64,000 bases of DNA, taken from contig CP014214.1 of assembly GCA_001560915.1 (NCBI GenBank), positions 372,001 through 436,000 of the forward strand. The letters run 5' to 3'. Position numbers and translations under genes: made by a program. Below are positions 1 through 64,000 of the stretch, in pieces. The stretch's first letter is position 1. Each line of letters begins with the position of its first letter. This stretch comes from a methanogenic archaeon ISO4-H5 (lineage in GTDB: Archaea; Thermoplasmatota; Thermoplasmata; Methanomassiliicoccales; Methanomethylophilaceae). The notes below the pieces were generated by a model. The model was given only the letters and a program-made list of their open reading frames with translations. It was not told where the DNA came from and ran no database searches.

Positions 1-967
1 CGGTGTCCCAGAACTCGTCGGAGAATCTGGGGTCTGTCAGTTCCGCTTTCAGGGCGCCGATATCCTTGTCGCTGAGCTTGTCGGTAGGCAGATCGTAGTT
101 CAGGATATCCGAGGCGGTGATTCCCACGAACTGGGCGGTGGGGGTCGCCAGATAATCGGAGATGTGGGCGGTCTTGATGGCACCGTAAGCGACGGATGCG
201 AAGATCCTGAAGGACCAGGGATCGCCATCGGTGAACACCACGACAGGCAGTCCGTTCTCCTCGTTGAGCCTCTTGATGAGCCTCCTGGTGGAACGGGTCG
301 GCTGTCCGGACAGGTGGATGAGGAGGCAGTTCTCTCTTTCCGGGAACCCGTTCTCGATGAGACGGGCGAACATTCCTCCTGTTTCCAGGGCCATTACGAA
401 CTTGATGTTGCTGTTGTGGATCTCGAAGGTCTCCTTCTCCACGCTGTAGGGGATACCGAATCCTGTCTCGGAGACGTCGTCCATGCAGTTGAAGGTCTTC
501 ATACCTTTCCTGGTCATGGTCCTGAAGTTTATGTCTCCGTACACGTGGGCGCTTCCCTCCTCGGGCCTGAGCTTGAAATCCTCCCTCATGCAGTGGGTCA
601 CGGTCTCGAGGTCCTCGGCGAGGAGGTTGCTCTCGTCCTGGGTGTGGAACTTGGCACGGTTCCATCCTTCGGAGATGTAGTACATCTCCCTTAGGGTGGA
701 TGATTTGTTCTCACGGATCATCTCGTTGATGAAATCCGTGGTGTATGCGGTCCTCAGCATGGTGGTGGCACCCTGCGTTGTCTTGGCGGTGCGGACGGTC
801 TTCATGCTGCCGTACTTCCATACCTGGGTCATGGGATCGAATTCGATGTTCCTCTTGGACCTCAGGGGGAGTTTCATGGTGGGGATGTCCCCGCGGTCGA
901 GGTCGGCGTAGATCTCCTCCGCGATGTGCGTGAGGCTGTTGAGTGCCGCCTGCTGTCTGTCGTTCAT
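1..967 (-). CDS. top6A: DNA topoisomerase VI subunit A (partial, 3' end outside window)
   Basis: Catalytic, DNA-cleaving subunit of the archaeal type IIB topoisomerase, a Spo11 homologue that relaxes and decatenates DNA together with subunit B. About 322 codons are visible; the C-terminus lies beyond base 1. Near residues 91-102 the sequence reads [12 protein letters not shown], the winged-helix motif carrying the active-site tyrosine. Further on, FTDGDPWSF is the DxD metal-binding motif of the Toprim domain. The ATG (965-967) overlaps the TGA of top6B as ATGA, so the two subunits are translationally coupled, as is usual for this pair. Identification is secure; only the length is unknown. Confidence 0.95.
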
Positions 968-3012
968 TCGTCTTCCTCCTTCTCGAATTCGGCTTCCTCG
1001 TCCTCGAGGGCCTCCTCTTCGGCTTCGTCCTCGGTATCATCTGGGATGTAGTCGTTCTCCTCGGTGATCTTCATTCCTTTGATTCCCCAGTCTCCGGGCA
1101 GGGCTTCGGCACCCATGACCATGACGGGGTTGATTCCCGAGATGTAGACATCGTCGGCATCGAAGGTGTCCGCCATCTCTCCCTTCAGTTCGAAGGATAT
1201 CTGGACGGAGGATGACGCCTCCAGGTCCTTGACCAGCCACTGGGACTTGCCCTCTTCGTTGGCCGAGTCGAACATGGGTCCATTGGTGATGGTATCGTTC
1301 ATGCATTCGACGGGGATCTGAAGGTGGATCATGAAGGAATGGGGCCTGACAGTGTAGTTGTAGATAGTGTAGGTCACGGTCCTGGATTCCTTGTTCTTGG
1401 TCACGGAAGGCTCGATCCATACGACGTTCATGATCTTGGAGATGGTCCTGCTGAGATCGGGCACGGGCTTTCCGAGCTGTTCGGAGATCTTGTTCGCAAG
1501 GTCGGGGAGGATGCCCTGAACGATGTCGAACTTCTCGTGGGTCTTGTTCTTCTTGTCCATCTTGTTGAGATGACTCTTGAGGTTCCTGGCACATAGCTTG
1601 AGGGCGGCGACCATCTCCTCTTCGATCTCGGGGAAGAAGGCGATGGCTTCCTTTCCTTCGGAGGTGAAGGGGACCTTGGTGGAGGCCATGTGCACGAGGA
1701 TGATGGCGGGTCCGAAGGGGATTCCCTTTCCTCCCCTCTGCTCCAGTCCGTACCTCCTCCAATCGACCTCTCCGATGGCCTTGGTGATGACATCCGCACC
1801 CTGCTGGTACAGCAGCGGAACACGGTTTGCGAACCTCATGATGGTGACCTGTCCGTCGGCGGGGATGTCTCCTCCGTAGACGATTCCGACCTCTACCGTG
1901 AACGGATTGCCGTTCACCGCTTTCGGGGGACGGCTGATAGGAGTGGCGTAGTATTCGGGACGCATGCCCTCGAGGGTGTGCATAAGACCCTTCTTGATCA
2001 GGATGTCTCCAATCGGTGACAGACAGTCCGCGGGAGGCGCCATGAGTTTCACTTCCGAAATACCCTGGATGAGAGCCATGCTGCCCTCCCTGCCCAGGTC
2101 GCGGGGGTTCATGTCAGGTTTGACGCCTGCCTTCTTGCAGATCTCGTCCGCCAGCCTGGCGGTCATCCTGCAGAAATCGTTCTTGAGGAAGTCCTTGACG
2201 GTCTTCTGCTCGGAAATGGACGAGTAGGTCATCATGTCACCGATCTCCATGCCCTGGGGGTGGGGTTTGATCTCCCTGGCCTTGGGGGGCATGATCTCGG
2301 TGGCTCTCTCGAAGACGTACTTGGTGCCTTCGGGATCGTGGAATTCGATGCGTGCGTGGGGATTGACGATGGCGGTCTCCTTCAGATATTCGAAGATGGA
2401 CTGCCTGCCGGTGACATAGCTGCCCTTGGTGGTGTATTCGATGAGGGTGCCGTGTTCCTTGCCGGGCCACGAGAAGGCCCTGTCGTTGGTGACGATGGGG
2501 CGGTTGGTCTTGGTATCGACGGCGATATCCATCTCCCAGGCCACCTCGTCCTTTCCTTCGATACGAGAGGCGATATGGGCGGGCCTGCCGGTGGAGATGT
2601 TGGCGAACATGACCGTGGCGGAGATTCCGATACCTTGCTGTCCCCTGGACTGCCTCATAGCATGGAACCTGGATCCGTAGAGCAGACGGCCGAACACGTT
2701 GGGCATGGCGCGGTGCACGATTCCGGGCCCGTTATCCTCGATGGATACGCGGTATTCTTCCTTGGCGAGTTTCTCTATCTTGACTACGATATCAGGGAGG
2801 AACTCGCTCTCCTCACAGGCATCGAGGGAGTTGTCGACCGCTTCCTTGACACCCATGAGAAGGGATTTGGCGCGGGAGTCGAAACCCAATACCTGCTTGT
2901 TCTTCTCGAAGAATTCGGTGACCGAAATCTCATGCTGTTTGTCAGCGAGACTCTCAGCGGTCACCCTGCTGTTTCCTGCCGTTCTTTTCACCGGCTCGTC
3001 GTGTGATCCCAT
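964..3012 (-). CDS. top6B: DNA topoisomerase VI subunit B
   Basis: ATP-binding subunit of topoisomerase VI, 682 aa, in the range for archaeal Top6B with a C-terminal extension. The N-terminal GHKL ATPase fold shows its motifs in order: [11 protein letters not shown] (N box, about residue 54), EDNGPGI (about 90) and [11 protein letters not shown] (about 120). The transducer domain follows. The last 25 residues are strongly acidic ([25 protein letters not shown]). The gene is first in a two-gene unit and overlaps top6A by four bases. The start chosen is the ATG giving [12 protein letters not shown]-rich sequence just upstream (ATATCTCATTACAGGATAAAAAGG read on the plus strand in two pieces) is a plausible promoter region. 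Confidence 0.95.
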
Positions 3013-3088
3013 CGGGCAGTATATCTCATTACAGGATAAAAAGGATGCCTGTTATGAATGTGCCAGATACCGTAATAACGGTGTAAGC

Positions 3089-4192
3089 TCACTCGAACTT
3101 CTTACCGCAGTAGGGGCAGCGGGCGGAGTTGGCTGGGATGGCTTTTCCGCAGTTCGGACAGGTCTTGGTTTCCTCGCTCACGTCGGAGGTTCCGTCCTTG
3201 TGGGTCACCACGTTCTCCTCTCCGTCGAACTGTGCGCCGCACTTGGGGCATTCCTTCATGTCGGGGGATACCTCGCATCCGCAGACAGAGCAGACGAAGT
3301 AGTCCTTCTTGTGGGGCTTCATGCTCTCCGGGCGGTCGATGTACGCACCGCACTTGGGGCAGTTGACCTGGCCGGGAAGGACGATGGCTCCGCAGAAGTT
3401 GCACCTGCCGTATCCCTGGGGATAGAGACGTCCCTGAGCCTCCATCTTCTTCCTGGTGGCGGCGAGCCTCATCCTCATGAAGGTGGTGACACCCAGGACG
3501 ATGAAGAAGAACAGGGCGATCATTCCGATGGCCCAGATCGCACCCTTCACGGTGTAGTCGTTGATGTTGCCGTGGTAGTCGAAGTCGGTGAGGGTGACGT
3601 GCGACATGGTCGAGGTGTTGACCTTGCCGTCGTCGTTGAGGAACGCCAGGAACACGTAGTACAGCTTCGAGCTGTTGATTGCCGCGGAACCGGTGTAGGT
3701 GCTGCCGGCATGCGTCATGGTCACTGTCGGGATGCTGTTGATGTTGTTCTTCAGGTAGGCGTTCTTGAAGGAGATGTAGTCGACCTCGCTGTAGCAGATC
3801 ACCATGTCATGGGTGTCGGTACCGGAATAGGTGGCCGAGAAGGAGATCTCCGTGTTTGTGTAGGTGATGTTGGCATCGATGCCGTTGCCGGTGAGGTGGG
3901 TGGAGCTGTTATCCTTTGCGAAAGCGGGACCGATCACGAAAGCTCCCAGCACGAGGCCGATGACCACGAAAAGTACACCGAATACGGCTTTGGTGGCGGG
4001 TTTGGCGCCAGCCAAGTGGGGCAGCATGTACAGGACGATCGCTATGACGACCCAAACTAGGACTCCGGTGAATCCTGCGGCGGAGACGATTACCAGTCCC
4101 AGTACCATCGCTATGGCCATCATAAGGATCTGGCCGACGGTGACGGGACCGATTTCTTTGCTGAGGGTCGGAGAGTTCCCGAAGCTGCTCAT
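3089..4192 (-). CDS. Membrane protein with three C-terminal zinc ribbons
   Basis: 367 aa protein of unknown function. Three hydrophobic segments occupy about residues 20-105. A roughly 130-residue polar domain follows, rich in Ser/Thr/Asn and probably outside the cell. A fourth membrane segment (GAIWAIGMIALFFFIVLGV) comes next. The C-terminal third, predicted cytoplasmic, holds three CxxC-x(n)-CxxC zinc ribbons: CNFCGAIVLPGQVNCPKCG, CSVCGCEVSPDMKECPKCG and CPNCGKAIPANSARCPYCG. Zinc-ribbon membrane proteins are common in archaea and often undefined; a sensing or protein-binding role is only a guess. The gene stands alone with a T/A-rich promoter (TTTTTTAATAGG on the minus strand) about 25 bp before the ATG, which suggests a nearly leaderless mRNA. 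Confidence 0.75.
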   Translation of the reverse strand: MSSFGNSPTLSKEIGPVTVGQILMMAIAMVLGLVIVSAAGFTGVLVWVVIAIVLYMLPHLAGAKPATKAVFGVLFVVIGLVLGAFVIGPAFAKDNSSTHLTGNGIDANITYTNTEISFSATYSGTDTHDMVICYSEVDYISFKNAYLKNNINSIPTVTMTHAGSTYTGSAAINSSKLYYVFLAFLNDDGKVNTSTMSHVTLTDFDYHGNINDYTVKGAIWAIGMIALFFFIVLGVTTFMRMRLAATRKKMEAQGRLYPQGYGRCNFCGAIVLPGQVNCPKCGAYIDRPESMKPHKKDYFVCSVCGCEVSPDMKECPKCGAQFDGEENVVTHKDGTSDVSEETKTCPNCGKAIPANSARCPYCGKKFE

Positions 4193-4229
4193 GCAGGCGG
4201 TTATCCTTTACCTATTAAAAAAGGGTAGG

Positions 4230-5069
4230 TCAGTTGCGGCAGCGCGGTTTCCTCTGACAGCGGGGGCACCAGTAGCTGCTCCTGCCGCCGATGACCGTCC
4301 TCACCATCTCCTTTCCGCATCTGGGACAGGGGTCGCCCTCATGCCCGTATGCTTCCAGATAGTAGATGTCGTAGTACTTCCTGCCCTTGCCTTCCAGATA
4401 CTCGGCGGGAGTGATGGCGTTCTTCTCGATTCCGAACTTCATGACCTCCGGAATCGTCTTCGCGAGCAGTTTCCATTTGGCATCCGATAACGACGAACAG
4501 GGAGTCTCGGGGCATACCTTGCAGCGGAAGAGTATCTCATCCGACCAGATGTTACCGATACCGGCAACCACCGACTGATCTAGCAGTGCTTCCTTGATCG
4601 TGAGCGACCTTTTACCCAGTTTCCCTTTGAGGAATCTCCAGTCCATTTCAGGGTCATCCGGCTCAAGACCCAGACGTCCGATCCCGGAGTATGTGTCCTC
4701 TTCATCCTCGTCTATGTACCACACCTTCCCGAACATGCGGGGATCGATGTACCAAACCTCCCTTCCGTCCTCCAGACGGAGGGTGACGTGGGTGTGTTTC
4801 TCCGGAGGGTATCCTTCGGGAACGACGATGAGCTGACCTGTCATTCCGAATCTGATAATCAGTTTCCCGCGGTCGAGAATGATGACGAGCGCTTTGCCCT
4901 TCCTGTCATCCGATACGACGGTTCTGCCCTCCAATTTCCTGATGAACTCCGTCATGGATGGGTGGCCGACGATTTTCTCGCGGCCGACAGCGACGGACAC
5001 GATCTTAGCACCGGTTATCTGCGGACAGACTACACGGCGGACGGTCTCAATCTCGGGAAGCTCGGGCAC
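4230..5069 (-). CDS. mutM: Formamidopyrimidine-DNA glycosylase (Fpg/MutM family)
   Basis: Base-excision repair glycosylase/AP lyase of the Fpg/Nei family, 279 aa, usual length. The start is taken as GTG at 5067-5069: the family needs Pro directly after the initiator Met as catalytic nucleophile, and this start gives (f)M-PELPEIETVRR. An ATG three codons upstream would bury that proline. Conserved features are PELPE at the N-terminus, the H2TH region GNIWSDEILFRCKV near residue 170, and a C-terminal zinc finger (CPRCGKEMVRTVIGGRSSYWCPRCQ). The gene overlaps the end of the upstream YczE-like gene by 23 bases. Fpg is typical of bacteria and patchy in archaea, so ancient transfer is possible. Confidence 0.93.
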   Translation of the reverse strand: MPELPEIETVRRVVCPQITGAKIVSVAVGREKIVGHPSMTEFIRKLEGRTVVSDDRKGKALVIILDRGKLIIRFGMTGQLIVVPEGYPPEKHTHVTLRLEDGREVWYIDPRMFGKVWYIDEDEEDTYSGIGRLGLEPDDPEMDWRFLKGKLGKRSLTIKEALLDQSVVAGIGNIWSDEILFRCKVCPETPCSSLSDAKWKLLAKTIPEVMKFGIEKNAITPAEYLEGKGRKYYDIYYLEAYGHEGDPCPRCGKEMVRTVIGGRSSYWCPRCQRKPRCRN

Positions 5070-5754
5070 TCTCCTCATCTCCGAGGAATCTGTCGATGTA
5101 CTTTCCGAGGTGGTTCCTGTAGAACCACAGGAAGTTGCTGACGGCGATGGCGGCGAAGATGGATCCTTCTCTGGCTCCCGTTAGGTGAGACACCGAATAG
5201 AGCGAGATCACCGCTGCGATGATGACCATGGAGGAGTCCACGAGGAGCTTCAGCTTCCTGAAGTCCAGCTTCCTGATGTGTGATGCCATGGCGATTACCA
5301 GTCCGTCCCCGGGGACGACCAGGAGTTTGGCTCTGATCTCGATCATGACCCCCAGTCCCAGGATGGCGCAGGCAAGTATGCAGAAGATCCACTGCAGGAC
5401 ATAGTTGTCCGCGTTCATGAAGAACAGGAGATAGTCCATCGAGATGTCGGTCATCTTGCCGAGGAAGATGGCGAGGGGGATCTGCAGAACCTGCACGGGC
5501 CGAAAATCCCTCCTGAGGATGCAGACCTGCAGCCCCACGAGAACCAGATTGAAAACGATCGTCCAGTCACCGAGGGTGAGCCCCCATTCAGGGAAGCAGT
5601 CGGTAAGGGTGGCAGGGATGCATGAGATGGGCGAGGTGCCTAGGAACGCCTTCTTAGACATCGCTATGGCGAAAGCCATTATGGAGAGTCCCAGAATGAG
5701 GACGAGTACCCTCCTGAAGTAGTTACCCTGACCTTCGAACAGCGGATGAGCCAC
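5047..5754 (-). CDS. YczE/YitT-like integral membrane protein
   Basis: 235 aa hydrophobic protein with about five predicted membrane segments. The N-terminal stretch (GLSIMAFAIAMSKKAFLGTSPIS) and a later VPGDGLVIAM match the pattern of YczE/YyaS (DUF6198) membrane proteins, whose transport role is unproven. The initiation codon is GTG at 5752-5754 (MAHPLFEG). Its end overlaps the start of mutM by 23 bases, so the two are probably co-transcribed, though no functional link is evident. Family assignment rests on motif resemblance only. Confidence 0.65.
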   Translation of the reverse strand: MAHPLFEGQGNYFRRVLVLILGLSIMAFAIAMSKKAFLGTSPISCIPATLTDCFPEWGLTLGDWTIVFNLVLVGLQVCILRRDFRPVQVLQIPLAIFLGKMTDISMDYLLFFMNADNYVLQWIFCILACAILGLGVMIEIRAKLLVVPGDGLVIAMASHIRKLDFRKLKLLVDSSMVIIAAVISLYSVSHLTGAREGSIFAAIAVSNFLWFYRNHLGKYIDRFLGDEESARASRD

Positions 5755-5849
5755 GATGGGAAAAATGCCCCATCTTATTTACCCATATCCCTCGGAATCG
5801 GCAACCTATAATATAAGGGGGGCTATCGGTTGTTTTAAGAGGTGAGACC

Positions 5850-6959
5850 GTGGCCACTATCGACGAGCAGATTGCAGAGTTGGAAAAGGAAATCTCCAAC
5901 ACGAAGAAGAACAAGGCGACGGAAGCCCATATCGGAAAGATCAAGGCCAAAATCGCCAAGCTGGCGCTCGAGAAGGAGAAGCGTATCGAGAACGCCAGGG
6001 CAGGCGGAGGAACCAAGGGTTTCTACGTCAAGAAGGCGGGAAATGCCACCGTGGCACTGGTCGGATTCCCTTCCGTGGGTAAGTCCACCCTTCTGAACCA
6101 GCTCACCGGAGCAAAATCCGAGGTCGGTGCTTATCACTTCACCACTCTCGACGTCGTTCCCGGTGTCATGGAGTACAACCACGCCAAGATCCAGATTCTC
6201 GATATGCCCGGACTTATCAAGGATGCGTCCAGAGGTAAGGGAAGGGGAAGGGAGGTCATCGCTGCGGCAAGGTCCGCTGATGTCATCCTGCTGGTCGTGG
6301 ACATTTTCAACCCCGATATGAGTGTCCTGATGAAGGAGCTGTACAACTCCGCCATCAGGCTCAACCAGCACGCTCCCGATGTGAACATCACAACGTCCCA
6401 GCAGGGAGGAATCCTGGTCAAGCCCACTCTCAAGCTCACCAAGATCTCGGTGGAGACCATCAAGGACATGGTGGCCGCCTACGGACATCTGAACTGTACC
6501 GTCGTGGTGCGTGAGGATATCGATGTGGAGCAGATGCTCGATGTCCTCGCAGGCAACAGGGTGTACATCAAGGCGGTCATGGCCATCAACAAGTGCGACC
6601 TCGCCAAACCCGGACAGTTGGAAGCCGTGCAGGAGATGCACAAGCAGTTCAAGAGCGTCGGAGTCTCCGCCGCCACCGGTCTCCACATGGACGAGCTGAA
6701 GCAGGAGATCTACGAGACCATCGATATGATCCGCGTGTTCCTGAAGCCTCAGGGACAGGAAGCCGATATGGACATCCCGCTCATCGTCAAGAGGGGCAAC
6801 ACCGTCGGAGACGTCTGCGAGCTTATCCATAGGGATTTCAAGAACGCCTTCAGGTATGCCATGATATGGGGAGACAGTGCCAAGTTCCCTGGACAGACCG
6901 TCGGTATGGACCACGTCGTGGCCGATAAGGACATCCTGTGTATCATCGTCAAGAGATGA
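5850..6959 (+). CDS. DRG-family GTP-binding protein
   Basis: 369 aa GTPase of the DRG branch of the Obg superfamily, found across archaea and eukaryotes and associated with ribosomes. The N-terminus is a charged helix. The G domain shows G1 GFPSVGKST (about residue 72), G2 with FTTLDVVPG, G3 DMPGLI, the glycine/arginine-rich stretch typical of DRG (SRGKGRGREV), and G4 NKCD. A TGS domain ends the protein (IPLIVKRGNTVGDVCELIHRDF onward). The start is GTG at 5850, placed six bases after AAGAGGTGAG, a good ribosome-binding site. The gene is monocistronic, divergent from the YczE-like gene, and hisS follows from its own promoter. Confidence 0.93.
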   Translation: MATIDEQIAELEKEISNTKKNKATEAHIGKIKAKIAKLALEKEKRIENARAGGGTKGFYVKKAGNATVALVGFPSVGKSTLLNQLTGAKSEVGAYHFTTLDVVPGVMEYNHAKIQILDMPGLIKDASRGKGRGREVIAAARSADVILLVVDIFNPDMSVLMKELYNSAIRLNQHAPDVNITTSQQGGILVKPTLKLTKISVETIKDMVAAYGHLNCTVVVREDIDVEQMLDVLAGNRVYIKAVMAINKCDLAKPGQLEAVQEMHKQFKSVGVSAATGLHMDELKQEIYETIDMIRVFLKPQGQEADMDIPLIVKRGNTVGDVCELIHRDFKNAFRYAMIWGDSAKFPGQTVGMDHVVADKDILCIIVKR

Positions 6960-7017
6960 GCGGCCCTTTTCTCGAATCTCCCATAATATTATTATGAGAG
7001 TCCGCTTTTGTCAGCCT

Positions 7018-8265
7018 ATGGTTCAATGTCCCCGCGGTACCAGGGATTTCCTCCCTGATGAGCTGGAAAAAAGAAGGGCATACGAAGGCACCCTCCGCAG
7101 TGTCGCCCGCAGGTTCGGTTTCAGGGAGATTCAGACTCCGATCTTCGAAGAGGCGGAGCTATTCATTCTCAGGTCCGGACCCAACGTACTCAAGGAGCTC
7201 TATGCGTTCAAGGACAAAGGCGACAGGGACCTCGCACTCCGTCCCGAGATGACCGCTGCTGTGGTCAGGGCGTTCGTCAACGGAATGAGCAACGATCCCA
7301 AGCCCATCAAGGTGTTCTACTTCGGCCCCTGCTTCAGGTACGAGAGGCCCCAGGCCGGAAGGTACAGGGAATTCTACCAGTTCGGTGCCGAGATCATAGG
7401 TGCCGCCACCCCCGAGACCGATGCCGAGGCCATCGCCATGGCATCCTTCATGATTAAGAGTCTTGGACTCAAGAACTACAAGATGAGGATCGGACACATC
7501 GGAGTCCTCAGGCAGAGGATTGCCGACATCGGCGTTCCCGCGGAGAGGACCGCTGAGGTGCTCCAGAAACTCGACAAGAAACTCTACGATGAAGCACGCC
7601 CCATCCTCAAGGACATCGGAGTGGCCGATGCCGATATGGAGGATCTCTTCAAGCTCACCGAGACCGTCGGAGGCACCGAGGTGCTCTCCATGGTCCCCGG
7701 AGACGCGGGAACCTATCTGAAGGAGGTCGTCGACTACCTCGACCGCATGGGTGTGAAGGATGTCGAGATCGACCTCGGAGTAGTCCGCGGACTCGACTAC
7801 TACACAGGAATGGTCTTCGAGGCCGAGGCTCCTGTCCTCGGTGCTGAGAAGCAGATCTGCGGAGGAGGTTCCTACACCCTTTCCGAGCTGTTCGGAGGGG
7901 AGAAGGTGTTTTCCACCGGATTCGCAGTAGGATTCGACAGGATCCTCCTTGCCATGGAGAAGGAGGGTATCGAGTACCAGAGAGAAGGCATCGACGCCTA
8001 TGTCGTCGCCGTTTCCGATGACGTCAGGAAGGACTCCTTCGGTATCGTCGCCAAGCTCCGCGAAGCCGGCATCTCTGCCGACATCGACATCATGGGCAGG
8101 AAGCTCGGAAAGGCCATGAAATCCGCATCCACCGTATGTGCCAGATATGCCGTCATCGTGGGTGCCAACGAACTTGCCAGGGACGCCGTCACCCTCAGGG
8201 ACATGGCTACCGGCGAGCAGTGCGAGGTCGCTATCGCAGACCTCCCTGCCAAGATCAAAAACTGA
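7018..8265 (+). CDS. hisS: Histidyl-tRNA synthetase
   Basis: Class II aminoacyl-tRNA synthetase charging tRNA-His, 415 aa. Visible are the N-terminal PRGTRDFLP signature, motif 2 (FRYERPQAGRYREFYQFGAE, around residue 110), the histidine-specific motif VVRGLDYYTGMVFE, the glycine-rich GGGSYTLSELFGG, motif 3 (GFAVGFDRILLAM) and a C-terminal anticodon-binding domain. The ATG at 7018 is chosen because it places PRGTRDF at residues 5-11. A TATA-like box (CCATAATATT, 6981-6990) lies about 30 bp upstream, with no Shine-Dalgarno, which indicates a leaderless transcript. An in-frame ATG at 6994 is a weaker alternative. Confidence 0.96.
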   Translation: MVQCPRGTRDFLPDELEKRRAYEGTLRSVARRFGFREIQTPIFEEAELFILRSGPNVLKELYAFKDKGDRDLALRPEMTAAVVRAFVNGMSNDPKPIKVFYFGPCFRYERPQAGRYREFYQFGAEIIGAATPETDAEAIAMASFMIKSLGLKNYKMRIGHIGVLRQRIADIGVPAERTAEVLQKLDKKLYDEARPILKDIGVADADMEDLFKLTETVGGTEVLSMVPGDAGTYLKEVVDYLDRMGVKDVEIDLGVVRGLDYYTGMVFEAEAPVLGAEKQICGGGSYTLSELFGGEKVFSTGFAVGFDRILLAMEKEGIEYQREGIDAYVVAVSDDVRKDSFGIVAKLREAGISADIDIMGRKLGKAMKSASTVCARYAVIVGANELARDAVTLRDMATGEQCEVAIADLPAKIKN

Positions 8266-8296
8266 TACAGCGGGGGTCTCCCCGCATTTTACTATT

Positions 8297-8806
8297 ATGT
8301 CGAAGAATCCCGCAGTGCTCCCCGTCGACGAATGGCCCCGCAAGGTCGTCAGGCACACCATCACCTTCGTCCGTCACGGACAGAAGAACGGTCCCGGGTT
8401 CTCTGCGGATCTCACAGAGAAAGGCCGCCGGGACGCATATCTGGCGGGCGAACGCATCCGTTATCCGTTGGACCTCGTCATGGCCAGTCCTTCACCCAGA
8501 GCCATATCCACCGCCATGGCCATCCGCGAGGGCAACGGTTCCCATGCCAAACTGGTGATAGAGGAACAGCTTGCAGAACCGGGTCTGGGTATGTACACGG
8601 ATTTCAGCGATGCCATGCGTGCTTTCTTCCTCTGCATCCGTTCCATCATCGACGAGAACCGGGCGGAGACCATCGTGGCCGCCACCCACAACTATGTGGT
8701 GGAATACGTGGCCGAGGTGTTCCGTTGCAGGAATGCAGAACCCGGTCTGCTCGAGGGCATCACCGTGAACCTGGAGGACTTCTTCCAGGTTTGCGAATCC
8801 CTCTGA
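8297..8806 (+). CDS. Histidine phosphatase (phosphoglycerate mutase-like) family protein
   Basis: 169 aa protein with the histidine-phosphatase signature TFVRHGQKNG near residues 23-32, where the His is the phospho-acceptor. A second motif near residue 120 (IVAATHNYVVEYV) supplies the other catalytic His. The length matches small SixA/GpmB-like phosphatases, not true glycolytic mutases; the substrate cannot be told. The start ATG at 8297 follows the hisS stop by 31 bp, with an A/T-rich stretch (TTTTACTATT) directly before it and no ribosome-binding site. It may be read through from hisS or use its own leaderless start. Confidence 0.8.
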   Translation: MSKNPAVLPVDEWPRKVVRHTITFVRHGQKNGPGFSADLTEKGRRDAYLAGERIRYPLDLVMASPSPRAISTAMAIREGNGSHAKLVIEEQLAEPGLGMYTDFSDAMRAFFLCIRSIIDENRAETIVAATHNYVVEYVAEVFRCRNAEPGLLEGITVNLEDFFQVCESL

Positions 8807-8923
8807 TGCATCATCTGGTCCCAGATGATTCCCGGATGTCAGTCCAGAAGGCAATATCGGGTTATTGCACCTATGTGTCGAGCGGCATCGTATTGTTTTA
8901 TAGTTGGTTTACGATATTTTCGT

Positions 8924-9262
8924 ATGCATCCTGATCCCGAAGTACAGTCCACAATAGACCTCATTCGTAAAATAGTCGAAGAAGTCGAGGAGTTACCATT
9001 CAACTATGCGAAGGAAAAGCTGAAAACTCTTTTCGACTCCATAGTTACCCAGTATAACGGGTATCCCGGTATGCAGTCAGTCATGCTTAGTATGGCCGCG
9101 GGAGACATACGCCATCTGGAAAGGGCGGATTCAGGAGAATTCTTCGATACATGGGATAGCTGGGTGTTTAACGCGGAGTTGGAACCGCGGCAGATAAGCC
9201 GTCAGGAGATACGCTCTGCATGTAAACGCATTTTCGGGAATGAAGACGCGCTTCTGTACTGA
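8924..9262 (+). CDS. Hypothetical protein, 112 aa
   Basis: Small soluble acidic protein without a recognised domain. It is predicted helical, beginning MHPDPEVQSTIDLIRKIVEE and ending in a SRQEIRSACKRIFG helix. The start is the ATG at 8924: a TATA-like element (TTGTTTTATAG, about 8893-8903) lies 20-30 bp upstream and there is no Shine-Dalgarno, so the mRNA is probably leaderless. The in-frame sequence further upstream (from 8825) lacks coding character. It sits between a phosphatase and thrS, each with its own promoter, so context gives no function. Confidence 0.6.
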   Translation: MHPDPEVQSTIDLIRKIVEEVEELPFNYAKEKLKTLFDSIVTQYNGYPGMQSVMLSMAAGDIRHLERADSGEFFDTWDSWVFNAELEPRQISRQEIRSACKRIFGNEDALLY

Positions 9263-9386
9263 AGTATCTCATGACCGAAGTGAATTATAAAGAGGTAACT
9301 CGGGTGTCCCAGAATCCTAAATATAGTCGTTAATCTATCGTCGCTTGTCCGACGCCTGTTGTAAGGGCGGATAGGAAAGTACCCAC

Positions 9387-11150
9387 ATGAAAGCATTACT
9401 TAACGACGGCACTGTACAGGAAATGGAAGACGGTCTCTCGGTACTGAGGCACACGACGTCCCACGTCCTCGCACAGGCCGTGAAAAGGCTCTACCCCGAG
9501 ACCAAGCTCGCCATCGGACCCTCCATCGCAGAAGGATTCTACTATGATATGGACAGGGAAGGCGGGTTCACCGAAGAGGACCTCGAGAAGATCGAGGCCG
9601 AGATGAAGAAGATCATCAAAGAGAACCTCAAGCTCGAGACCTTCTCGCTCCCCCGCGAGGAAGCCATCAAGTTCATGCAGGACAAGGGCGAGGACTACAA
9701 GGTCGAACTTATCAGGGATCTCCCGGAAGACGCCAACATCACATTCTACAAGCAGGGAGAGTTCACCGACCTCTGTGCAGGACCTCACGTCCTCTACACC
9801 AAACAGTGCAAGGCGTTCAAGCTGACCTCCCTCGCAGGAGCATACTGGCGCGGCGACGAGCACAACAAGATGCTCACCAGGATCTACGGAACCGCCTTCG
9901 AGAGCAAGGAGGACCTCGACAAATACCTCACCATGCTGGAAGAGGCCAAGAAGAGGGACCACAGGAAGATCGGAAAGGAGCTCGGAATCTTCATGTTCTC
10001 CGAGGAAGGCCCCGGATTCCCCTTCTTCCTCCCCAACGGAATGGTCCTCAAGAACCTCCTCATGGACTACTGGAGGGAGATCCACGTCCCCGCCGGTTAC
10101 AAGGAGATCCTTACCCCTCAGGTCCTCAACAGGCATCTCTGGGAGACCTCCGGACACTGGGACCACTACAAGCAGAACATGTACACCACTACCATCGACG
10201 ACGAGATTTACTGCCTCAAGCCCATGAACTGCCCCGGCAGCACCATCGTCTTCAGCAGCGAGTCCCGCTCGTACAGGGACATGCCTCTGAGGCTCGCCGA
10301 GTTCGGTGTCGTGCACAGGCACGAGAGGTCCGGAACCCTGCACGGTCTGTTCAGGGTCCGCTGCTTTACCCAGGACGATTCACACATCTACGTCACCCCT
10401 GACCAGGTTAAGGATGAGATTTCCAATATCGTGAAGATCATCGACACCGTCTACAAGCAGTTCGGCTTCAAGTACCACGTCGAGCTCTCCACCAGGCCCA
10501 AGGACTCCATGGGTTCCGACGAGGACTGGGAGAATGCCACCAACGGTCTGAAGGAGGCCATCGAGTCTATGAAGATCCCCTTCGTCGTCAACGAGGGAGA
10601 CGGTGCGTTCTACGGACCCAAGCTCGACTTCCACCTGGAGGACTCCATCGGAAGGACCTGGCAGTGCGGAACCATCCAGCTCGACTTCCAGCTGCCCCAG
10701 AGGTTCGGCCTCGAGTATGTGGGAAGCGACGGACAGAAGCATACACCCATCATCATCCACCGTGTGGTCTTCGGATCCGTGGAGAGGTTCATGGGAATCC
10801 TCATCGAGCACTATGCCGGTAAGTTCCCCACCTGGCTCGCACCCGTGCAGGTCAAGGTCCTCTCCGTCTCCGAGAAGAGCAGGGATTATGCCAAGGAGGT
10901 CACCGACCGTCTTTCCGGAGCTGGCATCCGTGTTGTAAACGACGCCCGCGACGAGAAGATCGGATACAAGATCCGCGAGGCCCAGCTCGACCGTGTGCCC
11001 TACATGCTGGTCATCGGCGAGAAGGAGGCCGAGAGCGGTACCATGGTGGCTGTCAGGAGCAGGGACAAGGGAGACATGGGATCCATGATGCTCGCCGAGT
11101 TCATCGCTTTCATCAAGCAGCACATCTACCTCAGGCGCGACGATTACTGA
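9387..11150 (+). CDS. thrS: Threonyl-tRNA synthetase, bacterial-type, lacking the N-terminal TGS domain
   Basis: Class II synthetase charging tRNA-Thr, 587 aa. The N2 editing domain is bacterial/eukaryotic in type: zinc-site-like HTTSH at residues 22-26 and CAGPHV near residue 130. Most archaea use a different, D-aminoacyl-deacylase-like N2. The catalytic core shows KPMNCPGS, FGVVHRHERSGTLHGLFRVRCFTQDDSHIY and the family C-terminal domain. Typical bacterial enzymes are about 640 aa with HxxxH near residue 75, so roughly 50 residues of the N1/TGS domain are missing; only a stub (MKALLNDGTVQEMEDGLS) remains. TATA-like CCTAAATATAG (9316-9326) gives a leader of about 35-40 nt. A perfect hairpin follows the stop. 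Confidence 0.95.
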   Translation: MKALLNDGTVQEMEDGLSVLRHTTSHVLAQAVKRLYPETKLAIGPSIAEGFYYDMDREGGFTEEDLEKIEAEMKKIIKENLKLETFSLPREEAIKFMQDKGEDYKVELIRDLPEDANITFYKQGEFTDLCAGPHVLYTKQCKAFKLTSLAGAYWRGDEHNKMLTRIYGTAFESKEDLDKYLTMLEEAKKRDHRKIGKELGIFMFSEEGPGFPFFLPNGMVLKNLLMDYWREIHVPAGYKEILTPQVLNRHLWETSGHWDHYKQNMYTTTIDDEIYCLKPMNCPGSTIVFSSESRSYRDMPLRLAEFGVVHRHERSGTLHGLFRVRCFTQDDSHIYVTPDQVKDEISNIVKIIDTVYKQFGFKYHVELSTRPKDSMGSDEDWENATNGLKEAIESMKIPFVVNEGDGAFYGPKLDFHLEDSIGRTWQCGTIQLDFQLPQRFGLEYVGSDGQKHTPIIIHRVVFGSVERFMGILIEHYAGKFPTWLAPVQVKVLSVSEKSRDYAKEVTDRLSGAGIRVVNDARDEKIGYKIREAQLDRVPYMLVIGEKEAESGTMVAVRSRDKGDMGSMMLAEFIAFIKQHIYLRRDDY

Positions 11151-11159
11151 AACCAATTT

Positions 11160-11179
11160 CCGAGGCCGCAAGGCCTCGG
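11160..11179 (+). terminator. thrS transcript-end hairpin
   Basis: Perfect 8-bp stem CCGAGGCC/GGCCTCGG with a GCAA loop, nine bases after the thrS stop codon and before the cobN promoter. Confidence 0.6.
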
Positions 11180-11203
11180 ACAATCATTACCCTTCGGATT
11201 ATC

Positions 11204-11226
11204 CATCCAACTGTTTTTATCCAACC
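11204..11226 (+). promoter_or_regulatory. Promoter of first cobN with two operator-like half-sites
   Basis: ATCCAAC occurs twice (11205-11211 and 11219-11225) around a T-rich TATA-like element (CTGTTTTTATC). ATCCAAC is the complement of GTTGGAT, the conserved half of the 19-bp operator found near the second cobN, the cbi operon and the uptake operons. Here the halves are direct, not inverted, repeats, so the relation is suggestive only. Confidence 0.3.
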
Positions 11227-11252
11227 ATTACGTTCACCGTGACCGATAACAA

Positions 11253-14200
11253 ATGGTGACAATCACTACTCTGGCCATCGGTGCTCACGGAGGTTTCGTA
11301 CTCGAACCTGCGGCCAGGGAATTAAGGAAAGGAGGACACGAGATTACCCTGTTCTGCGAGGATTCCACCAATCTAGATGAGGAGCTTGACCTCATACCGG
11401 GTTTCCTCGACAAGGTTCGGAAATCCGATATGCTCTTCCTTAACGTACACGGCGACGTCACCTATTTCAGACACTTCGATTCCCTGAAGAATCTAATGGA
11501 CTCCTCAGAAATCTCAGTCCTTCTCTTCGGCTGCGAGGAGGGCGTGGTTCTGAGCTACCGCAAGTACTTCCGCGGTTCTGATGATGATTATTCCAAGCTG
11601 ATAACACTGGAGAGCATCGGCGGCGACGACAACCACCGTGCGGCTCTGCTGTGGGCCCTTAAACACTTCGACGGGGCCGATGTGGAGATCCCGGAACCCA
11701 TCCTTCCCTTGGCACAGGGAGTATATGTGCCAGGCATCGGAGGAATACCGCTCGAAGAAGGTCTCAGGAATGTCGGTTCCACCGGGAAACCGGTGGTGGG
11801 GATATTCTTCGTCAATGCATTCTATGTGAGGAACAATCTGCAGGCGATCGACTACCTATACAAAGCGGTCGAAGAGGCCGGCGCCGAGCCTCTGGCACTG
11901 TTCTTCCACAGTTACGAGAACGCCCTGACGGGATCGCTCGGTATAAGCAGGATCGTCGACGAATACCTGGTCCGCGACGGGAAGCCCATATTGGATGCTG
12001 CCCTGAACACCATGGGATTCTCTCTCACCGTGCTGTCGCAGCCCGGCTGCGGGGAGCAGGTCTCCGATGACAATTTCTTCGAGCGCCTGAACATCCCGAT
12101 CCTGCAGGCCATCAACCTCATGGGGAGCTCCGCCAAATGGAAGGAGAGTCCCTTCGGCCTCACTCCTGCGGAGATAGCATACTGCGTGGTGAGTCCCGAG
12201 TTCGACGGGCAGATAGATGCACCTCCCTACTGCGGCACTGAGAAACAGCCGGACGGCAACTATGTGCAGGTGCCCCTCGAGGACAGGTGCAGGGCACTTG
12301 CCGAGATGGCATATCGGTGGGCAGTGCTCCGTCACAAGAAGGAATCAGAGAAGAAGGTCGCTATCCTCATCTACATGTACCCTCCGAGGCAGGACCTGGC
12401 TGGAGGGGGATACGGTCTGGATACACTTCAGAGCGTTACCGAGGTACTCGGATACATGAAGGGCGCCGGCTACAAACTTGATTGGATGCCCGAGAACGGG
12501 AAGGAATTGGTCACCCGTCTGCTGGAAGGCGTGACCAATGATGAAAACTGGGCCTCCGATATGCAGCTGGAGGCTGCCGCGGTCGATTTCGTTACCAAGA
12601 AGCAGTATTCCGAATGGTTCTCCCAGCTGTCCGAGGCCGTCCGCAAGAAGTTCGTCGACGGTTGGGGTGAGCCACCGGGGGACATCCATACTCTGGGAGA
12701 CAGGCAGCTCCTGCCCGGAATCATGAACGGCAATGTGTTCATTGGATTCCAGCCGGACAGGGGGAAGACCGATTCCGCTTCGATCCATGACCCCTGGACA
12801 TCACCTCCGCACCAGTATCTGGGATTCTACAGGTGGCTGAAGAGGGTATGGGGTGCGGATGCGGTAATCCATGTGGGCACCCACGGGACCCTCGAGTGGC
12901 TTCCCGGTAAGAGTGTAGCCCTTTCCGAGGACTGTTTCCCCGATTTCATCCTCGACCGTCTTCCCGATATCAATCCGTACATCATCGATAATCCCGGAGA
13001 AGGGATGCAGTCCAAGAGACGCCAGTATGCCGTGACTACCACTCACATGATCCCGGCCATGGGCAGAGCAGGGGGATATGACGACATCGACGGTCTCATC
13101 ACGATCATCCAGCAGTATCTGAAGACCAAGGATACCGAGAGCAGTGATAAGCTGGCATCGACCGCAGAGAAGGTCATAGAGGAATGTACCAGACTCAATC
13201 TGAATTCGGACCTTGGTCTGTCAGCCGAATGCTCTCTGGAGGAGATTGACCACAGGATGGATGAACTATACGATTACCTCCTGGAGGTGAAGGATGCTAT
13301 GATCAAGGATGGTCTTCACATCCTTGGAGAGATCCCCTCGGGCGAGAGGATGTGCGAGACCATCTACTCCATGGTCAGATATCCTAACGGCACGGTACCT
13401 TCTCTGAGGGAAGCGGTGGCAAGGTCACACGGGTTGGACATGGAAGAACTGCTGAAGGATCCGTCAGGCAGGCAGGAGGACGGAACCCTCAACGGAGAAT
13501 ACATCGATCTGATCGATTCCGAGACCTTCGATCTCATAAGCAGTTCCGAGTCTGTGGGCTTCGATAAAGAGAAGACCCAGATGATTGCAAAAGAACGGTT
13601 CCCGAAGGCCGGAAGCGATCTTTCCGAAGCCATAGATTTCATGTGCGGATTCCTCATCGGGGCCGTCCGCAGGATGGATCTCGAGATAATCAACATCATG
13701 AGGGCTTTGGACGGGGAGTACATAGAACCAGGTCCATCAGGATGTCCTGGACGCGGAAGAGCACAGATCCTTCCGACCGGCAGGAACTTCTATTCGATAG
13801 ACCCAGACGGGATACCCTGGCACTCCAGCTGGGATATAGGCTCGGCCATGGCCGAGATGATGGTGGAACGTTTCCTCCGTGACAAAGGGACCTATCCGCA
13901 TTCGGTAGGTGTGGTCCTCTGGGCCACGGATACCATGAAGACGGGAGGCGACGACGTCTCCTACATTCTGAGGCTCATGGGCCTGAGGCCGGTATGGGCC
14001 GGATACGGCGGCAGAGTCAAGGATCTGGAGGTAATCCCGCTATCGGAATTGGGAAGACCCAGGATTGACGTTACGGTCCGTATCAGCGGTCTCTTCAGGG
14101 ATACCTTCCCCAATCTTTCCAACATGATCGACCGTGGTGTTCAGATCATCGCCTCCCTTGACGAGGATGACGAACAGAACTATCTTGCAGCTAACGTCCG

Positions 14201-14990
14201 CAAGGACATCGTGGACGCCATCGCCGCAGGTCTGCCCATTGACGAGGCCCGCCGCGATGCGAGTCTCCGTGTGTTCGGCGACGCTCCTGGAGAGTACGGG
14301 AACGGAATCGCTGAGGTGGTCACCAACGGAAAATGGGAGACCGTGCAGGATCTCGGCGAGGTCTTCGTGAAACACGGGTGCTATGTGTATGGCAGGGGAC
14401 TGAAGGGAGAGGCCAAGCCCGACATGTTCCGCAGACGTCTCGGAACCATAGATGCAACCGTGAAGAACCACAACACCAGGGCGGTCGACATGCTCGACAT
14501 GGACGACGATTACGACAGCCTCGGAGGATTCACAGCTGCTGTCACCGCGGTCAGGGGTCAGAAACCGGAGTCCTACATGGGAGATTCCTCTGATATGCAG
14601 AACCTGAAGCTTCGCACCACCGCGGAAGAATGCAGATTCATCTTCCGCAGCAAGATCAACAATCCCAAATGGCTGAACGGATTGAAACAGCACGGTTTCG
14701 CCGGCGCCAAAGAACTTTCGAAGCTGTTTGATTTCACCATGGGCTGGTCCGCCACCGAGGATATCGTGGAGAACTGGATGTACGACGATTTGGCGAACAA
14801 CTTCGTTCTTGATGAGAAGACCCGCGAGTGGATCAAGGATGAGAATCCTTATGCCATGATGGCCATGCTGGCACGTCTTCAGGAAGCCATGGACAGAGGG
14901 TTCTGGGATGCCTCCGACGAGATGAAGGATAAGCTTAAGGATATCTACATGGAGTTCGAGGAAAGGATCGAGGAGATCACCGATAGGTGA
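11253..14990 (+). CDS. cobN: CobN/BchH-type metal chelatase large subunit (paralogue 1)
   Basis: 1245 aa homologue of the large tetrapyrrole-binding subunit of cobalto- and magnesium-chelatases, which inserts the metal using an AAA+ ChlI/ChlD motor. The hallmark HVGTHGTLEWLPGKSVALS lies near residue 545, and the C-terminal half holds other CobN-like blocks such as WATDTMKTGGDDVSYILRLMG and GRPRIDVTVRISGLFRDTFPN. In a methylotrophic methanogen the expected metal is cobalt for the corrin ring; this is inferred from the family, and nickel or another metal is not excluded. Unlike the second copy it has no adjacent chlI/chlD, so it may share that motor. The start ATG lies about 25-30 bp after the TATA-like box, so the mRNA is nearly leaderless. 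Confidence 0.9.
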   Translation: MVTITTLAIGAHGGFVLEPAARELRKGGHEITLFCEDSTNLDEELDLIPGFLDKVRKSDMLFLNVHGDVTYFRHFDSLKNLMDSSEISVLLFGCEEGVVLSYRKYFRGSDDDYSKLITLESIGGDDNHRAALLWALKHFDGADVEIPEPILPLAQGVYVPGIGGIPLEEGLRNVGSTGKPVVGIFFVNAFYVRNNLQAIDYLYKAVEEAGAEPLALFFHSYENALTGSLGISRIVDEYLVRDGKPILDAALNTMGFSLTVLSQPGCGEQVSDDNFFERLNIPILQAINLMGSSAKWKESPFGLTPAEIAYCVVSPEFDGQIDAPPYCGTEKQPDGNYVQVPLEDRCRALAEMAYRWAVLRHKKESEKKVAILIYMYPPRQDLAGGGYGLDTLQSVTEVLGYMKGAGYKLDWMPENGKELVTRLLEGVTNDENWASDMQLEAAAVDFVTKKQYSEWFSQLSEAVRKKFVDGWGEPPGDIHTLGDRQLLPGIMNGNVFIGFQPDRGKTDSASIHDPWTSPPHQYLGFYRWLKRVWGADAVIHVGTHGTLEWLPGKSVALSEDCFPDFILDRLPDINPYIIDNPGEGMQSKRRQYAVTTTHMIPAMGRAGGYDDIDGLITIIQQYLKTKDTESSDKLASTAEKVIEECTRLNLNSDLGLSAECSLEEIDHRMDELYDYLLEVKDAMIKDGLHILGEIPSGERMCETIYSMVRYPNGTVPSLREAVARSHGLDMEELLKDPSGRQEDGTLNGEYIDLIDSETFDLISSSESVGFDKEKTQMIAKERFPKAGSDLSEAIDFMCGFLIGAVRRMDLEIINIMRALDGEYIEPGPSGCPGRGRAQILPTGRNFYSIDPDGIPWHSSWDIGSAMAEMMVERFLRDKGTYPHSVGVVLWATDTMKTGGDDVSYILRLMGLRPVWAGYGGRVKDLEVIPLSELGRPRIDVTVRISGLFRDTFPNLSNMIDRGVQIIASLDEDDEQNYLAANVRKDIVDAIAAGLPIDEARRDASLRVFGDAPGEYGNGIAEVVTNGKWETVQDLGEVFVKHGCYVYGRGLKGEAKPDMFRRRLGTIDATVKNHNTRAVDMLDMDDDYDSLGGFTAAVTAVRGQKPESYMGDSSDMQNLKLRTTAEECRFIFRSKINNPKWLNGLKQHGFAGAKELSKLFDFTMGWSATEDIVENWMYDDLANNFVLDEKTREWIKDENPYAMMAMLARLQEAMDRGFWDASDEMKDKLKDIYMEFEERIEEITDR

Positions 14991-14994
14991 CGTC

Positions 14995-15276
14995 ATGAAG
15001 AAAGTGTTGAGAGATTCGACGATTAAGTTGGTTAAGAAGTATAAGGATCAGATTGGTTTATGTAAGCCAGTTTCTGAAGAAGATGCGAAAGAGGTGTCAC
15101 TTTACTTGCTCCAATTTTTTACCGATCTGGAAGCTTCAATGTCATTGGACTTAGATGAGGGCATGGAAATAGATCGTAAACTTTTGGAAGATATCTCTAA
15201 CGCCGTAGATGATTTCAATTTAGAGAATGATGAATATATCGATTTCAAAGAAATCAATGAGATTATATCGGGTTAA
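14995..15276 (+). CDS. Small acidic hypothetical protein, AT-rich
   Basis: 93 aa, strongly acidic in its second half and predicted fully helical. No domain is recognised. The ATG comes four bases after the cobN stop, and the end of cobN supplies the ribosome-binding site AGGTGA, so the gene is clearly co-transcribed with cobN paralogue 1. Codon use is conspicuously AT-rich (many TTA, AAG, GAT, TTG) compared with the GC-rich cobN, which suggests a recent or fast-evolving addition. A perfect hairpin follows ten bases after the stop. It could be a small partner or regulator of the chelatase, but nothing in the sequence proves this. Confidence 0.6.
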   Translation: MKKVLRDSTIKLVKKYKDQIGLCKPVSEEDAKEVSLYLLQFFTDLEASMSLDLDEGMEIDRKLLEDISNAVDDFNLENDEYIDFKEINEIISG

Positions 15277-15285
15277 ATCCGATAT

Positions 15286-15309
15286 CTTAGGGGTTTTTCG
15301 ACCCCTAAG
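15286..15309. terminator. Shared hairpin between convergent genes
   Basis: CTTAGGGGT / ACCCCTAAG, a perfect 9-bp stem with a TTTTCG loop, lies between the 93-aa gene (plus) and the DUF234-type gene (minus) and can serve both. Confidence 0.65.
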
Positions 15310-15336
15310 GAAACTCATTATTCATTCACGCCGGGC

Positions 15337-16635
15337 TTATAGAATTTCATTGGGACCGACTAGTGTTATAGATTCTGCCTTGGCCTTCTTCAGCAGTTTG
15401 TCCTCGAATCCCGAGACGGAGAACATGATGAGTTTCTTCTCCGGGACATCCTGAATCATCTCGGCACGCGCTACGAACGCTTTGAGTGCACCCTGATCCA
15501 GTTTTCCGCCTCTGAACTTGCAGTCTGCAATGAGGGTCTTCTGTTCGCCGTCGATGTTTATGATAGCGCACAGGGTCGGTTTTTGGGTGTCCTCATCCTT
15601 GGACCACCATCTGCCTATGCTGACGACGTCGTAATGGTTCCTGATATACTCGGTGCATATGTCGCGGAACCTGATCTCCAGGAACATATCCGCATAGCGT
15701 TCGATATCCTTGTAATTAGCTTTACCCGCCTGCACCTCGGGATTCATGCGGATGACGATGAAATAGAATGAAAGCAAAGGATTCTTGACGATGTAAACCG
15801 GCTTCCTCGGAGAGTTTCCTATCGGAGAGATGGTACAAATTAGGTCCTCTTCCACCAGCTTCTTCAGATAGATGTCGCAGAGCTGACGCGATATGCCCTG
15901 GTTGACGGCTATGTCGATGGGACGGCCTTTGAAATTGGCGATATCCGAAAGTATGGCGCAGCACATCGGATAGGGGACAGCACTCTGCCTGAGCATGAGT
16001 TCGCATTCTGCGACGAGCTTCGGATAAGAACCGAGGAATCCCTTTTCGACGGATTCTGCATAGTCTCCCTTGTTCATCATGCTGTGATAGAGCGGGACAC
16101 CGCCCACGGTCATGTAGGTCTTGAGACGATCCACTGCCGTCATCTTGGGGTGGAAACGGTTGCATTCTACTCTGGGCAGAGCTTCCAGGTCGATTATGTC
16201 GCTGAACGTGATGTCAAATCTGGCGGAATCGTTGAATCCGATCAGGATGGTCATGCAGTCGAGGTCCTCGGTGAACCATTTCAGCTGTTTGACGAATTCT
16301 TCCGGAGCATATTGGGTACGGTCGAACACTATTATGGGGTCGTATTCTTTGGCCAGACGGGACAGGACATGGAAGAGTTCCGGGAATCCGGGATTGTCCA
16401 TGCCCACAGGTTCGTTCTGAAATTCCTCTATGGCGAGTCTGAATGATTTGACAGCTTCCGCGGGGGTGCTGTCGTAGAACGTGGTGTAGATGAATTTTGA
16501 TTTCTCGCAGAATCTCTTGACGAGTGCGGATGCACCGATGCGGGGGCGGGCATTGATGTAAACATTCCTGATATTGCCCTCATATACCTCGTCGAGCCTC
16601 TTCAATTCGTCCTGTCTGCCGATAATCGATGCCAT
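15337..16635 (-). CDS. DUF234-type archaeal ATPase-like protein with degenerate nucleotide-binding motifs
   Basis: 432 aa protein with the layout of the archaeal AAA/DUF234 family: N-terminal ATPase fold, winged helix around residues 230-290, C-terminal PD-(D/E)xK-like domain (IINIDGEQKTLIADCKFRGG). The key motifs are broken. Where Walker A should read GxxxxGK[TS] it has ARPRIGASALVKRF, replacing the lysine with Ala. Where Walker B should end in DE it has IIVFDRTQYA, replacing the Glu with Arg. ATP hydrolysis is therefore unlikely, though the frame is fully intact over 433 codons. The start ATG at 16635 is about 30 bp after TAATATATCG (leaderless); a GTG two codons earlier is possible. It is a single gene, convergent with the cobN unit. 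Confidence 0.75.
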   Translation of the reverse strand: MASIIGRQDELKRLDEVYEGNIRNVYINARPRIGASALVKRFCEKSKFIYTTFYDSTPAEAVKSFRLAIEEFQNEPVGMDNPGFPELFHVLSRLAKEYDPIIVFDRTQYAPEEFVKQLKWFTEDLDCMTILIGFNDSARFDITFSDIIDLEALPRVECNRFHPKMTAVDRLKTYMTVGGVPLYHSMMNKGDYAESVEKGFLGSYPKLVAECELMLRQSAVPYPMCCAILSDIANFKGRPIDIAVNQGISRQLCDIYLKKLVEEDLICTISPIGNSPRKPVYIVKNPLLSFYFIVIRMNPEVQAGKANYKDIERYADMFLEIRFRDICTEYIRNHYDVVSIGRWWSKDEDTQKPTLCAIINIDGEQKTLIADCKFRGGKLDQGALKAFVARAEMIQDVPEKKLIMFSVSGFEDKLLKKAKAESITLVGPNEIL

Positions 16636-16772
16636 AGTCACTTTGTTAAAAGATTTTTGACGATATATTACTGTCGTTGACTGCAGTCTGCAGGGATAGT
16701 CTCAATCGCTACTATCCACCTCTGTGTCCATCTCCGCGTCAACCTTTTATCTAAGCTGTTTTATGGGCGTTT

Positions 16773-17324
16773 ATGGAAAAAGAGGACGTCGATAAACTCA
16801 TGGAGATCGCAGCAAGATCCCGCCTCCATGGTGCATTGGTAGGCGTACTTCTTTTGTTCATCGGTATAGTGTTCGTATGTTTGGGTGCCCACGCCATCGT
16901 CCTCGAGATCACCGTAACCGGAATCCTGATGATTGTGTTCGGAACCCATACCGTTCTGACGAAGGACATCAAGAGCACCGAAGGTATCCCGATGATAATC
17001 CTGGGAATCCTGTTCGTGGTATTGGTATATCTTTTCGAGACTCTCCACGGTATTATCCTGTTCCTTCAGTTCCTTTCCACAGGAATCATCTCGCTCACCG
17101 CAGCCTTGGGTTACAAGGAGAGCAAACGCGGGCGCAAGATATCCCTGATTATCGCCGTAGTCTCGTTGTATGTAGCGATCAATCTCTTCATCGCACACGA
17201 GGAATCCATGGACATCCTCATCACGCTGATGGGAGTGGTACTGATTGGTCTGTCCGTTTTCGTCCTATGGTGTGTCGAAAAGAACAAAACAGTGACCAAT
17301 CCTCTGCCGTCGGACGAAGAGTAA
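16773..17324 (+). CDS. HdeD-like (DUF308) membrane protein
   Basis: 183 aa protein with about six evenly spaced hydrophobic helices starting at residue 19. The repeated pattern of short loops and glycine-rich helices (GALVGVLLLFIGIVFVCLG, then TVTGILMIVFGT) resembles HdeD/DUF308 proteins, which in enterobacteria contribute to acid resistance. The archaeal role is unknown. The N-terminus is short and charged (MEKEDVDKLMEIAARSR). The ATG at 16773 has TTTTATCTAAG about 25 bp upstream and no ribosome-binding site. It is divergent from the DUF234-type gene and monocistronic, ending before a small hairpin. Confidence 0.55.
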   Translation: MEKEDVDKLMEIAARSRLHGALVGVLLLFIGIVFVCLGAHAIVLEITVTGILMIVFGTHTVLTKDIKSTEGIPMIILGILFVVLVYLFETLHGIILFLQFLSTGIISLTAALGYKESKRGRKISLIIAVVSLYVAINLFIAHEESMDILITLMGVVLIGLSVFVLWCVEKNKTVTNPLPSDEE

Positions 17325-17346
17325 GCGGTACGGCAGGGCCTAAAAA

Positions 17347-17363
17347 CCGAGTAAAGCACTCGG
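17347..17363 (+). terminator. Hairpin after HdeD-like gene
   Basis: CCGAGT / ACTCGG 6-bp stem with AAAGC loop, 23 bases after the stop; T-rich sequence follows. It lies between convergent genes. Confidence 0.4.
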
Positions 17364-17432
17364 CAGGTGTTTCTGCTATTATACATAGCAATTCCGGTAT
17401 CGTATGAATCGGTCCGGATGGATCACTCCCCC

Positions 17433-17759
17433 TCAGGGGTTCTCGCTCTTCGGAGAGGGTATCATCATGGTGACGGAGGGAACAATCATGATTGAACCCT
17501 TTCCAAGTTCATCAAGACGGCCGATTTCGGAGATGGTCTTCACGATACTGTCGACCTCCGGCTGATCCACCGCACACACGATCTCGACTACTTCGTCGTT
17601 CAGGGGGATTCCGAGGAAACCTTTCTCGTTCGACTGCCCGGATCCATAGAAGATGGAGATCTTCGAATCCGTCATGGTGTAGAGCTGTGACGCGACCTCG
17701 TTGGCGACACTCTTCTCCACCATAGCCACTATCATTACAGCGTTCTCGATTGTCTGCAT
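17433..17759 (-). CDS. PII-like signalling protein
   Basis: 108 aa. The sequence has the fold pattern of the PII/GlnB superfamily: a beta strand after the N-terminus (NAVMIVAMVEKSVANEVASQLY), a short T-loop region with glycines (FYGSGQSNEKGFLGIPLNDEVVEIVCAV), the second beta-alpha-beta unit, and the closing strand GKGSIMIVPSV. The T-loop is short and lacks the uridylylated Tyr context of GlnB. It follows the DUF1538 permease with one base between the genes, so it is probably a small-molecule sensor that regulates that permease, as PII partners of transporters do. The ligand is not predictable. Confidence 0.7.
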   Translation of the reverse strand: MQTIENAVMIVAMVEKSVANEVASQLYTMTDSKISIFYGSGQSNEKGFLGIPLNDEVVEIVCAVDQPEVDSIVKTISEIGRLDELGKGSIMIVPSVTMMIPSPKSENP

Positions 17760-17760
17760 A

Positions 17761-19239
17761 TTATTTCCTCACTGTGTTCTGTCTTCTCTTGAAGCGTATG
17801 TAAATTCCGAGTATCGAAAGGGAGATTATGGGCGCAAGAGCTATCAGGGCGATAACTCCGAAGGCGTTCTCGGAGGCTATCTCTCCTCCCAGGACCTCTG
17901 CCATGGCGGCATACATCGACATGATGACTGCTACTGACATCGGTCCGGTGGCGACACCTCCCGCATCGTAGGTGATTCCCACGAGACTGTCGTCCATCAG
18001 CCATAGCAAAGCAAGTGCCAGGGCGTAGATGGGCAGGATGTAGTAAATGCTCATCCAACCCTGTGACATGAGATACATCCCGGTTCCCACGAATGCGGAT
18101 ACACCTAACCCGATGACCACGAGGATGGTGCGGGTTGTGATCATGTTCCTTGAAACGGATTCCACCTGGGATCCGAGGATCTTCACGGCAGGTTCCGCGG
18201 CGATGACCAGGAAACCCAGGACAAGACCCAGGAATAGGATTCCGATTCCGGCGTCATTATCGATGAGATACACGCCGATCTCCTGTGCGATGGGCATGAA
18301 ACCGGAATACACTCCTGTCAGGAACATGATCATACCGATTCCAGTCATCACCATTCCGACACTGACGACTTTGAATTCCTGCCAGGTCCCATGCAGATAA
18401 TACTTCATGATTACCATCAGCAGAATCATCAGCGGGAGGATGGAACCGAGGGTATCGATTACCGCCTGTTTGTAATGGTGCATCATGGTATCCAGGCTCA
18501 CGGTATCGACCGTGGCTTCCGTGACATTAGGGACCATGAGGTCCGAGATCCCCGCCAGCTGTCCGTACAGCATCACCGTTATGAGGGGACCTATGGATGC
18601 CAGACCTACCATACCGAAACTGTTCATGGGGTCGCTGTTACGGGAAGCCGCCATTCCTATACCCAGACCCATGGCCATGAGGATAGGGATGGTGATCGGT
18701 CCGGTGGTGACTCCGCCGGAATCGAATGCGATGCCGAGGATGTATTTGGGGACCAGGAGACCCAGGATGATGACCAGAGAATATCCCAGGGTGATCAGCA
18801 GTTTCAGGGAGATGTCCAGATATATCCTCAGTGCGGCCAGGACTAACATTACCCCCACACCGACGGCGATGGATGCCACCAGCATGTTGTAGTTAATGTC
18901 GTAGAAGATGACGTTGACCGTTGAGGAGAATACGGTGACATCAGGTTCGGCGACGGTCACGATGATACTGACCAGGAAAACGATGATGATCATGGGGATA
19001 ATCGATTTCCTACGCGACATCTCGATACCTATGTCCTTCCCCGTGGGCAGGATGCCGATGTCGACGCCGTAAAGGAACAGGGTGAAACCGAGGAGGACCA
19101 GAATCACGCATGCGATCTCCAGGGCGAATTGAGGAGGGTTGGTCCCGACGAAGATTGTATCAATGACTAGGATGAGGACAGAAATAGGCAGGGTAGTCCT
19201 GCAAACCTCCCAAAGGTGTTCTCTGAACGTCCTCATCAT
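17761..19239 (-). CDS. DUF1538 family membrane transporter-like protein
   Basis: 492 aa polytopic protein with about twelve membrane helices in two homologous halves. Each half has the DUF1538 signature: FDSGGVTTGPITIPILMAMG in the first and YDAGGVATGPMSVAVIMSMY in the second, a re-entrant-loop-like motif that suggests a substrate path. The function is unproven; a permease is likely. A TATA box on the minus strand (TTTTTTATATATTTAC, about 19266-19281) lies about 25-30 bp before the ATG (leaderless). It is transcribed with the PII-like gene, which starts one base after its stop. Two start ATGs are adjacent (19239, 19236). Confidence 0.8.
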   Translation of the reverse strand: MMRTFREHLWEVCRTTLPISVLILVIDTIFVGTNPPQFALEIACVILVLLGFTLFLYGVDIGILPTGKDIGIEMSRRKSIIPMIIIVFLVSIIVTVAEPDVTVFSSTVNVIFYDINYNMLVASIAVGVGVMLVLAALRIYLDISLKLLITLGYSLVIILGLLVPKYILGIAFDSGGVTTGPITIPILMAMGLGIGMAASRNSDPMNSFGMVGLASIGPLITVMLYGQLAGISDLMVPNVTEATVDTVSLDTMMHHYKQAVIDTLGSILPLMILLMVIMKYYLHGTWQEFKVVSVGMVMTGIGMIMFLTGVYSGFMPIAQEIGVYLIDNDAGIGILFLGLVLGFLVIAAEPAVKILGSQVESVSRNMITTRTILVVIGLGVSAFVGTGMYLMSQGWMSIYYILPIYALALALLWLMDDSLVGITYDAGGVATGPMSVAVIMSMYAAMAEVLGGEIASENAFGVIALIALAPIISLSILGIYIRFKRRQNTVRK

Positions 19240-19343
19240 TCAGCCCCCAAGAAATATCTCGGGGAGTAAATATATAAAAAATGCCGAACAGAGGCATCTT
19301 AACAGGTCACGTGCCAGACAAGGATTCTGTTGTGTCGCGGGAT

Positions 19344-21233
19344 TCAGGAGTCTATCGCTGCTTTCACACCCTGTGCGAAACGGTCCGCGTCAAGGTCCTC
19401 GAGTTTGAAGTATTTGGCCTCCAGTTTCTCGGCGAGTTTCTGTGCATTATCGAAGTGAGGGAAACCCATTCCCGCATCGACCACAATCCATCCGACATGG
19501 GGGATCTTCAAGTCTTCGGCCATTTTCTGCACCTCCTCGTTGGCATCCGCGCCCGATTGGAGGGGAACATTCGCCCTACCGTCGGTGACCAGGATGATGT
19601 AGCACCTCTCTCCGATGTGGCATCTGGCATATGATGTCATGTAATCGTTCACACGTGCCAGAGCCTCGCCGAGCGGGGTCTTTCCTCCTGTCGGGAGTTC
19701 CTCTAGGCGTCTGTAGCTGTACTCCACCGATTTGGTGGGCGGTAGGATCATGTCAGCAGAATCCCTGCGGAAGGCCATCAGTCCGATACGGTCCCTCTTG
19801 ACGTAGCTGTCCCTGAGCATGGACAGGATGGCACCTTTAACGGTGGACATCCTGCGTCTGACGCCCAGGGAACCGCTGGCATCCACCAGGAACAGCAGTG
19901 TGCATCCGCTGCGTCTCTCACGGACCTTCTCTCTGATGTCCTGCTTCTCGATTACGATGGATAATGCATCGCTGTGTCTGACCTTTTGGTACGGAGCGGC
20001 AGCCCTGATGGTGGCATCGAATGCGATATCCTGGGTTTTCGAATCCGGGATGCGGGAACGGGCATATCTGCCGGTACCGTCGGCACTCACTGCCATGGCT
20101 CTGCGTCCCTTGCGGGTCTTGGTACGGGCGGGGAGTCTCTCGTTCTTGTCGAGGTAGTCGATAACACGGAATTCCCTGCCTATCTCGAACATCATCTCCT
20201 CGAGGTCGGGGAGTTCGGGAGGTTCCGGGGGAGGAGTGTCATCTTTCTTGTTATCGTCCTGTTCCTCTTCCTTTTCTTCCTGCTCAGGAGGTTCCGGAGG
20301 TTCTGGGTCTTGGTCTTCCGGGGGCTCCTCCTCATTTTGATCTTCAGGTGGTTCAGGAGGTTCCGGCGGCGGAGGAGGCTGATCGAAGCTTCTCCTGTGG
20401 GGGAGACACAGTACTGAAGCTTCCTCCACATCCTTTTTCATGACCTCGTCCCTGCCATGGAGTGCCGCCAGTGATTTCGAACACTGCACCATCGCAAGGT
20501 CTCCTCTGATGCCGTCGGCACCGACCTTCACGCATAGTTCGCTGATGACCGATACGAGTTCATCGGAGATGGTCACCAGCGGAAGGATCTTCTCGGCACG
20601 CTCTATCTTGAGGCGCTCTTCTTCCGTTTCGGAGGAGTACATCCTGCAGAAGGATTCCTGATCCCGGGAATACTCGGCATTCCTTGTCAGGATGAGGCGT
20701 TTTTCATCATCATCCGTCGGCGGGACATATGCACAGAGGTCGAATCTGTCGAGCAGGTGGTCGCTCAGGTCGGAATCATCCGGGTTCATGGTGGCGATGA
20801 GAACGGTGCTGCAGGGATACGATGCGGAGATGGGTCCGCGTTCAACCTTCACGGTGCCTGTGAGCACGCAGTCCAGGAGGCCCGAGAGCATGGCGCGGTC
20901 CATGAGGTTTACATCGTCGATGTAGAGGATGTTGCCGTCAGCTCTGGCGAGAAGACCCTTCTGCATCTCAGGTTTTCCGCTTTTCAGGGTTTTCTCGATG
21001 TCCAGTCCGCCGAAAAGCTGTTCGTCCGTCACGTTGAGCGGACAGTTTACGACCTTGCGGGAGCCGATCGAGCCGCTGGAACGCGCCAATGTGGTCTTGG
21101 CAGATCCCTCGCCGCCCCTGATGAGCACGGTGCGTATGTTGGGATTGGCGAGAGCACATTCAATGGCCCTCTTGCCGTCGTCCATCCCGACGACGGCTGC
21201 GAATGGAAATGTGTTCAGATGCTCTGAAGGCAT
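19344..21233 (-). CDS. chlD: Metal chelatase AAA+/VWA subunit (ChlD/BchD type)
   Basis: 629 aa. The N-terminal AAA+ domain has VLIRGGEGSAKTTLARS as Walker A and ILYIDDVNLMD as Walker B. A proline/glutamate-rich linker follows (about residues 295-355, repeats of PPEPPE). The C-terminal von Willebrand A domain carries the MIDAS motif FLVDASGSLG and a later TDGRANVPL. It forms the ATP-driven motor with ChlI and docks on CobN. Its ATG overlaps the 3' end of chlI by 19 bases, and it is the last gene of cobN-chlI-chlD. It ends before the DUF1538 promoter. Confidence 0.92.
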   Translation of the reverse strand: MPSEHLNTFPFAAVVGMDDGKRAIECALANPNIRTVLIRGGEGSAKTTLARSSGSIGSRKVVNCPLNVTDEQLFGGLDIEKTLKSGKPEMQKGLLARADGNILYIDDVNLMDRAMLSGLLDCVLTGTVKVERGPISASYPCSTVLIATMNPDDSDLSDHLLDRFDLCAYVPPTDDDEKRLILTRNAEYSRDQESFCRMYSSETEEERLKIERAEKILPLVTISDELVSVISELCVKVGADGIRGDLAMVQCSKSLAALHGRDEVMKKDVEEASVLCLPHRRSFDQPPPPPEPPEPPEDQNEEEPPEDQDPEPPEPPEQEEKEEEQDDNKKDDTPPPEPPELPDLEEMMFEIGREFRVIDYLDKNERLPARTKTRKGRRAMAVSADGTGRYARSRIPDSKTQDIAFDATIRAAAPYQKVRHSDALSIVIEKQDIREKVRERRSGCTLLFLVDASGSLGVRRRMSTVKGAILSMLRDSYVKRDRIGLMAFRRDSADMILPPTKSVEYSYRRLEELPTGGKTPLGEALARVNDYMTSYARCHIGERCYIILVTDGRANVPLQSGADANEEVQKMAEDLKIPHVGWIVVDAGMGFPHFDNAQKLAEKLEAKYFKLEDLDADRFAQGVKAAIDS

Positions 21234-22246
21234 GAATCGAGTTCCTCCCTGTCGAGGCCAGCTTCCTCGAAGGGGCGTCTCTTCAGACGGTGGGACAGAA
21301 CGAGTTCAGCAGTGGCGCGGATGTCGTCCTTGTTAACCTGCGTGCGGCCTTCCAGCGCGGCATTGGCTTTGGCGGCCTTGAGCATGGTAATATCAGCCCT
21401 GTGACCATCGATTCCGAAGTGGGTGGTGACGGACACAATTGCGTCAACGATGGAGTCGTCATAGGTGACCTTGGGGAGCAGGTTTCTCGCTTCCGTCAGC
21501 TTCTGGGTCATAGCATCTAGGTCCTTCTGGCACTTCGCAATGAATGCCTCTGGATCCATATCGTATTCTACCCTCTTCTTGACGACAGATGCCCGGACCT
21601 TGACATCTTTCTCGCCTTTGATGTCGAGGGAGAGACCGAACCTGTCGAGCAGCTGCGGCCTCAGATCTCCCTCTTCGGGATTCATTGTTCCAATGAGAAC
21701 GAATCTGGCGGGGTGGGAGAAAGATACACCCTCTCTTTCGACGTAGTTGACTCCCATGGCGGCAGAATCCAGCAGGAGATCGACCAGATGGTCGTCGAGA
21801 AGATTGACCTCGTCCACATAGAGAATGTTCCCGTTGGCTGCTGCCAGGACACCGGGTTCGAACTTCTTCTCTCCGGTCTTGAGGACATGTTCCAGATCGA
21901 GGGTTCCCGATACCCTGTCCTCTGTTGCGGATAAAGGTAAGTCGATGACCCTCATCCTGACCTCTTCCGGTTCCAGGGTGATTCCTTTCTCGGATTTCTC
22001 CCTGCAATATGGGCAATATCTGTCCTCGCGGCCGAATTCGCAACGGAACGGGCATCCTTTTACGACCTTGCGGAAGGGAAGGATCCTGTTCATGGACCTG
22101 ACGGTGGTTGATTTGGCAGTACCTTTCTCCCCTTTGATCAGAACACCTCCGATCCCGGGGTCCACAACGTTCAGAAGCAGGGCTCTTTTCATGTTGTCCT
22201 GTCCGACAACCTCTGTGAAAGGAAATACCGCTGGTTGGTCGCTCAT
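21215..22246 (-). CDS. chlI: Metal chelatase AAA+ ATPase subunit (ChlI/BchI type)
   Basis: 343 aa AAA+ subunit. Walker A is GVLIKGEKGTAKSTTVRS (about residue 35), Walker B is ILYVDEVNLLDDHLVD, and the sensor region reads VLIGTMNPEEGDLRPQLLDRFGL. A cysteine cluster between residues 64 and 85 (GCPFRCE then YCPYCREK) could bind a metal or cluster, as in many archaeal ChlI-like proteins. It lies between cobN paralogue 2 (84 bases upstream) and chlD (19-base overlap), so the three genes encode a complete CobN-ChlI-ChlD chelatase. Cobalt is the likeliest metal by family and context, by inference. Confidence 0.93.
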   Translation of the reverse strand: MSDQPAVFPFTEVVGQDNMKRALLLNVVDPGIGGVLIKGEKGTAKSTTVRSMNRILPFRKVVKGCPFRCEFGREDRYCPYCREKSEKGITLEPEEVRMRVIDLPLSATEDRVSGTLDLEHVLKTGEKKFEPGVLAAANGNILYVDEVNLLDDHLVDLLLDSAAMGVNYVEREGVSFSHPARFVLIGTMNPEEGDLRPQLLDRFGLSLDIKGEKDVKVRASVVKKRVEYDMDPEAFIAKCQKDLDAMTQKLTEARNLLPKVTYDDSIVDAIVSVTTHFGIDGHRADITMLKAAKANAALEGRTQVNKDDIRATAELVLSHRLKRRPFEEAGLDREELDSCLQSI

Positions 22247-22330
22247 AATATCTACCTATATCTTTATGGATTAATCATCCACTATACATCATTCCGTATT
22301 AACAATTTCTTTATTCCGGATGCTGGCCGC

Positions 22331-25300
22331 TCAGCGGTCAGTCAGTTCCTCAATACGTTCCTCGGTTTCGATGAAGAGGTTCTTGAGTTTCTCCTTGTAC
22401 TCGTCGGTTGCGTTCCACAGACCTCTCTCGATAGCCTCCTCGAGACGGTTCAGGATGTTCATCGCCGCATAGGGGTTGACATCCATCATCCATTCCCTGG
22501 TGTCTGGGTCTAGCAGGAACTTGTCGGTCATGCCTTCGTACATCCAGTCCTCCGCCACATCGGAGGTGGCACCCCATGCCATGGTGTACTCGGTGATGTT
22601 GGCCAGTTCGGCCGCACCGCGGTAACCGTGTTCCTTCAGTCCGTTGATGAATTTGGGATTGAGGACCTTGCTCCTGAACGTGTACCTCAGCTCCTCCTTG
22701 GTGCTGCGGACCTTGGTGTTCTTGGGGTTGGAGCCGTCGCCCATGATGGTCATGGCATCTTTCTTGCCGTAAGCTCTTACGAAGGCGTTCATTCCTCCGA
22801 GATACTCGTAGACGTCATCGCAGTCCAGGAGATCGATCTCCCTGTCGGGCATGTTCTTCACAGTGACGGACACCTTGGAGAACCTCCTGGTGAACTCGCT
22901 TCTCATCTTCTGACCGTAGTTGCCTTTGGAGTATCCGTTGCTACACCAGTCTATGTACACGTCGGCGAGATCCTCCACGGTCTTCCAGGCACCGCTCTCG
23001 ATGGCCTTGTTCACACCGGTACCGTACCCTCCCGGAGGGGCACCGAAGATTCTTACGGAGTTCCTCTGACGGGCTTCGTCCGGAGTCAGACCTTCCGCTA
23101 TTCCGTCGACGATATCCTTCCTGAGGTTGGCTGCGAGGCTGTTGTCCTCATCTGATTCGTCGAGTCCTATCACGAGGTTCACCGCGTCGTCGAGCATGTC
23201 GATGAGGTTGGGGAAGGTGTCCCTGAAAAGACCAGTGATGTTGATAGACACATCCACTCTGGGTCTTCCCAATTCTTTGATTGGTATAACTTCTAAGTCG
23301 ATGACCTGTCCGCCGGTCTTGGACCATACGGGTTTGACGCCCATGAGCCACAGGAGGTAGGCCACATCGTCACCTCCGGTCTTCATGGTGTCCGTGGCCC
23401 AGATGATGAATCCGACCTCTCTCGGGAACTCTCCCTTCTCGGAGACGTACTTCTCGATCATCTGGTCGGCCATCTTCTTACCGATCTCCCATGCGGTACG
23501 GTTGGGAACTGTGTCCGGATCGAGGCTGTAGAAGTTGCGTCCCATAGGAAGGATATCGGCATTGCCGCGGGTGGGTGCTCCTGACGGTCCGGGGAGCACG
23601 TATTCTCCGTTGAGTCCTTTCAATGTGTTGCCGAGTTCCTCGGACATCTTCCTGACGTTGGGGACCACCTTCTCGCAGGTAAACCGCAGGCTTTCCTTCA
23701 GGTCGGAGGAGACTTTGCCGTATCTCTTCTTAATCTCATTGATCCCGGTCTGGGTATTGTAATCGTGTTCTCTTAGCCAGCCCAGGAATTCCTGAAGTTC
23801 AGCATCGAGACGGTCAGCAGCGACGCTCTTGAGTTCTCCCGAGGGAAGCTTTCCTGTGGGGTCGTCGAGTGCATCCTGCATGTCGACCCCCGCATTCTCT
23901 GCGTAGGCGTCTCTCAGCGACCTGATATTTCCGTTATCCAGTCTGACCAAGGAGTAGACCATCTCATCGAAGTGAGTGTCCTTGGGAACCCTGCCGATCA
24001 CATGCATATCAGATCTCACGAGAGCATCTTTGACTTCGCTGAGGTACTCGTGCAGAGGTATGATGTATGGTTCGAACCCTTCCGCACCCGGGTCTTCGGC
24101 TATGTTCAGGTCGTTGAACATGTCATGCTCCTTTGCGCTCAGATAGATCTGGTTGATCAGTTCCTTTTTGCGCTCGGGAGAGGCGTTGCCTTTCAGGGTG
24201 AAGTAATCCTGTAGGGGAACCTCCATTTCCGAGAGTTCCTCATATTCTCCGGCACGTGCCATCGAAGGCGGCATATGACCCAGCAGTACGGAGTTGATCC
24301 TTCTCTTGCACTGGATCCCCTCTCCGGGGTCGTCCACCACGTAATAGTAAAGGTTGGGAAGTCCGCCGAGGACCACGTCGGGATCGCATTTGGAGGACAT
24401 GCCCACGTTCTTGCCGGGGAGCCACTCGATGGTTCCGTGGGTTCCCACATGGATCACCATGTCGGCCTTGAACACGTCGCGGATCCATCTGTAGTAGGCG
24501 AGATACTGGTGCTGTGCGAAGATGACAGGGTCATGGATGTTCTCCTCCATCTTGTCGGCCGTACCCCTGAGGGGCTGGTAACCGATGAAAACGTTGCCTT
24601 TCTTTATGCCGGGGATGACGACATCGTTCCCGTCCACACAGATCGTTCCGGGGCAGTCTCCCCAATCCTTCCTCATCTGTTCCTGGTCCCAGGAGGGTAT
24701 GGATTCGAACTGTTTCTCGTATGTGCCAGACGGTACGAGGTCCACCGCTTTCTCTCTCATGGTGGCGACCGACATGCTGTCGAGGTCATTGGTAACTCCG
24801 TCGAGGATCTCCTCAATCATCTGCCTGCCGTTCTCGGGCACGTTCTCCACAGTGTATCCCTGTTTATCGAGTTCCTGCAGGAGTCCTGCGATGCTCTCAG
24901 GGGTGTCGAGTCCCGCCGCGTTGCCGATGCATCCGGAGTTGGGGCGGGACTGCCACATGAGAATGGCCACTTTCCTTTCCGAAGCTGGTGTGCGGCGTAG
25001 TTTGGCCCAATTGTAGGTGAGTTCCGCCATGCGTTCTATCCTGTCGTCGATGGGCTGGGCCTTCTTCATGCCGCTCTTGGACGGGGTGCAGCTGACCGGG
25101 AAACCGATAATATCTCCGTCCAGTTCGGGGAAGGCCACGTTGGAAACAATCTCATGTTTGTTGAGTCCAATCTTGTCGGTTTCGAAATCATTGTATTCTC
25201 CGCTCACACCGATGGCATGTATCACCGGGACATTGGTGATGTAATCGTAGAAGTTCTGGTCATCCGGGACGCCCAATCCTTCGTTCTCCTTCGAAGCATT

Positions 25301-26074
25301 GAGGACGGAGAATGCGGTGAGGGTGTTGACTGCGTCGACGATAGGCTTGCCGTCGCGCGTGTAGTATTTCCTGAATATGTCCCGGGTCGTCTTGCTGCCT
25401 TCTATCGCATAGGAGGCGGCGGTGTAGAAGACGGGGATGACGTTCATCCCCTTCGATTCGTAGACCTCGATCATGCGGTCCACATGCTTCAGGTTGTTGT
25501 AGATCCACATGGCGGATGTGAAGAAGAGGCCGATGGTGGGTTTGGAGGGATCTAAGGTCTTGTAGTATTCCTCCGGAGTTATGTCGCGGGGGTAACGGGG
25601 ATGGTAGATGCCGTCGGTACGCGGTACGATGGGTTCGGGTGCTTCGACATTCGTGAATCCGCAGAAGCGTGCGGCAGTGAGGAACAATCCGTATTCATTC
25701 TCTGATCCGCGGTGGGCGCAGTATCTGCACAGTTCCTTGTACTGCTCTTCGGTGCCTTTGAAGGAACCGCGCTGGAGTAGGGTAATATCCGGACTTCCGG
25801 AGTATACGAAAACGAGGCCTCTGCATTTAGGGAAACATTTCTCATATCTTTCGAACTTTTTGCAGCGGTACACGTCCGACATGCACCTGATGAATGTAAA
25901 ATCGGCATCCTGGGTATGCCGGATGAGTTCCTGCAGCTGAACGGGGTCGTCATCAATCTCCTCATGGTTCCAGGTATGGATCTCCACCGGAATGCCGACG
26001 TTGCTTAGTTTGCGTGCGGGTTCTGCGAGAGTTTGGGAATCAGCGGATTGGATGGAGAGGATGACGATTTTCAT
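22331..26074 (-). CDS. cobN: CobN-type metal chelatase large subunit (paralogue 2)
   Basis: 1247 aa, first gene of cobN-chlI-chlD. Hallmarks are HVGTHGTIEWLPGKNVGMSSKC, DPGEGIQCKRR, WATDTMKTGGDDVAYLLWLMG and GRPRVDVSINITGLFRDTFPN, block for block the same as paralogue 1 but clearly diverged (N-terminal thirds differ most). The ATG at 26074 (MKIVILSIQSADSQT) is chosen over an upstream in-frame codon because coding character begins there and the TATA-like box (26107-26116) would lie inside a longer gene. A 19-bp operator-like site (26085-26103) sits between that TATA box and the ATG. The promoter faces the divergent uptake operon, so the two may be co-regulated. Confidence 0.92.
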   Translation of the reverse strand: MKIVILSIQSADSQTLAEPARKLSNVGIPVEIHTWNHEEIDDDPVQLQELIRHTQDADFTFIRCMSDVYRCKKFERYEKCFPKCRGLVFVYSGSPDITLLQRGSFKGTEEQYKELCRYCAHRGSENEYGLFLTAARFCGFTNVEAPEPIVPRTDGIYHPRYPRDITPEEYYKTLDPSKPTIGLFFTSAMWIYNNLKHVDRMIEVYESKGMNVIPVFYTAASYAIEGSKTTRDIFRKYYTRDGKPIVDAVNTLTAFSVLNASKENEGLGVPDDQNFYDYITNVPVIHAIGVSGEYNDFETDKIGLNKHEIVSNVAFPELDGDIIGFPVSCTPSKSGMKKAQPIDDRIERMAELTYNWAKLRRTPASERKVAILMWQSRPNSGCIGNAAGLDTPESIAGLLQELDKQGYTVENVPENGRQMIEEILDGVTNDLDSMSVATMREKAVDLVPSGTYEKQFESIPSWDQEQMRKDWGDCPGTICVDGNDVVIPGIKKGNVFIGYQPLRGTADKMEENIHDPVIFAQHQYLAYYRWIRDVFKADMVIHVGTHGTIEWLPGKNVGMSSKCDPDVVLGGLPNLYYYVVDDPGEGIQCKRRINSVLLGHMPPSMARAGEYEELSEMEVPLQDYFTLKGNASPERKKELINQIYLSAKEHDMFNDLNIAEDPGAEGFEPYIIPLHEYLSEVKDALVRSDMHVIGRVPKDTHFDEMVYSLVRLDNGNIRSLRDAYAENAGVDMQDALDDPTGKLPSGELKSVAADRLDAELQEFLGWLREHDYNTQTGINEIKKRYGKVSSDLKESLRFTCEKVVPNVRKMSEELGNTLKGLNGEYVLPGPSGAPTRGNADILPMGRNFYSLDPDTVPNRTAWEIGKKMADQMIEKYVSEKGEFPREVGFIIWATDTMKTGGDDVAYLLWLMGVKPVWSKTGGQVIDLEVIPIKELGRPRVDVSINITGLFRDTFPNLIDMLDDAVNLVIGLDESDEDNSLAANLRKDIVDGIAEGLTPDEARQRNSVRIFGAPPGGYGTGVNKAIESGAWKTVEDLADVYIDWCSNGYSKGNYGQKMRSEFTRRFSKVSVTVKNMPDREIDLLDCDDVYEYLGGMNAFVRAYGKKDAMTIMGDGSNPKNTKVRSTKEELRYTFRSKVLNPKFINGLKEHGYRGAAELANITEYTMAWGATSDVAEDWMYEGMTDKFLLDPDTREWMMDVNPYAAMNILNRLEEAIERGLWNATDEYKEKLKNLFIETEERIEELTDR

Positions 26075-26084
26075 TTGATATTCT

Positions 26085-26103
26085 TTTGGATGTATAATCG
26101 ATG
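26085..26103 (-). promoter_or_regulatory. Operator-like site over cobN-chlI-chlD promoter
   Basis: Plus strand TTTGGATGTATAATCGATG. It matches the perfect palindrome at 42977-42995 in the left half (6 of 7) and 4 of 7 in the right half, with the same GTA-type spacer. It sits between the minus-strand TATA-like box (26107-26116) and the cobN ATG (26074), where bound protein would block initiation. Confidence 0.45.
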
Positions 26104-26140
26104 TGTAATATATATGTTTAAAAGAATCAATTAAATACGA

Positions 26141-26159
26141 ATTGGATATTCTAGCCAAC
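26141..26159 (+). promoter_or_regulatory. Operator-like site over first uptake-operon promoter
   Basis: ATTGGATATTCTAGCCAAC, an inverted repeat (TTGG/CCAA; 5 of 7 positions symmetrical), immediately after the TATA-like TTAAATA (26131-26137) and 30 bp before the ATG of the binding-protein gene. It is the second operator-like site in this 115-bp divergent promoter region. Confidence 0.5.
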
Positions 26160-26188
26160 TACCACTGCTTAAGCAGAGAGGCGAAAAA

Positions 26189-28336
26189 ATGAATTCGAAA
26201 ATGATTGCGGTAATCGCTGTCGTTATCATCGCCGTTGCAGGAGGTGCTACTGCAGTATACCTCACAAGCAACCATGGATCTAAGGAGGACCCCCTCGCTT
26301 ATTTCGATGGAGCAGGCTTAAAAGTTCTTGGAAACGAGAATAAAGACAACGTCATCGATTCCAAAGATTATGATGCAGTTCAGGCCCTTGTGAATGACAA
26401 GGCGTCGGCGAAGGATCATCCGCTTGCGGATGCCAACAATGACGGAACGCTCGACGAAAAGGATCTTGAAGTGATCCAGAAAGTGATTAATAAGGAAGTC
26501 ACTACCATTTGGCATATCAATTTCCACGATACCGATTCCAATGGAACCATGGATAAAGAACTCGTGTCTACCAAGATCCCCGTAACTTCCACCATCATGA
26601 CCGGTTCTTCCAATAATTTCATGCTTTTCACTCTGCTAGGAATTCCTGCAGGGACCGTAGTAAAGGGTGCATGTTACGGAAGTACCAACGATGGTTTCCT
26701 CTATGGAAAGACCAGTTCCGGAGGAAACGGATTCCTCGACAAAAACATGGTAGAGAATCTCGGAACGAAATCCTATGAAATCGAGTTTGAGAACGGAAAA
26801 ATTGGATCTTCCGATATCATCAAGACAAAAGAAGTTACATGTCTTGTTACCGATTGGAACAGGATTTACATCACAAATGAAAAAGCATTCGAATCTGCCA
26901 ACGTTGATGTTGTAAGGGTAGCTGCAGCCTCTTTCGATAAGGCTGACTACACACATTCTATTGCTCTTCTGGGTCTTATTTTCTCAGTAACAGACAGGGC
27001 AAATGAGATTATAACTCTGTATGACAACACTTCAAAAACCATCAACGATGCCATTGCAACTCTCCCCTCTGATAAGGTAAAGAATGTTGTAGCTTCCTCC
27101 ACAACAGGAGCAGTATCTTCTAAGGATTCTGACTACACTGCAGCATGTGTTGCAGCAGGTGCAAAATTTGCACTTGAAGGATACAATTTCGGAGGTTCCT
27201 CCGTTATCTACGTATCAGATAACTTGGGAATCTTTGACACTCGTCATTATACCATTGACAATATAGTCCACATAAGGACTGGATTGACTTACAAGAGCAC
27301 TACTAAAGATGTCGCATCATATTGGGCAGAATATGCTAACGGTATGAGTCTGTGGGAGAAAAAGTATGAGGGTCAGGTGCTTGTTAGCGGATCAATTCCT
27401 GTACCCTGCAGGATTGCATACATTGCTTACGCACTGTATCATGATGATCTCCCTACACTTAGTAAAACCTGGGCTGATGAACTTTTAAGTTCGTTTGAGG
27501 CCAAGTATTCTGGAGTGAATATGGCTAAAGCAAGCAATACCACTCAGCTTGCACTGACTTCTTACGAATATAAGGTGACCATCGAGGATGGGGTGACAGT
27601 TAAGACCCTGGATGATACCGTTGTTACCAGCGGCCAGAGTTTCCCGTATGGAACCACTCTTAAGATTACGCCGACCGTTGAAGATGCAACCAAGACCTTG
27701 GTCGCAGAAGGGAGCATGATTGCCGATGGCAAATTCGATGTCACCAACAACATCGTCGCGAAATACGTCCTCACGTCTGTTCTTGATGCACAGTCGGCAG
27801 CCGCTTCAAAACTAGTCGAAATTTATGGCGGAAAGACATATATTATGGACGGTAAAGCAAATGTTACAGCAACCGGTGGTGTACAGCCTGGAGCAGTGAC
27901 AATTACCAACCAGTCTTACAATGCGGACGCAACACGTACCAGCACAGTGCACTTCAAGTACTACGACACTGTGGAAGACGCAAAGGCCGCATTCGAGGCC
28001 AGTAAGTCCGTGAGCGGTATCAAGAAATCCACTGATACCGGATATCGTGCACTCGATTGCACTTCCATTGTGGCTGCAGGGGACAACGAGTTTTATCTTG
28101 TGTACTCTGGGTCCCACACTGCTGGAAATGCCTATACGGGATCTACAGTGTATCTCTCTGCTTACTACAAGAATATGACTTTGTTGTATGAGTCAAGTGG
28201 ATACATTTCGCATTATACCTTTGACACGTCGTTCCATAGCAAGAGTGCATCGGAGATTACCGATTACTTCACGGAGAAAGCGACCGAATTCGCTAACGCT
28301 ATAGAAACTGCGTTGAAAGCTGGAATGGGTGAGTGA
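26189..28336 (+). CDS. Membrane-anchored BtuF-like substrate-binding protein with dockerin-like module
   Basis: 715 aa exported protein, first gene of an ABC uptake operon. Residues 5-25 form a signal/anchor helix with no lipobox Cys. Residues about 43-105 look like a type I dockerin: two EF-hand-like calcium loops, at 49-60 (NENKDNVIDSKD) and 81-92 (DANNDGTLDEKD), each followed by a helix (DYDAVQALV, DLEVIQKVI). A third Asp-rich loop follows at 114-124. Residues about 125-460 resemble a class III (BtuF/FepB-like) binding protein, and residues 460-715 hold a beta-rich segment and an unrecognised domain. Substrate is probably a corrinoid or metal chelate, from context. The ATG has AGAGGCGA upstream as ribosome-binding site. 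It is more AT-rich than the flanking chelatase genes. Confidence 0.75.
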   Translation: MNSKMIAVIAVVIIAVAGGATAVYLTSNHGSKEDPLAYFDGAGLKVLGNENKDNVIDSKDYDAVQALVNDKASAKDHPLADANNDGTLDEKDLEVIQKVINKEVTTIWHINFHDTDSNGTMDKELVSTKIPVTSTIMTGSSNNFMLFTLLGIPAGTVVKGACYGSTNDGFLYGKTSSGGNGFLDKNMVENLGTKSYEIEFENGKIGSSDIIKTKEVTCLVTDWNRIYITNEKAFESANVDVVRVAAASFDKADYTHSIALLGLIFSVTDRANEIITLYDNTSKTINDAIATLPSDKVKNVVASSTTGAVSSKDSDYTAACVAAGAKFALEGYNFGGSSVIYVSDNLGIFDTRHYTIDNIVHIRTGLTYKSTTKDVASYWAEYANGMSLWEKKYEGQVLVSGSIPVPCRIAYIAYALYHDDLPTLSKTWADELLSSFEAKYSGVNMAKASNTTQLALTSYEYKVTIEDGVTVKTLDDTVVTSGQSFPYGTTLKITPTVEDATKTLVAEGSMIADGKFDVTNNIVAKYVLTSVLDAQSAAASKLVEIYGGKTYIMDGKANVTATGGVQPGAVTITNQSYNADATRTSTVHFKYYDTVEDAKAAFEASKSVSGIKKSTDTGYRALDCTSIVAAGDNEFYLVYSGSHTAGNAYTGSTVYLSAYYKNMTLLYESSGYISHYTFDTSFHSKSASEITDYFTEKATEFANAIETALKAGMGE

Positions 28337-28345
28337 AACCAATTA

Positions 28346-28361
28346 GCCGGGGAAACCCGGC
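28346..28361 (+). terminator. Intercistronic hairpin after binding-protein gene
   Basis: GCCGGG / CCCGGC stem with a GAAA tetraloop, ten bases after the binding-protein stop and before the permease gene. Such hairpins often cause partial termination or protect upstream mRNA so the binding protein is made in excess. The second uptake operon has one in the same place. Confidence 0.5.
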
Positions 28362-28381
28362 TTCATACCTGGAAGGGCCCG

Positions 28382-29452
28382 ATGATGGAATCGAAAGAAG
28401 CGGTTAAAGAGGATTATTCCAGGTATACCTATCATAAAGTCATTTTTATAGTGCTGTGCATCGGTTTGGCCTTTGCACTTTTTTTCATTTCGTTGTGCGT
28501 CGGTACATTGCGTCTTTCCGTGGGCGAAGTATTCGATCTGTTCATCAGACATTTACGCGGAGAGCAGCTTGTTAGTTCATCAGACATTTACAGTGACCAT
28601 ATCGTGTGGGACTTTCGTGTACCCCGTGCCCTTTTCGCGATAGTTGCAGGAGTAGCTCTGGGAATAGGCGGCGCAGTGATGCAGAGTGTGATGAAGAACC
28701 CGTTGGCGGACCCCTACACGACCGGCGTCTCTTCAGGTGCGTTGTTTGGAGTTGCTATCGCAATTATACTCGGATTCTCAGTTGGAGGAGAGGGGGATTT
28801 TGCGGTTGTGTTCACAGCCATATTGTTTGCTATGGTACCTATCGGTATGATTGTTCTTATGGCACCGTTTTTCCGCAAATCTCCAGCCACTCTCATTTTG
28901 GCTGGAGTGGCGGTCTCATTCCTGTTTAATTCTATCACCTCTTTGTTGATGGTATCGACAGACTCGGCAACCTTAGCTATAGTATATCGTTGGATGGTCG
29001 GTACCTTTTCTGACATGACTTGGAACGTAATTCCCTTATCAGTTTCTATGACCTTGGTCGGACTGATAATTCTACTTCCTCTTGCAGGCAAACTCAACAT
29101 AATGACTTTGGATGACAAGGCCGCAAAATCACTCGGAGTGAACGTTGAAAATTTGAGGATTATTTGCCTGGTGGTCTTGGGTGCAATGACTGCCGTCATC
29201 ATTAGCTATGTCGGTATAATCGGTTTCGTGGGTCTCGTTGTCCCTCACATAATACGTATTGTTCTCGGAGCCGATAACAGATATCTCCTCCCGGCATCGG
29301 GGGCTTTTGGAGCCGTTTTCCTCTTGGGTTGTGATATTATATCGAGAGCAATCGATATTGGGGCATCCATTCCAGTGGGGGTTGTCACTTCAGCACTAGG
29401 CGCACCTTTGTTTATGTATCTGATTGTCAGACAGAGACGGAGCATGTGGTAA
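28382..29452 (+). CDS. BtuC/FecD-like ABC transporter permease (first of a tandem pair)
   Basis: 356 aa permease of the FecCD/BtuC family (vitamin B12, iron-siderophore and haem importers), with about ten membrane helices. Family motifs include RVPRALFAIVAGVALGIGGAVMQ, NPLADPYTTGVSSGA and near the end GFVGLVVPHIIRIVLGADNRYLLPAS. It lies in the operon binding protein - permease - permease - ATPase and ends one base before the ATG of the second permease. Two ATGs are available (28382, 28385). Two different permeases suggest a heterodimeric channel, as in FepD/FepG, not the homodimer of BtuC. Confidence 0.9.
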   Translation: MMESKEAVKEDYSRYTYHKVIFIVLCIGLAFALFFISLCVGTLRLSVGEVFDLFIRHLRGEQLVSSSDIYSDHIVWDFRVPRALFAIVAGVALGIGGAVMQSVMKNPLADPYTTGVSSGALFGVAIAIILGFSVGGEGDFAVVFTAILFAMVPIGMIVLMAPFFRKSPATLILAGVAVSFLFNSITSLLMVSTDSATLAIVYRWMVGTFSDMTWNVIPLSVSMTLVGLIILLPLAGKLNIMTLDDKAAKSLGVNVENLRIICLVVLGAMTAVIISYVGIIGFVGLVVPHIIRIVLGADNRYLLPASGAFGAVFLLGCDIISRAIDIGASIPVGVVTSALGAPLFMYLIVRQRRSMW

Positions 29453-29453
29453 A

Positions 29454-30530
29454 ATGGCTGGAAGAATCCGTTCTGTCTATCGCAAAGAATACCACAAGAG
29501 AAGGGGCTTCCAGGTTGCTATTATTGTAGCACTAATCGTTGTTTTGGCAGTCTTGGAAATTTATTCACTTTCAGTAAACAGTTTTGAAGTATCATTCAAA
29601 GAGGCACTCGATGCTGTTGCAAACCGTATTCACGGCATTGAACCTTCAACGTACATTGACAGGATGATAGATTATGTGGTGATTGAGGTTAATGCTCCCC
29701 GGGCCATCGCAGCGATATTGATCGGCACCATATTGGCAATAAGTGGGGTTGTGATGCAGACTCTCACACACAATCCGTTGTCGGAGCCGTATACTATAGG
29801 AATTTCCTCTGCAGCAATGTTTGGTGTGACAATATCCGTTGCATTGGGTGTTTCGATTGTTCCAGGCCTGGGAAAAGAAACAGCCAATGGGGTCAATGCA
29901 TTCCTCTTTGCGATGATTCCTGCATTGGTCATCGTAATTGCAACGACCGCGAGAAAACTGAGTCCTAACATGATGATTCTGATTGGTATTGGGATGATGT
30001 ATGTTTTCAGTTCCATAACCACACTTATCAAATTCAATGCCGACGAAGAGGCACTACAGGAAATTTACATTTGGAGCATCGGTACTCTGTCGAAAATCGG
30101 CTGGGAAGACATTTTGCCATTGACTGTCGCATGTCTGTTCATATTTTTCGGATTTACTTACCTAGCGAAAACATTGAACGTCCTAATGGCTGGTGACAAA
30201 GTGTGTCAGAGCCTGGGAGTTAATCCATTCTTAATCCGGGTCATTAGTTTCGTGATGGTTTCCTTCGGAGTAGCCATCGCGGTATGTTATTCGGGAACAA
30301 TCGGATTTGTAGGTCTCGTGGCACCACATATAACACGTTTATTCACTGGTAACAACAATCGGTTACTCATACCAGTCTCGGCACTTGCTGGAGCATTATT
30401 GATCATCTTGGGAGATATTGTTGTTAGGATGTTGCCAGGGGGCTTGCCAGCAGGAGTGGTGACTGCGATTATCGGTAGCCCCTTGTTCTTGTATTTCTTA
30501 TTCAAACAGAGGCGTAACAGTGCGTTTTAA
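29454..30530 (+). CDS. BtuC/FecD-like ABC transporter permease (second of a tandem pair)
   Basis: 358 aa FecCD-type permease. Motifs are EVNAPRAIAAILIGTILAISGVVMQ, HNPLSEPYTIGISSAA and GFVGLVAPHITRLFTGNNNRLLIPVS, clearly homologous to the preceding gene but well diverged, so this is no recent duplication. The start is the ATG at 29454, one base after the TAA of the first permease (MAGRIRSVYRKEYHKRRG, a positively charged cytoplasmic N-terminus). It probably pairs with the first permease in one importer. Confidence 0.9.
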   Translation: MAGRIRSVYRKEYHKRRGFQVAIIVALIVVLAVLEIYSLSVNSFEVSFKEALDAVANRIHGIEPSTYIDRMIDYVVIEVNAPRAIAAILIGTILAISGVVMQTLTHNPLSEPYTIGISSAAMFGVTISVALGVSIVPGLGKETANGVNAFLFAMIPALVIVIATTARKLSPNMMILIGIGMMYVFSSITTLIKFNADEEALQEIYIWSIGTLSKIGWEDILPLTVACLFIFFGFTYLAKTLNVLMAGDKVCQSLGVNPFLIRVISFVMVSFGVAIAVCYSGTIGFVGLVAPHITRLFTGNNNRLLIPVSALAGALLIILGDIVVRMLPGGLPAGVVTAIIGSPLFLYFLFKQRRNSAF

Positions 30531-30562
30531 AACTAACGTGACGAAGATAAATGAGGGAAAAA

Positions 30563-31414
30563 ATGAAGCTGAATGTTAACGGGTTGATGTTTTCGTATTC
30601 AAGCACACCTGTATTGAAAGATGTTACCTTTGAACTCGCAGGATCCAAATTCGTATCTATAATGGGGCCGAACGGAGTGGGGAAATCAACCCTCATTCAT
30701 TGTATCAATAAGATTCTCACTCCAACAGAAGGAGTGGTAACTATTGACGGGACAAATGTTCTGGATTATTCATTGAAAGATATGGCCAAAATCGTAGGAT
30801 ATGTGCCGTATTCTTCCAGTGATACATTTCCTTTGACCGTTGTCGATACTGTATTAATGGGTCGGCATCCCTACAGCAAATGGAATACTTTAGACCACGA
30901 CCTGGATATTGTATACGAGACTTTGAAGCGTCTGGGTATATCGAGTTTGGCAATGCGTCCCTTCAATGAACTCTCGGCAGGACAACATCAGAAAGTTATG
31001 TTGGCGAGAGGTCTCGTACAGGAACCAAAGATTCTCCTTCTGGACGAACCTACTTCGAACCTTGATGTCAGGCATCAGATTGACGTGGTCAAGATGCTTC
31101 GTGATCTTGCTCATGAGAAGAACATCCTTGTAATCATGATCAGTCACGACATCAATATTGCTGCAAAGTATTCCGATGAGGTTATTATGCTCAATGATGG
31201 AACAATTTATGCCGTGGGCACCCCCAATGACGTTATTACTCCTGAGAATCTCCGTGTGGTATACGGGGTGGAATCGGTTGTTATACAGGACGAAGGGATG
31301 CCTCATGTCATCCTCCGTGATGCAATTCCCCTGAACGAGGGTGAGGAATCAAGTGGAACGAATCCTGCCCTTACGTCTGCTTCGAAGCAGGATTCGGCAA
31401 TGCCACAGGAATGA
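30563..31414 (+). CDS. BtuD/FecE-like ABC transporter ATPase
   Basis: 283 aa ATPase of the same uptake operon. Walker A is GPNGVGKST, the ABC signature is LSAGQHQKVMLAR (AG where LSGGQ is usual), Walker B is ILLLDEPTSNLD, and the switch is ISHD. The ATG at 30563 is chosen because GAGGGA lies just upstream with good spacing; an ATG at 30551 would place that site inside the gene. The C-terminus has a Ser/Thr/Gln-rich tail of about 25 residues beyond the ABC domain. A hairpin (31443-31462) follows, between convergent units. Confidence 0.92.
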   Translation: MKLNVNGLMFSYSSTPVLKDVTFELAGSKFVSIMGPNGVGKSTLIHCINKILTPTEGVVTIDGTNVLDYSLKDMAKIVGYVPYSSSDTFPLTVVDTVLMGRHPYSKWNTLDHDLDIVYETLKRLGISSLAMRPFNELSAGQHQKVMLARGLVQEPKILLLDEPTSNLDVRHQIDVVKMLRDLAHEKNILVIMISHDINIAAKYSDEVIMLNDGTIYAVGTPNDVITPENLRVVYGVESVVIQDEGMPHVILRDAIPLNEGEESSGTNPALTSASKQDSAMPQE

Positions 31415-31442
31415 TTTACTGACCTGTTATTCAAAATATTTT

Positions 31443-31462
31443 CCGGAGCCGTTTGGCCCCGG
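31443..31462. terminator. Hairpin between convergent uptake and exporter operons
   Basis: CCGGAGCC / GGCCCCGG (7 of 8 paired) with a GTTT loop, between genes ending at 31414 (plus) and 31468 (minus). Confidence 0.5.
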
Positions 31463-31467
31463 TAAGT

Positions 31468-32229
31468 TCAGATTTTCCTGTTCTTCACGAGATACAGATC
31501 TATCAGGAAGAACGCAGCCAGGAATGCTATCAGAATACCCAGTGCCCAGAACGGGAATGCGTAGATGTCCAATGTCGCAGCCCTGATGCATACGCTCGAT
31601 TCGGTCAGGGGGAGTGCGTAAAGAAGTCCCTGTGCCCATGCAGGGAGGGTGGAAACCGAGAAGAATGTACCGCACAGGAAGGTCATGGGCGTGATGACCA
31701 GGGAGCTGAACGTAGACATGGATGCGTGTGATTTTGCAAGCAGCGCTGCCGTGACTCCCAGCAGCGAGAACGTGAAACAAGATACCAGCAGGCTGATGAT
31801 GAACAGCGGTGTCAGGTGCAGATAGGAAGGTTCGAGGGCATATCCGATGGCGAACATTATCGCAGCGCTCATTACTCCGCGGATCACACCGATCAATGCC
31901 TTTCCCACAACAATGGATGAATTGCTGAGCGGGCACATCATCATCTCGTCGAAGCACCTGTAGTACAATCTCTGCACGTTCAGCCTCGCCGATGTCGCGT
32001 TGTAAGATGCCGACAGCGAGCTAAGGGCGATGATACCGGGGATGATGAAGTCGATGTATGGAACGATTATTCCCTCGACATCCACGGACCCTCCTTTGAT
32101 TCCGTAACCGAAAGCCAGGAGATACAGCAGAGGTGTCATGAGGCTGGAGACCAGAATGTTCCCGATGGTGTGGCGCATGTAGCGGATGTCACCCCATGCG
32201 ATGTAGTACACTTCGTGGAAGAAAGACAT
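31468..32229 (-). CDS. ABC-2 type exporter permease (exporter 1)
   Basis: 253 aa, six predicted membrane helices, ABC-2/DrrB-type permease. It begins MSFFHEVYYIAWGDIRYMRH and has the helix-rich core SLLGVTAALLAKSHASMS and FLCGTFFSVSTLPAWAQ. It is paralogous to the permease at 37158-37898: YRCFDEMMMCPLSNSSIVVGKALIG here versus YESFDEMLLCPVSKTSIIFGKALLG there. Its ATG overlaps the ATPase stop as TGATG, so the two are coupled. ABC-2 systems usually export lipids, drugs or cofactors; the substrate is unknown. Confidence 0.85.
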   Translation of the reverse strand: MSFFHEVYYIAWGDIRYMRHTIGNILVSSLMTPLLYLLAFGYGIKGGSVDVEGIIVPYIDFIIPGIIALSSLSASYNATSARLNVQRLYYRCFDEMMMCPLSNSSIVVGKALIGVIRGVMSAAIMFAIGYALEPSYLHLTPLFIISLLVSCFTFSLLGVTAALLAKSHASMSTFSSLVITPMTFLCGTFFSVSTLPAWAQGLLYALPLTESSVCIRAATLDIYAFPFWALGILIAFLAAFFLIDLYLVKNRKI

Positions 32230-33137
32230 CAGGCCATCCCTCCTTTCTTGGATTCGCCTTTAATCATGCTTCCGTTGGCCTCGATCTGGTTGCCGGTCAG
32301 TTCCACGAAGCAGTCCGACAGATTGGTGCGGCGGACGGTGACGGTGGCATCATCAGGCAGTGATTTGGAATACGCATCAGCCTCATCCTTCGTTCCGAAA
32401 TAGTGATACTGGGTCTTGCGGTCGCTGCCGTAATGCTCCACCGTGAATGCACCGAGTCTTTTGGAAAGATTCTCGGGCGTGTCCTCTGCGATGATCTTTC
32501 CGGAATTGATGATGCTTATCCTGGTGCAGAGGGATTCCGCCTCCTCGATGTAATGGGTCGTGAGGAAGATGGTCATGCCGTCGTCGTTCAGTTTGCGGAG
32601 GAGATCCCATAGGCTTCTGCGGGACTGGATGTCAAGTCCCACGGTAGGTTCGTCGAGGAACAGAATCTTCGGTTTGTCGATGAGGGCGCACACGATGGCG
32701 ACCTTCTTCTTCCATCCGCCGGAGAGGCTGTTCACGCTGCGGTTGTAGTATTCACGCAGCCCGATGTAATCTGCGAGTTCGTCGATGCGCTTCTTGCGTT
32801 CGGCGCGGGGGATTTTGTGGTACAGTGCATGAACCATCATGTTCTCCCACACGGTGAGATCCTTGTCGAGACTGATCTGCTGCTGAATGACCCCGATAGA
32901 GCTCTTGGCTTCGATGGGGTTCTTGAGAATGTCGAATCCGTTGATTTTCACGGTTCCGGAATCGAATCCGGTGAGGGTACTCAGCACCCTCACTGTGGTC
33001 GTCTTGCCGGCTCCGTTGGGTCCCAGGAAGGCATACATCTCTCCCTTTTTGACCGTCATATCAATGCCGTCAAGGGCATTCTTTTCCCCGTATTTTTTCA
33101 CGAGTCCCTTGACCTCTATGATATTTTCCGAATCCAT
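32229..33137 (-). CDS. ABC-2 type exporter ATPase (exporter 1)
   Basis: 302 aa DrrA/CcmA-type ATPase. Walker A is GPNGAGKTT, the signature LSGGWKKKV replaces the usual LSGGQ (the W is also in the paralogue), Walker B is ILFLDEPTVGLD, and the switch is TTHY. A C-terminal regulatory region of about 80 residues follows the ABC domain. It is transcribed away from the cbi operon, so its promoter faces that of cbiL across 252 bp, and an operator-like site overlaps the region just upstream (33150-33168). Paired with the permease at 31468. Confidence 0.9.
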   Translation of the reverse strand: MDSENIIEVKGLVKKYGEKNALDGIDMTVKKGEMYAFLGPNGAGKTTTVRVLSTLTGFDSGTVKINGFDILKNPIEAKSSIGVIQQQISLDKDLTVWENMMVHALYHKIPRAERKKRIDELADYIGLREYYNRSVNSLSGGWKKKVAIVCALIDKPKILFLDEPTVGLDIQSRRSLWDLLRKLNDDGMTIFLTTHYIEEAESLCTRISIINSGKIIAEDTPENLSKRLGAFTVEHYGSDRKTQYHYFGTKDEADAYSKSLPDDATVTVRRTNLSDCFVELTGNQIEANGSMIKGESKKGGMA

Positions 33138-33149
33138 GTTAACACCAAT

Positions 33150-33168
33150 ATCGGATGTATATGCAATA
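33150..33168 (-). promoter_or_regulatory. Weak operator-like site before exporter 1
   Basis: Plus strand ATCGGATGTATATGCAATA. The left half matches ATTGGAT at 6 of 7 positions, and ATGCAAT (33161-33167) matches the right half ATCCAAT at 6 of 7, but with a 4-bp spacer instead of 5. It lies between a minus-strand A/T box (33172-33180) and the ATG at 33137. Confidence 0.35.
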
Positions 33169-33336
33169 CTGTATTATTTAGATTGATGTTTGTTAGATAT
33201 GCCTAAAATTACTGTAAAAATTTGTTATAATATCGTTACCGTAAACGATGGAGGAAGAGGATTTTTTGTGTATCGGATTTATTATCACTGCTTAAAGACG
33301 GTATGAATTTTAATATCCGTATTGACTGACACATTT

Positions 33337-33355
33337 GTTGGATGTACTGTCCTAG
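33337..33355 (+). promoter_or_regulatory. Operator-like site over cbi operon promoter
   Basis: GTTGGATGTACTGTCCTAG, a partial palindrome. It shares TTGGATGTA and TCC with the perfect site at 42977-42995. It lies about 20 bp after the TATA-like TTTAATAT (33309-33316), at the expected transcription start, and 35 bp before the cbiL ATG. Confidence 0.45.
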
Positions 33356-33389
33356 TGATAGTGATTTCCGACTGATATAAGGTGTGAGA

Positions 33390-34091
33390 ATGAAAGGAAA
33401 ATTATACGGCATAGGGGTAGGCCCTGGAAATCCGGACCTGATGACCCTGAGGGCCAAGGAACTTTTGGAGAAAGCGCAGGTAATCGCGTACCCCGTCAAG
33501 AAACTCGGCGAGGAGGGCGTTGCGCTCAACATCATCAGCCAGAGAGTGGACGTCAAAGGAAAGGAGGTCGTGGAGCTCCTGTTCAGCATGAATCCCGACG
33601 ACGAGGTCCGCAAGAAGTGCAGGGCCGAAGCAATGGAGAAGATCTGCGGGCTTCTGGACCAGGGAAAAGACATCGCCATGGTCACTCTCGGCGACGTCTC
33701 CGTTTACAGCACATACATGTACATCGACAGGGACATCCAGAAGAGAGGGTACGAGACCGAGGTCGTTCCCGGCATCCCCTCTTTCTGCCACGGTGCGGCA
33801 CTCGCGCGTCTTCCTCTCATGATCGGGGAGGAGAGCGTCGCCGTTGTGTCCCTTGCCAAACGCAACAACGAGAATGCCGAGAAGGTCCTCGACGCTGTCG
33901 ACAATCTCGTCATTATGAAGGCGTTCGCATCCATCCCCGCCATCGTGGAGATGCTCAACAAGAGGAACATCCCTCTGGAGAACGCCACCGTCATGAGCAA
34001 CATCGGGATGGAGGACGAATACCTCGGACCTCTCGATCCCAACCGTGAATACGGATACTTTACAACTGTTTTAATCAAGAAGAAGGTGTGA
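33390..34091 (+). CDS. cbiL: Cobalt-factor II/precorrin-2 C20-methyltransferase
   Basis: 233 aa SAM-dependent methyltransferase adding the C20 methyl group in corrin ring synthesis. The tetrapyrrole-methylase fold is evident: KLYGIGVGPGNPDLMTLRAKELL at the N-terminus, VTLGDVSVYSTYMY in the middle and VPGIPSFCHGAA for substrate binding. The ATG at 33390 follows AAGGTGTGAGA; a GTG two codons earlier is less likely. First gene of cbiL-cbiF-cbiH-cbiC and then exporter 2. Stop and next start are two bases apart. CbiL type (anaerobic, cobalt early) is preferred over CobI because the host is an anaerobe. Confidence 0.93.
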   Translation: MKGKLYGIGVGPGNPDLMTLRAKELLEKAQVIAYPVKKLGEEGVALNIISQRVDVKGKEVVELLFSMNPDDEVRKKCRAEAMEKICGLLDQGKDIAMVTLGDVSVYSTYMYIDRDIQKRGYETEVVPGIPSFCHGAALARLPLMIGEESVAVVSLAKRNNENAEKVLDAVDNLVIMKAFASIPAIVEMLNKRNIPLENATVMSNIGMEDEYLGPLDPNREYGYFTTVLIKKKV

Positions 34092-34093
34092 AA

Positions 34094-34858
34094 ATGGCAG
34101 CAATGGTACATTTCATCGGAGCAGGTCCCGGAGACCCAGAACTTATAACTATCAAAGGGCAGAGACTCATCGAAGAGGCAGATGTCATCATCTTTGCGGG
34201 TTCCCTCGTGAACCCCGCGGTCCTCGACAAGAGGAAGAAGGATTCCGTCGTCTACGACAGCGCCTACATGAGCCTCGACGAGGTCATGGACGTCACCATC
34301 CCCGCCGTCAAGGAAGGAAAGACCGTCGCACGTGTGCACACCGGAGATCCCTCCATTTACGGAGCCATCAGAGAGCAGATGGTCAGGCTCGATGCCGAGA
34401 ACATCGAGTATGATGTGGTTCCCGGAGTCAGCTCGTTCTGTGCCTCTGCGGCCGCCGTCAAGAAGGAGTTCACCCTTCCTTCCGTGAGTCAGACCGTCAT
34501 CATCACCAGGATGGAAGGCAGGACCCCCGTTCCCCCCAGGGAGAAGCTCGTGGACCTCGCCAAGCACCACGCTTCGATGTGCATCTTCCTGTCGGTCGGT
34601 TTCATGGACGAGCTCACCAAGACCCTCATGGAAGCAGGCTATGAGCCAGACACCCCGATGGCGGTCGTCTACAGGGCGAGCTGGCCCGACCAGAAGATCG
34701 TCTACGGTACCTGTGCCACCATGGCCAAGATCGTGAAGGAGAACAACATCAGCAGGCAGGCCATGACCATGGTCGGAGGCTTCCTCGGAGACGAGTTCGA
34801 GCTCTCCAAGCTGTACGACAGTCACTTCACCACTGGCTACCGCAAGGGAAAGGATTGA
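34094..34858 (+). CDS. cbiF: Cobalt-precorrin-4 C11-methyltransferase
   Basis: 254 aa. CbiF/CobM signature MVHFIGAGPGDPELITIKGQ is at the N-terminus, with HTGDPSIYGAI and VPGVSSFCASAAA further on. It methylates C11 of the corrin precursor using S-adenosylmethionine. The start at 34094 has AAGGTG upstream; an in-frame ATG at 34103 would also give a complete enzyme. Second gene of the cbi operon, with cbiH starting two bases after its stop. In the anaerobic pathway CbiG normally acts next, and it is not in this window. Confidence 0.94.
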   Translation: MAAMVHFIGAGPGDPELITIKGQRLIEEADVIIFAGSLVNPAVLDKRKKDSVVYDSAYMSLDEVMDVTIPAVKEGKTVARVHTGDPSIYGAIREQMVRLDAENIEYDVVPGVSSFCASAAAVKKEFTLPSVSQTVIITRMEGRTPVPPREKLVDLAKHHASMCIFLSVGFMDELTKTLMEAGYEPDTPMAVVYRASWPDQKIVYGTCATMAKIVKENNISRQAMTMVGGFLGDEFELSKLYDSHFTTGYRKGKD

Positions 34859-34859
34859 G

Positions 34860-35606
34860 ATGAGCGGCAAACTCACCATCGTGGGTTTCGGTCCCGGCAG
34901 CAAGGGTGACATGACCCTGAGAGCAGTCGAGGCCATCGAGACCGCAGATATCGTCACTGGGTACACCACCTACATCAAGATCCTCAAGGAGTTCTTCCCT
35001 GACAAGAACTACAAGGCCACGGGAATGATGAAGGAGATCGACAGGTGCAGGATGGCAATCGAGGATGCCATGGCCGGCAACAAGGTCGCCATGGTAAGTT
35101 CCGGCGATTCCGGAATTTACGGAATGACCGGACTTATTTACGAACTGGTCTTCGAGATGAAAGCTGACATCGAGATCGATGCTGTCCCCGGAGTCACTGC
35201 AGCATCTTCCGCCGCAGCCGTTCTCGGAGCACCCCTCATGCACGACACCGCACTGATCAGCCTCTCCGATCTCATGACCCCCATCGAGAAGATCATGAAG
35301 AGGGTCCAGTTGGCTGGAGAGTCCGATTTCGTCATCGTCCTCTACAACCCCAAGAGCCACGGCCGTACCGAGTATCTGGCACAGGCTGCGGACATACTCC
35401 TCAAGACCCGTTCCCCGGACACCCCTGTCGGAATCGTGAGGGACATCGGAAGGAAGGACCAGTCCAAGACCATCACCACCCTCGGCAAGCTGAAAGATGC
35501 CGAGGTCGACATGCTTTGCACGGTGGTCATCGGAAATTCCCAGTCCTATGAGAAGGACGGACTCATGATTACACCCCGCGGATATGTGGAGAAATACCTT
35601 AACTGA
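34860..35606 (+). CDS. cbiH: Cobalt-precorrin-3 C17-methyltransferase
   Basis: 248 aa SAM-dependent methyltransferase of the CbiH/CobJ group, which contracts the ring while methylating C17. The N-terminus KLTIVGFGPGSKGDMTLRAVEAIETADIVTGYTTYI is characteristic, with SSGDSGIYGMTGLIYE and VPGVTAASSAAAVLGAPLMHD following. It has no fused nitrite-reductase-like or ferredoxin domain. The ATG at 34860 comes one base after the cbiF stop. Third gene of the cbi operon; 29 bases separate it from cbiC. Confidence 0.94.
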   Translation: MSGKLTIVGFGPGSKGDMTLRAVEAIETADIVTGYTTYIKILKEFFPDKNYKATGMMKEIDRCRMAIEDAMAGNKVAMVSSGDSGIYGMTGLIYELVFEMKADIEIDAVPGVTAASSAAAVLGAPLMHDTALISLSDLMTPIEKIMKRVQLAGESDFVIVLYNPKSHGRTEYLAQAADILLKTRSPDTPVGIVRDIGRKDQSKTITTLGKLKDAEVDMLCTVVIGNSQSYEKDGLMITPRGYVEKYLN

Positions 35607-35635
35607 AACTTTTTTAAGAGATATAGGTGAGAAAA

Positions 35636-36262
35636 ATGGCATTTGAGATCGTAACCCCCCGCGAGATAGAGCAGAGGAGCATGGAGACCATCACCAAGGA
35701 GCTCAACGGCCGTACCTGGCCCGAACCCGAGTTCTCCGTCATCAAGAGGTGTATCCACACCTCCGCAGACTTCGATTACGCTGACAATCTCTGTTTCTCC
35801 CCCAACGCCTGCCAGATCGGAATCGAGGCGCTGAAGAACGGAGCCGACATCGTCACTGACACCAAGATGGCCATGTCCGGAATCAACAAGAACAAACTCT
35901 CCACCTTCGGAGGAGAGGTCCACTGCTACATCAGCGATCCCGATGTGGTCGAAGAGGCCAAAGCCAGGGGATGCACCCGTTCCACCGTCAGTATGGAGAG
36001 GGGAGCCCGTATCAAGAAACCCGTCATCTTCGTAGTGGGCAACGCACCTACCGCACTCATCGAGCTTGACAAACTCATCAAGGAGGGCAAGGTCAAACCC
36101 GCCCTCATCGTCGGAGTCCCCGTAGGATTCGTCAATGTGGTGGAGTCCAAGGAGCTCATCATGCAGGCCGGTGTACCCTACATCGTCGCCAGGGGAAGGA
36201 AGGGCGGAAGCAACATCGGCGCCGCCATCATCAACGCTCTTCTCTACACCATGGGCAGGTAA
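35636..36262 (+). CDS. cbiC: Cobalt-precorrin-8 methylmutase
   Basis: 208 aa enzyme that moves a methyl group from C11 to C12 to give cobyrinic acid. The family block CIHTSADFDYADNLCFSPNA with the catalytic His lies around residue 40, and VGVPVGFVNVVESKELI near the end is typical. The ATG at 35636 follows ATAGGTGAGAAAA; the GTG at 35627 lies within that ribosome-binding site. It is fourth in the cbi operon, and the exporter ATPase begins 20 bp downstream. The remaining corrin genes (cbiA, D, E, G, J, T) must be elsewhere if the pathway is complete. Confidence 0.94.
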   Translation: MAFEIVTPREIEQRSMETITKELNGRTWPEPEFSVIKRCIHTSADFDYADNLCFSPNACQIGIEALKNGADIVTDTKMAMSGINKNKLSTFGGEVHCYISDPDVVEEAKARGCTRSTVSMERGARIKKPVIFVVGNAPTALIELDKLIKEGKVKPALIVGVPVGFVNVVESKELIMQAGVPYIVARGRKGGSNIGAAIINALLYTMGR

Positions 36263-36282
36263 ACAATTCAAGAGGAGAGACT

Positions 36283-37161
36283 GTGCCAGACGACATAATC
36301 GTGGTCGAAGGACTGACCGTGAAGTTCGGTGATTTCACCGCTGTCGATGACATCAGTCTCTCCGTCAGGCGCGGGGAGATATACGGTTTCCTGGGCCCCA
36401 ATGGGGCCGGGAAGACGACCACTGCCCGTGCCGTCACCACCATGCGCAGGCCCACCGCCGGCAGGATAGTTCTGGACGGTCACGATGTGGCCGTCGATGC
36501 CAAGGGTGCCAGGGAGCTCATAGGTGTATGCCAGCAGAATCTGGCCCTTGACGTGGACATCTCCATACGCGAGAACATAATCTCCAAAGGTGTCCTTCAC
36601 CGCATACCCCGTAAGGAGCTGGAGGCCAGGATGATGGAGCTGAGTGAGATCATCGGGCTCACCCCTTACCTGGATAAACTGCCCCGCGACCTTTCCGGAG
36701 GGTGGAAGAGGAAGACTGTCATCCTGTGCGCGCTCATCCACAAACCCTCCATCCTTTTCCTAGACGAACCTACGGCAGGACTGGATACGCAGTCCCGCCA
36801 CATGCTCTGGGACATCATAAGGATCCTCAACAAGAGAGGGACCACGGTGTTCATCACCACCCATTACATGGATGAGGCCGAGTCCTTGTGCGACAGGGTC
36901 AGTATCATTACCAAAGGAAAGATCAGAGCCACCGGCACACCCCGCGAACTATGTGAGAAGTTCGGTTCTTTCACGGTGGAATACAATGCTGACGACGGAA
37001 AGAGACTGACGAAGTTCTTTAAGTCACGTGAGGAGGCCAAGGAATTCTACACCGAGAAGGAATCCGATGGTGCGGTTCTCCGCGGTACCCATTTGGAGGA
37101 TGTTTTCCTCGAGTATTCAGGCAAGATTGATGTCTCCCGCATAGAGGAGGTTCTGGAATGA
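36283..37161 (+). CDS. ABC-2 type exporter ATPase (exporter 2)
   Basis: 292 aa DrrA-type ATPase. Walker A is GPNGAGKTT, the signature is LSGGWKRKT, Walker B is ILFLDEPTAGLD and the switch is TTHY. The C-terminal extension resembles exporter 1's. The start is GTG at 36283, after AAGAGGAGAGACT. It directly follows cbiC by 20 bp and so is likely part of the cbi operon. The permease start overlaps its stop (ATGA). Clearly paralogous to the ATPase at 32229-33137. Confidence 0.9.
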   Translation: MPDDIIVVEGLTVKFGDFTAVDDISLSVRRGEIYGFLGPNGAGKTTTARAVTTMRRPTAGRIVLDGHDVAVDAKGARELIGVCQQNLALDVDISIRENIISKGVLHRIPRKELEARMMELSEIIGLTPYLDKLPRDLSGGWKRKTVILCALIHKPSILFLDEPTAGLDTQSRHMLWDIIRILNKRGTTVFITTHYMDEAESLCDRVSIITKGKIRATGTPRELCEKFGSFTVEYNADDGKRLTKFFKSREEAKEFYTEKESDGAVLRGTHLEDVFLEYSGKIDVSRIEEVLE

Positions 37162-37898
37162 GTCTCATCGGGGAGACCTGCAGGGTCGCATTGGCGGATT
37201 TTTATTACTTCCGCAGGAACTGTCTGCTCCTGCTCGTGACTTCCATGGTCACCCCGCTGCTCTACATGCTGGCATTCGGCTACGGTTTGGGGCAGGGCGT
37301 TACGATGGAAGGTGTGGATTACATCGCGTTCATGATCCCGGGAGTTATCTCTCTGACGACCCTTACCTCCACCTTCGATACCGTTTCCCACAAGATCATG
37401 GTCCAGAAACGTTTCTACGAGAGTTTCGATGAGATGCTCCTATGTCCGGTGTCGAAGACCTCTATAATCTTCGGAAAAGCACTTCTGGGCGTCGTCAAGG
37501 GCATGATGTGCGGCACGATTCTGGTGATCATGGGGATGGCGTTCACCTCCGATATGCACATCACGGTTCAGCTGTTCCTCCTGATGCTCACATCCTGTTT
37601 CGTATTCTCCCTGCTGGGAGTGGCCGCAGGCGTGATAGTCGAGGATCTGGCTCATATGAGTCTTTTCACGACTTTCGTGATTCTACCCATGACCTTCCTG
37701 TGCGGAACCATGTTCTCGCTGGATGCTCTGCCTTCGGCTCTGGCCACGGTTATAGATTTACTGCCTCTGTCGCAGACATCAGCCTGTATCAGAGCGGTAG
37801 CTCTTGATTGGACCTTCCCCTGGATATCCCTGGGCCTTTTGGCTGTCTACGGTGTTGTGTTTTATCTGCTGGCACATGTCGCCCTGAGCAGGGCATGA
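37158..37898 (+). CDS. ABC-2 type exporter permease (exporter 2)
   Basis: 246 aa with six predicted membrane helices. It is paralogous to exporter 1's permease, with the same FDEML/MLCPVSKTSIIFGKALLG region and the conserved MTFLCGTMFSLDALPSALA loop. The ATG overlaps the ATPase stop as ATGA. Last gene of the cbi-exporter unit; the convergent Sel1 gene ends three bases beyond its stop. The substrate could be a corrin intermediate, a metal or something unrelated; position is the only clue. Confidence 0.86.
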   Translation: MSLIGETCRVALADFYYFRRNCLLLLVTSMVTPLLYMLAFGYGLGQGVTMEGVDYIAFMIPGVISLTTLTSTFDTVSHKIMVQKRFYESFDEMLLCPVSKTSIIFGKALLGVVKGMMCGTILVIMGMAFTSDMHITVQLFLLMLTSCFVFSLLGVAAGVIVEDLAHMSLFTTFVILPMTFLCGTMFSLDALPSALATVIDLLPLSQTSACIRAVALDWTFPWISLGLLAVYGVVFYLLAHVALSRA

Positions 37899-37901
37899 GA
37901 A

Positions 37902-38729
37902 TCAGGACGAACGTCTCTTCCTGGTGGATTCGGGAACCGGCCATCCGCGTTTCTGTACTTCGGCAATGGCATCCCTGTTGCCTTTGGCGGCAGCCTTCTC
38001 CAGGAGTTCGCGTGCCTTCTGCGGTTCGGAATCCTCGATCATGTTGGCATACCTTATCATGCTGCGGGAGTGGCCGCATTCTGCCGATTGTTTGAGGTAT
38101 TCGATGCCTTTGGCCTTATCGATGTATCCTTCTTCGTCCAGGTATATCTCCGCGAGACGGTAGATCGCACGGGGGCTGCCGGATTTCTCGAACCAGTAGA
38201 TGGCCTTGTCGACATTCTTGGGAGTTCCTCTTCCCCAGAGATAATACTCGCCAAGATTGGTCATTCCGCGGGGATATCCTCCTTCGGCGGATTTGGTATA
38301 CCACTCGAAGGCCTCGTCATAGTTCTTATGAACCCCGTTTCCGTAATCGAGCATGACTCCGATGTTGCATGCGGATCTCATGTTGCCAAGAAGTGCCGAT
38401 TTGATGTAGAGCTCCGCTGCCTTCTTCTTGTCCTTCTCGATGTTCAGACCGATGGCGTAGCAATACGCCAGATTCCTGCTACCGGTAGGACTGTCCTCAT
38501 CTGAAGCAATCCTGAAAAGCTCTATGCTGCTTTTCCTGTCCATTTCGGAGCCGTCCGCCAGGATCGCACCCATCAGGACCATCGATTCGATGCAGCCTTC
38601 GTCTATATTGATTCTCAGAAGATTCTTTGCCTCATCCAATTCACCCTTCTCGAAATGTTCGTAAGCCTCGGTCAGGCGTTTGCGGACCTCGGAGTCGGGA
38701 TGAAATGACTTGGAGGGATAATCCAACAT
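37902..38729 (-). CDS. Sel1-repeat (TPR-like) protein
   Basis: 275 aa, built of about six Sel1-like repeats of 35-37 residues with the pattern AxxxGxxxxKDxxxAxxxYxKAAxxG. Clear examples are LNIEKDKKKAAELYIKSALLG, YGNGVHKNYDEAFEWYTKSA and LDEEGYIDKAKGIEYLKQSA. There is no signal peptide. Such proteins are scaffolds for protein-protein contacts; no partner is evident. The ATG at 38729 is chosen over 38750 because TTGGAGGCAGAT places a strong ribosome-binding site directly before it. It ends in a basic tail (STRKRRSS). Weak linkage to rnhA upstream (41 bp). Confidence 0.82.
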   Translation of the reverse strand: MLDYPSKSFHPDSEVRKRLTEAYEHFEKGELDEAKNLLRINIDEGCIESMVLMGAILADGSEMDRKSSIELFRIASDEDSPTGSRNLAYCYAIGLNIEKDKKKAAELYIKSALLGNMRSACNIGVMLDYGNGVHKNYDEAFEWYTKSAEGGYPRGMTNLGEYYLWGRGTPKNVDKAIYWFEKSGSPRAIYRLAEIYLDEEGYIDKAKGIEYLKQSAECGHSRSMIRYANMIEDSEPQKARELLEKAAAKGNRDAIAEVQKRGWPVPESTRKRRSS

Positions 38730-38769
38730 ATCTGCCTCCAAGTAGAACATATACTAAAAGGATTCTACC

Positions 38770-39177
38770 TCATCTGCTGCCGTGGCGGTCCATTTCCTCA
38801 TTGAGGAGTGCATCCGCGCGTGGTATGAGCAGTTCGGAACGCCTGACGTTCGTGAACCTGACAGAGGGGATTAGAGATGCCAAGGCCTTTGCATCTTTGT
38901 AAAGTTCCAGCATGTCAGGGGATTTCACTTTGTACTCTCCGTTCATCTGCCTGATGACTAGCTGAGAATCCATGACGAATTCCACTTCTTTGGCACCATG
39001 ATTGGTAGCGAAGGAGAGACCTGCGATGAGCCCTCTGTATTCCGCATAGTTATTGGTGTGGACACCCAGGAATTCCGAGTGCTCGTGTATTATTTTGCCA
39101 TTTTCGGTGACCACGATGGCATATGCGGACGGACCGGGGTTACCTCTTGATCCTCCATCGGAGAATATGCGGAGCAT
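38770..39177 (-). CDS. rnhA: Ribonuclease HI-like protein
   Basis: 135 aa RNase H fold protein that should cleave RNA in RNA-DNA hybrids. Catalytic elements are seen in order: FSDGGSRGNPGP with the first Asp, NNYAEYRGLI with the Glu, VMDSQLVIRQM with the second Asp, and RADALLNE near the end with the last Asp. It lacks the basic protrusion of E. coli RNase HI, as do most archaeal type 1 enzymes. Its ATG overlaps the stop of panD by one base (TGATG), so it is translated from the panD mRNA. Confidence 0.9.
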   Translation of the reverse strand: MLRIFSDGGSRGNPGPSAYAIVVTENGKIIHEHSEFLGVHTNNYAEYRGLIAGLSFATNHGAKEVEFVMDSQLVIRQMNGEYKVKSPDMLELYKDAKALASLIPSVRFTNVRRSELLIPRADALLNEEMDRHGSR

Positions 39178-39524
39178 CAGTAGGTGAACTCCTTAGAAAT
39201 CCTGTTGTGCATGTCGACCAGCAGGACCTTGGCGCGGATGGGTTCGTCGGTGAGCTCGTAGCCCATGATAATGACTTTGTCTCCGACGGCGGCAAGTCTT
39301 GCGGCGGCTCCGTTGAGTGCGATGATTCCGCTGCCTCTCTCGCCGGGGAGGATGTAGGTCTCGAAGCGGGCACCGGTCTCGACGACGGCGACAGTGACCT
39401 TCTCTCCGACCAGCATGCCTGCTTTGTCGACGAGATCTGCATCGATGGTGATGCTGCCCTCATAGTCGAGTCTCGCTTCCGTCACGGTCGCCCTGTGGAT
39501 CTTGCTCCTGAGCATCCAACGCAT
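39177..39524 (-). CDS. panD: Aspartate 1-decarboxylase, pyruvoyl-dependent (bacterial PanD type)
   Basis: 115 aa proenzyme making beta-alanine for pantothenate and coenzyme A. It self-cleaves at Gly-Ser to form a pyruvoyl group; the site is seen in [10 protein letters not shown]. Other conserved blocks are [41 protein letters not shown] and [11 protein letters not shown]. Most archaea use a different, PLP-dependent aspartate decarboxylase, so this bacterial-type enzyme suggests transfer or lineage-specific use. TATA-like TTTATACCC (39546-39554, minus strand) is about 26 bp before the ATG at 39524, giving a leaderless mRNA; an in-frame ATG at 39536 is the alternative. Confidence 0.92.
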
Positions 39525-39591
39525 GATTGTCCCCATCCTTGTATTGGGTATAAAGTTAACCCTTTTAGAGAATTTGAAGTTGGAGAAGAAT

Positions 39592-39667
39592 TGGCGTCCC
39601 GGACGGAATTCGAATCCGTGTCGAGGCCTCGACAGGGCCTCATGATAGGCCGCTACACTACCGGGAC
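39592..39667 (-). tRNA. tRNA-Asp (GTC)
   Basis: Cloverleaf read on the minus strand: acceptor stem GTCCCGG/CCGGGAC, D-arm TAGTGTAGCGG...CC, anticodon stem AGGCC/GGCCT with loop CTGTCGA (anticodon GTC), T-arm ACGGA/TCCGT with TTCGAAT loop, discriminator G. CCA is encoded (39592-39594), which is not universal in archaea. No intron. A TATATAT-like box (about 39692-39698) lies roughly 28 bp upstream. Confidence 0.96.
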
Positions 39668-39833
39668 GGCTGAGTCTCCCTATTGGTGCTCGATATATAA
39701 CCCTTTCTGAATTCGTCCAGACTTGGTTGAAGTCTCCTCAGTGTCTTTTCTTCGACTTACTGGCACAGTAACGAAAACTTCGGTTAAGTCCTATGTGGGA
39801 ATGAGTGCCCTTGCAATGTTTGGAGAAGGATTT

Positions 39834-39856
39834 GGCCCGGAGATCAACCCCGGGCC
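39834..39856 (-). terminator. Terminator-like hairpin of second uptake operon
   Basis: GGCCCGG / CCGGGCC perfect 7-bp stem, 9-nt loop, eleven bases after the ABC ATPase stop (minus strand). Confidence 0.55.
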
Positions 39857-39867
39857 GGGAAAAGATT

Positions 39868-40689
39868 TCAGGATTCGTTAGGTTCGGACTCGTCGGTCTC
39901 CTCTTCAGAATGATATCTGTTGAGGATGGTGACGCTGAGTCCGACCCTCGGGTCGTCTTTCACTTCCACTTCAATCTCGAAGAACTTCTTCATGTTCTCC
40001 GGAGTGATCACTTCTCTGGCTGTTCCTGCGGCAGCTATGAGTCCGTTTTCGATGGCCAGGACCCTATCGCAGTATCTGGCTGCGAAAATCAGATCATGGG
40101 TAACGATAATGACCAGTAACCCCCTGTCGCGGGAGAGCTTGCGAATCAGGTCCATGAGATCGAATTGGTGGTTGATATCCAAGTGCAGAGTGGGTTCATC
40201 GAGCAGAAGAATCTCCGGTTCCTGGACCAGCGCACGGGCAATCATTACCCTGCGACGCTCGCCTCCGGACAGTTCATCGATGTCTCTGTCCGCGAACTTG
40301 AGTACTCCGGTGTCTTTCATCGCCTGATATACGATTTCAGTGTCCTTTTCGGTTTCATCCGCAGACAGTATGTCCTTGCGGGAATACCTGCCCATGAGTA
40401 CAGTCTCATAGACAGTGAACGGGAAGGTGGTATTGGTCGTCTGCATGACGAATCCCATCGATTTTGCGATCTCTCTCTTGCTCAGGGATTCAACAGCCTT
40501 ATCATCCAGGGTGATGGCACCTTTGGTGGCTTTCAGAGTGGTGTTGATGCATTTGAGAAGAGTGGTCTTTCCGCATCCGTTCTGACCTATGATACCGACG
40601 ACTTCTCCCTTGCCTGCCTCGAAACTGACCTCTTTGAGGACTTCTCTGGAGGGGTATGAGAATCCGACTTTGTCAATTACCAACTGCAT
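39868..40689 (-). CDS. BtuD/FecE-like ABC transporter ATPase (second uptake operon)
   Basis: 273 aa importer ATPase. Walker A is GQNGCGKTT, the signature is LSGGERRRVMIAR, Walker B is ILLLDEPTLHLD and the switch is VTHD. The acidic C-terminus (HSEEETDESEPNES) lies beyond the domain. The ATG at 40689 is preferred over a GTG at 40698 because GGGAGTGAG precedes it. It overlaps the permease stop, so it is the last gene of binding protein - permease - ATPase. Substrate unknown; family and the island context suggest a corrinoid or metal chelate. Confidence 0.92.
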   Translation of the reverse strand: MQLVIDKVGFSYPSREVLKEVSFEAGKGEVVGIIGQNGCGKTTLLKCINTTLKATKGAITLDDKAVESLSKREIAKSMGFVMQTTNTTFPFTVYETVLMGRYSRKDILSADETEKDTEIVYQAMKDTGVLKFADRDIDELSGGERRRVMIARALVQEPEILLLDEPTLHLDINHQFDLMDLIRKLSRDRGLLVIIVTHDLIFAARYCDRVLAIENGLIAAAGTAREVITPENMKKFFEIEVEVKDDPRVGLSVTILNRYHSEEETDESEPNES

Positions 40690-40694
40690 CTTTC

Positions 40695-41747
40695 TCACTC
40701 CCAGATTTCCTTCTTACGCTTCTTGAGTACGTAGATGAAGAACGGTGCGCCTAACAGAGATGTGAAGATTCCTACAGGGAAAGACATCACGAAGGCCATC
40801 TTGGCAATCGTATCCATGGCCATCAGGAATGCTGCTCCGCCGAAGATACACATGGGGGTCAGCAATTTGTGGTTGGGTCCGACCATCATCCTGAAAATGT
40901 GGGGGATGATAAGTCCTACGAATCCGATGGTTCCTGCAATCGATACTGAACCACCGACACAGAGTGCCGTTCCTATAAGTGCCAGATACCTCACCTGCTT
41001 GACGTTGACGCCTAGGTTGGCGGCCTGTTCTTCTCCAGCAGATATGAGGTTGAGTTCCTTGTAAATCAGGGCCTGAATCACGACTCCTGCGATTATAATG
41101 ACTACTGACCTATAGAATGAAGTCCAAGTGACCTTGTTGAAACTGCCCATAGTCCAGTAGACGATTGCGCTCAGGGTTTCTTCGTTGGCCACATACTGAA
41201 GTAAGGAAACGAGTCCGTTGAAGAATGCGCCGACCGCAACTCCTGCCAGAAGAAGAGTAACCGTTGAAATGCCGTATTTGGAATGTGCGATAAGGTAAAC
41301 TAAAAGGAGTGTGACGAAACACATTATGCAGGCCATCGCGGAAGTTGCAAAACTTCCGAAGATCACCTGTCCGATTCCGAAGGAGATGGCGATGGATGCA
41401 CCGAATGCGGCTCCGGAGGAGATACCCAATATCGAAGGGGATGCCATGGGGTTTTTGAAAAGACTCTGCATGGTCAATCCAGAGATGGCTAACGCGGCAC
41501 CGACCAGCGCAGCGGATATGATCCTCGGGAGACGGACATCGCGTATCATGAATACGACGCCCGCACTACCCTTACCCAATATCGCATCAAAAATCTCGTT
41601 GAGTGTGGCGTGATAATTTCCTACACTCATCGATACAAGGAATGTAACTATCATCACGATTGCAGTCGTAACGACTGCAATGAGGAATTTCATACGATTT
41701 TTTCTTTTTAACGCTATCAATTCGTCGAGCGTCTTAATCTCTTTCAA
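40695..41747 (-). CDS. BtuC/FecD-like ABC transporter permease (second uptake operon)
   Basis: About 350 aa FecCD/BtuC-type permease with about ten membrane helices. Motifs include DVRLPRIISAALVGAALAISGLTMQ, NPMASPSILGISSGAAFG and GFVGLIIPHIFRMMVGPNHKLLTP. It is a single permease, unlike the tandem pair of the first operon, so a homodimer is likely. The start is uncertain: a TTG at 41747 sits four bases after GGTGA (chosen); a TTG at 41759 and an ATG at 41693 (MKFLIAVV) are alternatives. It ends ATTTGGGAGTGA-style, giving the ribosome-binding site for the ATPase. Confidence 0.88.
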   Translation of the reverse strand: MKEIKTLDELIALKRKNRMKFLIAVVTTAIVMIVTFLVSMSVGNYHATLNEIFDAILGKGSAGVVFMIRDVRLPRIISAALVGAALAISGLTMQSLFKNPMASPSILGISSGAAFGASIAISFGIGQVIFGSFATSAMACIMCFVTLLLVYLIAHSKYGISTVTLLLAGVAVGAFFNGLVSLLQYVANEETLSAIVYWTMGSFNKVTWTSFYRSVVIIIAGVVIQALIYKELNLISAGEEQAANLGVNVKQVRYLALIGTALCVGGSVSIAGTIGFVGLIIPHIFRMMVGPNHKLLTPMCIFGGAAFLMAMDTIAKMAFVMSFPVGIFTSLLGAPFFIYVLKKRKKEIWE

Positions 41748-41767
41748 AAAATCACCCAAAGGTTAAT

Positions 41768-41784
41768 GGGGGAATAATTCCCCC
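41768..41784 (-). terminator. Intercistronic hairpin after second binding-protein gene
   Basis: GGGGGAA / TTCCCCC 7-bp stem with a 3-nt loop between the binding-protein stop (41794) and the permease start. It is placed as in the first uptake operon and probably sets a high binding-protein to permease ratio. Confidence 0.5.
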
Positions 41785-41793
41785 AAAAAGGTT

Positions 41794-42957
41794 TCAGGAG
41801 GTTACTCTCATCTTTACGTCTTTAGCCCTGTCATCGTTGGTGTAGAACATCAGGACGTCAGGTTTGGCGGTGAGAAGGCTCTCGGTGTCGTGCTCGGCAC
41901 CGTCGAAAAGGGTGGTGTCCCATCCGAAGAAGTCGCAAAGGGACTTTCCGCTTCCGGTATCGCTGCTTGCTTTTCCGCTGCTTCCCTCAAAGTATGCTTT
42001 GTGGGGAGTGGTGAGTCCAGCGTTCTTCTCGGTGAGGGAGACGTACACCTTGTAGAGCCTCAGCTGGAGGTCCTGGATGACTTCGTCGATCTGGGCTTCG
42101 CTTGCACCGAGGATGATTCCGATCTGGTCTACCATGGCAAAGGTTGCAGGAATATCCTTGGCGTTCATGAGCATGACGTGACCGTTGTTCGTTTCAACGG
42201 TGGTGACAATCTCGGGGTTGCTGGCCTTAGCGATGGTTGCAGAACCCATAAGGATGACTTCATTGTAGGGTGCGCTGTCTCCCCTGGCGTTTTTGACGTC
42301 GGTACCCAGTTTCTCTAAATCATAGGTCTTCAGCGAGCTGCAGCGGTTAATGTAAGCTGCACCGTAGAGGGCGGCGAGATCTTCGCTGGAAGTTGCAATA
42401 TCTGCTTTGGTAAGTCCTGCGTAGTTGAGTGACTGGAATTCGTTTACCAATGCGGTGTTATTCTTTGCTTCATCGGAGAAGGGTTTAACATCGTACTTGG
42501 CACAAAGGAAGTAGTACTGGGAGAATGCGTAGGCACTTCCGGTGGCGATGAGTTTGGTGGCAGGGCCATCCATGACTTTCTCAACGGAATCGCTACCTTT
42601 GTTGTTCGTAGCGGTCTTGTAGTGGATCTTTCCATCACTGTCTACGGTTGCGAGTTTTGTATACTTGCAGTATTTGTCCCAGAAGGTAGTATCTGCTTTA
42701 GCATCGGCAATGGTTTTGCCTTTTGCAGTGTCGGTAAGTTCTCCGTATACGCTCGAATACATGTATTCGATGGTATCAATGACCTTGGGAGTTCCGCTCA
42801 TGGCGCCCATGTCGATATCAAGGACTGCTGCATCGAGTAAGTAGAGTCCCTTTTTCTCTTCAGTCTTGTTATTGTTGTTGGTAAGAACGAATGCCGCAGC
42901 GGCACCTGCAGCAACAACGATAACAACTGCTAGAATTGCTATGATCCGTTTATCCAT
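41794..42957 (-). CDS. Membrane-anchored substrate-binding protein of second uptake operon
   Basis: 387 aa exported protein. The N-terminal helix (RIIAILAVVIVVAAGAAAAFVL) is followed by an Asn-rich linker; there is no lipobox Cys, so it is probably anchored by the helix. The body resembles class III (BtuF/FepB) binding proteins with a long central helix but is diverged. Unlike the first operon's protein it has no dockerin-like module. The ATG at 42957 is chosen because GGTGAAAA (minus strand) is just upstream. The promoter region contains the best operator palindrome (42977-42995). It is co-transcribed with the permease and ATPase downstream. Confidence 0.72.
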   Translation of the reverse strand: MDKRIIAILAVVIVVAAGAAAAFVLTNNNNKTEEKKGLYLLDAAVLDIDMGAMSGTPKVIDTIEYMYSSVYGELTDTAKGKTIADAKADTTFWDKYCKYTKLATVDSDGKIHYKTATNNKGSDSVEKVMDGPATKLIATGSAYAFSQYYFLCAKYDVKPFSDEAKNNTALVNEFQSLNYAGLTKADIATSSEDLAALYGAAYINRCSSLKTYDLEKLGTDVKNARGDSAPYNEVILMGSATIAKASNPEIVTTVETNNGHVMLMNAKDIPATFAMVDQIGIILGASEAQIDEVIQDLQLRLYKVYVSLTEKNAGLTTPHKAYFEGSSGKASSDTGSGKSLCDFFGWDTTLFDGAEHDTESLLTAKPDVLMFYTNDDRAKDVKMRVTS

Positions 42958-42976
42958 TTTTTTCACCAATGAATAC

Positions 42977-42995
42977 ATTGGATGTAAAATCCAAT
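42977..42995 (-). promoter_or_regulatory. Perfect operator-like palindrome before second uptake operon
   Basis: ATTGGAT-GTAAA-ATCCAAT, perfect 7-bp arms with a 5-bp spacer. It lies between the minus-strand TATA-like box (TTTATAC, about 43015-43022) and the ATG at 42957, over the expected transcription start. Best member of the set of similar sites at 26085, 26141, 33150, 33337 and 60307. Confidence 0.6.
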
Positions 42996-43107
42996 AAACG
43001 GGACATTACATCAGTGTATAAATAAGTTAGCAGATACGTCCAACTACGGAAACTGCACATATGTCCCTTAAAGATACTAATATGTACAGACCGATACACA
43101 TTACATC

Positions 43108-44184
43108 ATGCCAAACGCAACGGTCGGCGAGTATATGGTTCGCGACGTCCAGTACGTCGCACCCAATATGACAGTGCAGGAAGTCATTGACAAACTCCTG
43201 GCGTCCAACTTCCACGGTTTCCCTGTGGTCGAGAACGGATACCTTCTGGGATATGTCACAGCCAAGGAGCTCCTGCGTTTCACCGACCTGCCCAAGGCAA
43301 AGCTACGTTCGGTCATGAGCCGCGGTACCCTCTGCGCCATCCCTTCGATGTCGATCGACGACGCTACCCGTATCCTTTTCAGATACGGTCTCCGCAATCT
43401 GCCTGTGGTGGATGAGAACAAGAAGCTCGTAGGTATCATCTCGAACATCGACGTAGTACGTTCGCAGATCGAGAAGTCCCGTCCCGGGAAGGTCATGAAC
43501 GTCAAGAGCTTCATGGAGAAGCAGAACAACGTTACGTTCCGTATCCACAACGGCGAGGTCCCCATCGCAGAGATGATCCCCACTCAGAAAGAGGTCTACA
43601 TGGACGAGCTCGTCGGCAGGCAGTATGAGATCAAGAGGGGACTCAACGAACCCATCATCGTCATCCGGAGACACAAGGGTTTCCTGGTGGTCGACGGACA
43701 CCACCGTATCATGGCCGCGCACCGTCTGGGTCTTACCAATTTCAACTGCATCATCCTCGAGCCCAACGACATGGATGTGAAGCTCGGACTGGAGGTCACC
43801 GCGGAGAGGTGGGGCCTGCACACCCTTGACGACGTGAAGATCATCGAGGGTTCCAAGCATCCGTTTATGGAGATTACCACCATGCTCCTGCCGCAGGAAA
43901 TCGCCGGCAACATCAACAACGTGCTGATGGAGCGCATGGAGGAGAATCCCGGCCCCGGTGTGCCAAGCCCCATGGGTCCGACCCCCAGAGTTGACAGGCC
44001 TTCCTCTTCAAAGACCAAGAAGAGTTCCAAGAAAGCCGGTACTAAAAAAGAGACAGCGAAGAAACCTGCCACGAAGAAGGCTCCTGCAAAGAAGACTGCG
44101 GCAAAGAAAGCTCCTGCCAAAAAGGAACCTGCTTCCAAGAAGCCCGCATCTAAGAAGGCTGTAACACCGAAAAGTAAGGTGTGA
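43108..44184 (+). CDS. CBS-domain and ParB-like protein with histone H1-like tail
   Basis: 358 aa fusion of three parts. Residues about 1-125 are a CBS-domain pair (VGEYMVRDVQYV then VMSRGTLCAIP), which binds adenine nucleotides. Residues about 150-245 are a ParB/Srx-like domain with the phosphate-binding box VVDGHHRIMAAHRLG. Residues about 288-358 are a Lys/Ala/Pro-rich tail of AKK-type repeats (KKAPAKKTAAKKAPAKK) resembling bacterial and eukaryotic H1 tails, which suggests DNA or RNA binding. Possibly a nucleotide-sensing DNA-binding regulator; the combination is not one I can name. ATG at 43108, leaderless by promoter spacing (ACTAATATG upstream). Divergent from the second uptake operon. 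Confidence 0.78.
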   Translation: MPNATVGEYMVRDVQYVAPNMTVQEVIDKLLASNFHGFPVVENGYLLGYVTAKELLRFTDLPKAKLRSVMSRGTLCAIPSMSIDDATRILFRYGLRNLPVVDENKKLVGIISNIDVVRSQIEKSRPGKVMNVKSFMEKQNNVTFRIHNGEVPIAEMIPTQKEVYMDELVGRQYEIKRGLNEPIIVIRRHKGFLVVDGHHRIMAAHRLGLTNFNCIILEPNDMDVKLGLEVTAERWGLHTLDDVKIIEGSKHPFMEITTMLLPQEIAGNINNVLMERMEENPGPGVPSPMGPTPRVDRPSSSKTKKSSKKAGTKKETAKKPATKKAPAKKTAAKKAPAKKEPASKKPASKKAVTPKSKV

Positions 44185-44234
44185 CTAGCACATCGTTCCT
44201 CTTCTATTCCTTGAGTGAAAACATTACAAAAATT

Positions 44235-44283
44235 ACATTTCCCCGAAAACAAAACAGCACAAAAACTACATTTCCCCGAAAAC
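44235..44283. repeat. 33-bp tandem repeats, left block (2 copies)
   Basis: ACATTTCCCCGAAAAC occurs at 44235-44250 and 44268-44283, with similar A-rich sequence between (AAAACAGCACAAAAACT), so the period is 33 bp. The same unit recurs three times at 45960-46041 on the other side of the DUF4143 ATPase gene. Confidence 0.85.
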
Positions 44284-44313
44284 TTTTCAGGGCTGTAGAA
44301 ATGAAAAAGGGTG

Positions 44314-44340
44314 CCTGCGGGGGGCGTTTTTCCCCGCAGG
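44314..44340 (-). terminator. Duplicate copy of the ppsA terminator hairpin
   Basis: CCTGCGGGG / CCCCGCAGG with a 9-nt loop, the same stem as at 46073-46099 next to intact ppsA. It precedes the ppsA 3' remnant here. Confidence 0.6.
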
Positions 44341-44355
44341 TTTTAGTTTAAAGTT

Positions 44356-44493
44356 TCACTGTCCCAGAAGGGTCTTGCGGGCTGCCTTCAGGAGGATCTT
44401 CTGCTCGGCGGATGCGATGCCTTCTCAGTCATGATGAAGGTGTCGGGGTAGAGGGAGATTACGTCGATTCACTGTTCCACCAGGAACTTGCAG
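44356..44493 (-). pseudogene. Decayed duplicate of the ppsA 3' end
   Basis: Minus-strand match to the last 40-50 codons of ppsA (46115 to about 46251), including the stop region and QKILLKAA...TLL-type coding, but with base changes, small deletions and stop codons. For example, GGTATCGGGG TTGAGGG of the intact copy reads GGTGTCGGGGTAGAGGG here. The match ends abruptly near 44493. It is continuous with the duplicated terminator and 33-bp repeats to its left, so the whole 44235-44493 block is a copy of about 45993-46251. Confidence 0.8.
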
Positions 44494-44532
44494 CCAAAAA
44501 GCTTTCACGAAAAGGTTCCTGGTAGAGAAGGA

Positions 44533-44559
44533 CCTTCTAAGAAGACAGCCAAGGCCTAA
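44533..44559 (+). pseudogene. Possible remnant of an H1-like C-terminal tail
   Basis: Plus-strand reading gives PSKKTAKA and a stop, the composition of the CBS-ParB protein's tail. No longer gene precedes it. This would fit a duplication or replacement of the CBS-ParB 3' end during the rearrangement that brought in the DUF4143 ATPase gene. It is short, so chance is possible. Confidence 0.35.
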
Positions 44560-44561
44560 TC

Positions 44562-45929
44562 TTAAGCGGATTTTCGATTTGACAGGCTGTTCGCCAGGAA
44601 CCCTACCATGTATATCGGGAGATAGGTGATTTTTCCTTCTTTTTTGACATCCTTCCCATGGACGATATATGCTTTGGTAATTCTTCCTTTGTTTCTTTCG
44701 AGGAGCGAATCCAAGGAAGTATGTCTCGACGAATCGCCGGATTTTACTTCAATCGGTACTGGTTTTTTCCCGCCCACGATGAAATCTACTTCATAGACGT
44801 GTTTCTCGTCACGAGCGAATTTAGTAAATCTCAGTTCGATTCCTCTGCATTTCAGTTCTTGAGATACCGCGTTTTCGAAAATCATTCCTTCATTGAGGTT
44901 TAACTTATTTTTTACAAAAGCGGCCTGTACCTCGTCGCTATTGAGGATATTGCTGCCGAACGATTGAGTAAGTAACAGGCCAGTATCCAGCATGTAACAT
45001 TTCAGCGATTTTTCCTCTATGGTTAGATTAATCGCTGATTGCGGTTCATTTATCTCCCAGCATAAATTACAAATGTGAGCATCATCGAGCCAGAGTAAAC
45101 TGTTTTCATAGTTGCTGGTCCTGCTTCCTTTCTTTATGATTCCCGGGCGGAAACGTTTTTCATGTTTGCTCAGCAACGCTGGAACAGAATCGAATATTCT
45201 CTTAGCAACATCTCCATTCTTTACAGGTATCTTGGAAAGATCCTCATGGTACAACTGCAGAATACCTTTTTTCACTCTTTCACAGTCTGAATACCTTTGT
45301 GATTCTATGAATTTGGATACGGACTGTGGGAATCCACCTATCATCATATATGTTTTGAACAGTTCCATCAATTCACGGTGCATAACTCCCATCTGTTTCC
45401 CCTGTTCAAAGCAGTTCTTTGCATAATCATATTTTGATGAGGCACCTACAGCCCAACAGAATTCTTCGAAAGACATGGGGTACATATCAATGCGATATTC
45501 TTCGGAGGGAATCATGATTTTTGCGGCATTGCTCAATACAGTAATCAAAGAACCCGTCTCGATATAGCAATACCTGCCATCTTCAACAAGGCCTTTGATC
45601 ATTTCTCTGGCACGCGGAAATAGCTGTATCTCATCAAATACGATCACGCTTTCACCAAGGTACAGCTCTACGGAATACAATGCTTGAAGTTCTGTGAAAA
45701 GGCGATCATATTCGTTTCCGTACCTGTTGAATAATTCTATGGTACCTGGCTTGGGTTTATAGAAATCGATTATGAGCGCAGATTTGAATTCCTTTTCAGA
45801 GAACTCTTTTACAACCGTGCTTTTTCCGACTCTTCTCGCGCCTTCTACCAGCAGAGCATAGTCCTTACTCCAATGGTTTTTCCACTCAAGTAACTCACTG
45901 TAAACGGTACGCTCGAACAGTTTAGGCAT
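44562..45929 (-). CDS. AAA-type ATPase, DUF4143 family
   Basis: 455 aa, of the archaeal/bacterial ATPase-DUF4143 family, often called a predicted AAA+ superfamily ATPase and without a firm function. Walker A is VEGARRVGKST (about residue 30), Walker B is VIVFDEIQLFP, and the DUF4143 domain with a PD-(D/E)xK-like core is near the end (YEVDFIVGGKKPVPIEVKSG). The ATG at 45929 (MPKLFERTVY) is chosen; in-frame codons upstream run through the repeat region. It is visibly more AT-rich than ppsA and lies exactly between two blocks of 33-bp repeats and duplicated ppsA ends, so it looks like a later arrival. Walker motifs are intact, unlike the protein at 15337. Confidence 0.85.
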   Translation of the reverse strand: MPKLFERTVYSELLEWKNHWSKDYALLVEGARRVGKSTVVKEFSEKEFKSALIIDFYKPKPGTIELFNRYGNEYDRLFTELQALYSVELYLGESVIVFDEIQLFPRAREMIKGLVEDGRYCYIETGSLITVLSNAAKIMIPSEEYRIDMYPMSFEEFCWAVGASSKYDYAKNCFEQGKQMGVMHRELMELFKTYMMIGGFPQSVSKFIESQRYSDCERVKKGILQLYHEDLSKIPVKNGDVAKRIFDSVPALLSKHEKRFRPGIIKKGSRTSNYENSLLWLDDAHICNLCWEINEPQSAINLTIEEKSLKCYMLDTGLLLTQSFGSNILNSDEVQAAFVKNKLNLNEGMIFENAVSQELKCRGIELRFTKFARDEKHVYEVDFIVGGKKPVPIEVKSGDSSRHTSLDSLLERNKGRITKAYIVHGKDVKKEGKITYLPIYMVGFLANSLSNRKSA

Positions 45930-45959
45930 CGCATTCGCATCGTTTTTGTGTTTATTAAT

Positions 45960-46041
45960 ACATTTCCCCGAAATCAAAATGGTGCAAAAACTACATTTCC
46001 CCGAAAATAAAACAGCATAAAAACTACATTTCCCCGAAAAC
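45960..46041. repeat. 33-bp tandem repeats, right block (3 copies)
   Basis: ACATTTCCCCGAAA(A/T) begins at 45960, 45993 and 46026, exactly 33 bp apart. The block lies immediately upstream of the DUF4143 ATPase start (45929), in its promoter region, and just past the ppsA terminator. Units are nearly identical, spacers included, so this is not a CRISPR array. Confidence 0.85.
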
Positions 46042-46072
46042 TTTTCAGGGTTATAAAAGTGAAAAAGGGTTG

Positions 46073-46099
46073 CCTGCGGGGGGCGTTTTTCCCCGCAGG
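46073..46099 (-). terminator. ppsA terminator
   Basis: CCTGCGGGG / CCCCGCAGG perfect 9-bp stem with a 9-nt loop, 16 bp after the ppsA stop on the minus strand; CCCTTTTTC follows. Confidence 0.7.
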
Positions 46100-46114
46100 T
46101 TTTAGTTTAAAGTT

Positions 46115-48436
46115 TCACTGTTCCAGAAGGGTCTTGCGGGCAGCCTTCAGGAGGATCTTCTGCTCGGCGGAGGCGATGACCTTCTTGGTCTTGATGAAGG
46201 TATCGGGGTTGAGGGAGATCGCATCGATTCCCTGCTCCACCAGGAACTCGCAGAACTCGGGGTAGACCGAGGGTGCCTGTCCGCAGATGCTGACCTTGTT
46301 GCCGTTCTCGTGGGCCACCTTGATGAGGTGGGCGATGGCGGCCTTGACACCGGGGTTCCTCTCGTCGAAGTATCCCATCTTTCCGAGGATATCGGAGTCC
46401 CTGTCGCAGCCCATGGTGAGCTGGGTCAGGTCGTTGGATCCGATGGAGAACCAGTCGCAGTACTTGCAGAACTCCTCTGCCATGAAGATGTTGACGGGGA
46501 CCTCTGCCATGAAGTAGAGCTTGAGGTCGAGTCCGCGCCTGAGTCCGATGGATTCCATCATGGCGGTGATCTGCTTGACCTCGTCGATGGTCCTGACGAA
46601 GGGCAGCATGATGTTGACGTTCTTGAGACCCATGTCGTCCCTGACCTTCTTGATGGCCTTGAGCTCGCACATGAATGCCTCGCGGTAGTTCTCGGAGATG
46701 TATCTGGAACATCCCCTCCATCCGATCATGGGGTTGTCCTCGGTGGGCTCGTAGTTGGCTCCGCCCTTCATGTCGTGGTACTCGTTGGTCTTGAAGTCGG
46801 AGGTCCTGAGGGTGACGGGCCTGGGGTAGAATGCCCTGGCGACCTTGGCGACACCGTCGGCGAGCTTGTCGATGAGCTCCTGGGCCCTTCCGTCGGCGAT
46901 GACCGCGCAGGGGTGCTCTCCGATGTAGTTGGTGAACAGGAACTCGGACCTGAGGAGTCCGACTCCGTCGCAGGGGAGCTGTGCGATCTCTTCGGCCTTG
47001 GTGGGCATGGAGACGTTGCACATGACCTTGGTTCCGGTGACGGGGCAGGGCTCGGCAAACACGGTGGCTGCCTTTGCCTCGGGTTCCTCCTTGGCCTTCT
47101 TCTTGATCTCTCCGCGGTAGACGGTTCCGGTGGATCCGTCGACGGTGATGATCTCTCCGTCCTTCAGGTCGGAGGTAGCGGTGGCGGTTCCGACGACGCA
47201 GGGGGTTCCGAGCTCCCTGGAGATGATTGCTGCGTGGCAGGTCATTCCTCCCTCGTCGGTGACGATGGCGACGGACCTGCTCATGGCGGGGACCATGTCG
47301 GGCATGGTCATCTTGGTGACCAGGACATCTCCGTCCTTGATGACATCGAGGGACATTCCGTCCTCGTAGATGCAGACCTTACCGGTTGCCATGCCGGGGC
47401 TGGCTCCGAGCCCGGTGAGGAGGACCTCTCCGCCCTCGACTGCCTCGGAGGGGGTGGTGTCTGCGGAACCGATGGCGGTGATGGGCCTGGCCTGGACGAG
47501 GTAGACCTTGCCGTCCTCGATGCACCACTCCATATCCATGGGTTTGTCGTAGTGGATCTCGACCTGCCTTCCGATCTCTGCGATTTCGAGGACGCGGGAG
47601 TCGGGGATCTTCTGGATGGACTGCATGTCCTCGGGAACATCCTCTTTTACTGCTCCGCCCTGGGGTCCGCGGATGTACTTCCAGGTCTGTTTGAAGGTCT
47701 TCTTGCTGCTGATGGCCATCTTGGCCTTGTCGATGACGTAGTGGTCGGGAGTGACCTCTCCGCCGACCATCGCCTCGCCGAGTCCGTAACCGCCCTCGAC
47801 GATGATGTTCTTGGCTCCGTTGTGGGGGTCCACGGTGAACATGATTCCGGAGTACTCGGAGTTGACCATCTTCTGGACGACGACCGCGAGCTTGACATCC
47901 TCGTGGGAGTAGCCCTGGGCTTCCCTGTAGTAGATGGCCCTGGCGGTGAAGAGGGAGGACCAGCATTTCTTGATCTTGTCTACCAGGTCCTTCTCGTCCT
48001 TGACGTTGAGGTAGGTCTCCTGCTGTCCGGCGAAGGATGCATCAGGGAGATCCTCTGCGGTGGCGGAGGACCTTACTGCGACGAATCCCTTCTTTCCTCC
48101 GAGGAGGAGCTTGTAACTGTCCTTGATCTCCTTCTGGAGGTCCTTGGGGATGGGGCATTTGTCAAAGAGTGCCCTGATCTCTTTGGCGGCCGCATCGAGG
48201 CTGTCGTCGGAGGAGCGGTCGATGCCCTTGAGGAGGGCGAGGATCTTGTCCATGATTCCGCTCGAGGCGATGAAGTAGTCGTAAGAAACGGTGGTGAGAA
48301 CGAAAGCGTTGGGGACGGGGAATCCGGAGGAGGTGAGTTCTCCGAGGTTCGCTCCTTTGCCTCCGACGATAGGGACGTCGGTGACGCGGAGTTCGTTCAC
48401 ATCGATGATTCTTCTCGTGTCTTTGATATCGGCCAT
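46115..48436 (-). CDS. ppsA: Phosphoenolpyruvate synthase
   Basis: 773 aa, usual length, converts pyruvate and ATP to phosphoenolpyruvate, AMP and phosphate, the first step of gluconeogenesis in methanogens. The N-terminal ATP-grasp domain shows VGGKGANLGELTSSGFPVPNAFVLTT. The phosphohistidine domain has DEGGMTCHAAIISRELGTPCVVG with the catalytic His around residue 405. The C-terminal PEP/pyruvate barrel has GVGLLRSEFLF and CGQAPSVYPEFCEFLVEQGIDAISLNPD. It is monocistronic, with a minus-strand TATA box (CTTTATATGG, about 48512-48521) about 75 bp before the ATG. The pathway link to porCDAB downstream (pyruvate supply) is logical, but the two are separate units. Confidence 0.95.
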   Translation of the reverse strand: MADIKDTRRIIDVNELRVTDVPIVGGKGANLGELTSSGFPVPNAFVLTTVSYDYFIASSGIMDKILALLKGIDRSSDDSLDAAAKEIRALFDKCPIPKDLQKEIKDSYKLLLGGKKGFVAVRSSATAEDLPDASFAGQQETYLNVKDEKDLVDKIKKCWSSLFTARAIYYREAQGYSHEDVKLAVVVQKMVNSEYSGIMFTVDPHNGAKNIIVEGGYGLGEAMVGGEVTPDHYVIDKAKMAISSKKTFKQTWKYIRGPQGGAVKEDVPEDMQSIQKIPDSRVLEIAEIGRQVEIHYDKPMDMEWCIEDGKVYLVQARPITAIGSADTTPSEAVEGGEVLLTGLGASPGMATGKVCIYEDGMSLDVIKDGDVLVTKMTMPDMVPAMSRSVAIVTDEGGMTCHAAIISRELGTPCVVGTATATSDLKDGEIITVDGSTGTVYRGEIKKKAKEEPEAKAATVFAEPCPVTGTKVMCNVSMPTKAEEIAQLPCDGVGLLRSEFLFTNYIGEHPCAVIADGRAQELIDKLADGVAKVARAFYPRPVTLRTSDFKTNEYHDMKGGANYEPTEDNPMIGWRGCSRYISENYREAFMCELKAIKKVRDDMGLKNVNIMLPFVRTIDEVKQITAMMESIGLRRGLDLKLYFMAEVPVNIFMAEEFCKYCDWFSIGSNDLTQLTMGCDRDSDILGKMGYFDERNPGVKAAIAHLIKVAHENGNKVSICGQAPSVYPEFCEFLVEQGIDAISLNPDTFIKTKKVIASAEQKILLKAARKTLLEQ

Positions 48437-48669
48437 GTTAATCCTTTATCCTTTTTCAAAAGGTTTAGCGGGGTTCTGCCCCTGTTGATTCTTTGATTCT
48501 CTTCATCCATATAAAGGGAATAGGATATCGACGTCTGGCCTTCTCCGAAAAAGCCCTCTTAACCCCATTCGGGAGGGTGAAACTGGGTCCTTGAAAGCAT
48601 TTTTCGTGAGATTAATTAGAACTAGTTCGGAACGGTTCACTTAAATAAGTACATTGGATACAGTAGTAT

Positions 48670-49992
48670 ATGGAATTGGGGTCGGAATCCGGCACCGTGG
48701 CGTTCAAGACCGATATGCGGCAGCTCGACAAGGGCCTTATTTCTCTGACCGCGATGGTGAACAGGGCCAATCACGGTACGGTGTACTTCGGAGTGGACAG
48801 TACAGGTTATGTGTCCGGTCTGCAGGTCGACGCACCCCTCTTCGATAAGATCCGTTATGCAGTCCGCAAGAACATCCTGCCCCGTCTGACCGTCGATGTG
48901 GTCGAACACGTTTCGACTGACGGTAAGAGCTATGTTTCCGTCTCCGCAGCCGGTTTCGAGACCCCGTATTCGTATGACGGTCGTTACTATGTGAGGAATT
49001 CCGTCAATGACGATATGGCCACTCCCGAGACCATCTCCCGTCTGGTCCTTGCGAGGAGGTTCGACGCCATGAAGGAGACCGAGGCTTACAGTCAGGACCT
49101 GACCTTTGAGATGTTCGGGGCACTGATGGTCTCTCACGGCCGTCGCCCCCGCAGGGACCGCGGTTATTACAATACGATCGGGCTCCTGACCAGGGAGGGT
49201 GATTTCAACCTCAACGCATACCTTTTGGCAGACAGGAATTCCGTCAGGCTCCAGGTCACAGAGTACTACGGGACCACCAAGGAAGCGTTCTCGAAGATCA
49301 CCGACTACGGAGGCAAGTGCCTGTTTACGGCCATGCGCGAGGTGTACGACCGGGTGAAGATGCGCAACCAGAGGACAGTGAACACCGACCAGGGTGTGAG
49401 GGCAGGTACCGCACTGTTCGATGCGGAATGTCTCAAGGAGGCTTGGTTCAATGCATGTCTGCACAACAGCTGGAGAACAGGCATTCCTCCGATGCTGTTG
49501 ATATTCGATGACAGATTCGAGATCGAATCGGTGGGGACGATTCCGTTCGGCCTTCCTCAGGAGGATTTCTTCGGAGGCAGGAGTATGCCTGTGAACGAAT
49601 CCCTTTACAATCTTGCCTCCTCGCTTGGATTCAACGAGCATGTTGGCCGCGGAGTTCCCCTTGTAACTGATAAATACGGCCGCAATACCGTACGCATAAA
49701 GTCCGGGACTGTGACCGTCACGATACCTTTCGCATTCGAACCCGCATGGGTGGCGGACAGGGAATGGACCGCTGAGTACGGTATGCCCGTCTCCCCGCAG
49801 GAAGAGGAGGTCCTCGATTATCTTCTATTCTACACCGATGCTAAACTGGCGGACATATCGGAGAATACTGGTCTCAATCTCTCTTCAGTGAAGAGAATTA
49901 TCGTAAAACTGAAGTCCAAAGGACTGCTGGAGAACACCGGAACCAACCGCAACAGCATCTGGCAGGTAAGCTCCTCATACCGCCGCGATTGA
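48670..49992 (+). CDS. AlbA_2/Schlafen-like domain protein with C-terminal winged helix
   Basis: 440 aa. The N-terminal region (SGTVAFKTDMRQLDKGLISLTAMVNRANHGTVYFGVDSTGYVSGLQV) is an AlbA_2 (divergent AAA_4, Schlafen-related) putative nucleic-acid or nucleotide-binding domain. The middle resembles the RecG-like helicase-related region of these proteins. The last 70 residues contain a winged-helix motif (LADISENTGLNLSSVKRIIVKLKSKGLLENTG). Together they suggest a transcriptional regulator. No catalytic motif is certain. CTTAAATAAG at about 48639-48648 precedes the ATG by about 25 bp, so the mRNA is probably leaderless. Monocistronic. Confidence 0.7.
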   Translation: MELGSESGTVAFKTDMRQLDKGLISLTAMVNRANHGTVYFGVDSTGYVSGLQVDAPLFDKIRYAVRKNILPRLTVDVVEHVSTDGKSYVSVSAAGFETPYSYDGRYYVRNSVNDDMATPETISRLVLARRFDAMKETEAYSQDLTFEMFGALMVSHGRRPRRDRGYYNTIGLLTREGDFNLNAYLLADRNSVRLQVTEYYGTTKEAFSKITDYGGKCLFTAMREVYDRVKMRNQRTVNTDQGVRAGTALFDAECLKEAWFNACLHNSWRTGIPPMLLIFDDRFEIESVGTIPFGLPQEDFFGGRSMPVNESLYNLASSLGFNEHVGRGVPLVTDKYGRNTVRIKSGTVTVTIPFAFEPAWVADREWTAEYGMPVSPQEEEVLDYLLFYTDAKLADISENTGLNLSSVKRIIVKLKSKGLLENTGTNRNSIWQVSSSYRRD

Positions 49993-50149
49993 CTTCTAAT
50001 CTTCTAATAAAGAAGTATGTTTTTAGGGAACCCAAAATGTATAATTCGAAATTCGTAGCAATCCTGTGAAATCAGTAAAAAGCGTAGAAAATGTTGTGAA
50101 TTCCGTTATAGAATTCTTCGAAATGCTACGAAAATCGTAAAACTGATAC

Positions 50150-50194
50150 TAAGGTTTATATTAAATGGGGGGTTCATGGGATTCGGTCAGTCTT
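50150..50194 (+). promoter_or_regulatory. Promoter of porCDAB
   Basis: AAGGTTTATATTAAATGG holds a TATA box (TTTATATTAA, 50155-50164) about 30-40 bp before the porC ATG. Long A/T-rich sequence (49994-50150) upstream contains no gene. Confidence 0.5.
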
Positions 50195-50752
50195 ATGGAT
50201 ACTGAAATCTGTTGGCACGGAAGAGGAGGCCAGGGTGTCGTTACCGCTAACGAAATCCTTGCCGAATCCGCCATATATTCCGGTAAGTACGTGAAAGCAT
50301 TCCCCGAGTTCGGACCCGAGAGGATGGGTGCCCCCATCAGGGCATTCGCCAGGATCCAGGACACCCCCATCAGGGTGCACACCCAGGTCTACGAACCCGA
50401 CATCGTTATCGTCATCGACCCCACCCTCATCGGAAAGGTCGACGTCGCGAAGGGACTGAAGAAGGGCGGTTTCATCCTCGCCAACTATGAGGGAACCCCC
50501 GCAGAGCTCCAGAAGGCCCTCGGCACCACCGCCGAGTGTCACGCGGTCAAGGCAAGCAAGATCGCCATCGAGGAGATCGGCAAGCCCCTGGTCAACACCG
50601 CCATGCTCGGAGCACTCATCAAGATCCGCCCCATCATCTCCTACAACGAGATGGAGGACCACATCACCGACAAGTTCACCGGTAAGCTTTCCGACAAGCT
50701 CATCGTGAAGAACCTTTCCGCCCTCAAGAGGGCCTACGACGAGGTGGAGTGA
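50195..50752 (+). CDS. porC: Pyruvate:ferredoxin oxidoreductase gamma subunit
   Basis: 185 aa gamma subunit of four-subunit pyruvate synthase, which interconverts pyruvate and acetyl-CoA plus CO2 with ferredoxin as electron carrier. The sequence has WHGRGGQGVVTANEILAESAIYSGKYVKAFPEFGPERMGAPIRAFARI, the typical POR-gamma core. The ATG at 50195 (MDTEICWHGRGG) is preferred over 50165 because of the promoter position. porD begins one base after its stop. The porC-porD-porA-porB order is common in methanogens; substrate assignment to pyruvate is by order and sequence of the beta subunit. Confidence 0.92.
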   Translation: MDTEICWHGRGGQGVVTANEILAESAIYSGKYVKAFPEFGPERMGAPIRAFARIQDTPIRVHTQVYEPDIVIVIDPTLIGKVDVAKGLKKGGFILANYEGTPAELQKALGTTAECHAVKASKIAIEEIGKPLVNTAMLGALIKIRPIISYNEMEDHITDKFTGKLSDKLIVKNLSALKRAYDEVE

Positions 50753-50753
50753 A

Positions 50754-51038
50754 ATGGTTAACATAGCAAATTACAAGGACCTCGTTATCGGAAGCCGTGT
50801 CATCGAGCCCGGAAACTCCGAGAACTTCCACACCGGAGACTGGAGATCCATGGTCCCCGTCGTCGATTCATCTCTCTGCATCGACTGTCTCACCTGCTGG
50901 ATCTACTGCCCTGACGACTGCGTCCTGGTCGAGAACGACCGCGTCGTCGGAATCAAGAACACTCACTGCAAGGGCTGCGGAATCTGTTCCAAGGTCTGCC
51001 CCAAGAAGGCCATCACCATGAAGGAGGACATCCAATGA
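50754..51038 (+). CDS. porD: Pyruvate:ferredoxin oxidoreductase delta subunit (2[4Fe-4S] ferredoxin)
   Basis: 94 aa polyferredoxin subunit. Two cluster motifs are present: CIDCLTCWIYCPDDC and CKGCGICSKVCPKKA, i.e. CxxCxxCxxxC twice, with the first cluster's last Cys four residues on. It carries electrons from the thiamine-diphosphate-derived intermediate to external ferredoxin. It lies between porC and porA; its TGA overlaps the porA ATG as ATGA. Confidence 0.94.
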   Translation: MVNIANYKDLVIGSRVIEPGNSENFHTGDWRSMVPVVDSSLCIDCLTCWIYCPDDCVLVENDRVVGIKNTHCKGCGICSKVCPKKAITMKEDIQ

Positions 51039-52210
51039 CCGCTAAAGCAGGAAAGGACCTCGCCATCAACGGAGACGGTGCAGTCGCTCTCGCATGGAAG
51101 CAGCTGAACCCCGATGTGTGCGCAGCCTACCCTATCACCCCTCAGACCATCATCGTCGAGGACTTCGCAAAGTACGTAGCGAACGGAGAGGTCGACACCG
51201 AGTTCGTCGACGTCGAGTCCGAGCACTCCGCTCTGACCCTCTGTACCACCTCCTCTGCCGCAGGCGCCAGGACCTTCACCGCAACCGCGTCCCAGGGTCT
51301 CGCCTACATGTGGGAGATGCTCCCCATCACCGCCGCCATGAGGGTACCTGTCATGATGGCAGTCGCCAACAGGACCGTCAGCGGACCTATCAACATCAAC
51401 AACGACCACGGTGACGTCATGTCCGCCAGGGACACCGGATGGCTCTCCATCTTCAGCGAGAACGTCCAGGAGGCCTACGACATGAGCATCATCGGTCTCA
51501 AGATCGCCGAGAACCCCGAGGTTCAGCTTCCTGTCCTCGTCAACCTCGACGGTTTCATCCTTACCCACGCTATCGAGAGGATGACTCCCCTGGAGTCCCA
51601 CGTCGTGAAGGAGTTCATCGGCCCCTTCAACCCCGTCCACCCTCTCCTCGATACCGACCACCCCACCACCCACAACCTGATGGACGGTCCCCTCTACTAC
51701 TTCCCCCACAAGTACCAGATGGTCCTTGCGATGGAGAACGCACTCGGAGTCGCCAAGGACGTCTTTGCACAGTTCAAGGAGATCTCCGGCAGGGAGTACC
51801 ACCTCGTCGAGGAATATATGTGCGATGATGCTGAATACGTCGCCATTGTCCTCGGATCCTCCTTCGGAACCATGAAGGAGGCAGTCGACAGGCTCAGGGC
51901 CGAGGGAATGAAGGTCGGAGTCGCCATGCCCCGCGTATACAGGCCGTGGCCAGCCGAGGAACTCGCCAAGCTCGTCAAGGGCAAGAAGGGAGTCCTCGTC
52001 ATGGACAGGCACCTTTCCATCGGATCCTACGGACCCATGTACCCCGAGATCTGCGCCGCAGCCGCACAGAACGGAGCGATCCCTAAGATGTACAACTTCA
52101 TCTACGGACTCGGAGGAGCCGACACCATGGTGTCTGACTTCATGAGCTGCTACAAGATGGTCGAGAGCGGTGTTGCTAAGCCCATCAACTTCGTGGGGGT
52201 GAAGGAATGA
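51035..52210 (+). CDS. porA: Pyruvate:ferredoxin oxidoreductase alpha subunit
   Basis: 391 aa alpha subunit. Typical blocks are AYPITPQTIIVEDFAKYVANGEVDTEFVDVESEHSA, TATASQGLAYMWEMLPITAAMRVPVMM and MARDTGWLS-like SARDTGWLSIFSENVQEAYDM. It contributes to the pyruvate and thiamine diphosphate site with the beta subunit. The start overlaps porD and the stop overlaps porB (both ATGA), so the four subunits are tightly coupled. Confidence 0.94.
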   Translation: MTAKAGKDLAINGDGAVALAWKQLNPDVCAAYPITPQTIIVEDFAKYVANGEVDTEFVDVESEHSALTLCTTSSAAGARTFTATASQGLAYMWEMLPITAAMRVPVMMAVANRTVSGPININNDHGDVMSARDTGWLSIFSENVQEAYDMSIIGLKIAENPEVQLPVLVNLDGFILTHAIERMTPLESHVVKEFIGPFNPVHPLLDTDHPTTHNLMDGPLYYFPHKYQMVLAMENALGVAKDVFAQFKEISGREYHLVEEYMCDDAEYVAIVLGSSFGTMKEAVDRLRAEGMKVGVAMPRVYRPWPAEELAKLVKGKKGVLVMDRHLSIGSYGPMYPEICAAAAQNGAIPKMYNFIYGLGGADTMVSDFMSCYKMVESGVAKPINFVGVKE

Positions 52211-53166
52211 GCGGATTGTCACTCAAGGAACTGAACAACGAGATCCCCGTAAGGCTCGCCAGCGGTCACAGGCTCTGCGCAGGATGTGCGGAGTCTATCA
52301 TCGCCAGGCAGATCCTGATGGGAACCGAGAAGGACGTCGCAGTATCCTGTTCCACCGGATGCTTCGAGGTCTCCACCACCATCTTCCCCTACACCTCCTG
52401 GAAGGTCCCCATGGTCCACACCGCCTTCGGAAACGGAGCAGCAGGTGCAGCCGGACTGGAGACTGCTTACAAGTCTCTCAAGAGGCAGGGCAAGATCGAC
52501 AAGGACATCAAGTTCGTCAACTTCGCCGGAGACGGTGCTACCTACGATATCGGTCTCCAGGCACTTTCCGGAGCCATGGAGAGGGGACACGACATGCTGT
52601 TCGTCTGCTTCAACAACGAGGCATACATGAACACCGGAATCCAGAGGTCCTCCGCAACCGAGAAGGGAGCATCCACCACCACCTCCTGGAACGGTTCCGA
52701 GTCTTACGGAAAGAAGGAGTTCCCCAAGGACATGACTGCTGTCATGGTTGCCCACAACATCCCCTACGTCGCACAGGCCGCACCCCACGCATGGAGGGAC
52801 ATGGTCCAGAAGTCCCAGAAGGCCTTCAACTGCGGAGGTCCTTCCTTCATCAACGCCATCTCCCCTTGCCCCAGGGGTTGGAGGTTCGCATCCAGCGATA
52901 CCATCTCCATCTCCAAGCTGGCAGTCGAGACCTGCGTCTGGCCTCTCTTCGAGGTCGAGAACGGTGAGTACCACCTCTCTCCCGAGTCCCAGAGGATCGC
53001 GGACGGAAAGGCGGAGAAGAAGCCCGTCACCGACTGGTTCGCTTCTCAGGGCAGGTTCAAGCACCTTATGGACGAGCGCTGGTCCGATGTCGTCGAGGAT
53101 ATCCAGATCGAGCTTGACCGCAGGTGGAACAAGCTCATCAAGCTCTCTGACATGTCTTCCGAGTGA
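52207..53166 (+). CDS. porB: Pyruvate:ferredoxin oxidoreductase beta subunit
   Basis: 319 aa thiamine-diphosphate-binding beta subunit. It has CAGCAESIIARQIL (a cysteine pair for the proximal cluster), the ThDP motif FAGDGATYDIGLQALSGAMERGHDMLFVCFNNEAYMNTG, and the downstream SSATEKGASTTT characteristic of PorB. Last gene of porCDAB, followed at 53182-53205 by a stem-loop and T-run. Confidence 0.94.
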   Translation: MSGLSLKELNNEIPVRLASGHRLCAGCAESIIARQILMGTEKDVAVSCSTGCFEVSTTIFPYTSWKVPMVHTAFGNGAAGAAGLETAYKSLKRQGKIDKDIKFVNFAGDGATYDIGLQALSGAMERGHDMLFVCFNNEAYMNTGIQRSSATEKGASTTTSWNGSESYGKKEFPKDMTAVMVAHNIPYVAQAAPHAWRDMVQKSQKAFNCGGPSFINAISPCPRGWRFASSDTISISKLAVETCVWPLFEVENGEYHLSPESQRIADGKAEKKPVTDWFASQGRFKHLMDERWSDVVEDIQIELDRRWNKLIKLSDMSSE

Positions 53167-53181
53167 AACTATAAAAGGGCC

Positions 53182-53205
53182 TGCCGTGGGCCCTAAACCA
53201 CGGCA
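53182..53205 (+). terminator. porCDAB terminator
   Basis: TGCCGTGG / CCACGGCA perfect 8-bp stem with an 8-nt loop, followed by ATTTTTC. Confidence 0.75.
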
Positions 53206-53265
53206 ATTTTTCAACACCTGGGTCTTCGGATAAGACAGGTATTTTCCTGAATCCCTGTGAGTGAT

Positions 53266-54000
53266 TCAGACAGTGAGCGAGTATAGAAGTGCTCCGAATA
53301 CAGCACCCATCAGTGCTGTTGAAGCATTGTTGGTGTACTTCCCGATGTAACCGGGATTCTCCAGGGTAGCACCGAGCACACTATCCATGACGTTGCCGAA
53401 CATTCCTGCTGCGACTACGATGAGGAATCTGATGTCTGGGACAGAGATAGGTTCGGTATTGAAGATGAAGAACCATCCGAGCAATGCGAATGCCAAGGTC
53501 CCGATGAATGCGGTTCCGAACCCGTAAAGGGAGACAGCTCCGTTGGGTCCCGGTTCCACCTGCTTGAAGGTGGTGATCATGTAGGTCTTCTTGGCCCAGA
53601 TCCCGGTCTCGCTGGCGATGGTGTCCGAGGTGGAGACCGCTATCGAGGACAGGAATGCCACCGTCAGCAGGTCAGACGGCCTGAGGAAGAAGACTATCGC
53701 TATGACAACCGGTATGGTGCCGACGCCCAGGAGATTGAGGACGCTGCGCTCTCCTTTCTTTCCTTCCTGAAGGCCGAGTTCCATCTTCTCCTTGAGTTTC
53801 CATTTGGTTGCTATGAATGCCATCACCGGGAACATGAAGAAAGCGAGCACCCACCAGATGTTGGTGCAGAACCCGATGATCTCGGCCTGCGCGAAAGAAG
53901 TGACCGTGGCCCAGACGGTCATTAGGTTCTTCTTGTATGCGAAGAGGGCAAGTGCCAGAGGGAGTAAAATGACGAGGATTGTGTTTATCAGGGGATCCAT
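53266..54000 (-). CDS. DUF92 family membrane protein (VTE6-like prenyl-phosphate kinase family)
   Basis: 244 aa membrane protein with about six helices. The DUF92 signatures SIAVSTSDTIASETGIW and PGPNGAVSLYGFGTAF are present. Plant VTE6, a member of this family, phosphorylates phytyl phosphate; archaeal members may act on isoprenoid phosphates in lipid metabolism, by analogy only. It starts 21 bp after the preceding gene's stop and is likely the last gene of the pyrB-pyrI-UPF0200-small gene unit, with no pathway link obvious. Confidence 0.78.
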   Translation of the reverse strand: MDPLINTILVILLPLALALFAYKKNLMTVWATVTSFAQAEIIGFCTNIWWVLAFFMFPVMAFIATKWKLKEKMELGLQEGKKGERSVLNLLGVGTIPVVIAIVFFLRPSDLLTVAFLSSIAVSTSDTIASETGIWAKKTYMITTFKQVEPGPNGAVSLYGFGTAFIGTLAFALLGWFFIFNTEPISVPDIRFLIVVAAGMFGNVMDSVLGATLENPGYIGKYTNNASTALMGAVFGALLYSLTV

Positions 54001-54021
54001 CCGAGCACCGTCGTTTCCTGT

Positions 54022-54288
54022 TCAGCGTACCTTTTCAAGCAGCTTGGTGGCGTCTGCGATACACTGAGCGCGGTCGGTCTGGGGCAGGTACATGACCTTT
54101 CCCTGAGGGTAAAGCGTGACCTCCTTTCCCTCCCATTCGAAGACGAGGATCATATCGTCCTTCTCTTTGATCTTGCAGCCTTCCTTCTCGAGGATCTCGG
54201 CCGCATGATCGATATCGATATCCATGAGGTCCGCCGAAATGGCCATCAGGGCCTGTCCCCCGCAGAGGCGGGCAGTAGTGAACCTCAT
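54022..54288 (-). CDS. Small conserved-looking protein, 88 aa
   Basis: 88 aa, mixed alpha/beta, no recognised domain. The sequence MRFTTARLCGGQALMAISADLMDIDIDHAAEILEKEG is followed by an alternating beta hairpin (KEKDDMILVFEWEGKEVTLYPQGKVMYLPQ). The ATG at 54288 overlaps the upstream stop (ATGA), so it is translated from the same mRNA as the UPF0200 gene and DUF92 follows 21 bp on. The in-frame stretch upstream of this ATG lies wholly within the UPF0200 gene and is not counted. Confidence 0.7.
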   Translation of the reverse strand: MRFTTARLCGGQALMAISADLMDIDIDHAAEILEKEGCKIKEKDDMILVFEWEGKEVTLYPQGKVMYLPQTDRAQCIADATKLLEKVR

Positions 54289-54818
54289 CTGAGAGACCTC
54301 AGGAGTTCTTCGGACCTGCGGTGGAAATCCTCCAGATCCGACATGTTCACGATCATGTAATCCGATAGTGCCAGCACCTCTCCGACACCCCACGAGAGTT
54401 CTCTCTTGTCCCTCTCGTCGAACTCGTCGGTGTTGTGCGGTGCATCGTCGCGTCCCCTCTTCACGAGCCTCTCATATCTCACTTCGGGGGAGGCATGGAC
54501 GGCAACTATGGAAACGTCTCCGCCAAGCGACCTGAACGATCTGATTTCATCCATGCTGCGGCATCCATCGACGATGAAGAGGGCAATTCCCTTCATCCTG
54601 TCCATGGCGCGTTTGGCCCAGATATCCTTGCCGAAACGTTCCCTTTCCCTGCCGGCGAACTGTCCGACGGAGAGGCCCTCTGCCTCGGCACCGGACTCCG
54701 CATAGGTCTCCCTGACGACGTCGCCCATCCTGACGAACGGGACACCGGCCTTGATCCCTGCGGAGAGGAACTCCTCCTTGCCCGCTCCGGGCATACCGGT
54801 TACGACGATCATCCTCAT
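54285..54818 (-). CDS. UPF0200-type P-loop nucleotide kinase-like protein
   Basis: 177 aa. The N-terminus MRMIVVTGMPGAGKEEFLSAGI is a P-loop with GK followed by Glu-Glu where GK[ST] is usual; PFVRMGDVVRETYAESG and GRERERFGKDIWAKRAM are typical of archaeal UPF0200, related to dephospho-CoA and adenylate kinases. The substrate is unknown. The loss of the Ser/Thr of Walker A is normal for this family in part. It begins five bases after the pyrI stop and is cotranscribed. The ATG at 54818 is chosen; a second ATG two codons on is possible. Confidence 0.8.
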   Translation of the reverse strand: MRMIVVTGMPGAGKEEFLSAGIKAGVPFVRMGDVVRETYAESGAEAEGLSVGQFAGRERERFGKDIWAKRAMDRMKGIALFIVDGCRSMDEIRSFRSLGGDVSIVAVHASPEVRYERLVKRGRDDAPHNTDEFDERDKRELSWGVGEVLALSDYMIVNMSDLEDFHRRSEELLRSLR

Positions 54819-54823
54819 GGGTA

Positions 54824-55303
54824 TCAGATCAGGTTGTCCGAGATGTTCATCAGGATGCGGTCGCAGTAGACGCACCTGAGCTTGGGCGGGCAGCGTTCCT
54901 CGACCAGGAACCTGGGGGAAACGGGCTCGCCTTTGTTGGTGATGCAGTTGGGGTTGCTGCACTTGACGATTCCGGTGACGGACTCGTCGAGTTTCACGTT
55001 GAACTTCTCTGCGATGTAGTAGTCGCGGATGATGGAGATGGTGGCCTGGGGTGCGATCAGGGCAATCTTGCTGACGGTGATGGGGTCCAGTTCCATGTCC
55101 TCCAGCTTGACGATGTCCTTCCATTTCATGCCCGCCTTGTTGGTGGACACGTGGATTCCGATGCTGATACTGGAATCGATGTTGTTCTCGTTGACTCCCA
55201 GGATCTTCAGCACGTTGAGCGACTGACCGTCGGTGATGTGGTCGATGACGGTTCCGTTCCTGATCGGGGGGATTTTGATATCTTCAACTCTGTCTGCGGA
55301 CAT
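54824..55303 (-). CDS. pyrI: Aspartate carbamoyltransferase regulatory subunit
   Basis: 159 aa regulatory chain that binds nucleotide effectors and the catalytic trimer. The N-terminal effector-binding domain (IPPIRNGTVIDHITDGQSLNVLKILG) is followed by the zinc domain with four Cys in CSNPNCITNKGEP and CPPKLRCVYCDRIL. The ATG at 55303 overlaps the pyrB stop as TGATG; a GTG one codon earlier also exists. Gene order pyrB-pyrI is as in many archaea. Confidence 0.95.
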   Translation of the reverse strand: MSADRVEDIKIPPIRNGTVIDHITDGQSLNVLKILGVNENNIDSSISIGIHVSTNKAGMKWKDIVKLEDMELDPITVSKIALIAPQATISIIRDYYIAEKFNVKLDESVTGIVKCSNPNCITNKGEPVSPRFLVEERCPPKLRCVYCDRILMNISDNLI

Positions 55304-56232
55304 CACATTTCACCCCCCATCATGGCGCAGAGGATTGCCATCCTCACGGGGACTCCGTTGAACGCCTGCTGGAAGTATTTCGCATGGGGCGTGTTGTCGA
55401 CCTCGGTGGCAATCTCGTTGACCCTGGGGAGAGGGTGCATGACACTGAGGTCATCTTTTGCCTCTCTCAGGATGGCATTGTCGATCCTGTATGTGCCAGC
55501 GACCTTCTGGTACTCGGAGGGGTCGGGGAATCTCTCCCTCTGGATCCTGGTGACGTAGAGGATATCCGCCTCGGGGATGGCGTCTTCCAGGATCGAGGTC
55601 TTCTTGGGGATGCATCCTTTCGCCTTCAGGTTGTCAACGATGTCCTCGGGCATCTGGAGGCTCTCGGGTGCGACCAGGGTGAGTTTCACTCCGAACATGG
55701 TCAGGGCCTGGGCGAGGGTGTGTACGGTCCTTCCGTACTTCAGGTCGCCGACCAGGGCCACGTTGAGTCCGTCAAGGGTGCCTTTGGCCTGTTTCATGGT
55801 GAAGAGGTCAAGGAGCATCTGGGTGGGATGGGAACCGGCTCCGTCGCCGGCGTTGATGACAGGTTTATCCGAAACATCGGCCGCAAGCCTGGCAGCTCCC
55901 TCGTAGGGATGCCTGAGGACAATGCAGTCACAGTACGCATCCACCATCCTGATGGTGTCCGCCAGGGTCTCTCCCTTGGCAATCGAGGTCATAGACATCT
56001 CGCTGACATCCATGACATGGCATCCCAGCCTGTATGCGGCGCTCTCGAAGGAGAGCTTGGTGCGGGTGGAAGGCTCGAAGAAGAGATTGGCCATGATCTT
56101 GCCGTCCAGGGCGCGTTTGGTCTTCTCCCCTTTTGCGTAAGGAACCATTTCCTTTGAGAGGTCAAGAATGTATTCGATCTGCTCCCTGTTAAGGTCGCGG
56201 ATAGATACCAGGTCCTTGTTTGTGAAATCCAT
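55303..56232 (-). CDS. pyrB: Aspartate carbamoyltransferase catalytic subunit
   Basis: 309 aa enzyme of pyrimidine synthesis joining carbamoyl phosphate and aspartate. The carbamoyl-phosphate motif NLFFEPSTRTKLSFESAAYRLG (about residue 50) and the aspartate-side motifs INAGDGAGSHPTQMLLDLFT and MHPLPRVNEI are present. The ATG at 56232 is chosen because a minus-strand TATA box (CTATAAACG, about 56256-56264) is about 28 bp away, giving a leaderless mRNA; an ATG 15 bases further upstream would start within the promoter. It is the first gene of a likely five-gene unit with pyrI, UPF0200, an 88-aa gene and DUF92. Confidence 0.95.
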   Translation of the reverse strand: MDFTNKDLVSIRDLNREQIEYILDLSKEMVPYAKGEKTKRALDGKIMANLFFEPSTRTKLSFESAAYRLGCHVMDVSEMSMTSIAKGETLADTIRMVDAYCDCIVLRHPYEGAARLAADVSDKPVINAGDGAGSHPTQMLLDLFTMKQAKGTLDGLNVALVGDLKYGRTVHTLAQALTMFGVKLTLVAPESLQMPEDIVDNLKAKGCIPKKTSILEDAIPEADILYVTRIQRERFPDPSEYQKVAGTYRIDNAILREAKDDLSVMHPLPRVNEIATEVDNTPHAKYFQQAFNGVPVRMAILCAMMGGEM

Positions 56233-56326
56233 AATGGAGGAACGCAACCATAGCGTTTATAGATTCACATGCGGGCGTGCGGGCGCACGCACACCCCTTA
56301 TATAATGCAGCCGAATAGACCCGATT
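56233..56326. promoter_or_regulatory. Divergent promoter region pyrB / arcS
   Basis: 94 bp with two TATA-like boxes: minus-strand CTATAAACG (56256-56264) for pyrB and plus-strand CTTATATAATG (about 56296-56306) for arcS, each 25-30 bp before its ATG. No Shine-Dalgarno for either gene. Confidence 0.6.
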
Positions 56327-58015
56327 ATGTTGGACGTCGTGAGCAGGTCTCAACGCGGAAGGATATGCGAGTACAGGAAGGGAGAGGGCCTCCTCAGAAC
56401 TCCTGCGGTTCTCAGGTGCGACGGAGAAGGCGACAGCTGCATCTCCGTCGGAGAGAACGGAAGGGTTGTGCGCATACTCGGTACCGAGATCTCCGTGGAT
56501 CCCGAGATCCTGACGTCCGCCTCGTCCGGTGTTTCCTGTCAGCCCATGACCAAGGACGGCATCGCCGTCCTCAGGCTTCCTGTCACCGGGGAGGAACTCA
56601 TCCCCGATGATGCGGAGGTCGTCGTGATCCCCAACGGTTTCGAGATCAAGACCAACTTCAGGACCATGGTCGATCAGATCATCAAGGTCCGCAGGGCAGC
56701 CGGTTACGGCAGGCTCGTCTGCATCCTCGGAATCGCGGAACCCGCCAATCTGGCACTTCTCGCATACATGGGAATCGACGTGGTCGATGACGGCTACGCC
56801 CGTGCGGCCGGTGTGAACGGATTCTCCCTAATCCCCGAGGGAATGCTCAGCGGAAACGACGACTATTCCGCCGCCAACTGTGCAGAGATGGAGAGGGAAC
56901 TTTCCAAGATCCATACGTTCATTGCAGCCGGCAGGCTCAGGGAGCTCGTCGATCAGAGGTCGTTCTCCTCTGCCGAGGAAGTAGCAGTCCTCAGGCTGTT
57001 CGACGATATCGGTTACGAATATCAGGAGGAGGCATGCACCATCGCCGGAGGCAGGTTCTCCTGCAACACCACTCAGGCTCTCCGCCGCCCCGACGTGGCC
57101 AGATACCAGAAGACCCTGTCGGAGCGCTACGTGCCTCCGGAACACAAGAAGGTCCTCCTTCTGCTGCCCTGTTCCGCTAAGAAACCCTATCATATCTCCA
57201 AGAGCCACAAGCTCTTCTCACAAGCAATACACACGGCACAGCACGACACCCTCGTTCACGAGGTCATCGTCACATCCCCTCTGGGTATTGTGCCCCGCGA
57301 GCTCGACGCATTCTATCCTGCCAACTCCTATGATATACCTGTCACCGGAGAGTGGAAGCCCGAGGAGAAGGAGACCATCCGCAGGATGCTCCGCGAACTC
57401 ATGGAGAAGCACCACTACGAGAAGGTCGTGTGCCACCTCGGCGAGGATGCCGAACTGGTCAGAGAGGTATGTCCCGATATGGTCGAGACCGTAGTCGGAG
57501 ACAACGTATCCCCCAAATCCCTGGAGAATCTCGACAAAGCCCTGAGGGAAGCCACCAAGGGCATGAAACCCTCCAAATGGGACGACGACCGCACCGAATC
57601 CGTGCGTGCAGCACTGTCATTCCAGTTCGGAAATGATGTCGCCAAGGCACTCATCGATGAGAATACGGTCACCATGGGCAAATACCCCTATTGGAAGATC
57701 TTCCGCAACGTGGACGGAAAGAAGGTCCAGCTGGGAATGATGTCCGCCGAGAGGGCCATGTTCTCCCTCACACCCGACGGAGGAGAAATCCTCATGAAGC
57801 TCGGAAGGAACGTGGTGGAAATCACCGACTTCGAGATCAAGGGAAGTCTGTTCGCGGTAGGTGTCGTGAGTGCGGATCACCGTATCCGCATCGGGGACGA
57901 TATCGTCGCTGTCTGCAACGGAAAGGTCAAAGGTGTCGGAGTGGCCGCCATGTCCGGTACCGAGATGGAGCAGATGAAGAGGGGAATCGCTGCCAAAATG
58001 AGGCATTATCATTGA
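56327..58015 (+). CDS. arcS: Archaeosine synthase (tRNA-guanine transglycosylase-like)
   Basis: 562 aa. This is the second archaeal TGT paralogue, which converts preQ0 at tRNA position 15 to archaeosine. The motif PCSAKKPYHISKSHKLF (about residues 280-296) is specific to ArcS. The N-terminal TGT-like barrel lacks the usual TGT catalytic Asp context, and a C-terminal PUA domain (KLGRNVVEITDFEIKGSLFAVGVVSADHRIRIGDDIVAVCNGKVKGVGVA, given in parts here) ends the protein. The ATG at 56327 is about 25 bp after its TATA box (leaderless). The hairpin at 58050-58066 follows. Confidence 0.9.
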   Translation: MLDVVSRSQRGRICEYRKGEGLLRTPAVLRCDGEGDSCISVGENGRVVRILGTEISVDPEILTSASSGVSCQPMTKDGIAVLRLPVTGEELIPDDAEVVVIPNGFEIKTNFRTMVDQIIKVRRAAGYGRLVCILGIAEPANLALLAYMGIDVVDDGYARAAGVNGFSLIPEGMLSGNDDYSAANCAEMERELSKIHTFIAAGRLRELVDQRSFSSAEEVAVLRLFDDIGYEYQEEACTIAGGRFSCNTTQALRRPDVARYQKTLSERYVPPEHKKVLLLLPCSAKKPYHISKSHKLFSQAIHTAQHDTLVHEVIVTSPLGIVPRELDAFYPANSYDIPVTGEWKPEEKETIRRMLRELMEKHHYEKVVCHLGEDAELVREVCPDMVETVVGDNVSPKSLENLDKALREATKGMKPSKWDDDRTESVRAALSFQFGNDVAKALIDENTVTMGKYPYWKIFRNVDGKKVQLGMMSAERAMFSLTPDGGEILMKLGRNVVEITDFEIKGSLFAVGVVSADHRIRIGDDIVAVCNGKVKGVGVAAMSGTEMEQMKRGIAAKMRHYH

Positions 58016-58049
58016 TTTTTGCTCCATAATAGGTGAAATTCTTACTTTC

Positions 58050-58066
58050 GGTCACTTTCGGTGACC
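58050..58066 (+). terminator. arcS transcript-end hairpin
   Basis: GGTCAC / GTGACC stem with a TTTCG loop, followed by CCCCCTGTTTTCTTT, 35 bases after the arcS stop. Confidence 0.6.
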
Positions 58067-58107
58067 TCCCCCTGTTTTCTTTAAATAGGCACAGTTGGAT
58101 TGTCATT

Positions 58108-58205
58108 CAAGAGGAAAAACAGCATCCCCAATCGTGTTCTTCCTTGACCCGTACACTACCATCCAAACATCCATAGTCAGTACGGGTCCCCATCCCCTTT
58201 TTCAG
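58108..58205 (+). ncRNA. Candidate small RNA between arcS and the DUF368 remnant
   Basis: A TATA-like TTTAAATAG (58080-58088) stands alone after the arcS terminator. About 25 bp on, a transcript would run through a region with no gene to a long-stem structure, GACCCGTAC (58146-58154) paired with GTACGGGTC (58180-58188), 9 perfect bp, followed by CCCTTTTT-type T-run (58196-58202). GTTGGAT occurs at 58094-58100, just after the TATA box, as in the operator-like sites. No protein of useful length fits. Boundaries are guesses. Confidence 0.25.
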
Positions 58206-58446
58206 AGGTTCTTGGTCGCGTGCTTGTAGTCCATCTGCATCGAAAGAAGGCTGACTATCAGTCCTGCCGCGAGGCAGACGAGACCGATGAGGAAATCGGT
58301 GACAGTGAATGATTTGATCACGTACCATGCGATGACCGCGATGGATCCGATGGTAAGTCCCAGGATAGCCATCATGGTCACCAGGTGATGATCCTCTAGG
58401 GCTCTGTGGATGACCTTCGAGAATCCGAGTGCTCCTGCGAGCAGTC
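58202..58446 (-). pseudogene. DUF368 gene, C-terminal fragment
   Basis: Minus-strand translation gives LLAGALGFSKVIHRALEDHH and MMAILGLTIGSIAVIAWYVIK to a TGA, the C-terminal part of a DUF368 polytopic membrane protein (proposed undecaprenyl/polyprenyl-phosphate transport family). Its N-terminal part is at 60487-61114, on the other side of the IS element. Removing the IS and one CTAG restores one frame: 628 + 245 = 873 bases, 290 codons plus stop. Confidence 0.9.
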
Positions 58447-58450
58447 CTAG
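58447..58450 (+). repeat. Target-site duplication, left copy (CTAG)
   Basis: CTAG here and at 60487-60490 flank the IS; only one copy is needed to restore the DUF368 reading frame. Confidence 0.9.
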
Positions 58451-58616
58451 AACCTAAGATGACGCAACAAGTAGCACTAGACTTTTGAAACCTTGATTTC
58501 CTAAGAGTTTTCTTAGAGTTTTTCTATCTTTTCTTTTATTTTCGATTGTTTTTCATTGAAAAACAACCAGTATTTTCGAATCGTTCCCAGTTTTCTGCTC
58601 CGATAATTTTTAATTG

Positions 58617-58638
58617 TCTAGTGCTATGTAGCACTAGA
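58617..58638. promoter_or_regulatory. Palindrome of the IS end motif at transposase promoter
   Basis: TCTAGTGCTA-TG-TAGCACTAGA: two inverted copies of the motif found at both IS ends (GTAGCACTAGA, TCTAGTGCTAC), placed between a TATA-like TTTTTAATT (58607-58615) and the ATG (58644). The transposase probably binds here and represses its own gene. Confidence 0.6.
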
Positions 58639-58643
58639 TTGGG

Positions 58644-60251
58644 ATGACATTCATAAGGGTTCAGAAAGGGCGGAAAGATGCCGCGGGGAATTATATCGGC
58701 GGCAGTGCATCGTTGGTCAACAGTCACTATCAACCCGAGCTGGATAATCCCTACAAACAGGAGCTCGTGGAAAGTTTAGGGAAAATCATATTTCTTGATT
58801 CTGATCGTAAAAAAGGTACGTTTCTTTCAAAAACCCGCGGTTTAGTGGAATATGATGTGGATTCCGGTCTTTTCAGATCAGTTTCAGACCCTTCCTTCAA
58901 GGAAGAATTCTGTGATTTCCGTCCGTCCGAGACCGTATTCGGAGATTCATATGCGGTTCTTGAAATGATGAAATCCTCTGGTATGATCGGTATTCTCAAC
59001 AACATTTCGAAAAATGAGTTCTTTGCGGAGAAACTGTTGTGTCACACCGTATATGAGGTTCTGAAAAACGGCACTAAGATTACCTGCGACCGTTTCATAG
59101 AACGTTCATTCCTGTCCTCCGTGCTCCAACTCCGCCCCCAATCCCTGCGTACCGACAGTGAGTATTTCAAAAAAATGGGAGAATTCGACACCAGGAAGCA
59201 TTTTTTCAGGGAATTCGTGCAGCTTATGAGGAAGAGGAATCCCGATTTCGGTACCGCATGCTATGTGGATTCGACTCCTTTGGACAATGCGATCAGGAAT
59301 CTTCCCACCAACAGACTGTGCTCTCACGGTCTGGACTCAGTCGGAGTGCAGACCCGTTTGGCCCTGGTGCTGGATCGGGCCACGGGACTGCCTGTCTGGT
59401 ATGATATTTTTCCGGGAAACGTTCCCGATGTCTCCACTGTCGATAGGATTTCCGCGGATGTCGGCGAGTATCTAGGCATCCAGATCTCAGATCTCGTACT
59501 CGATGCGGGGTATGTCAGGAAGGAATTGGTATCCAGATACCGTATCGGCAGCTCGGAAAAATCCCTGATCGCCCGCATGCCCGACCGTCATGGGTATGGA
59601 GTGAAGACGATTTTTGCCAAATACCGCAATCAATTCTCCAACGGTAAGTACCATTTCGTAAGGGAAAATCACACTTATTTCGGAAAAAAGCATCTTCATA
59701 AGGTGTTCGGACACGAGGTTTTTGCCTACGTGTATCTCGACAACGAGAATGCGGATGCGGCATTCCGCGACTACATGTCGGAAAACAAGGAAGAATATGA
59801 CAAGATGGGTATGGGCGAGAAGAACTGGGTGAGGTATCGCGGCGGATTTTTCATCCTGATATCCAATCTGGATAAGACTCCGGCGGAGATCCTTGATGAT
59901 TATTTCGGGAGAGCCTTCATCGAAACCGTGTTCAAGACAGAAAAGGAGTATCTGAAGTTGCTTCCGCTCTGCAAAAATAATGAAGATACAGTCAACGGAA
60001 AGATTCTGCAGGACGTCATCAGCACCATAGTTTACATGGGAATCCGTTCGAAATGCAGACAATCCGGACGTTCGGTTTCGGATATTTTATGGGATTTGCA
60101 GTACCTGAAAGCGGTCAGACGTTCTGACGGAACATTACATATGTCGATATATAACAAACAGGCCCGTGAAGTTTTGGAATTGTTCGGCGTAAATCCTGTT
60201 CAAATTATCAAGTCTGGCACATATAGGAATTCATTAATTTTCCAAAAATAA
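58644..60251 (+). CDS. IS4-superfamily DDE transposase
   Basis: 535 aa. The catalytic triad appears to be D209 (CYVDSTPLDNAI), D287 (LVLDAGYVRKELV) and E427. The C-terminal motif Y420-x2-R423-x3-E427-x6-K434 (YFGRAFIETVFKTEKEYLK) is the YREK signature of IS4-type transposases. The beta-strand insertion between the second Asp and Glu is long, as in IS1634/IS4 members. The frame is intact, so the element may be active. The ATG at 58644 has no strong ribosome-binding site; the TATA box and palindrome directly before it suggest a leaderless mRNA. Confidence 0.9.
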   Translation: MTFIRVQKGRKDAAGNYIGGSASLVNSHYQPELDNPYKQELVESLGKIIFLDSDRKKGTFLSKTRGLVEYDVDSGLFRSVSDPSFKEEFCDFRPSETVFGDSYAVLEMMKSSGMIGILNNISKNEFFAEKLLCHTVYEVLKNGTKITCDRFIERSFLSSVLQLRPQSLRTDSEYFKKMGEFDTRKHFFREFVQLMRKRNPDFGTACYVDSTPLDNAIRNLPTNRLCSHGLDSVGVQTRLALVLDRATGLPVWYDIFPGNVPDVSTVDRISADVGEYLGIQISDLVLDAGYVRKELVSRYRIGSSEKSLIARMPDRHGYGVKTIFAKYRNQFSNGKYHFVRENHTYFGKKHLHKVFGHEVFAYVYLDNENADAAFRDYMSENKEEYDKMGMGEKNWVRYRGGFFILISNLDKTPAEILDDYFGRAFIETVFKTEKEYLKLLPLCKNNEDTVNGKILQDVISTIVYMGIRSKCRQSGRSVSDILWDLQYLKAVRRSDGTLHMSIYNKQAREVLELFGVNPVQIIKSGTYRNSLIFQK

Positions 60252-60306
60252 TAATATTTAAATATTTTCATTTAGAAACCCATCCAAAACTACATTTATA
60301 TATAAA

Positions 60307-60325
60307 GTTGGATGTATATTCTAAC
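60307..60325 (+). promoter_or_regulatory. Operator-like site inside the IS, upstream of truncated leader
   Basis: GTTGGATGTATATTCTAAC, close in its left half and spacer to the sites before cobN-chlID, cbi and the uptake operons. It directly follows the TATA box TTATATATAAA (about 60296-60306). Confidence 0.45.
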
Positions 60326-60418
60326 GTGGTCGAGGGCACATAATGACCCTCCCTGCAAGCTGGTCCGAGGGCGGATCGGCCGTCCGATCCGCACAAGGCG
60401 GATCAGGAGGAATGTCAA
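60326..60418 (+). promoter_or_regulatory. Structured leader carried by the IS
   Basis: 93 nt after the operator-like site. It contains two hairpins: GAGGG...CCCTC, then GCGGATCGG / CCGATCCGC, perfect 9 bp with a CCGT loop (60371-60392), and then AGGAGG as ribosome-binding site. Looks like a regulated 5' leader; no known riboswitch is recognised. Confidence 0.4.
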
Positions 60419-60490
60419 ATGAAAAGTATGAATCAAGTTAGTATTGCAAGTGGAAAATCTAGTGCTACTTCTGGTGGCATCGTAGGCTAG
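60419..60490 (+). pseudogene. Truncated 5' end of a captured gene (23 codons)
   Basis: ATG eight bases after AGGAGG, giving MKSMNQVSIASGKS before the reading enters the IS right terminal repeat and stops at the TAG made by the CTAG duplication. A full gene start (promoter, leader, ribosome-binding site, first codons) has evidently been captured and cut. No protein family is recognisable. Confidence 0.4.
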
Positions 60491-61114
60491 AAGAATGGGG
60501 GTCAGCAGGAAGAAGTCGAGGTCGGAGATGGCGGCGGTGAATGTGGACATGAGTCCCAGCACAAGCAGCACGGTGGAGTGGCTGAGTCCGGGTAGGATCG
60601 CGGATATGGCGAAGATGACTCCTACTCCGATCATGATGATGAATCCCGTGGCGTTGTGCTCGATGGTGACATCTCCGGTCTGTCCGACGGCATCGAGGAC
60701 GATCATGAGCAGGGTGACTGCAAGACCGACAGCGAATGCTATGCAGCAGTCTTTTCCGAAGAGCCCCTTCCTGCTCGTCTTGGCATCCTGGTTCGCGGTC
60801 CTCACCAGAAGGGGAATCTGACCGATGATGAGTCCGATGAAGAACATCAGGCATTCGACGGGGTAATCGTCTAGGGCATGATTCAGGACCTTGGCGCATA
60901 TCAACGTACCGAGGGCGAATCCCAGGAGGACCACGATGATGAATTTGATATCCTTGATGAGATAGACCCTGAGTTTGGCGAGATCCCTGATGAGGCGCTC
61001 GTAAACTCCGAATACGACCGCGAGGGTGGCACCGCTGAGTCCGGGAAGCATGGAGCCGATCCCGATGATGATGAATGTTATGAAGTTCTTAACAGCGGTG
61101 TACGCGGATGTCAT
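60487..61114 (-). pseudogene. DUF368 gene, N-terminal fragment
   Basis: N-terminal 209 codons of a DUF368 membrane protein: FIIIGIGSMLPGLSGATLAVVFGVYERLI near the start and FAISAILPGLSHSTVLLVLG in the second half, the two glycine-rich PGxSG/PGLS-type repeats of the family. The reading continues into the IS as LLAYDATRS and on, then stops; in the ancestor it would join CTAG-GA at the C-terminal fragment (58446). The break falls in the last third, so the protein is probably non-functional. ATG at 61112-61114. Confidence 0.9.
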
Positions 61115-61148
61115 CGTTCCCGCATTCGGCTTCTTTAATAAAATGGTT

Positions 61149-61165
61149 AGGGGGCACGGCCCCCT
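61149..61165 (-). terminator. Hairpin after the 146-aa gene
   Basis: AGGGGG / CCCCCT 6-bp stem with a CACGG loop, five bases after the stop (minus strand) and between this gene and DUF368. Confidence 0.55.
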
Positions 61166-61169
61166 GTGT

Positions 61170-61610
61170 TCATTCGCTTCCGGCGGATTCGGAGTATCTG
61201 AGCATGCAGCCTTCGGAACCGTATTCCTCGCACTTGCATTCGCGGTAGAGACAGGGTCTCTCCCTCTTGACGAATTCGTCGGCGGCCTCCATGGTCAGGG
61301 TCTTTCCCCTGAGTTCGGGATAGGTGGTCGTCCACGTGTTCTTGCTGGTGTCGAAGGTCCACGTGAAGTTGTCCCAGTCAGCCGTTCCCTCCGCCTCCCC
61401 GTGGTTGTAGATGTAGTACGAGTAGGGGTGGGGACGGCCGTCCATGATGGTGGTGACGAAGTTGCACATGAGGCTGTGGATCCCGTTGTGCTCGCCCCGG
61501 CGGACCAGGTCGTTCAGTACTTTGATGGCTCTCAGTCCGCACCAGTGTCCGTAGAAGGACGGGGTGTGGTCGGTGCCGTCGGTGATGTCGACTACGATGC
61601 GGTCGCCCAT
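61170..61610 (-). CDS. Hypothetical protein, 146 aa, cysteine-rich C-terminus
   Basis: Soluble protein of unknown function. It is rich in aromatic residues (HTPSFYGHWCG, HPYSYYIYNHG, TADWDNFTWTFD). Near the end CLYRECKCEEYGSEGC has four Cys within 16 residues, which could bind a metal. The ATG at 61610 is supported by GGAGGG seven bases upstream. It is followed by a hairpin and then DUF368; no functional link is seen. Confidence 0.6.
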   Translation of the reverse strand: MGDRIVVDITDGTDHTPSFYGHWCGLRAIKVLNDLVRRGEHNGIHSLMCNFVTTIMDGRPHPYSYYIYNHGEAEGTADWDNFTWTFDTSKNTWTTTYPELRGKTLTMEAADEFVKRERPCLYRECKCEEYGSEGCMLRYSESAGSE

Positions 61611-61751
61611 CAGGTATCCCTCCAGAGGATATCTGCGGGTATCTTTTCCTTAGGATACGTTGCAGTTTCCATGGATGGTATTTCGGCGAATGGATAGTTA
61701 TAACCGGCATGCTAACTGTAGCCTGCATATCGAAAAAAGTAAATTGGTTTG

Positions 61752-61784
61752 AACCTGGCACATCTCCTTCCGATGTACCAGGTT
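61752..61784 (-). terminator. Strong terminator hairpin of the UspA gene
   Basis: AACCTGG-C-ACATC pairs with GATGT-A-CCAGGTT around a 7-nt loop (12 of 13 bp), eight bases after the stop; a T-run follows on the minus strand. Confidence 0.7.
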
Positions 61785-61791
61785 TCGGGTT

Positions 61792-62205
61792 TCAATCGGT
61801 CTTGACACGTGCGACGTACACGGGACAGTGAGCGAATCTGACAAGCTTCTCGGAGACACTTCCGAGCATCAGCCTGGCGAATCCGCTGCGGCCGAGATTT
61901 CCGCAGACGATGAGATCATAGTCCTTGGATATCTCCAACAGGCAGTGTGCTGGATTTCCGAAGGATTGAACCGTCGAGAGGGGGTAGCCCATCTCAGAGG
62001 CCTTGGCGACAGCATAGGCAAGGTTCTTGTCATTGGTCTCCTGAACCAGCTCCTTCTGATAGTTCATGCCCTCGTTCTTGGCGGCATCGAACACAGTCAC
62101 CGCGGTCAGTTTTGCCCCGTACCTCTTGGCGAGGTCGATCGCATAGTCCACGGCAACCTTGTTGTTGTCACTTCCGTCCACTGCAACCATGATGTTCTGT
62201 ATCAT
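61792..62205 (-). CDS. Universal stress protein (UspA family)
   Basis: 137 aa single-domain Usp. The N-terminal strand MIQNIMVAVDGSDNNKVAVDYAIDLAKRYGAKLTAVTVFD and the ATP-binding motif GNLGRSGFARLMLGSVSEKL (G-x2-G-x9-G-S) are clear, so it is of the ATP-binding type. The exact role is unknown. The ATG at 62205 has a TATA-like TTATTAAA (62228-62236) about 25 bp upstream (minus strand) and no ribosome-binding site. Monocistronic. Confidence 0.88.
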   Translation of the reverse strand: MIQNIMVAVDGSDNNKVAVDYAIDLAKRYGAKLTAVTVFDAAKNEGMNYQKELVQETNDKNLAYAVAKASEMGYPLSTVQSFGNPAHCLLEISKDYDLIVCGNLGRSGFARLMLGSVSEKLVRFAHCPVYVARVKTD

Positions 62206-62337
62206 AATTAATAGACCGACATTCTGTTTTAATAAGGGTTGTCACGAACCGCATTTTTATACGTTTTTAAAAAGCCTATAAAAAGGCGGATTTCTCCGTA
62301 AAACACGGATTTGGATACATATCGTGTCCAACCTAGG

Positions 62338-62880
62338 TCAGTATTCGATGCCGGCACGCGCTTGGATCCCGCGGTCGTAGGGGTGCTTGACCAATCCCAT
62401 TTCTGTCACATAATCCGCATATTCTTCCAAAGCGGGAGTGATGCCGCGGCCGGTCATGACTACCTCAATGTGTTCCGGTCTCGACTTCAAAGCTTCTATG
62501 AGTTCGGTATCGGTGATCAGTTTCATGCGAACCGCGTTGACGGCCTCATCCATCACGACCACATCATACTTTCCGGTGGACATCAGGTCAAGAGTCCTGT
62601 CAAGCGCTGAGTGTGCTGCATCGATATCCTCCTGTTTGGGATTCTTAGAAACGAAATGATCCAAACCGAGGCAGAGCAGTTCCACGTTGGGGAATTTGCC
62701 GCAGGCCAGCTGTTCGCCGTAGCCGTCGGACGGTTTCAGGAATTGGACGATGAGGACGTTGAGTCCCCTGCCTGCTGCACGGAAAGCAAGTCCGAAGGCC
62801 GCGGTGGTCTTCCCCTTGCCGTTACCCGTGTAGATATGAACCAAACCCAATTCGTTCCTGACTTCAGCGAGGCCGCTCAT
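62338..62880 (-). CDS. cobA: Cob(I)alamin adenosyltransferase, CobA/CobO type
   Basis: 180 aa ATP-dependent enzyme that adds the 5'-deoxyadenosyl group to corrinoids. The P-loop GLVHIYTGNGKGKTTAAFGLAFRA has the unusual GNGKGKTT of CobA/CobO, and VVVMDEAVNAV is Walker-B-like. The start is the ATG at 62880 (MSGLAEVRNELG); in-frame TTG upstream at 62904 is unlikely. It is separated from the island by 20 kb, but functionally belongs with the cbi, cobN and uptake genes. Between its end and the Usp gene there are short hairpins but no gene. Confidence 0.93.
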   Translation of the reverse strand: MSGLAEVRNELGLVHIYTGNGKGKTTAAFGLAFRAAGRGLNVLIVQFLKPSDGYGEQLACGKFPNVELLCLGLDHFVSKNPKQEDIDAAHSALDRTLDLMSTGKYDVVVMDEAVNAVRMKLITDTELIEALKSRPEHIEVVMTGRGITPALEEYADYVTEMGLVKHPYDRGIQARAGIEY

Positions 62881-62922
62881 GAGGGTAAACAGGAGGTGTA
62901 ACAATAACTATCCTACGGCGAA

Positions 62923-64000
62923 TCACATCTTGCTGAAGGCATCGAGCTTAGCAAGGTCGAGCGGATTCACCGAAGATTTCATGGATGATGCGTTTTCCAT
63001 GTCCTTCATGCAGATGACCTCATCTCTGTCGCTGTCGATGGATCTCTTGATGGCGGACAGTTTGAGTCTGTTGCAGAACTCGGTGACATCGGCTGCGTTG
63101 AACCCGTCGGTGATCTCCGCAGCCTTTCCATAATCGAAGTCAGGTGCTACGGGCAGACCATCCAGGCAGTTCCTGACTATCTGTTCCCTCGCCTCCGTGT
63201 CGGGCAGGGAGACATAGATCCTCCTGTTGAAACGGCCCGGACGCAGCAGGGCGCTGTCGATGGTCCAGGGCATGTTGGTGGCCGCGAGGACCAGCAGCGT
63301 ACCCTCGTTTTTCTCGAATCCCTGCATCTGTGCCAGCAGTTCTGATAAGAGCTTGTCCGACCAGGGCTGGAGGTCGTTTCCCCTGGCACGGCCGATGACC
63401 TCGAACTCGTCGAAGAAGATGACCGATACCGGGAGCGAACGGGCGGCTTTGAACAGTTTCTTGACGTTCTGCTCACTCTCTCCCACATATTTGGAGATGA
63501 GATCGGACCCCTTCACCGAGAAGAAGGCGGCGTCGACTTCCGTAGCAATCGCTTGTGCCAGCATGGTCTTTCCTGTGCCTGGGGGGCCGTATAGCAGGAC
63601 ACCTCCGCCGGATTCCATTCCGAAGCGTCTGTACAGGTCCGCTCTCTTGAACGGTGTGATGATGAGTTCGCGGATGGCTTCCTTCACATCCTCCAGTCCG
63701 GCGATATCTGCAAAGGTGACGCCTGTGTCCATCACCGGACGGTATTTGCTGAAAACGGGATTCTTGGGATCGAATGTCTGGGTCATGCTGATGACAGGGA
63801 TCTCCGCCGGTTCGCCTTCCCTCCTGGCAACGGCGATGAGCTCGTTGCTTCCTTCCTCTTTCTCGTAGATCCCTCCGGGAACGTCGGCCAGTTTGAGCGG
63901 GTTGTTGTTCTCATCGAGGAAGGTGCAGGTGAAGCAGCTTACCCCGAGTTTGGTACTTGGCGCTATGGAAATGTGGCGAAGGGCGCGACAGTATCCGAAC
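62923..64000 (-). CDS. AAA+ ATPase (single AAA module visible), 5' end outside window
   Basis: The open frame continues to the right edge of the window, so the start is outside it; at least 358 residues are visible. The AAA domain (last 265 residues) has Walker A GPPGTGKT, Walker B VIFFDEFEVIG, the sensor LAATN and the arginine-finger region RPGRFNRRIYVSLPD, as in Cdc48/VPS4/PAN-like proteins. The upstream 90 residues (starting FGYCRALRHISIAPSTKLGVSC) are unassigned. An internal ATG at 63786 (MTQTFDPKNP) could be taken as the start, but the upstream frame has coding character and no stop. A short AAA protein with no second AAA and no protease partner in sight. Confidence 0.85.
   Translation of the reverse strand, partial: FGYCRALRHISIAPSTKLGVSCFTCTFLDENNNPLKLADVPGGIYEKEEGSNELIAVARREGEPAEIPVISMTQTFDPKNPVFSKYRPVMDTGVTFADIAGLEDVKEAIRELIITPFKRADLYRRFGMESGGGVLLYGPPGTGKTMLAQAIATEVDAAFFSVKGSDLISKYVGESEQNVKKLFKAARSLPVSVIFFDEFEVIGRARGNDLQPWSDKLLSELLAQMQGFEKNEGTLLVLAATNMPWTIDSALLRPGRFNRRIYVSLPDTEAREQIVRNCLDGLPVAPDFDYGKAAEITDGFNAADVTEFCNRLKLSAIKRSIDSDRDEVICMKDMENASSMKSSVNPLDLAKLDAFSKM

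Follow-up and report, generated by a model that had tools for sequence, protein, structure and literature searches.

Introduction

Within the 64,000-nucleotide stretch of the genome of the methanogenic archaeon ISO4-H5 (Methanomassiliicoccales) analysed here (contig CP014214.1, positions 372,001 to 436,000; hereafter the window), one gene raises the question of what a single chain made of a CBS pair, a ParB-like domain and a lysine-rich tail may be for. An earlier sequence-only reading had suggested that such a protein could link the energy state to nucleoid structure or to partition. The fusion type itself is already published: according to PMC12704722, the joining of CBS domains to the ParB-CTPase fold is the most frequent archaeal fusion of that fold, found mainly in Methanobacteriota and Haloarchaea. 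The same report describes members of the fold as binding CTP, ATP or GTP in vitro, with 17 of 28 purified members binding no nucleotide and with a specificity that is not predictable from sequence; hence, nucleotide binding by the protein studied here cannot be assumed.

In this work we propose that the product of this gene, which is conserved among archaea, is probably a sensor of adenine nucleotides whose ParB-like fold takes up a second nucleotide. Within the literature searched, what is added here is the order-wide conservation of this protein with a fixed pocket of mixed SerK/ParB type, the restriction of its basic tail to one genus, and its synteny with ppsA, interrupted in the window by an ATPase insertion.

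Results

Domain architecture

The gene and its parts are listed below, with the source of each assignment in brackets.

43108..44184, + strand: whole gene, 358 residues, with CBS pair, linker helix, ParB/SerK-like domain and basic tail (ORF list, Pfam, predicted structure)
43123..43281, + strand: CBS domain 1, residues 6-58 (Pfam, predicted structure)
43297..43470, + strand: CBS domain 2, about residues 64-121, with the invariant G109, S112 and D115 (predicted structure, alignment)
43444..43527, + strand: long linker helix, residues 113-140 (predicted model)
43537..43845, + strand: ParB/SerK/sulfiredoxin-like nucleotide-binding fold, about residues 144-246 (predicted structure, structure and profile searches)
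43579..43587, + strand: P158-T159-Q160, with a ParB-type glutamine at the place of SerK Glu30 (sequence alignment)
43693..43707, + strand: D196-G-H-H-R200, phosphate-binding motif, in 152 of 152 sequences (motif count)
43990..44181, + strand: lysine/alanine/proline tail, residues 295-358, of low confidence in the model and, as a basic tail, limited to the genus (composition, predicted model, orthologue comparison)

The CBS pair described in the sequence-only reading is clearly present, as two CBS stretches in the product of the 358-residue open reading frame (Pfam, 7e-26), and it resembles solved CBS proteins with Z up to 19.5 (CBSX2 with AMP). In the predicted whole-chain structure this pair is followed by the helix, the ParB-like fold, some short helices and the low-confidence tail. 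The matches listed in the whole-chain fold searches (50 each) were all CBS domains and uninformative on the ParB-like part, which was predicted alone. In CBS domain 2, G109, S112 and D115 are invariant in all 127 orthologues from the order, a pattern which we take to be of the kind that marks nucleotide binding, holding the ribose of adenosine ligands. Given that meaning of the pattern, the adenine-nucleotide sensing previously ascribed to the CBS pair is plausible from these residues.

The ParB-like domain is faint at the level of sequence: the Pfam matches are weak (ParBc_2, 0.098; ParB_N, 0.13; both below their cut-offs), as is the NCBIfam SerK match of the whole protein (residues 179-227, 3.7e-6). 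When predicted alone, the domain reached a mean pLDDT of 85.6, and Foldseek matched the model to ParB, Noc, sulfiredoxin, SerK and SbnI (best 4.8e-5, SerK from 1.8e-3). In VIA-align most fold relatives scored between Z 7 and 10 (SerK entries, 8.3 to 9.0), with two ParB entries lower (4.7 and 3.0) and an uncharacterised Agrobacterium protein, 2hwj, in the top row (10.6). The ParB-like assignment is thus better backed by the predicted structure than by sequence, and the earlier claim of a phosphate-binding ParB-like domain is supported by this predicted fold as well as by GHHR, an invariant motif of the GxxR type. A CBS pair and a ParB-CTPase fold are therefore found in one chain, which is the composition of a CBS-ParB-fold fusion.

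Distribution of the CBS-ParB body

The body (the protein apart from its tail) was matched in 131 of 147 Methanomassiliicoccales genomes, including 72 of the 74 of good quality; extra matches in some genomes of the order correspond to the CBS part alone or to fragments. The 127 orthologues mentioned above were extracted from this set, with G002, G013, G017 and G093 excluded as partial (the G017 match covered the CBS part alone), and 25 sequences from outside the order bring the collection to 152; L304, whose match has no CBS part, was left out of it and of the 31-row alignment used below. A search for the domain combination in other archaea, which the sequence-only reading had put forward as a check, was productive, with the body found in Altiarchaea, in other Thermoplasmatota and on a plasmid of the haloarchaeon Halobellus. 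At E <= 1e-8, the ParB-like part occurs in 99 of 389 genomes drawn from the phylum, eight of them matching weakly (9e-12 to 4e-9). Judging from these comparisons, the CBS-ParB body is old, widespread and conserved.

The Halobellus limi plasmid relative (L305:5614-6414) lies between genes for formate dehydrogenase alpha, from which one small gene separates it, and aldehyde ferredoxin oxidoreductase, with a formate-THF ligase gene nearby.

A pocket of mixed SerK and ParB character

Both SerK and ParB are close to the domain in profile comparisons. Among solved relatives, the profile search ranks SerK first (E 1.4e-4), with ParB close behind (5.1e-4); among named families, SerK is the best for the domain from the window (8.6e-07, versus 8.2e-04 for parB_part), and over 52 members the two are level, each matching 51 (best 5.1e-08 and 7.4e-08, respectively). 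The DGHHR motif is present in 152/152 sequences, as is P-(T/S)-Q (T in 141). In the 31-row alignment, which spans Methanomassiliicoccales, Altiarchaea, other Thermoplasmatota and Halobellus, the invariant positions are P158, T159, Q160, D166, E167, G170, R171, E174, E181, D196-R200, G227 and D242; E229 is found in all rows but one (30 of 31). Clustered and charged as they are, these residues look like a binding or active site.

The pocket combines the phosphate motif of SerK (DGHHR) with the Box I glutamine of ParB at the place of SerK Glu30: in a sequence alignment, as opposed to superposed structures, Glu30 aligns with Q160 and Q160 with the glutamine of ParB Box I. Two of the canonical ParB motifs for nucleotide binding can be recognised, P-x-Q of Box I and GxxR of Box II; Box III can be placed only to within one or two residues. 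In SerK, Glu30 is catalytic. It is the residue changed in the solved SerK mutants E30Q and E30A (PDB titles).

A lysine-rich tail restricted to the genus

The histone H1-like Lys/Ala/Pro tail noted earlier is borne out: residues 295-358 hold 23 Lys in 64 residues, whereas Lys makes up 5.4% of the body (P 1.4e-13 in a binomial test with the body frequency, for a stretch picked for its composition), and close relatives have the same tail, with changes. It is the only site in the window with at least 15 Lys per 60 residues (six frames, stop-free stretches of at least 60 residues). The composition is that of bacterial HC2/H1 tails, but here it forms an appendix to a folded protein, and the Pfam HC2 match (3.5e-4, 21.2 bits) falls short of the gathering cut-off of 40.

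Twelve of the 14 genomes of the genus gave an orthologue (G042 and G046, of low completeness, had no match), with extensions beyond residue 283 of 15 to 96 residues. The net charge of the extension is +11 or more in eight of the twelve; of the other four, three are short (15-29 residues; G034, +5; G039, +2; G043, +3) and one is acidic (G041, 37 residues, -5), which indicates that the tail is dispensable. Outside the genus, none of the 115 orthologues from the order reaches +11 (highest, +6) or has at least 8 Lys, and in none of the 25 relatives from outside the order does the region near the end exceed 4 Lys per 20 residues. The basic tail is thus limited to Methanomethylophilus, the genus of the window, and cannot belong to the core function, since its charge is lacking in 115/115 orthologues beyond the genus. 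As evidence against its own proposal, the sequence-only reading had named a tail absent in orthologues together with a known, unrelated function of the domain pair: the absence is what we see outside the genus, and no known unrelated function was found in the literature searched.

A basic tail as a hallmark of the whole family was also considered and is ruled out, with 0/115 at +11 outside the genus.

The tail changes much faster than the core. When the window is compared with its closest relative, residues 1-290 show dN 0.004 and dS 0.391, versus a tail dN of 0.170; over three comparisons with the window, tail dN values of 0.170, 0.371 and 0.493 stand against core values of 0.004, 0.062 and 0.095 (tail dS is saturated in these comparisons, hence no dN/dS ratio is given). 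A charge that is mostly kept while the sequence changes quickly would suit a disordered polycation or nucleic-acid tether. In a tree of the core, G037, which already carries a basic tail (+12), lies apart from the other 11 and beside the outgroup rows, so that on a simple reading the tail would have been gained early in the genus and later shortened or lost; with good support for just 4 of the 16 inner branches and with midpoint rooting, the tree is compatible with repeated gain as well.

The DNA of the tail holds short imperfect repeats of 15, 18 and 30 bp. A search of the same genome with the tail gave one further such stretch (E 4.4), in a DUF2188 protein, and Lys-rich stretches may therefore be a compositional habit of the genus. 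In that protein (L232:1270-1842) the long Lys/Ala/Pro stretch precedes the DUF2188 domain, and tail-like stretches close to DUF2188 matches (about 400 bases or less) are also present in G034 and G043.

Locus organization

Downstream of the gene, the following features were identified (strand given where assigned).

44227..44493: left, broken copy of a duplication that comprises the ppsA 3' end and the repeats downstream of it (sequence comparison)
44494..44559, + strand: short open stretch ending in PSKKTAKA (reading frame, genus search)
44562..45977, - strand: AAA_14 and DUF4143 ATPase, between the gene and ppsA (ORF list, Pfam, PADLOC)
45985..46253: right copy of this duplication, which overlaps the intact ppsA at its 3' end (sequence comparison)
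46115..48436, - strand: ppsA, encoding phosphoenolpyruvate synthase, a neighbour in convergent orientation across the order (locus comparison)

The claim that the locus has been rearranged proved correct, on grounds other than the tail-like fragment it had been drawn from. The segments 44227-44493 and 45985-46253 are identical at 246 of 267 positions, and these copies of the ppsA end, with their 33-bp repeats, flank the 1.4-kb ATPase (PADLOC candidate PDC-S01, 8.8e-103). In the closest relative (G045, L148) 120 bp separate the gene from the ppsA match, which makes it probable that the ATPase arrived recently in the window. Its source was not found; among the other loci of the order, one (L092) has a relative with 41% identity close to the gene.

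A convergent downstream ppsA was found in 116 of the 127 orthologue loci, and in 88 the gap does not exceed 250 bp; in the remaining 11 no ppsA lies within the fetched DNA, which in one case reached 73 bp downstream. Outside the order a ppsA match was found in none of 26 loci, five of them Altiarchaeal, in flanks that reached some 6-8 kb per side at most and were shorter for several loci. Extra DNA at the convergent junction is seen in other loci of the order too, with gaps above 250 bp in 28/127.

The fragment at 44533-44559, which the earlier reading took for the same kind of tail, does not hold up as a second tail copy. It ends a 21-codon stretch (44494-44559) whose score against the tail DNA of the window was reached by 15 of 300 shuffles, and against seven other tails by 2 to 131 of 300, the two best (L033 and L036, 2/300 each) being discounted because eight tries were made. 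A search of the 14 genomes of the genus returned, besides the fragment itself, just matches of 15-26 bases (best E 0.005). The similarity is not clearly above chance, and a second copy of the tail near the ATPase is thus not borne out.

Elsewhere in the window, a Sel1-repeat protein is encoded at 37902-38750 (Pfam, 2.7e-36), upstream of transporter genes.

Discussion

The reading that we favour, at somewhat better than even confidence, is that of a CBS-gated enzyme or switch of the ParB-CTPase/SerK/sulfiredoxin fold, distinct from ParABS systems, to which the tail of Methanomethylophilus was added as a means of holding on to nucleic acid. In this mechanism, the CBS pair would read an adenine nucleotide (likely), and the signal would pass via the long linker helix to the pocket formed by P-(T/S)-Q and DGHHR, which would bind an NTP or NDP and probably hydrolyse it or transfer its phosphate, so that the body would act as a metabolic enzyme or switch. 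The strongly basic tail, presumably disordered in the cell, would most likely hold the protein on DNA or ribosomal RNA without sequence specificity, as an add-on outside the core activity in most Methanomethylophilus copies.

One of the nearest characterized relatives is SerK, the ADP-dependent free serine kinase (PMC5120207; PDB 5x0b and mutants), with the same fold and the same DGHHR motif, and the body might accordingly be read as a free L-serine kinase making O-phosphoserine under the control of the CBS pair. We consider this unlikely, in spite of SerK ranking first in both the profile and the named-family comparisons: the score for the domain is 28.3 of the required 380 bits (NCBIfam NF053625; 26.3 for the whole protein), the place of Glu30 is taken by a glutamine that belongs to a motif without exceptions in the family, and a CBS pair is added. 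The genomic context points in the same direction, given that SerA is present (561.8 bits) and no SepRS scores above the cut-off in the same genome (best, 59 of 381 bits), so that tRNA-dependent cysteine synthesis gives no evident reason to make phosphoserine from serine; a search of this genome found no other SerK-family match besides the protein itself. From these sequence data, a serine kinase role is not favoured. The conserved neighbour suggests another task for the body, namely regulation of PEP synthase, e.g. by nucleotide-dependent modification, in the place of the missing bacterial PSRP (PF03618; no match in the same genome at E 0.001, with positive controls in 3/14 genomes). Adenine nucleotide sensing would fit a control of PEP and pyruvate, and the ppsA synteny is extensive, but convergent genes share no promoter, synteny within one order may be inertia, and the neighbourhood is not seen in the loci from outside the order; we regard such a regulator as very improbable.

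The remaining alternatives concern the tail, and with it the nucleoid or partition role of the original proposal, in which a CTP-type clamp with a histone H1-like tail would be tuned by the energy state. Some features speak for it: the ParB-type glutamine and GxxR are kept, the tail has its (sub-threshold) HC2 likeness, and Methanomethylophilaceae are reported in PMC7613761 to have no known nucleoid-associated protein. The fold and the P-x-Q and GxxR motifs are indeed those of ParB/Spo0J and Noc (PDB 6sdk, 7bnk, 7nfu), but the HTH and the C-terminal dimer domain of ParB were not found here (Pfam, E up to 1; past the fold there are short helices and the tail alone), and the ParA-binding motif (L/F/I)G(K/R)G(L/F/I), as given in PMC12704722, occurs in 0/152 sequences. 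The link to partition is thus not supported and, as far as sequence and model can tell, disfavoured. No parA neighbour was recognised in the neighbour lists inspected by eye. As for the nucleoid, the basic tail is missing outside the genus and in 4/12 members within it, and the single candidate put forward in PMC7613761 is a 74-residue lysine-rich protein of M. alvus, with no further obvious ones described from the nucleoid enrichment of that study. That enrichment was done in M. luminyensis, and the M. alvus proteome was quantified; since the screen, as described there, was limited to proteins below 290 residues and the tailed genus does not include M. luminyensis, the protein studied here falls outside that test. 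In a family for which no known chromatin protein is reported, a nucleoid role for the tailed protein would be possible, and the combined nucleoid or partition proposal is, in our estimate, unlikely. No better placed is the more specific idea that in Methanomethylophilus an ancient CBS-gated nucleotide switch became, by gaining an H1-like tail, an energy-responsive nucleoid tether whose DNA binding and release would follow the adenylate state; to this we give a small likelihood. More credible than any of these, if still the lesser possibility, is that near-neutral drift of low-complexity sequence, through AAG/GCN slippage, has given a soluble enzyme a tail without function, as suggested by the short repeats in its DNA, the wide range of extension lengths within one genus and the similar stretch in the unrelated DUF2188 protein; what argues against it is the strongly positive charge kept in 8/12 members despite fast sequence change. 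Drift concerns the tail alone and can be combined with the CBS-gated body.

As the second Lys-rich protein of this genome has a DUF2188 domain, we also considered DUF2188 as the 74-residue chromatin candidate of PMC7613761, and dropped it: DUF2188 was found in 74 of the 147 genomes of the order, all in the family of the window, and the candidate is reported there to be present in M. luminyensis too.

The fusions described in PMC12704722 share both domains with the CBS-gated protein proposed here; we found there no description of a basic tail or of a function for a CBS fusion, and the word "histone" is absent from the main text of that report. This is the commonest archaeal fusion of the fold according to that source, and our literature search found no function in print for any CBS-ParB fusion. 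Being near-universal in its order and having a sharply conserved pocket, the protein is a good first target among them. Additionally, DNA binding by its tail, if shown, would make it part of the nucleoid in methanogens that are reported in PMC7613761 to have no known component of this kind.
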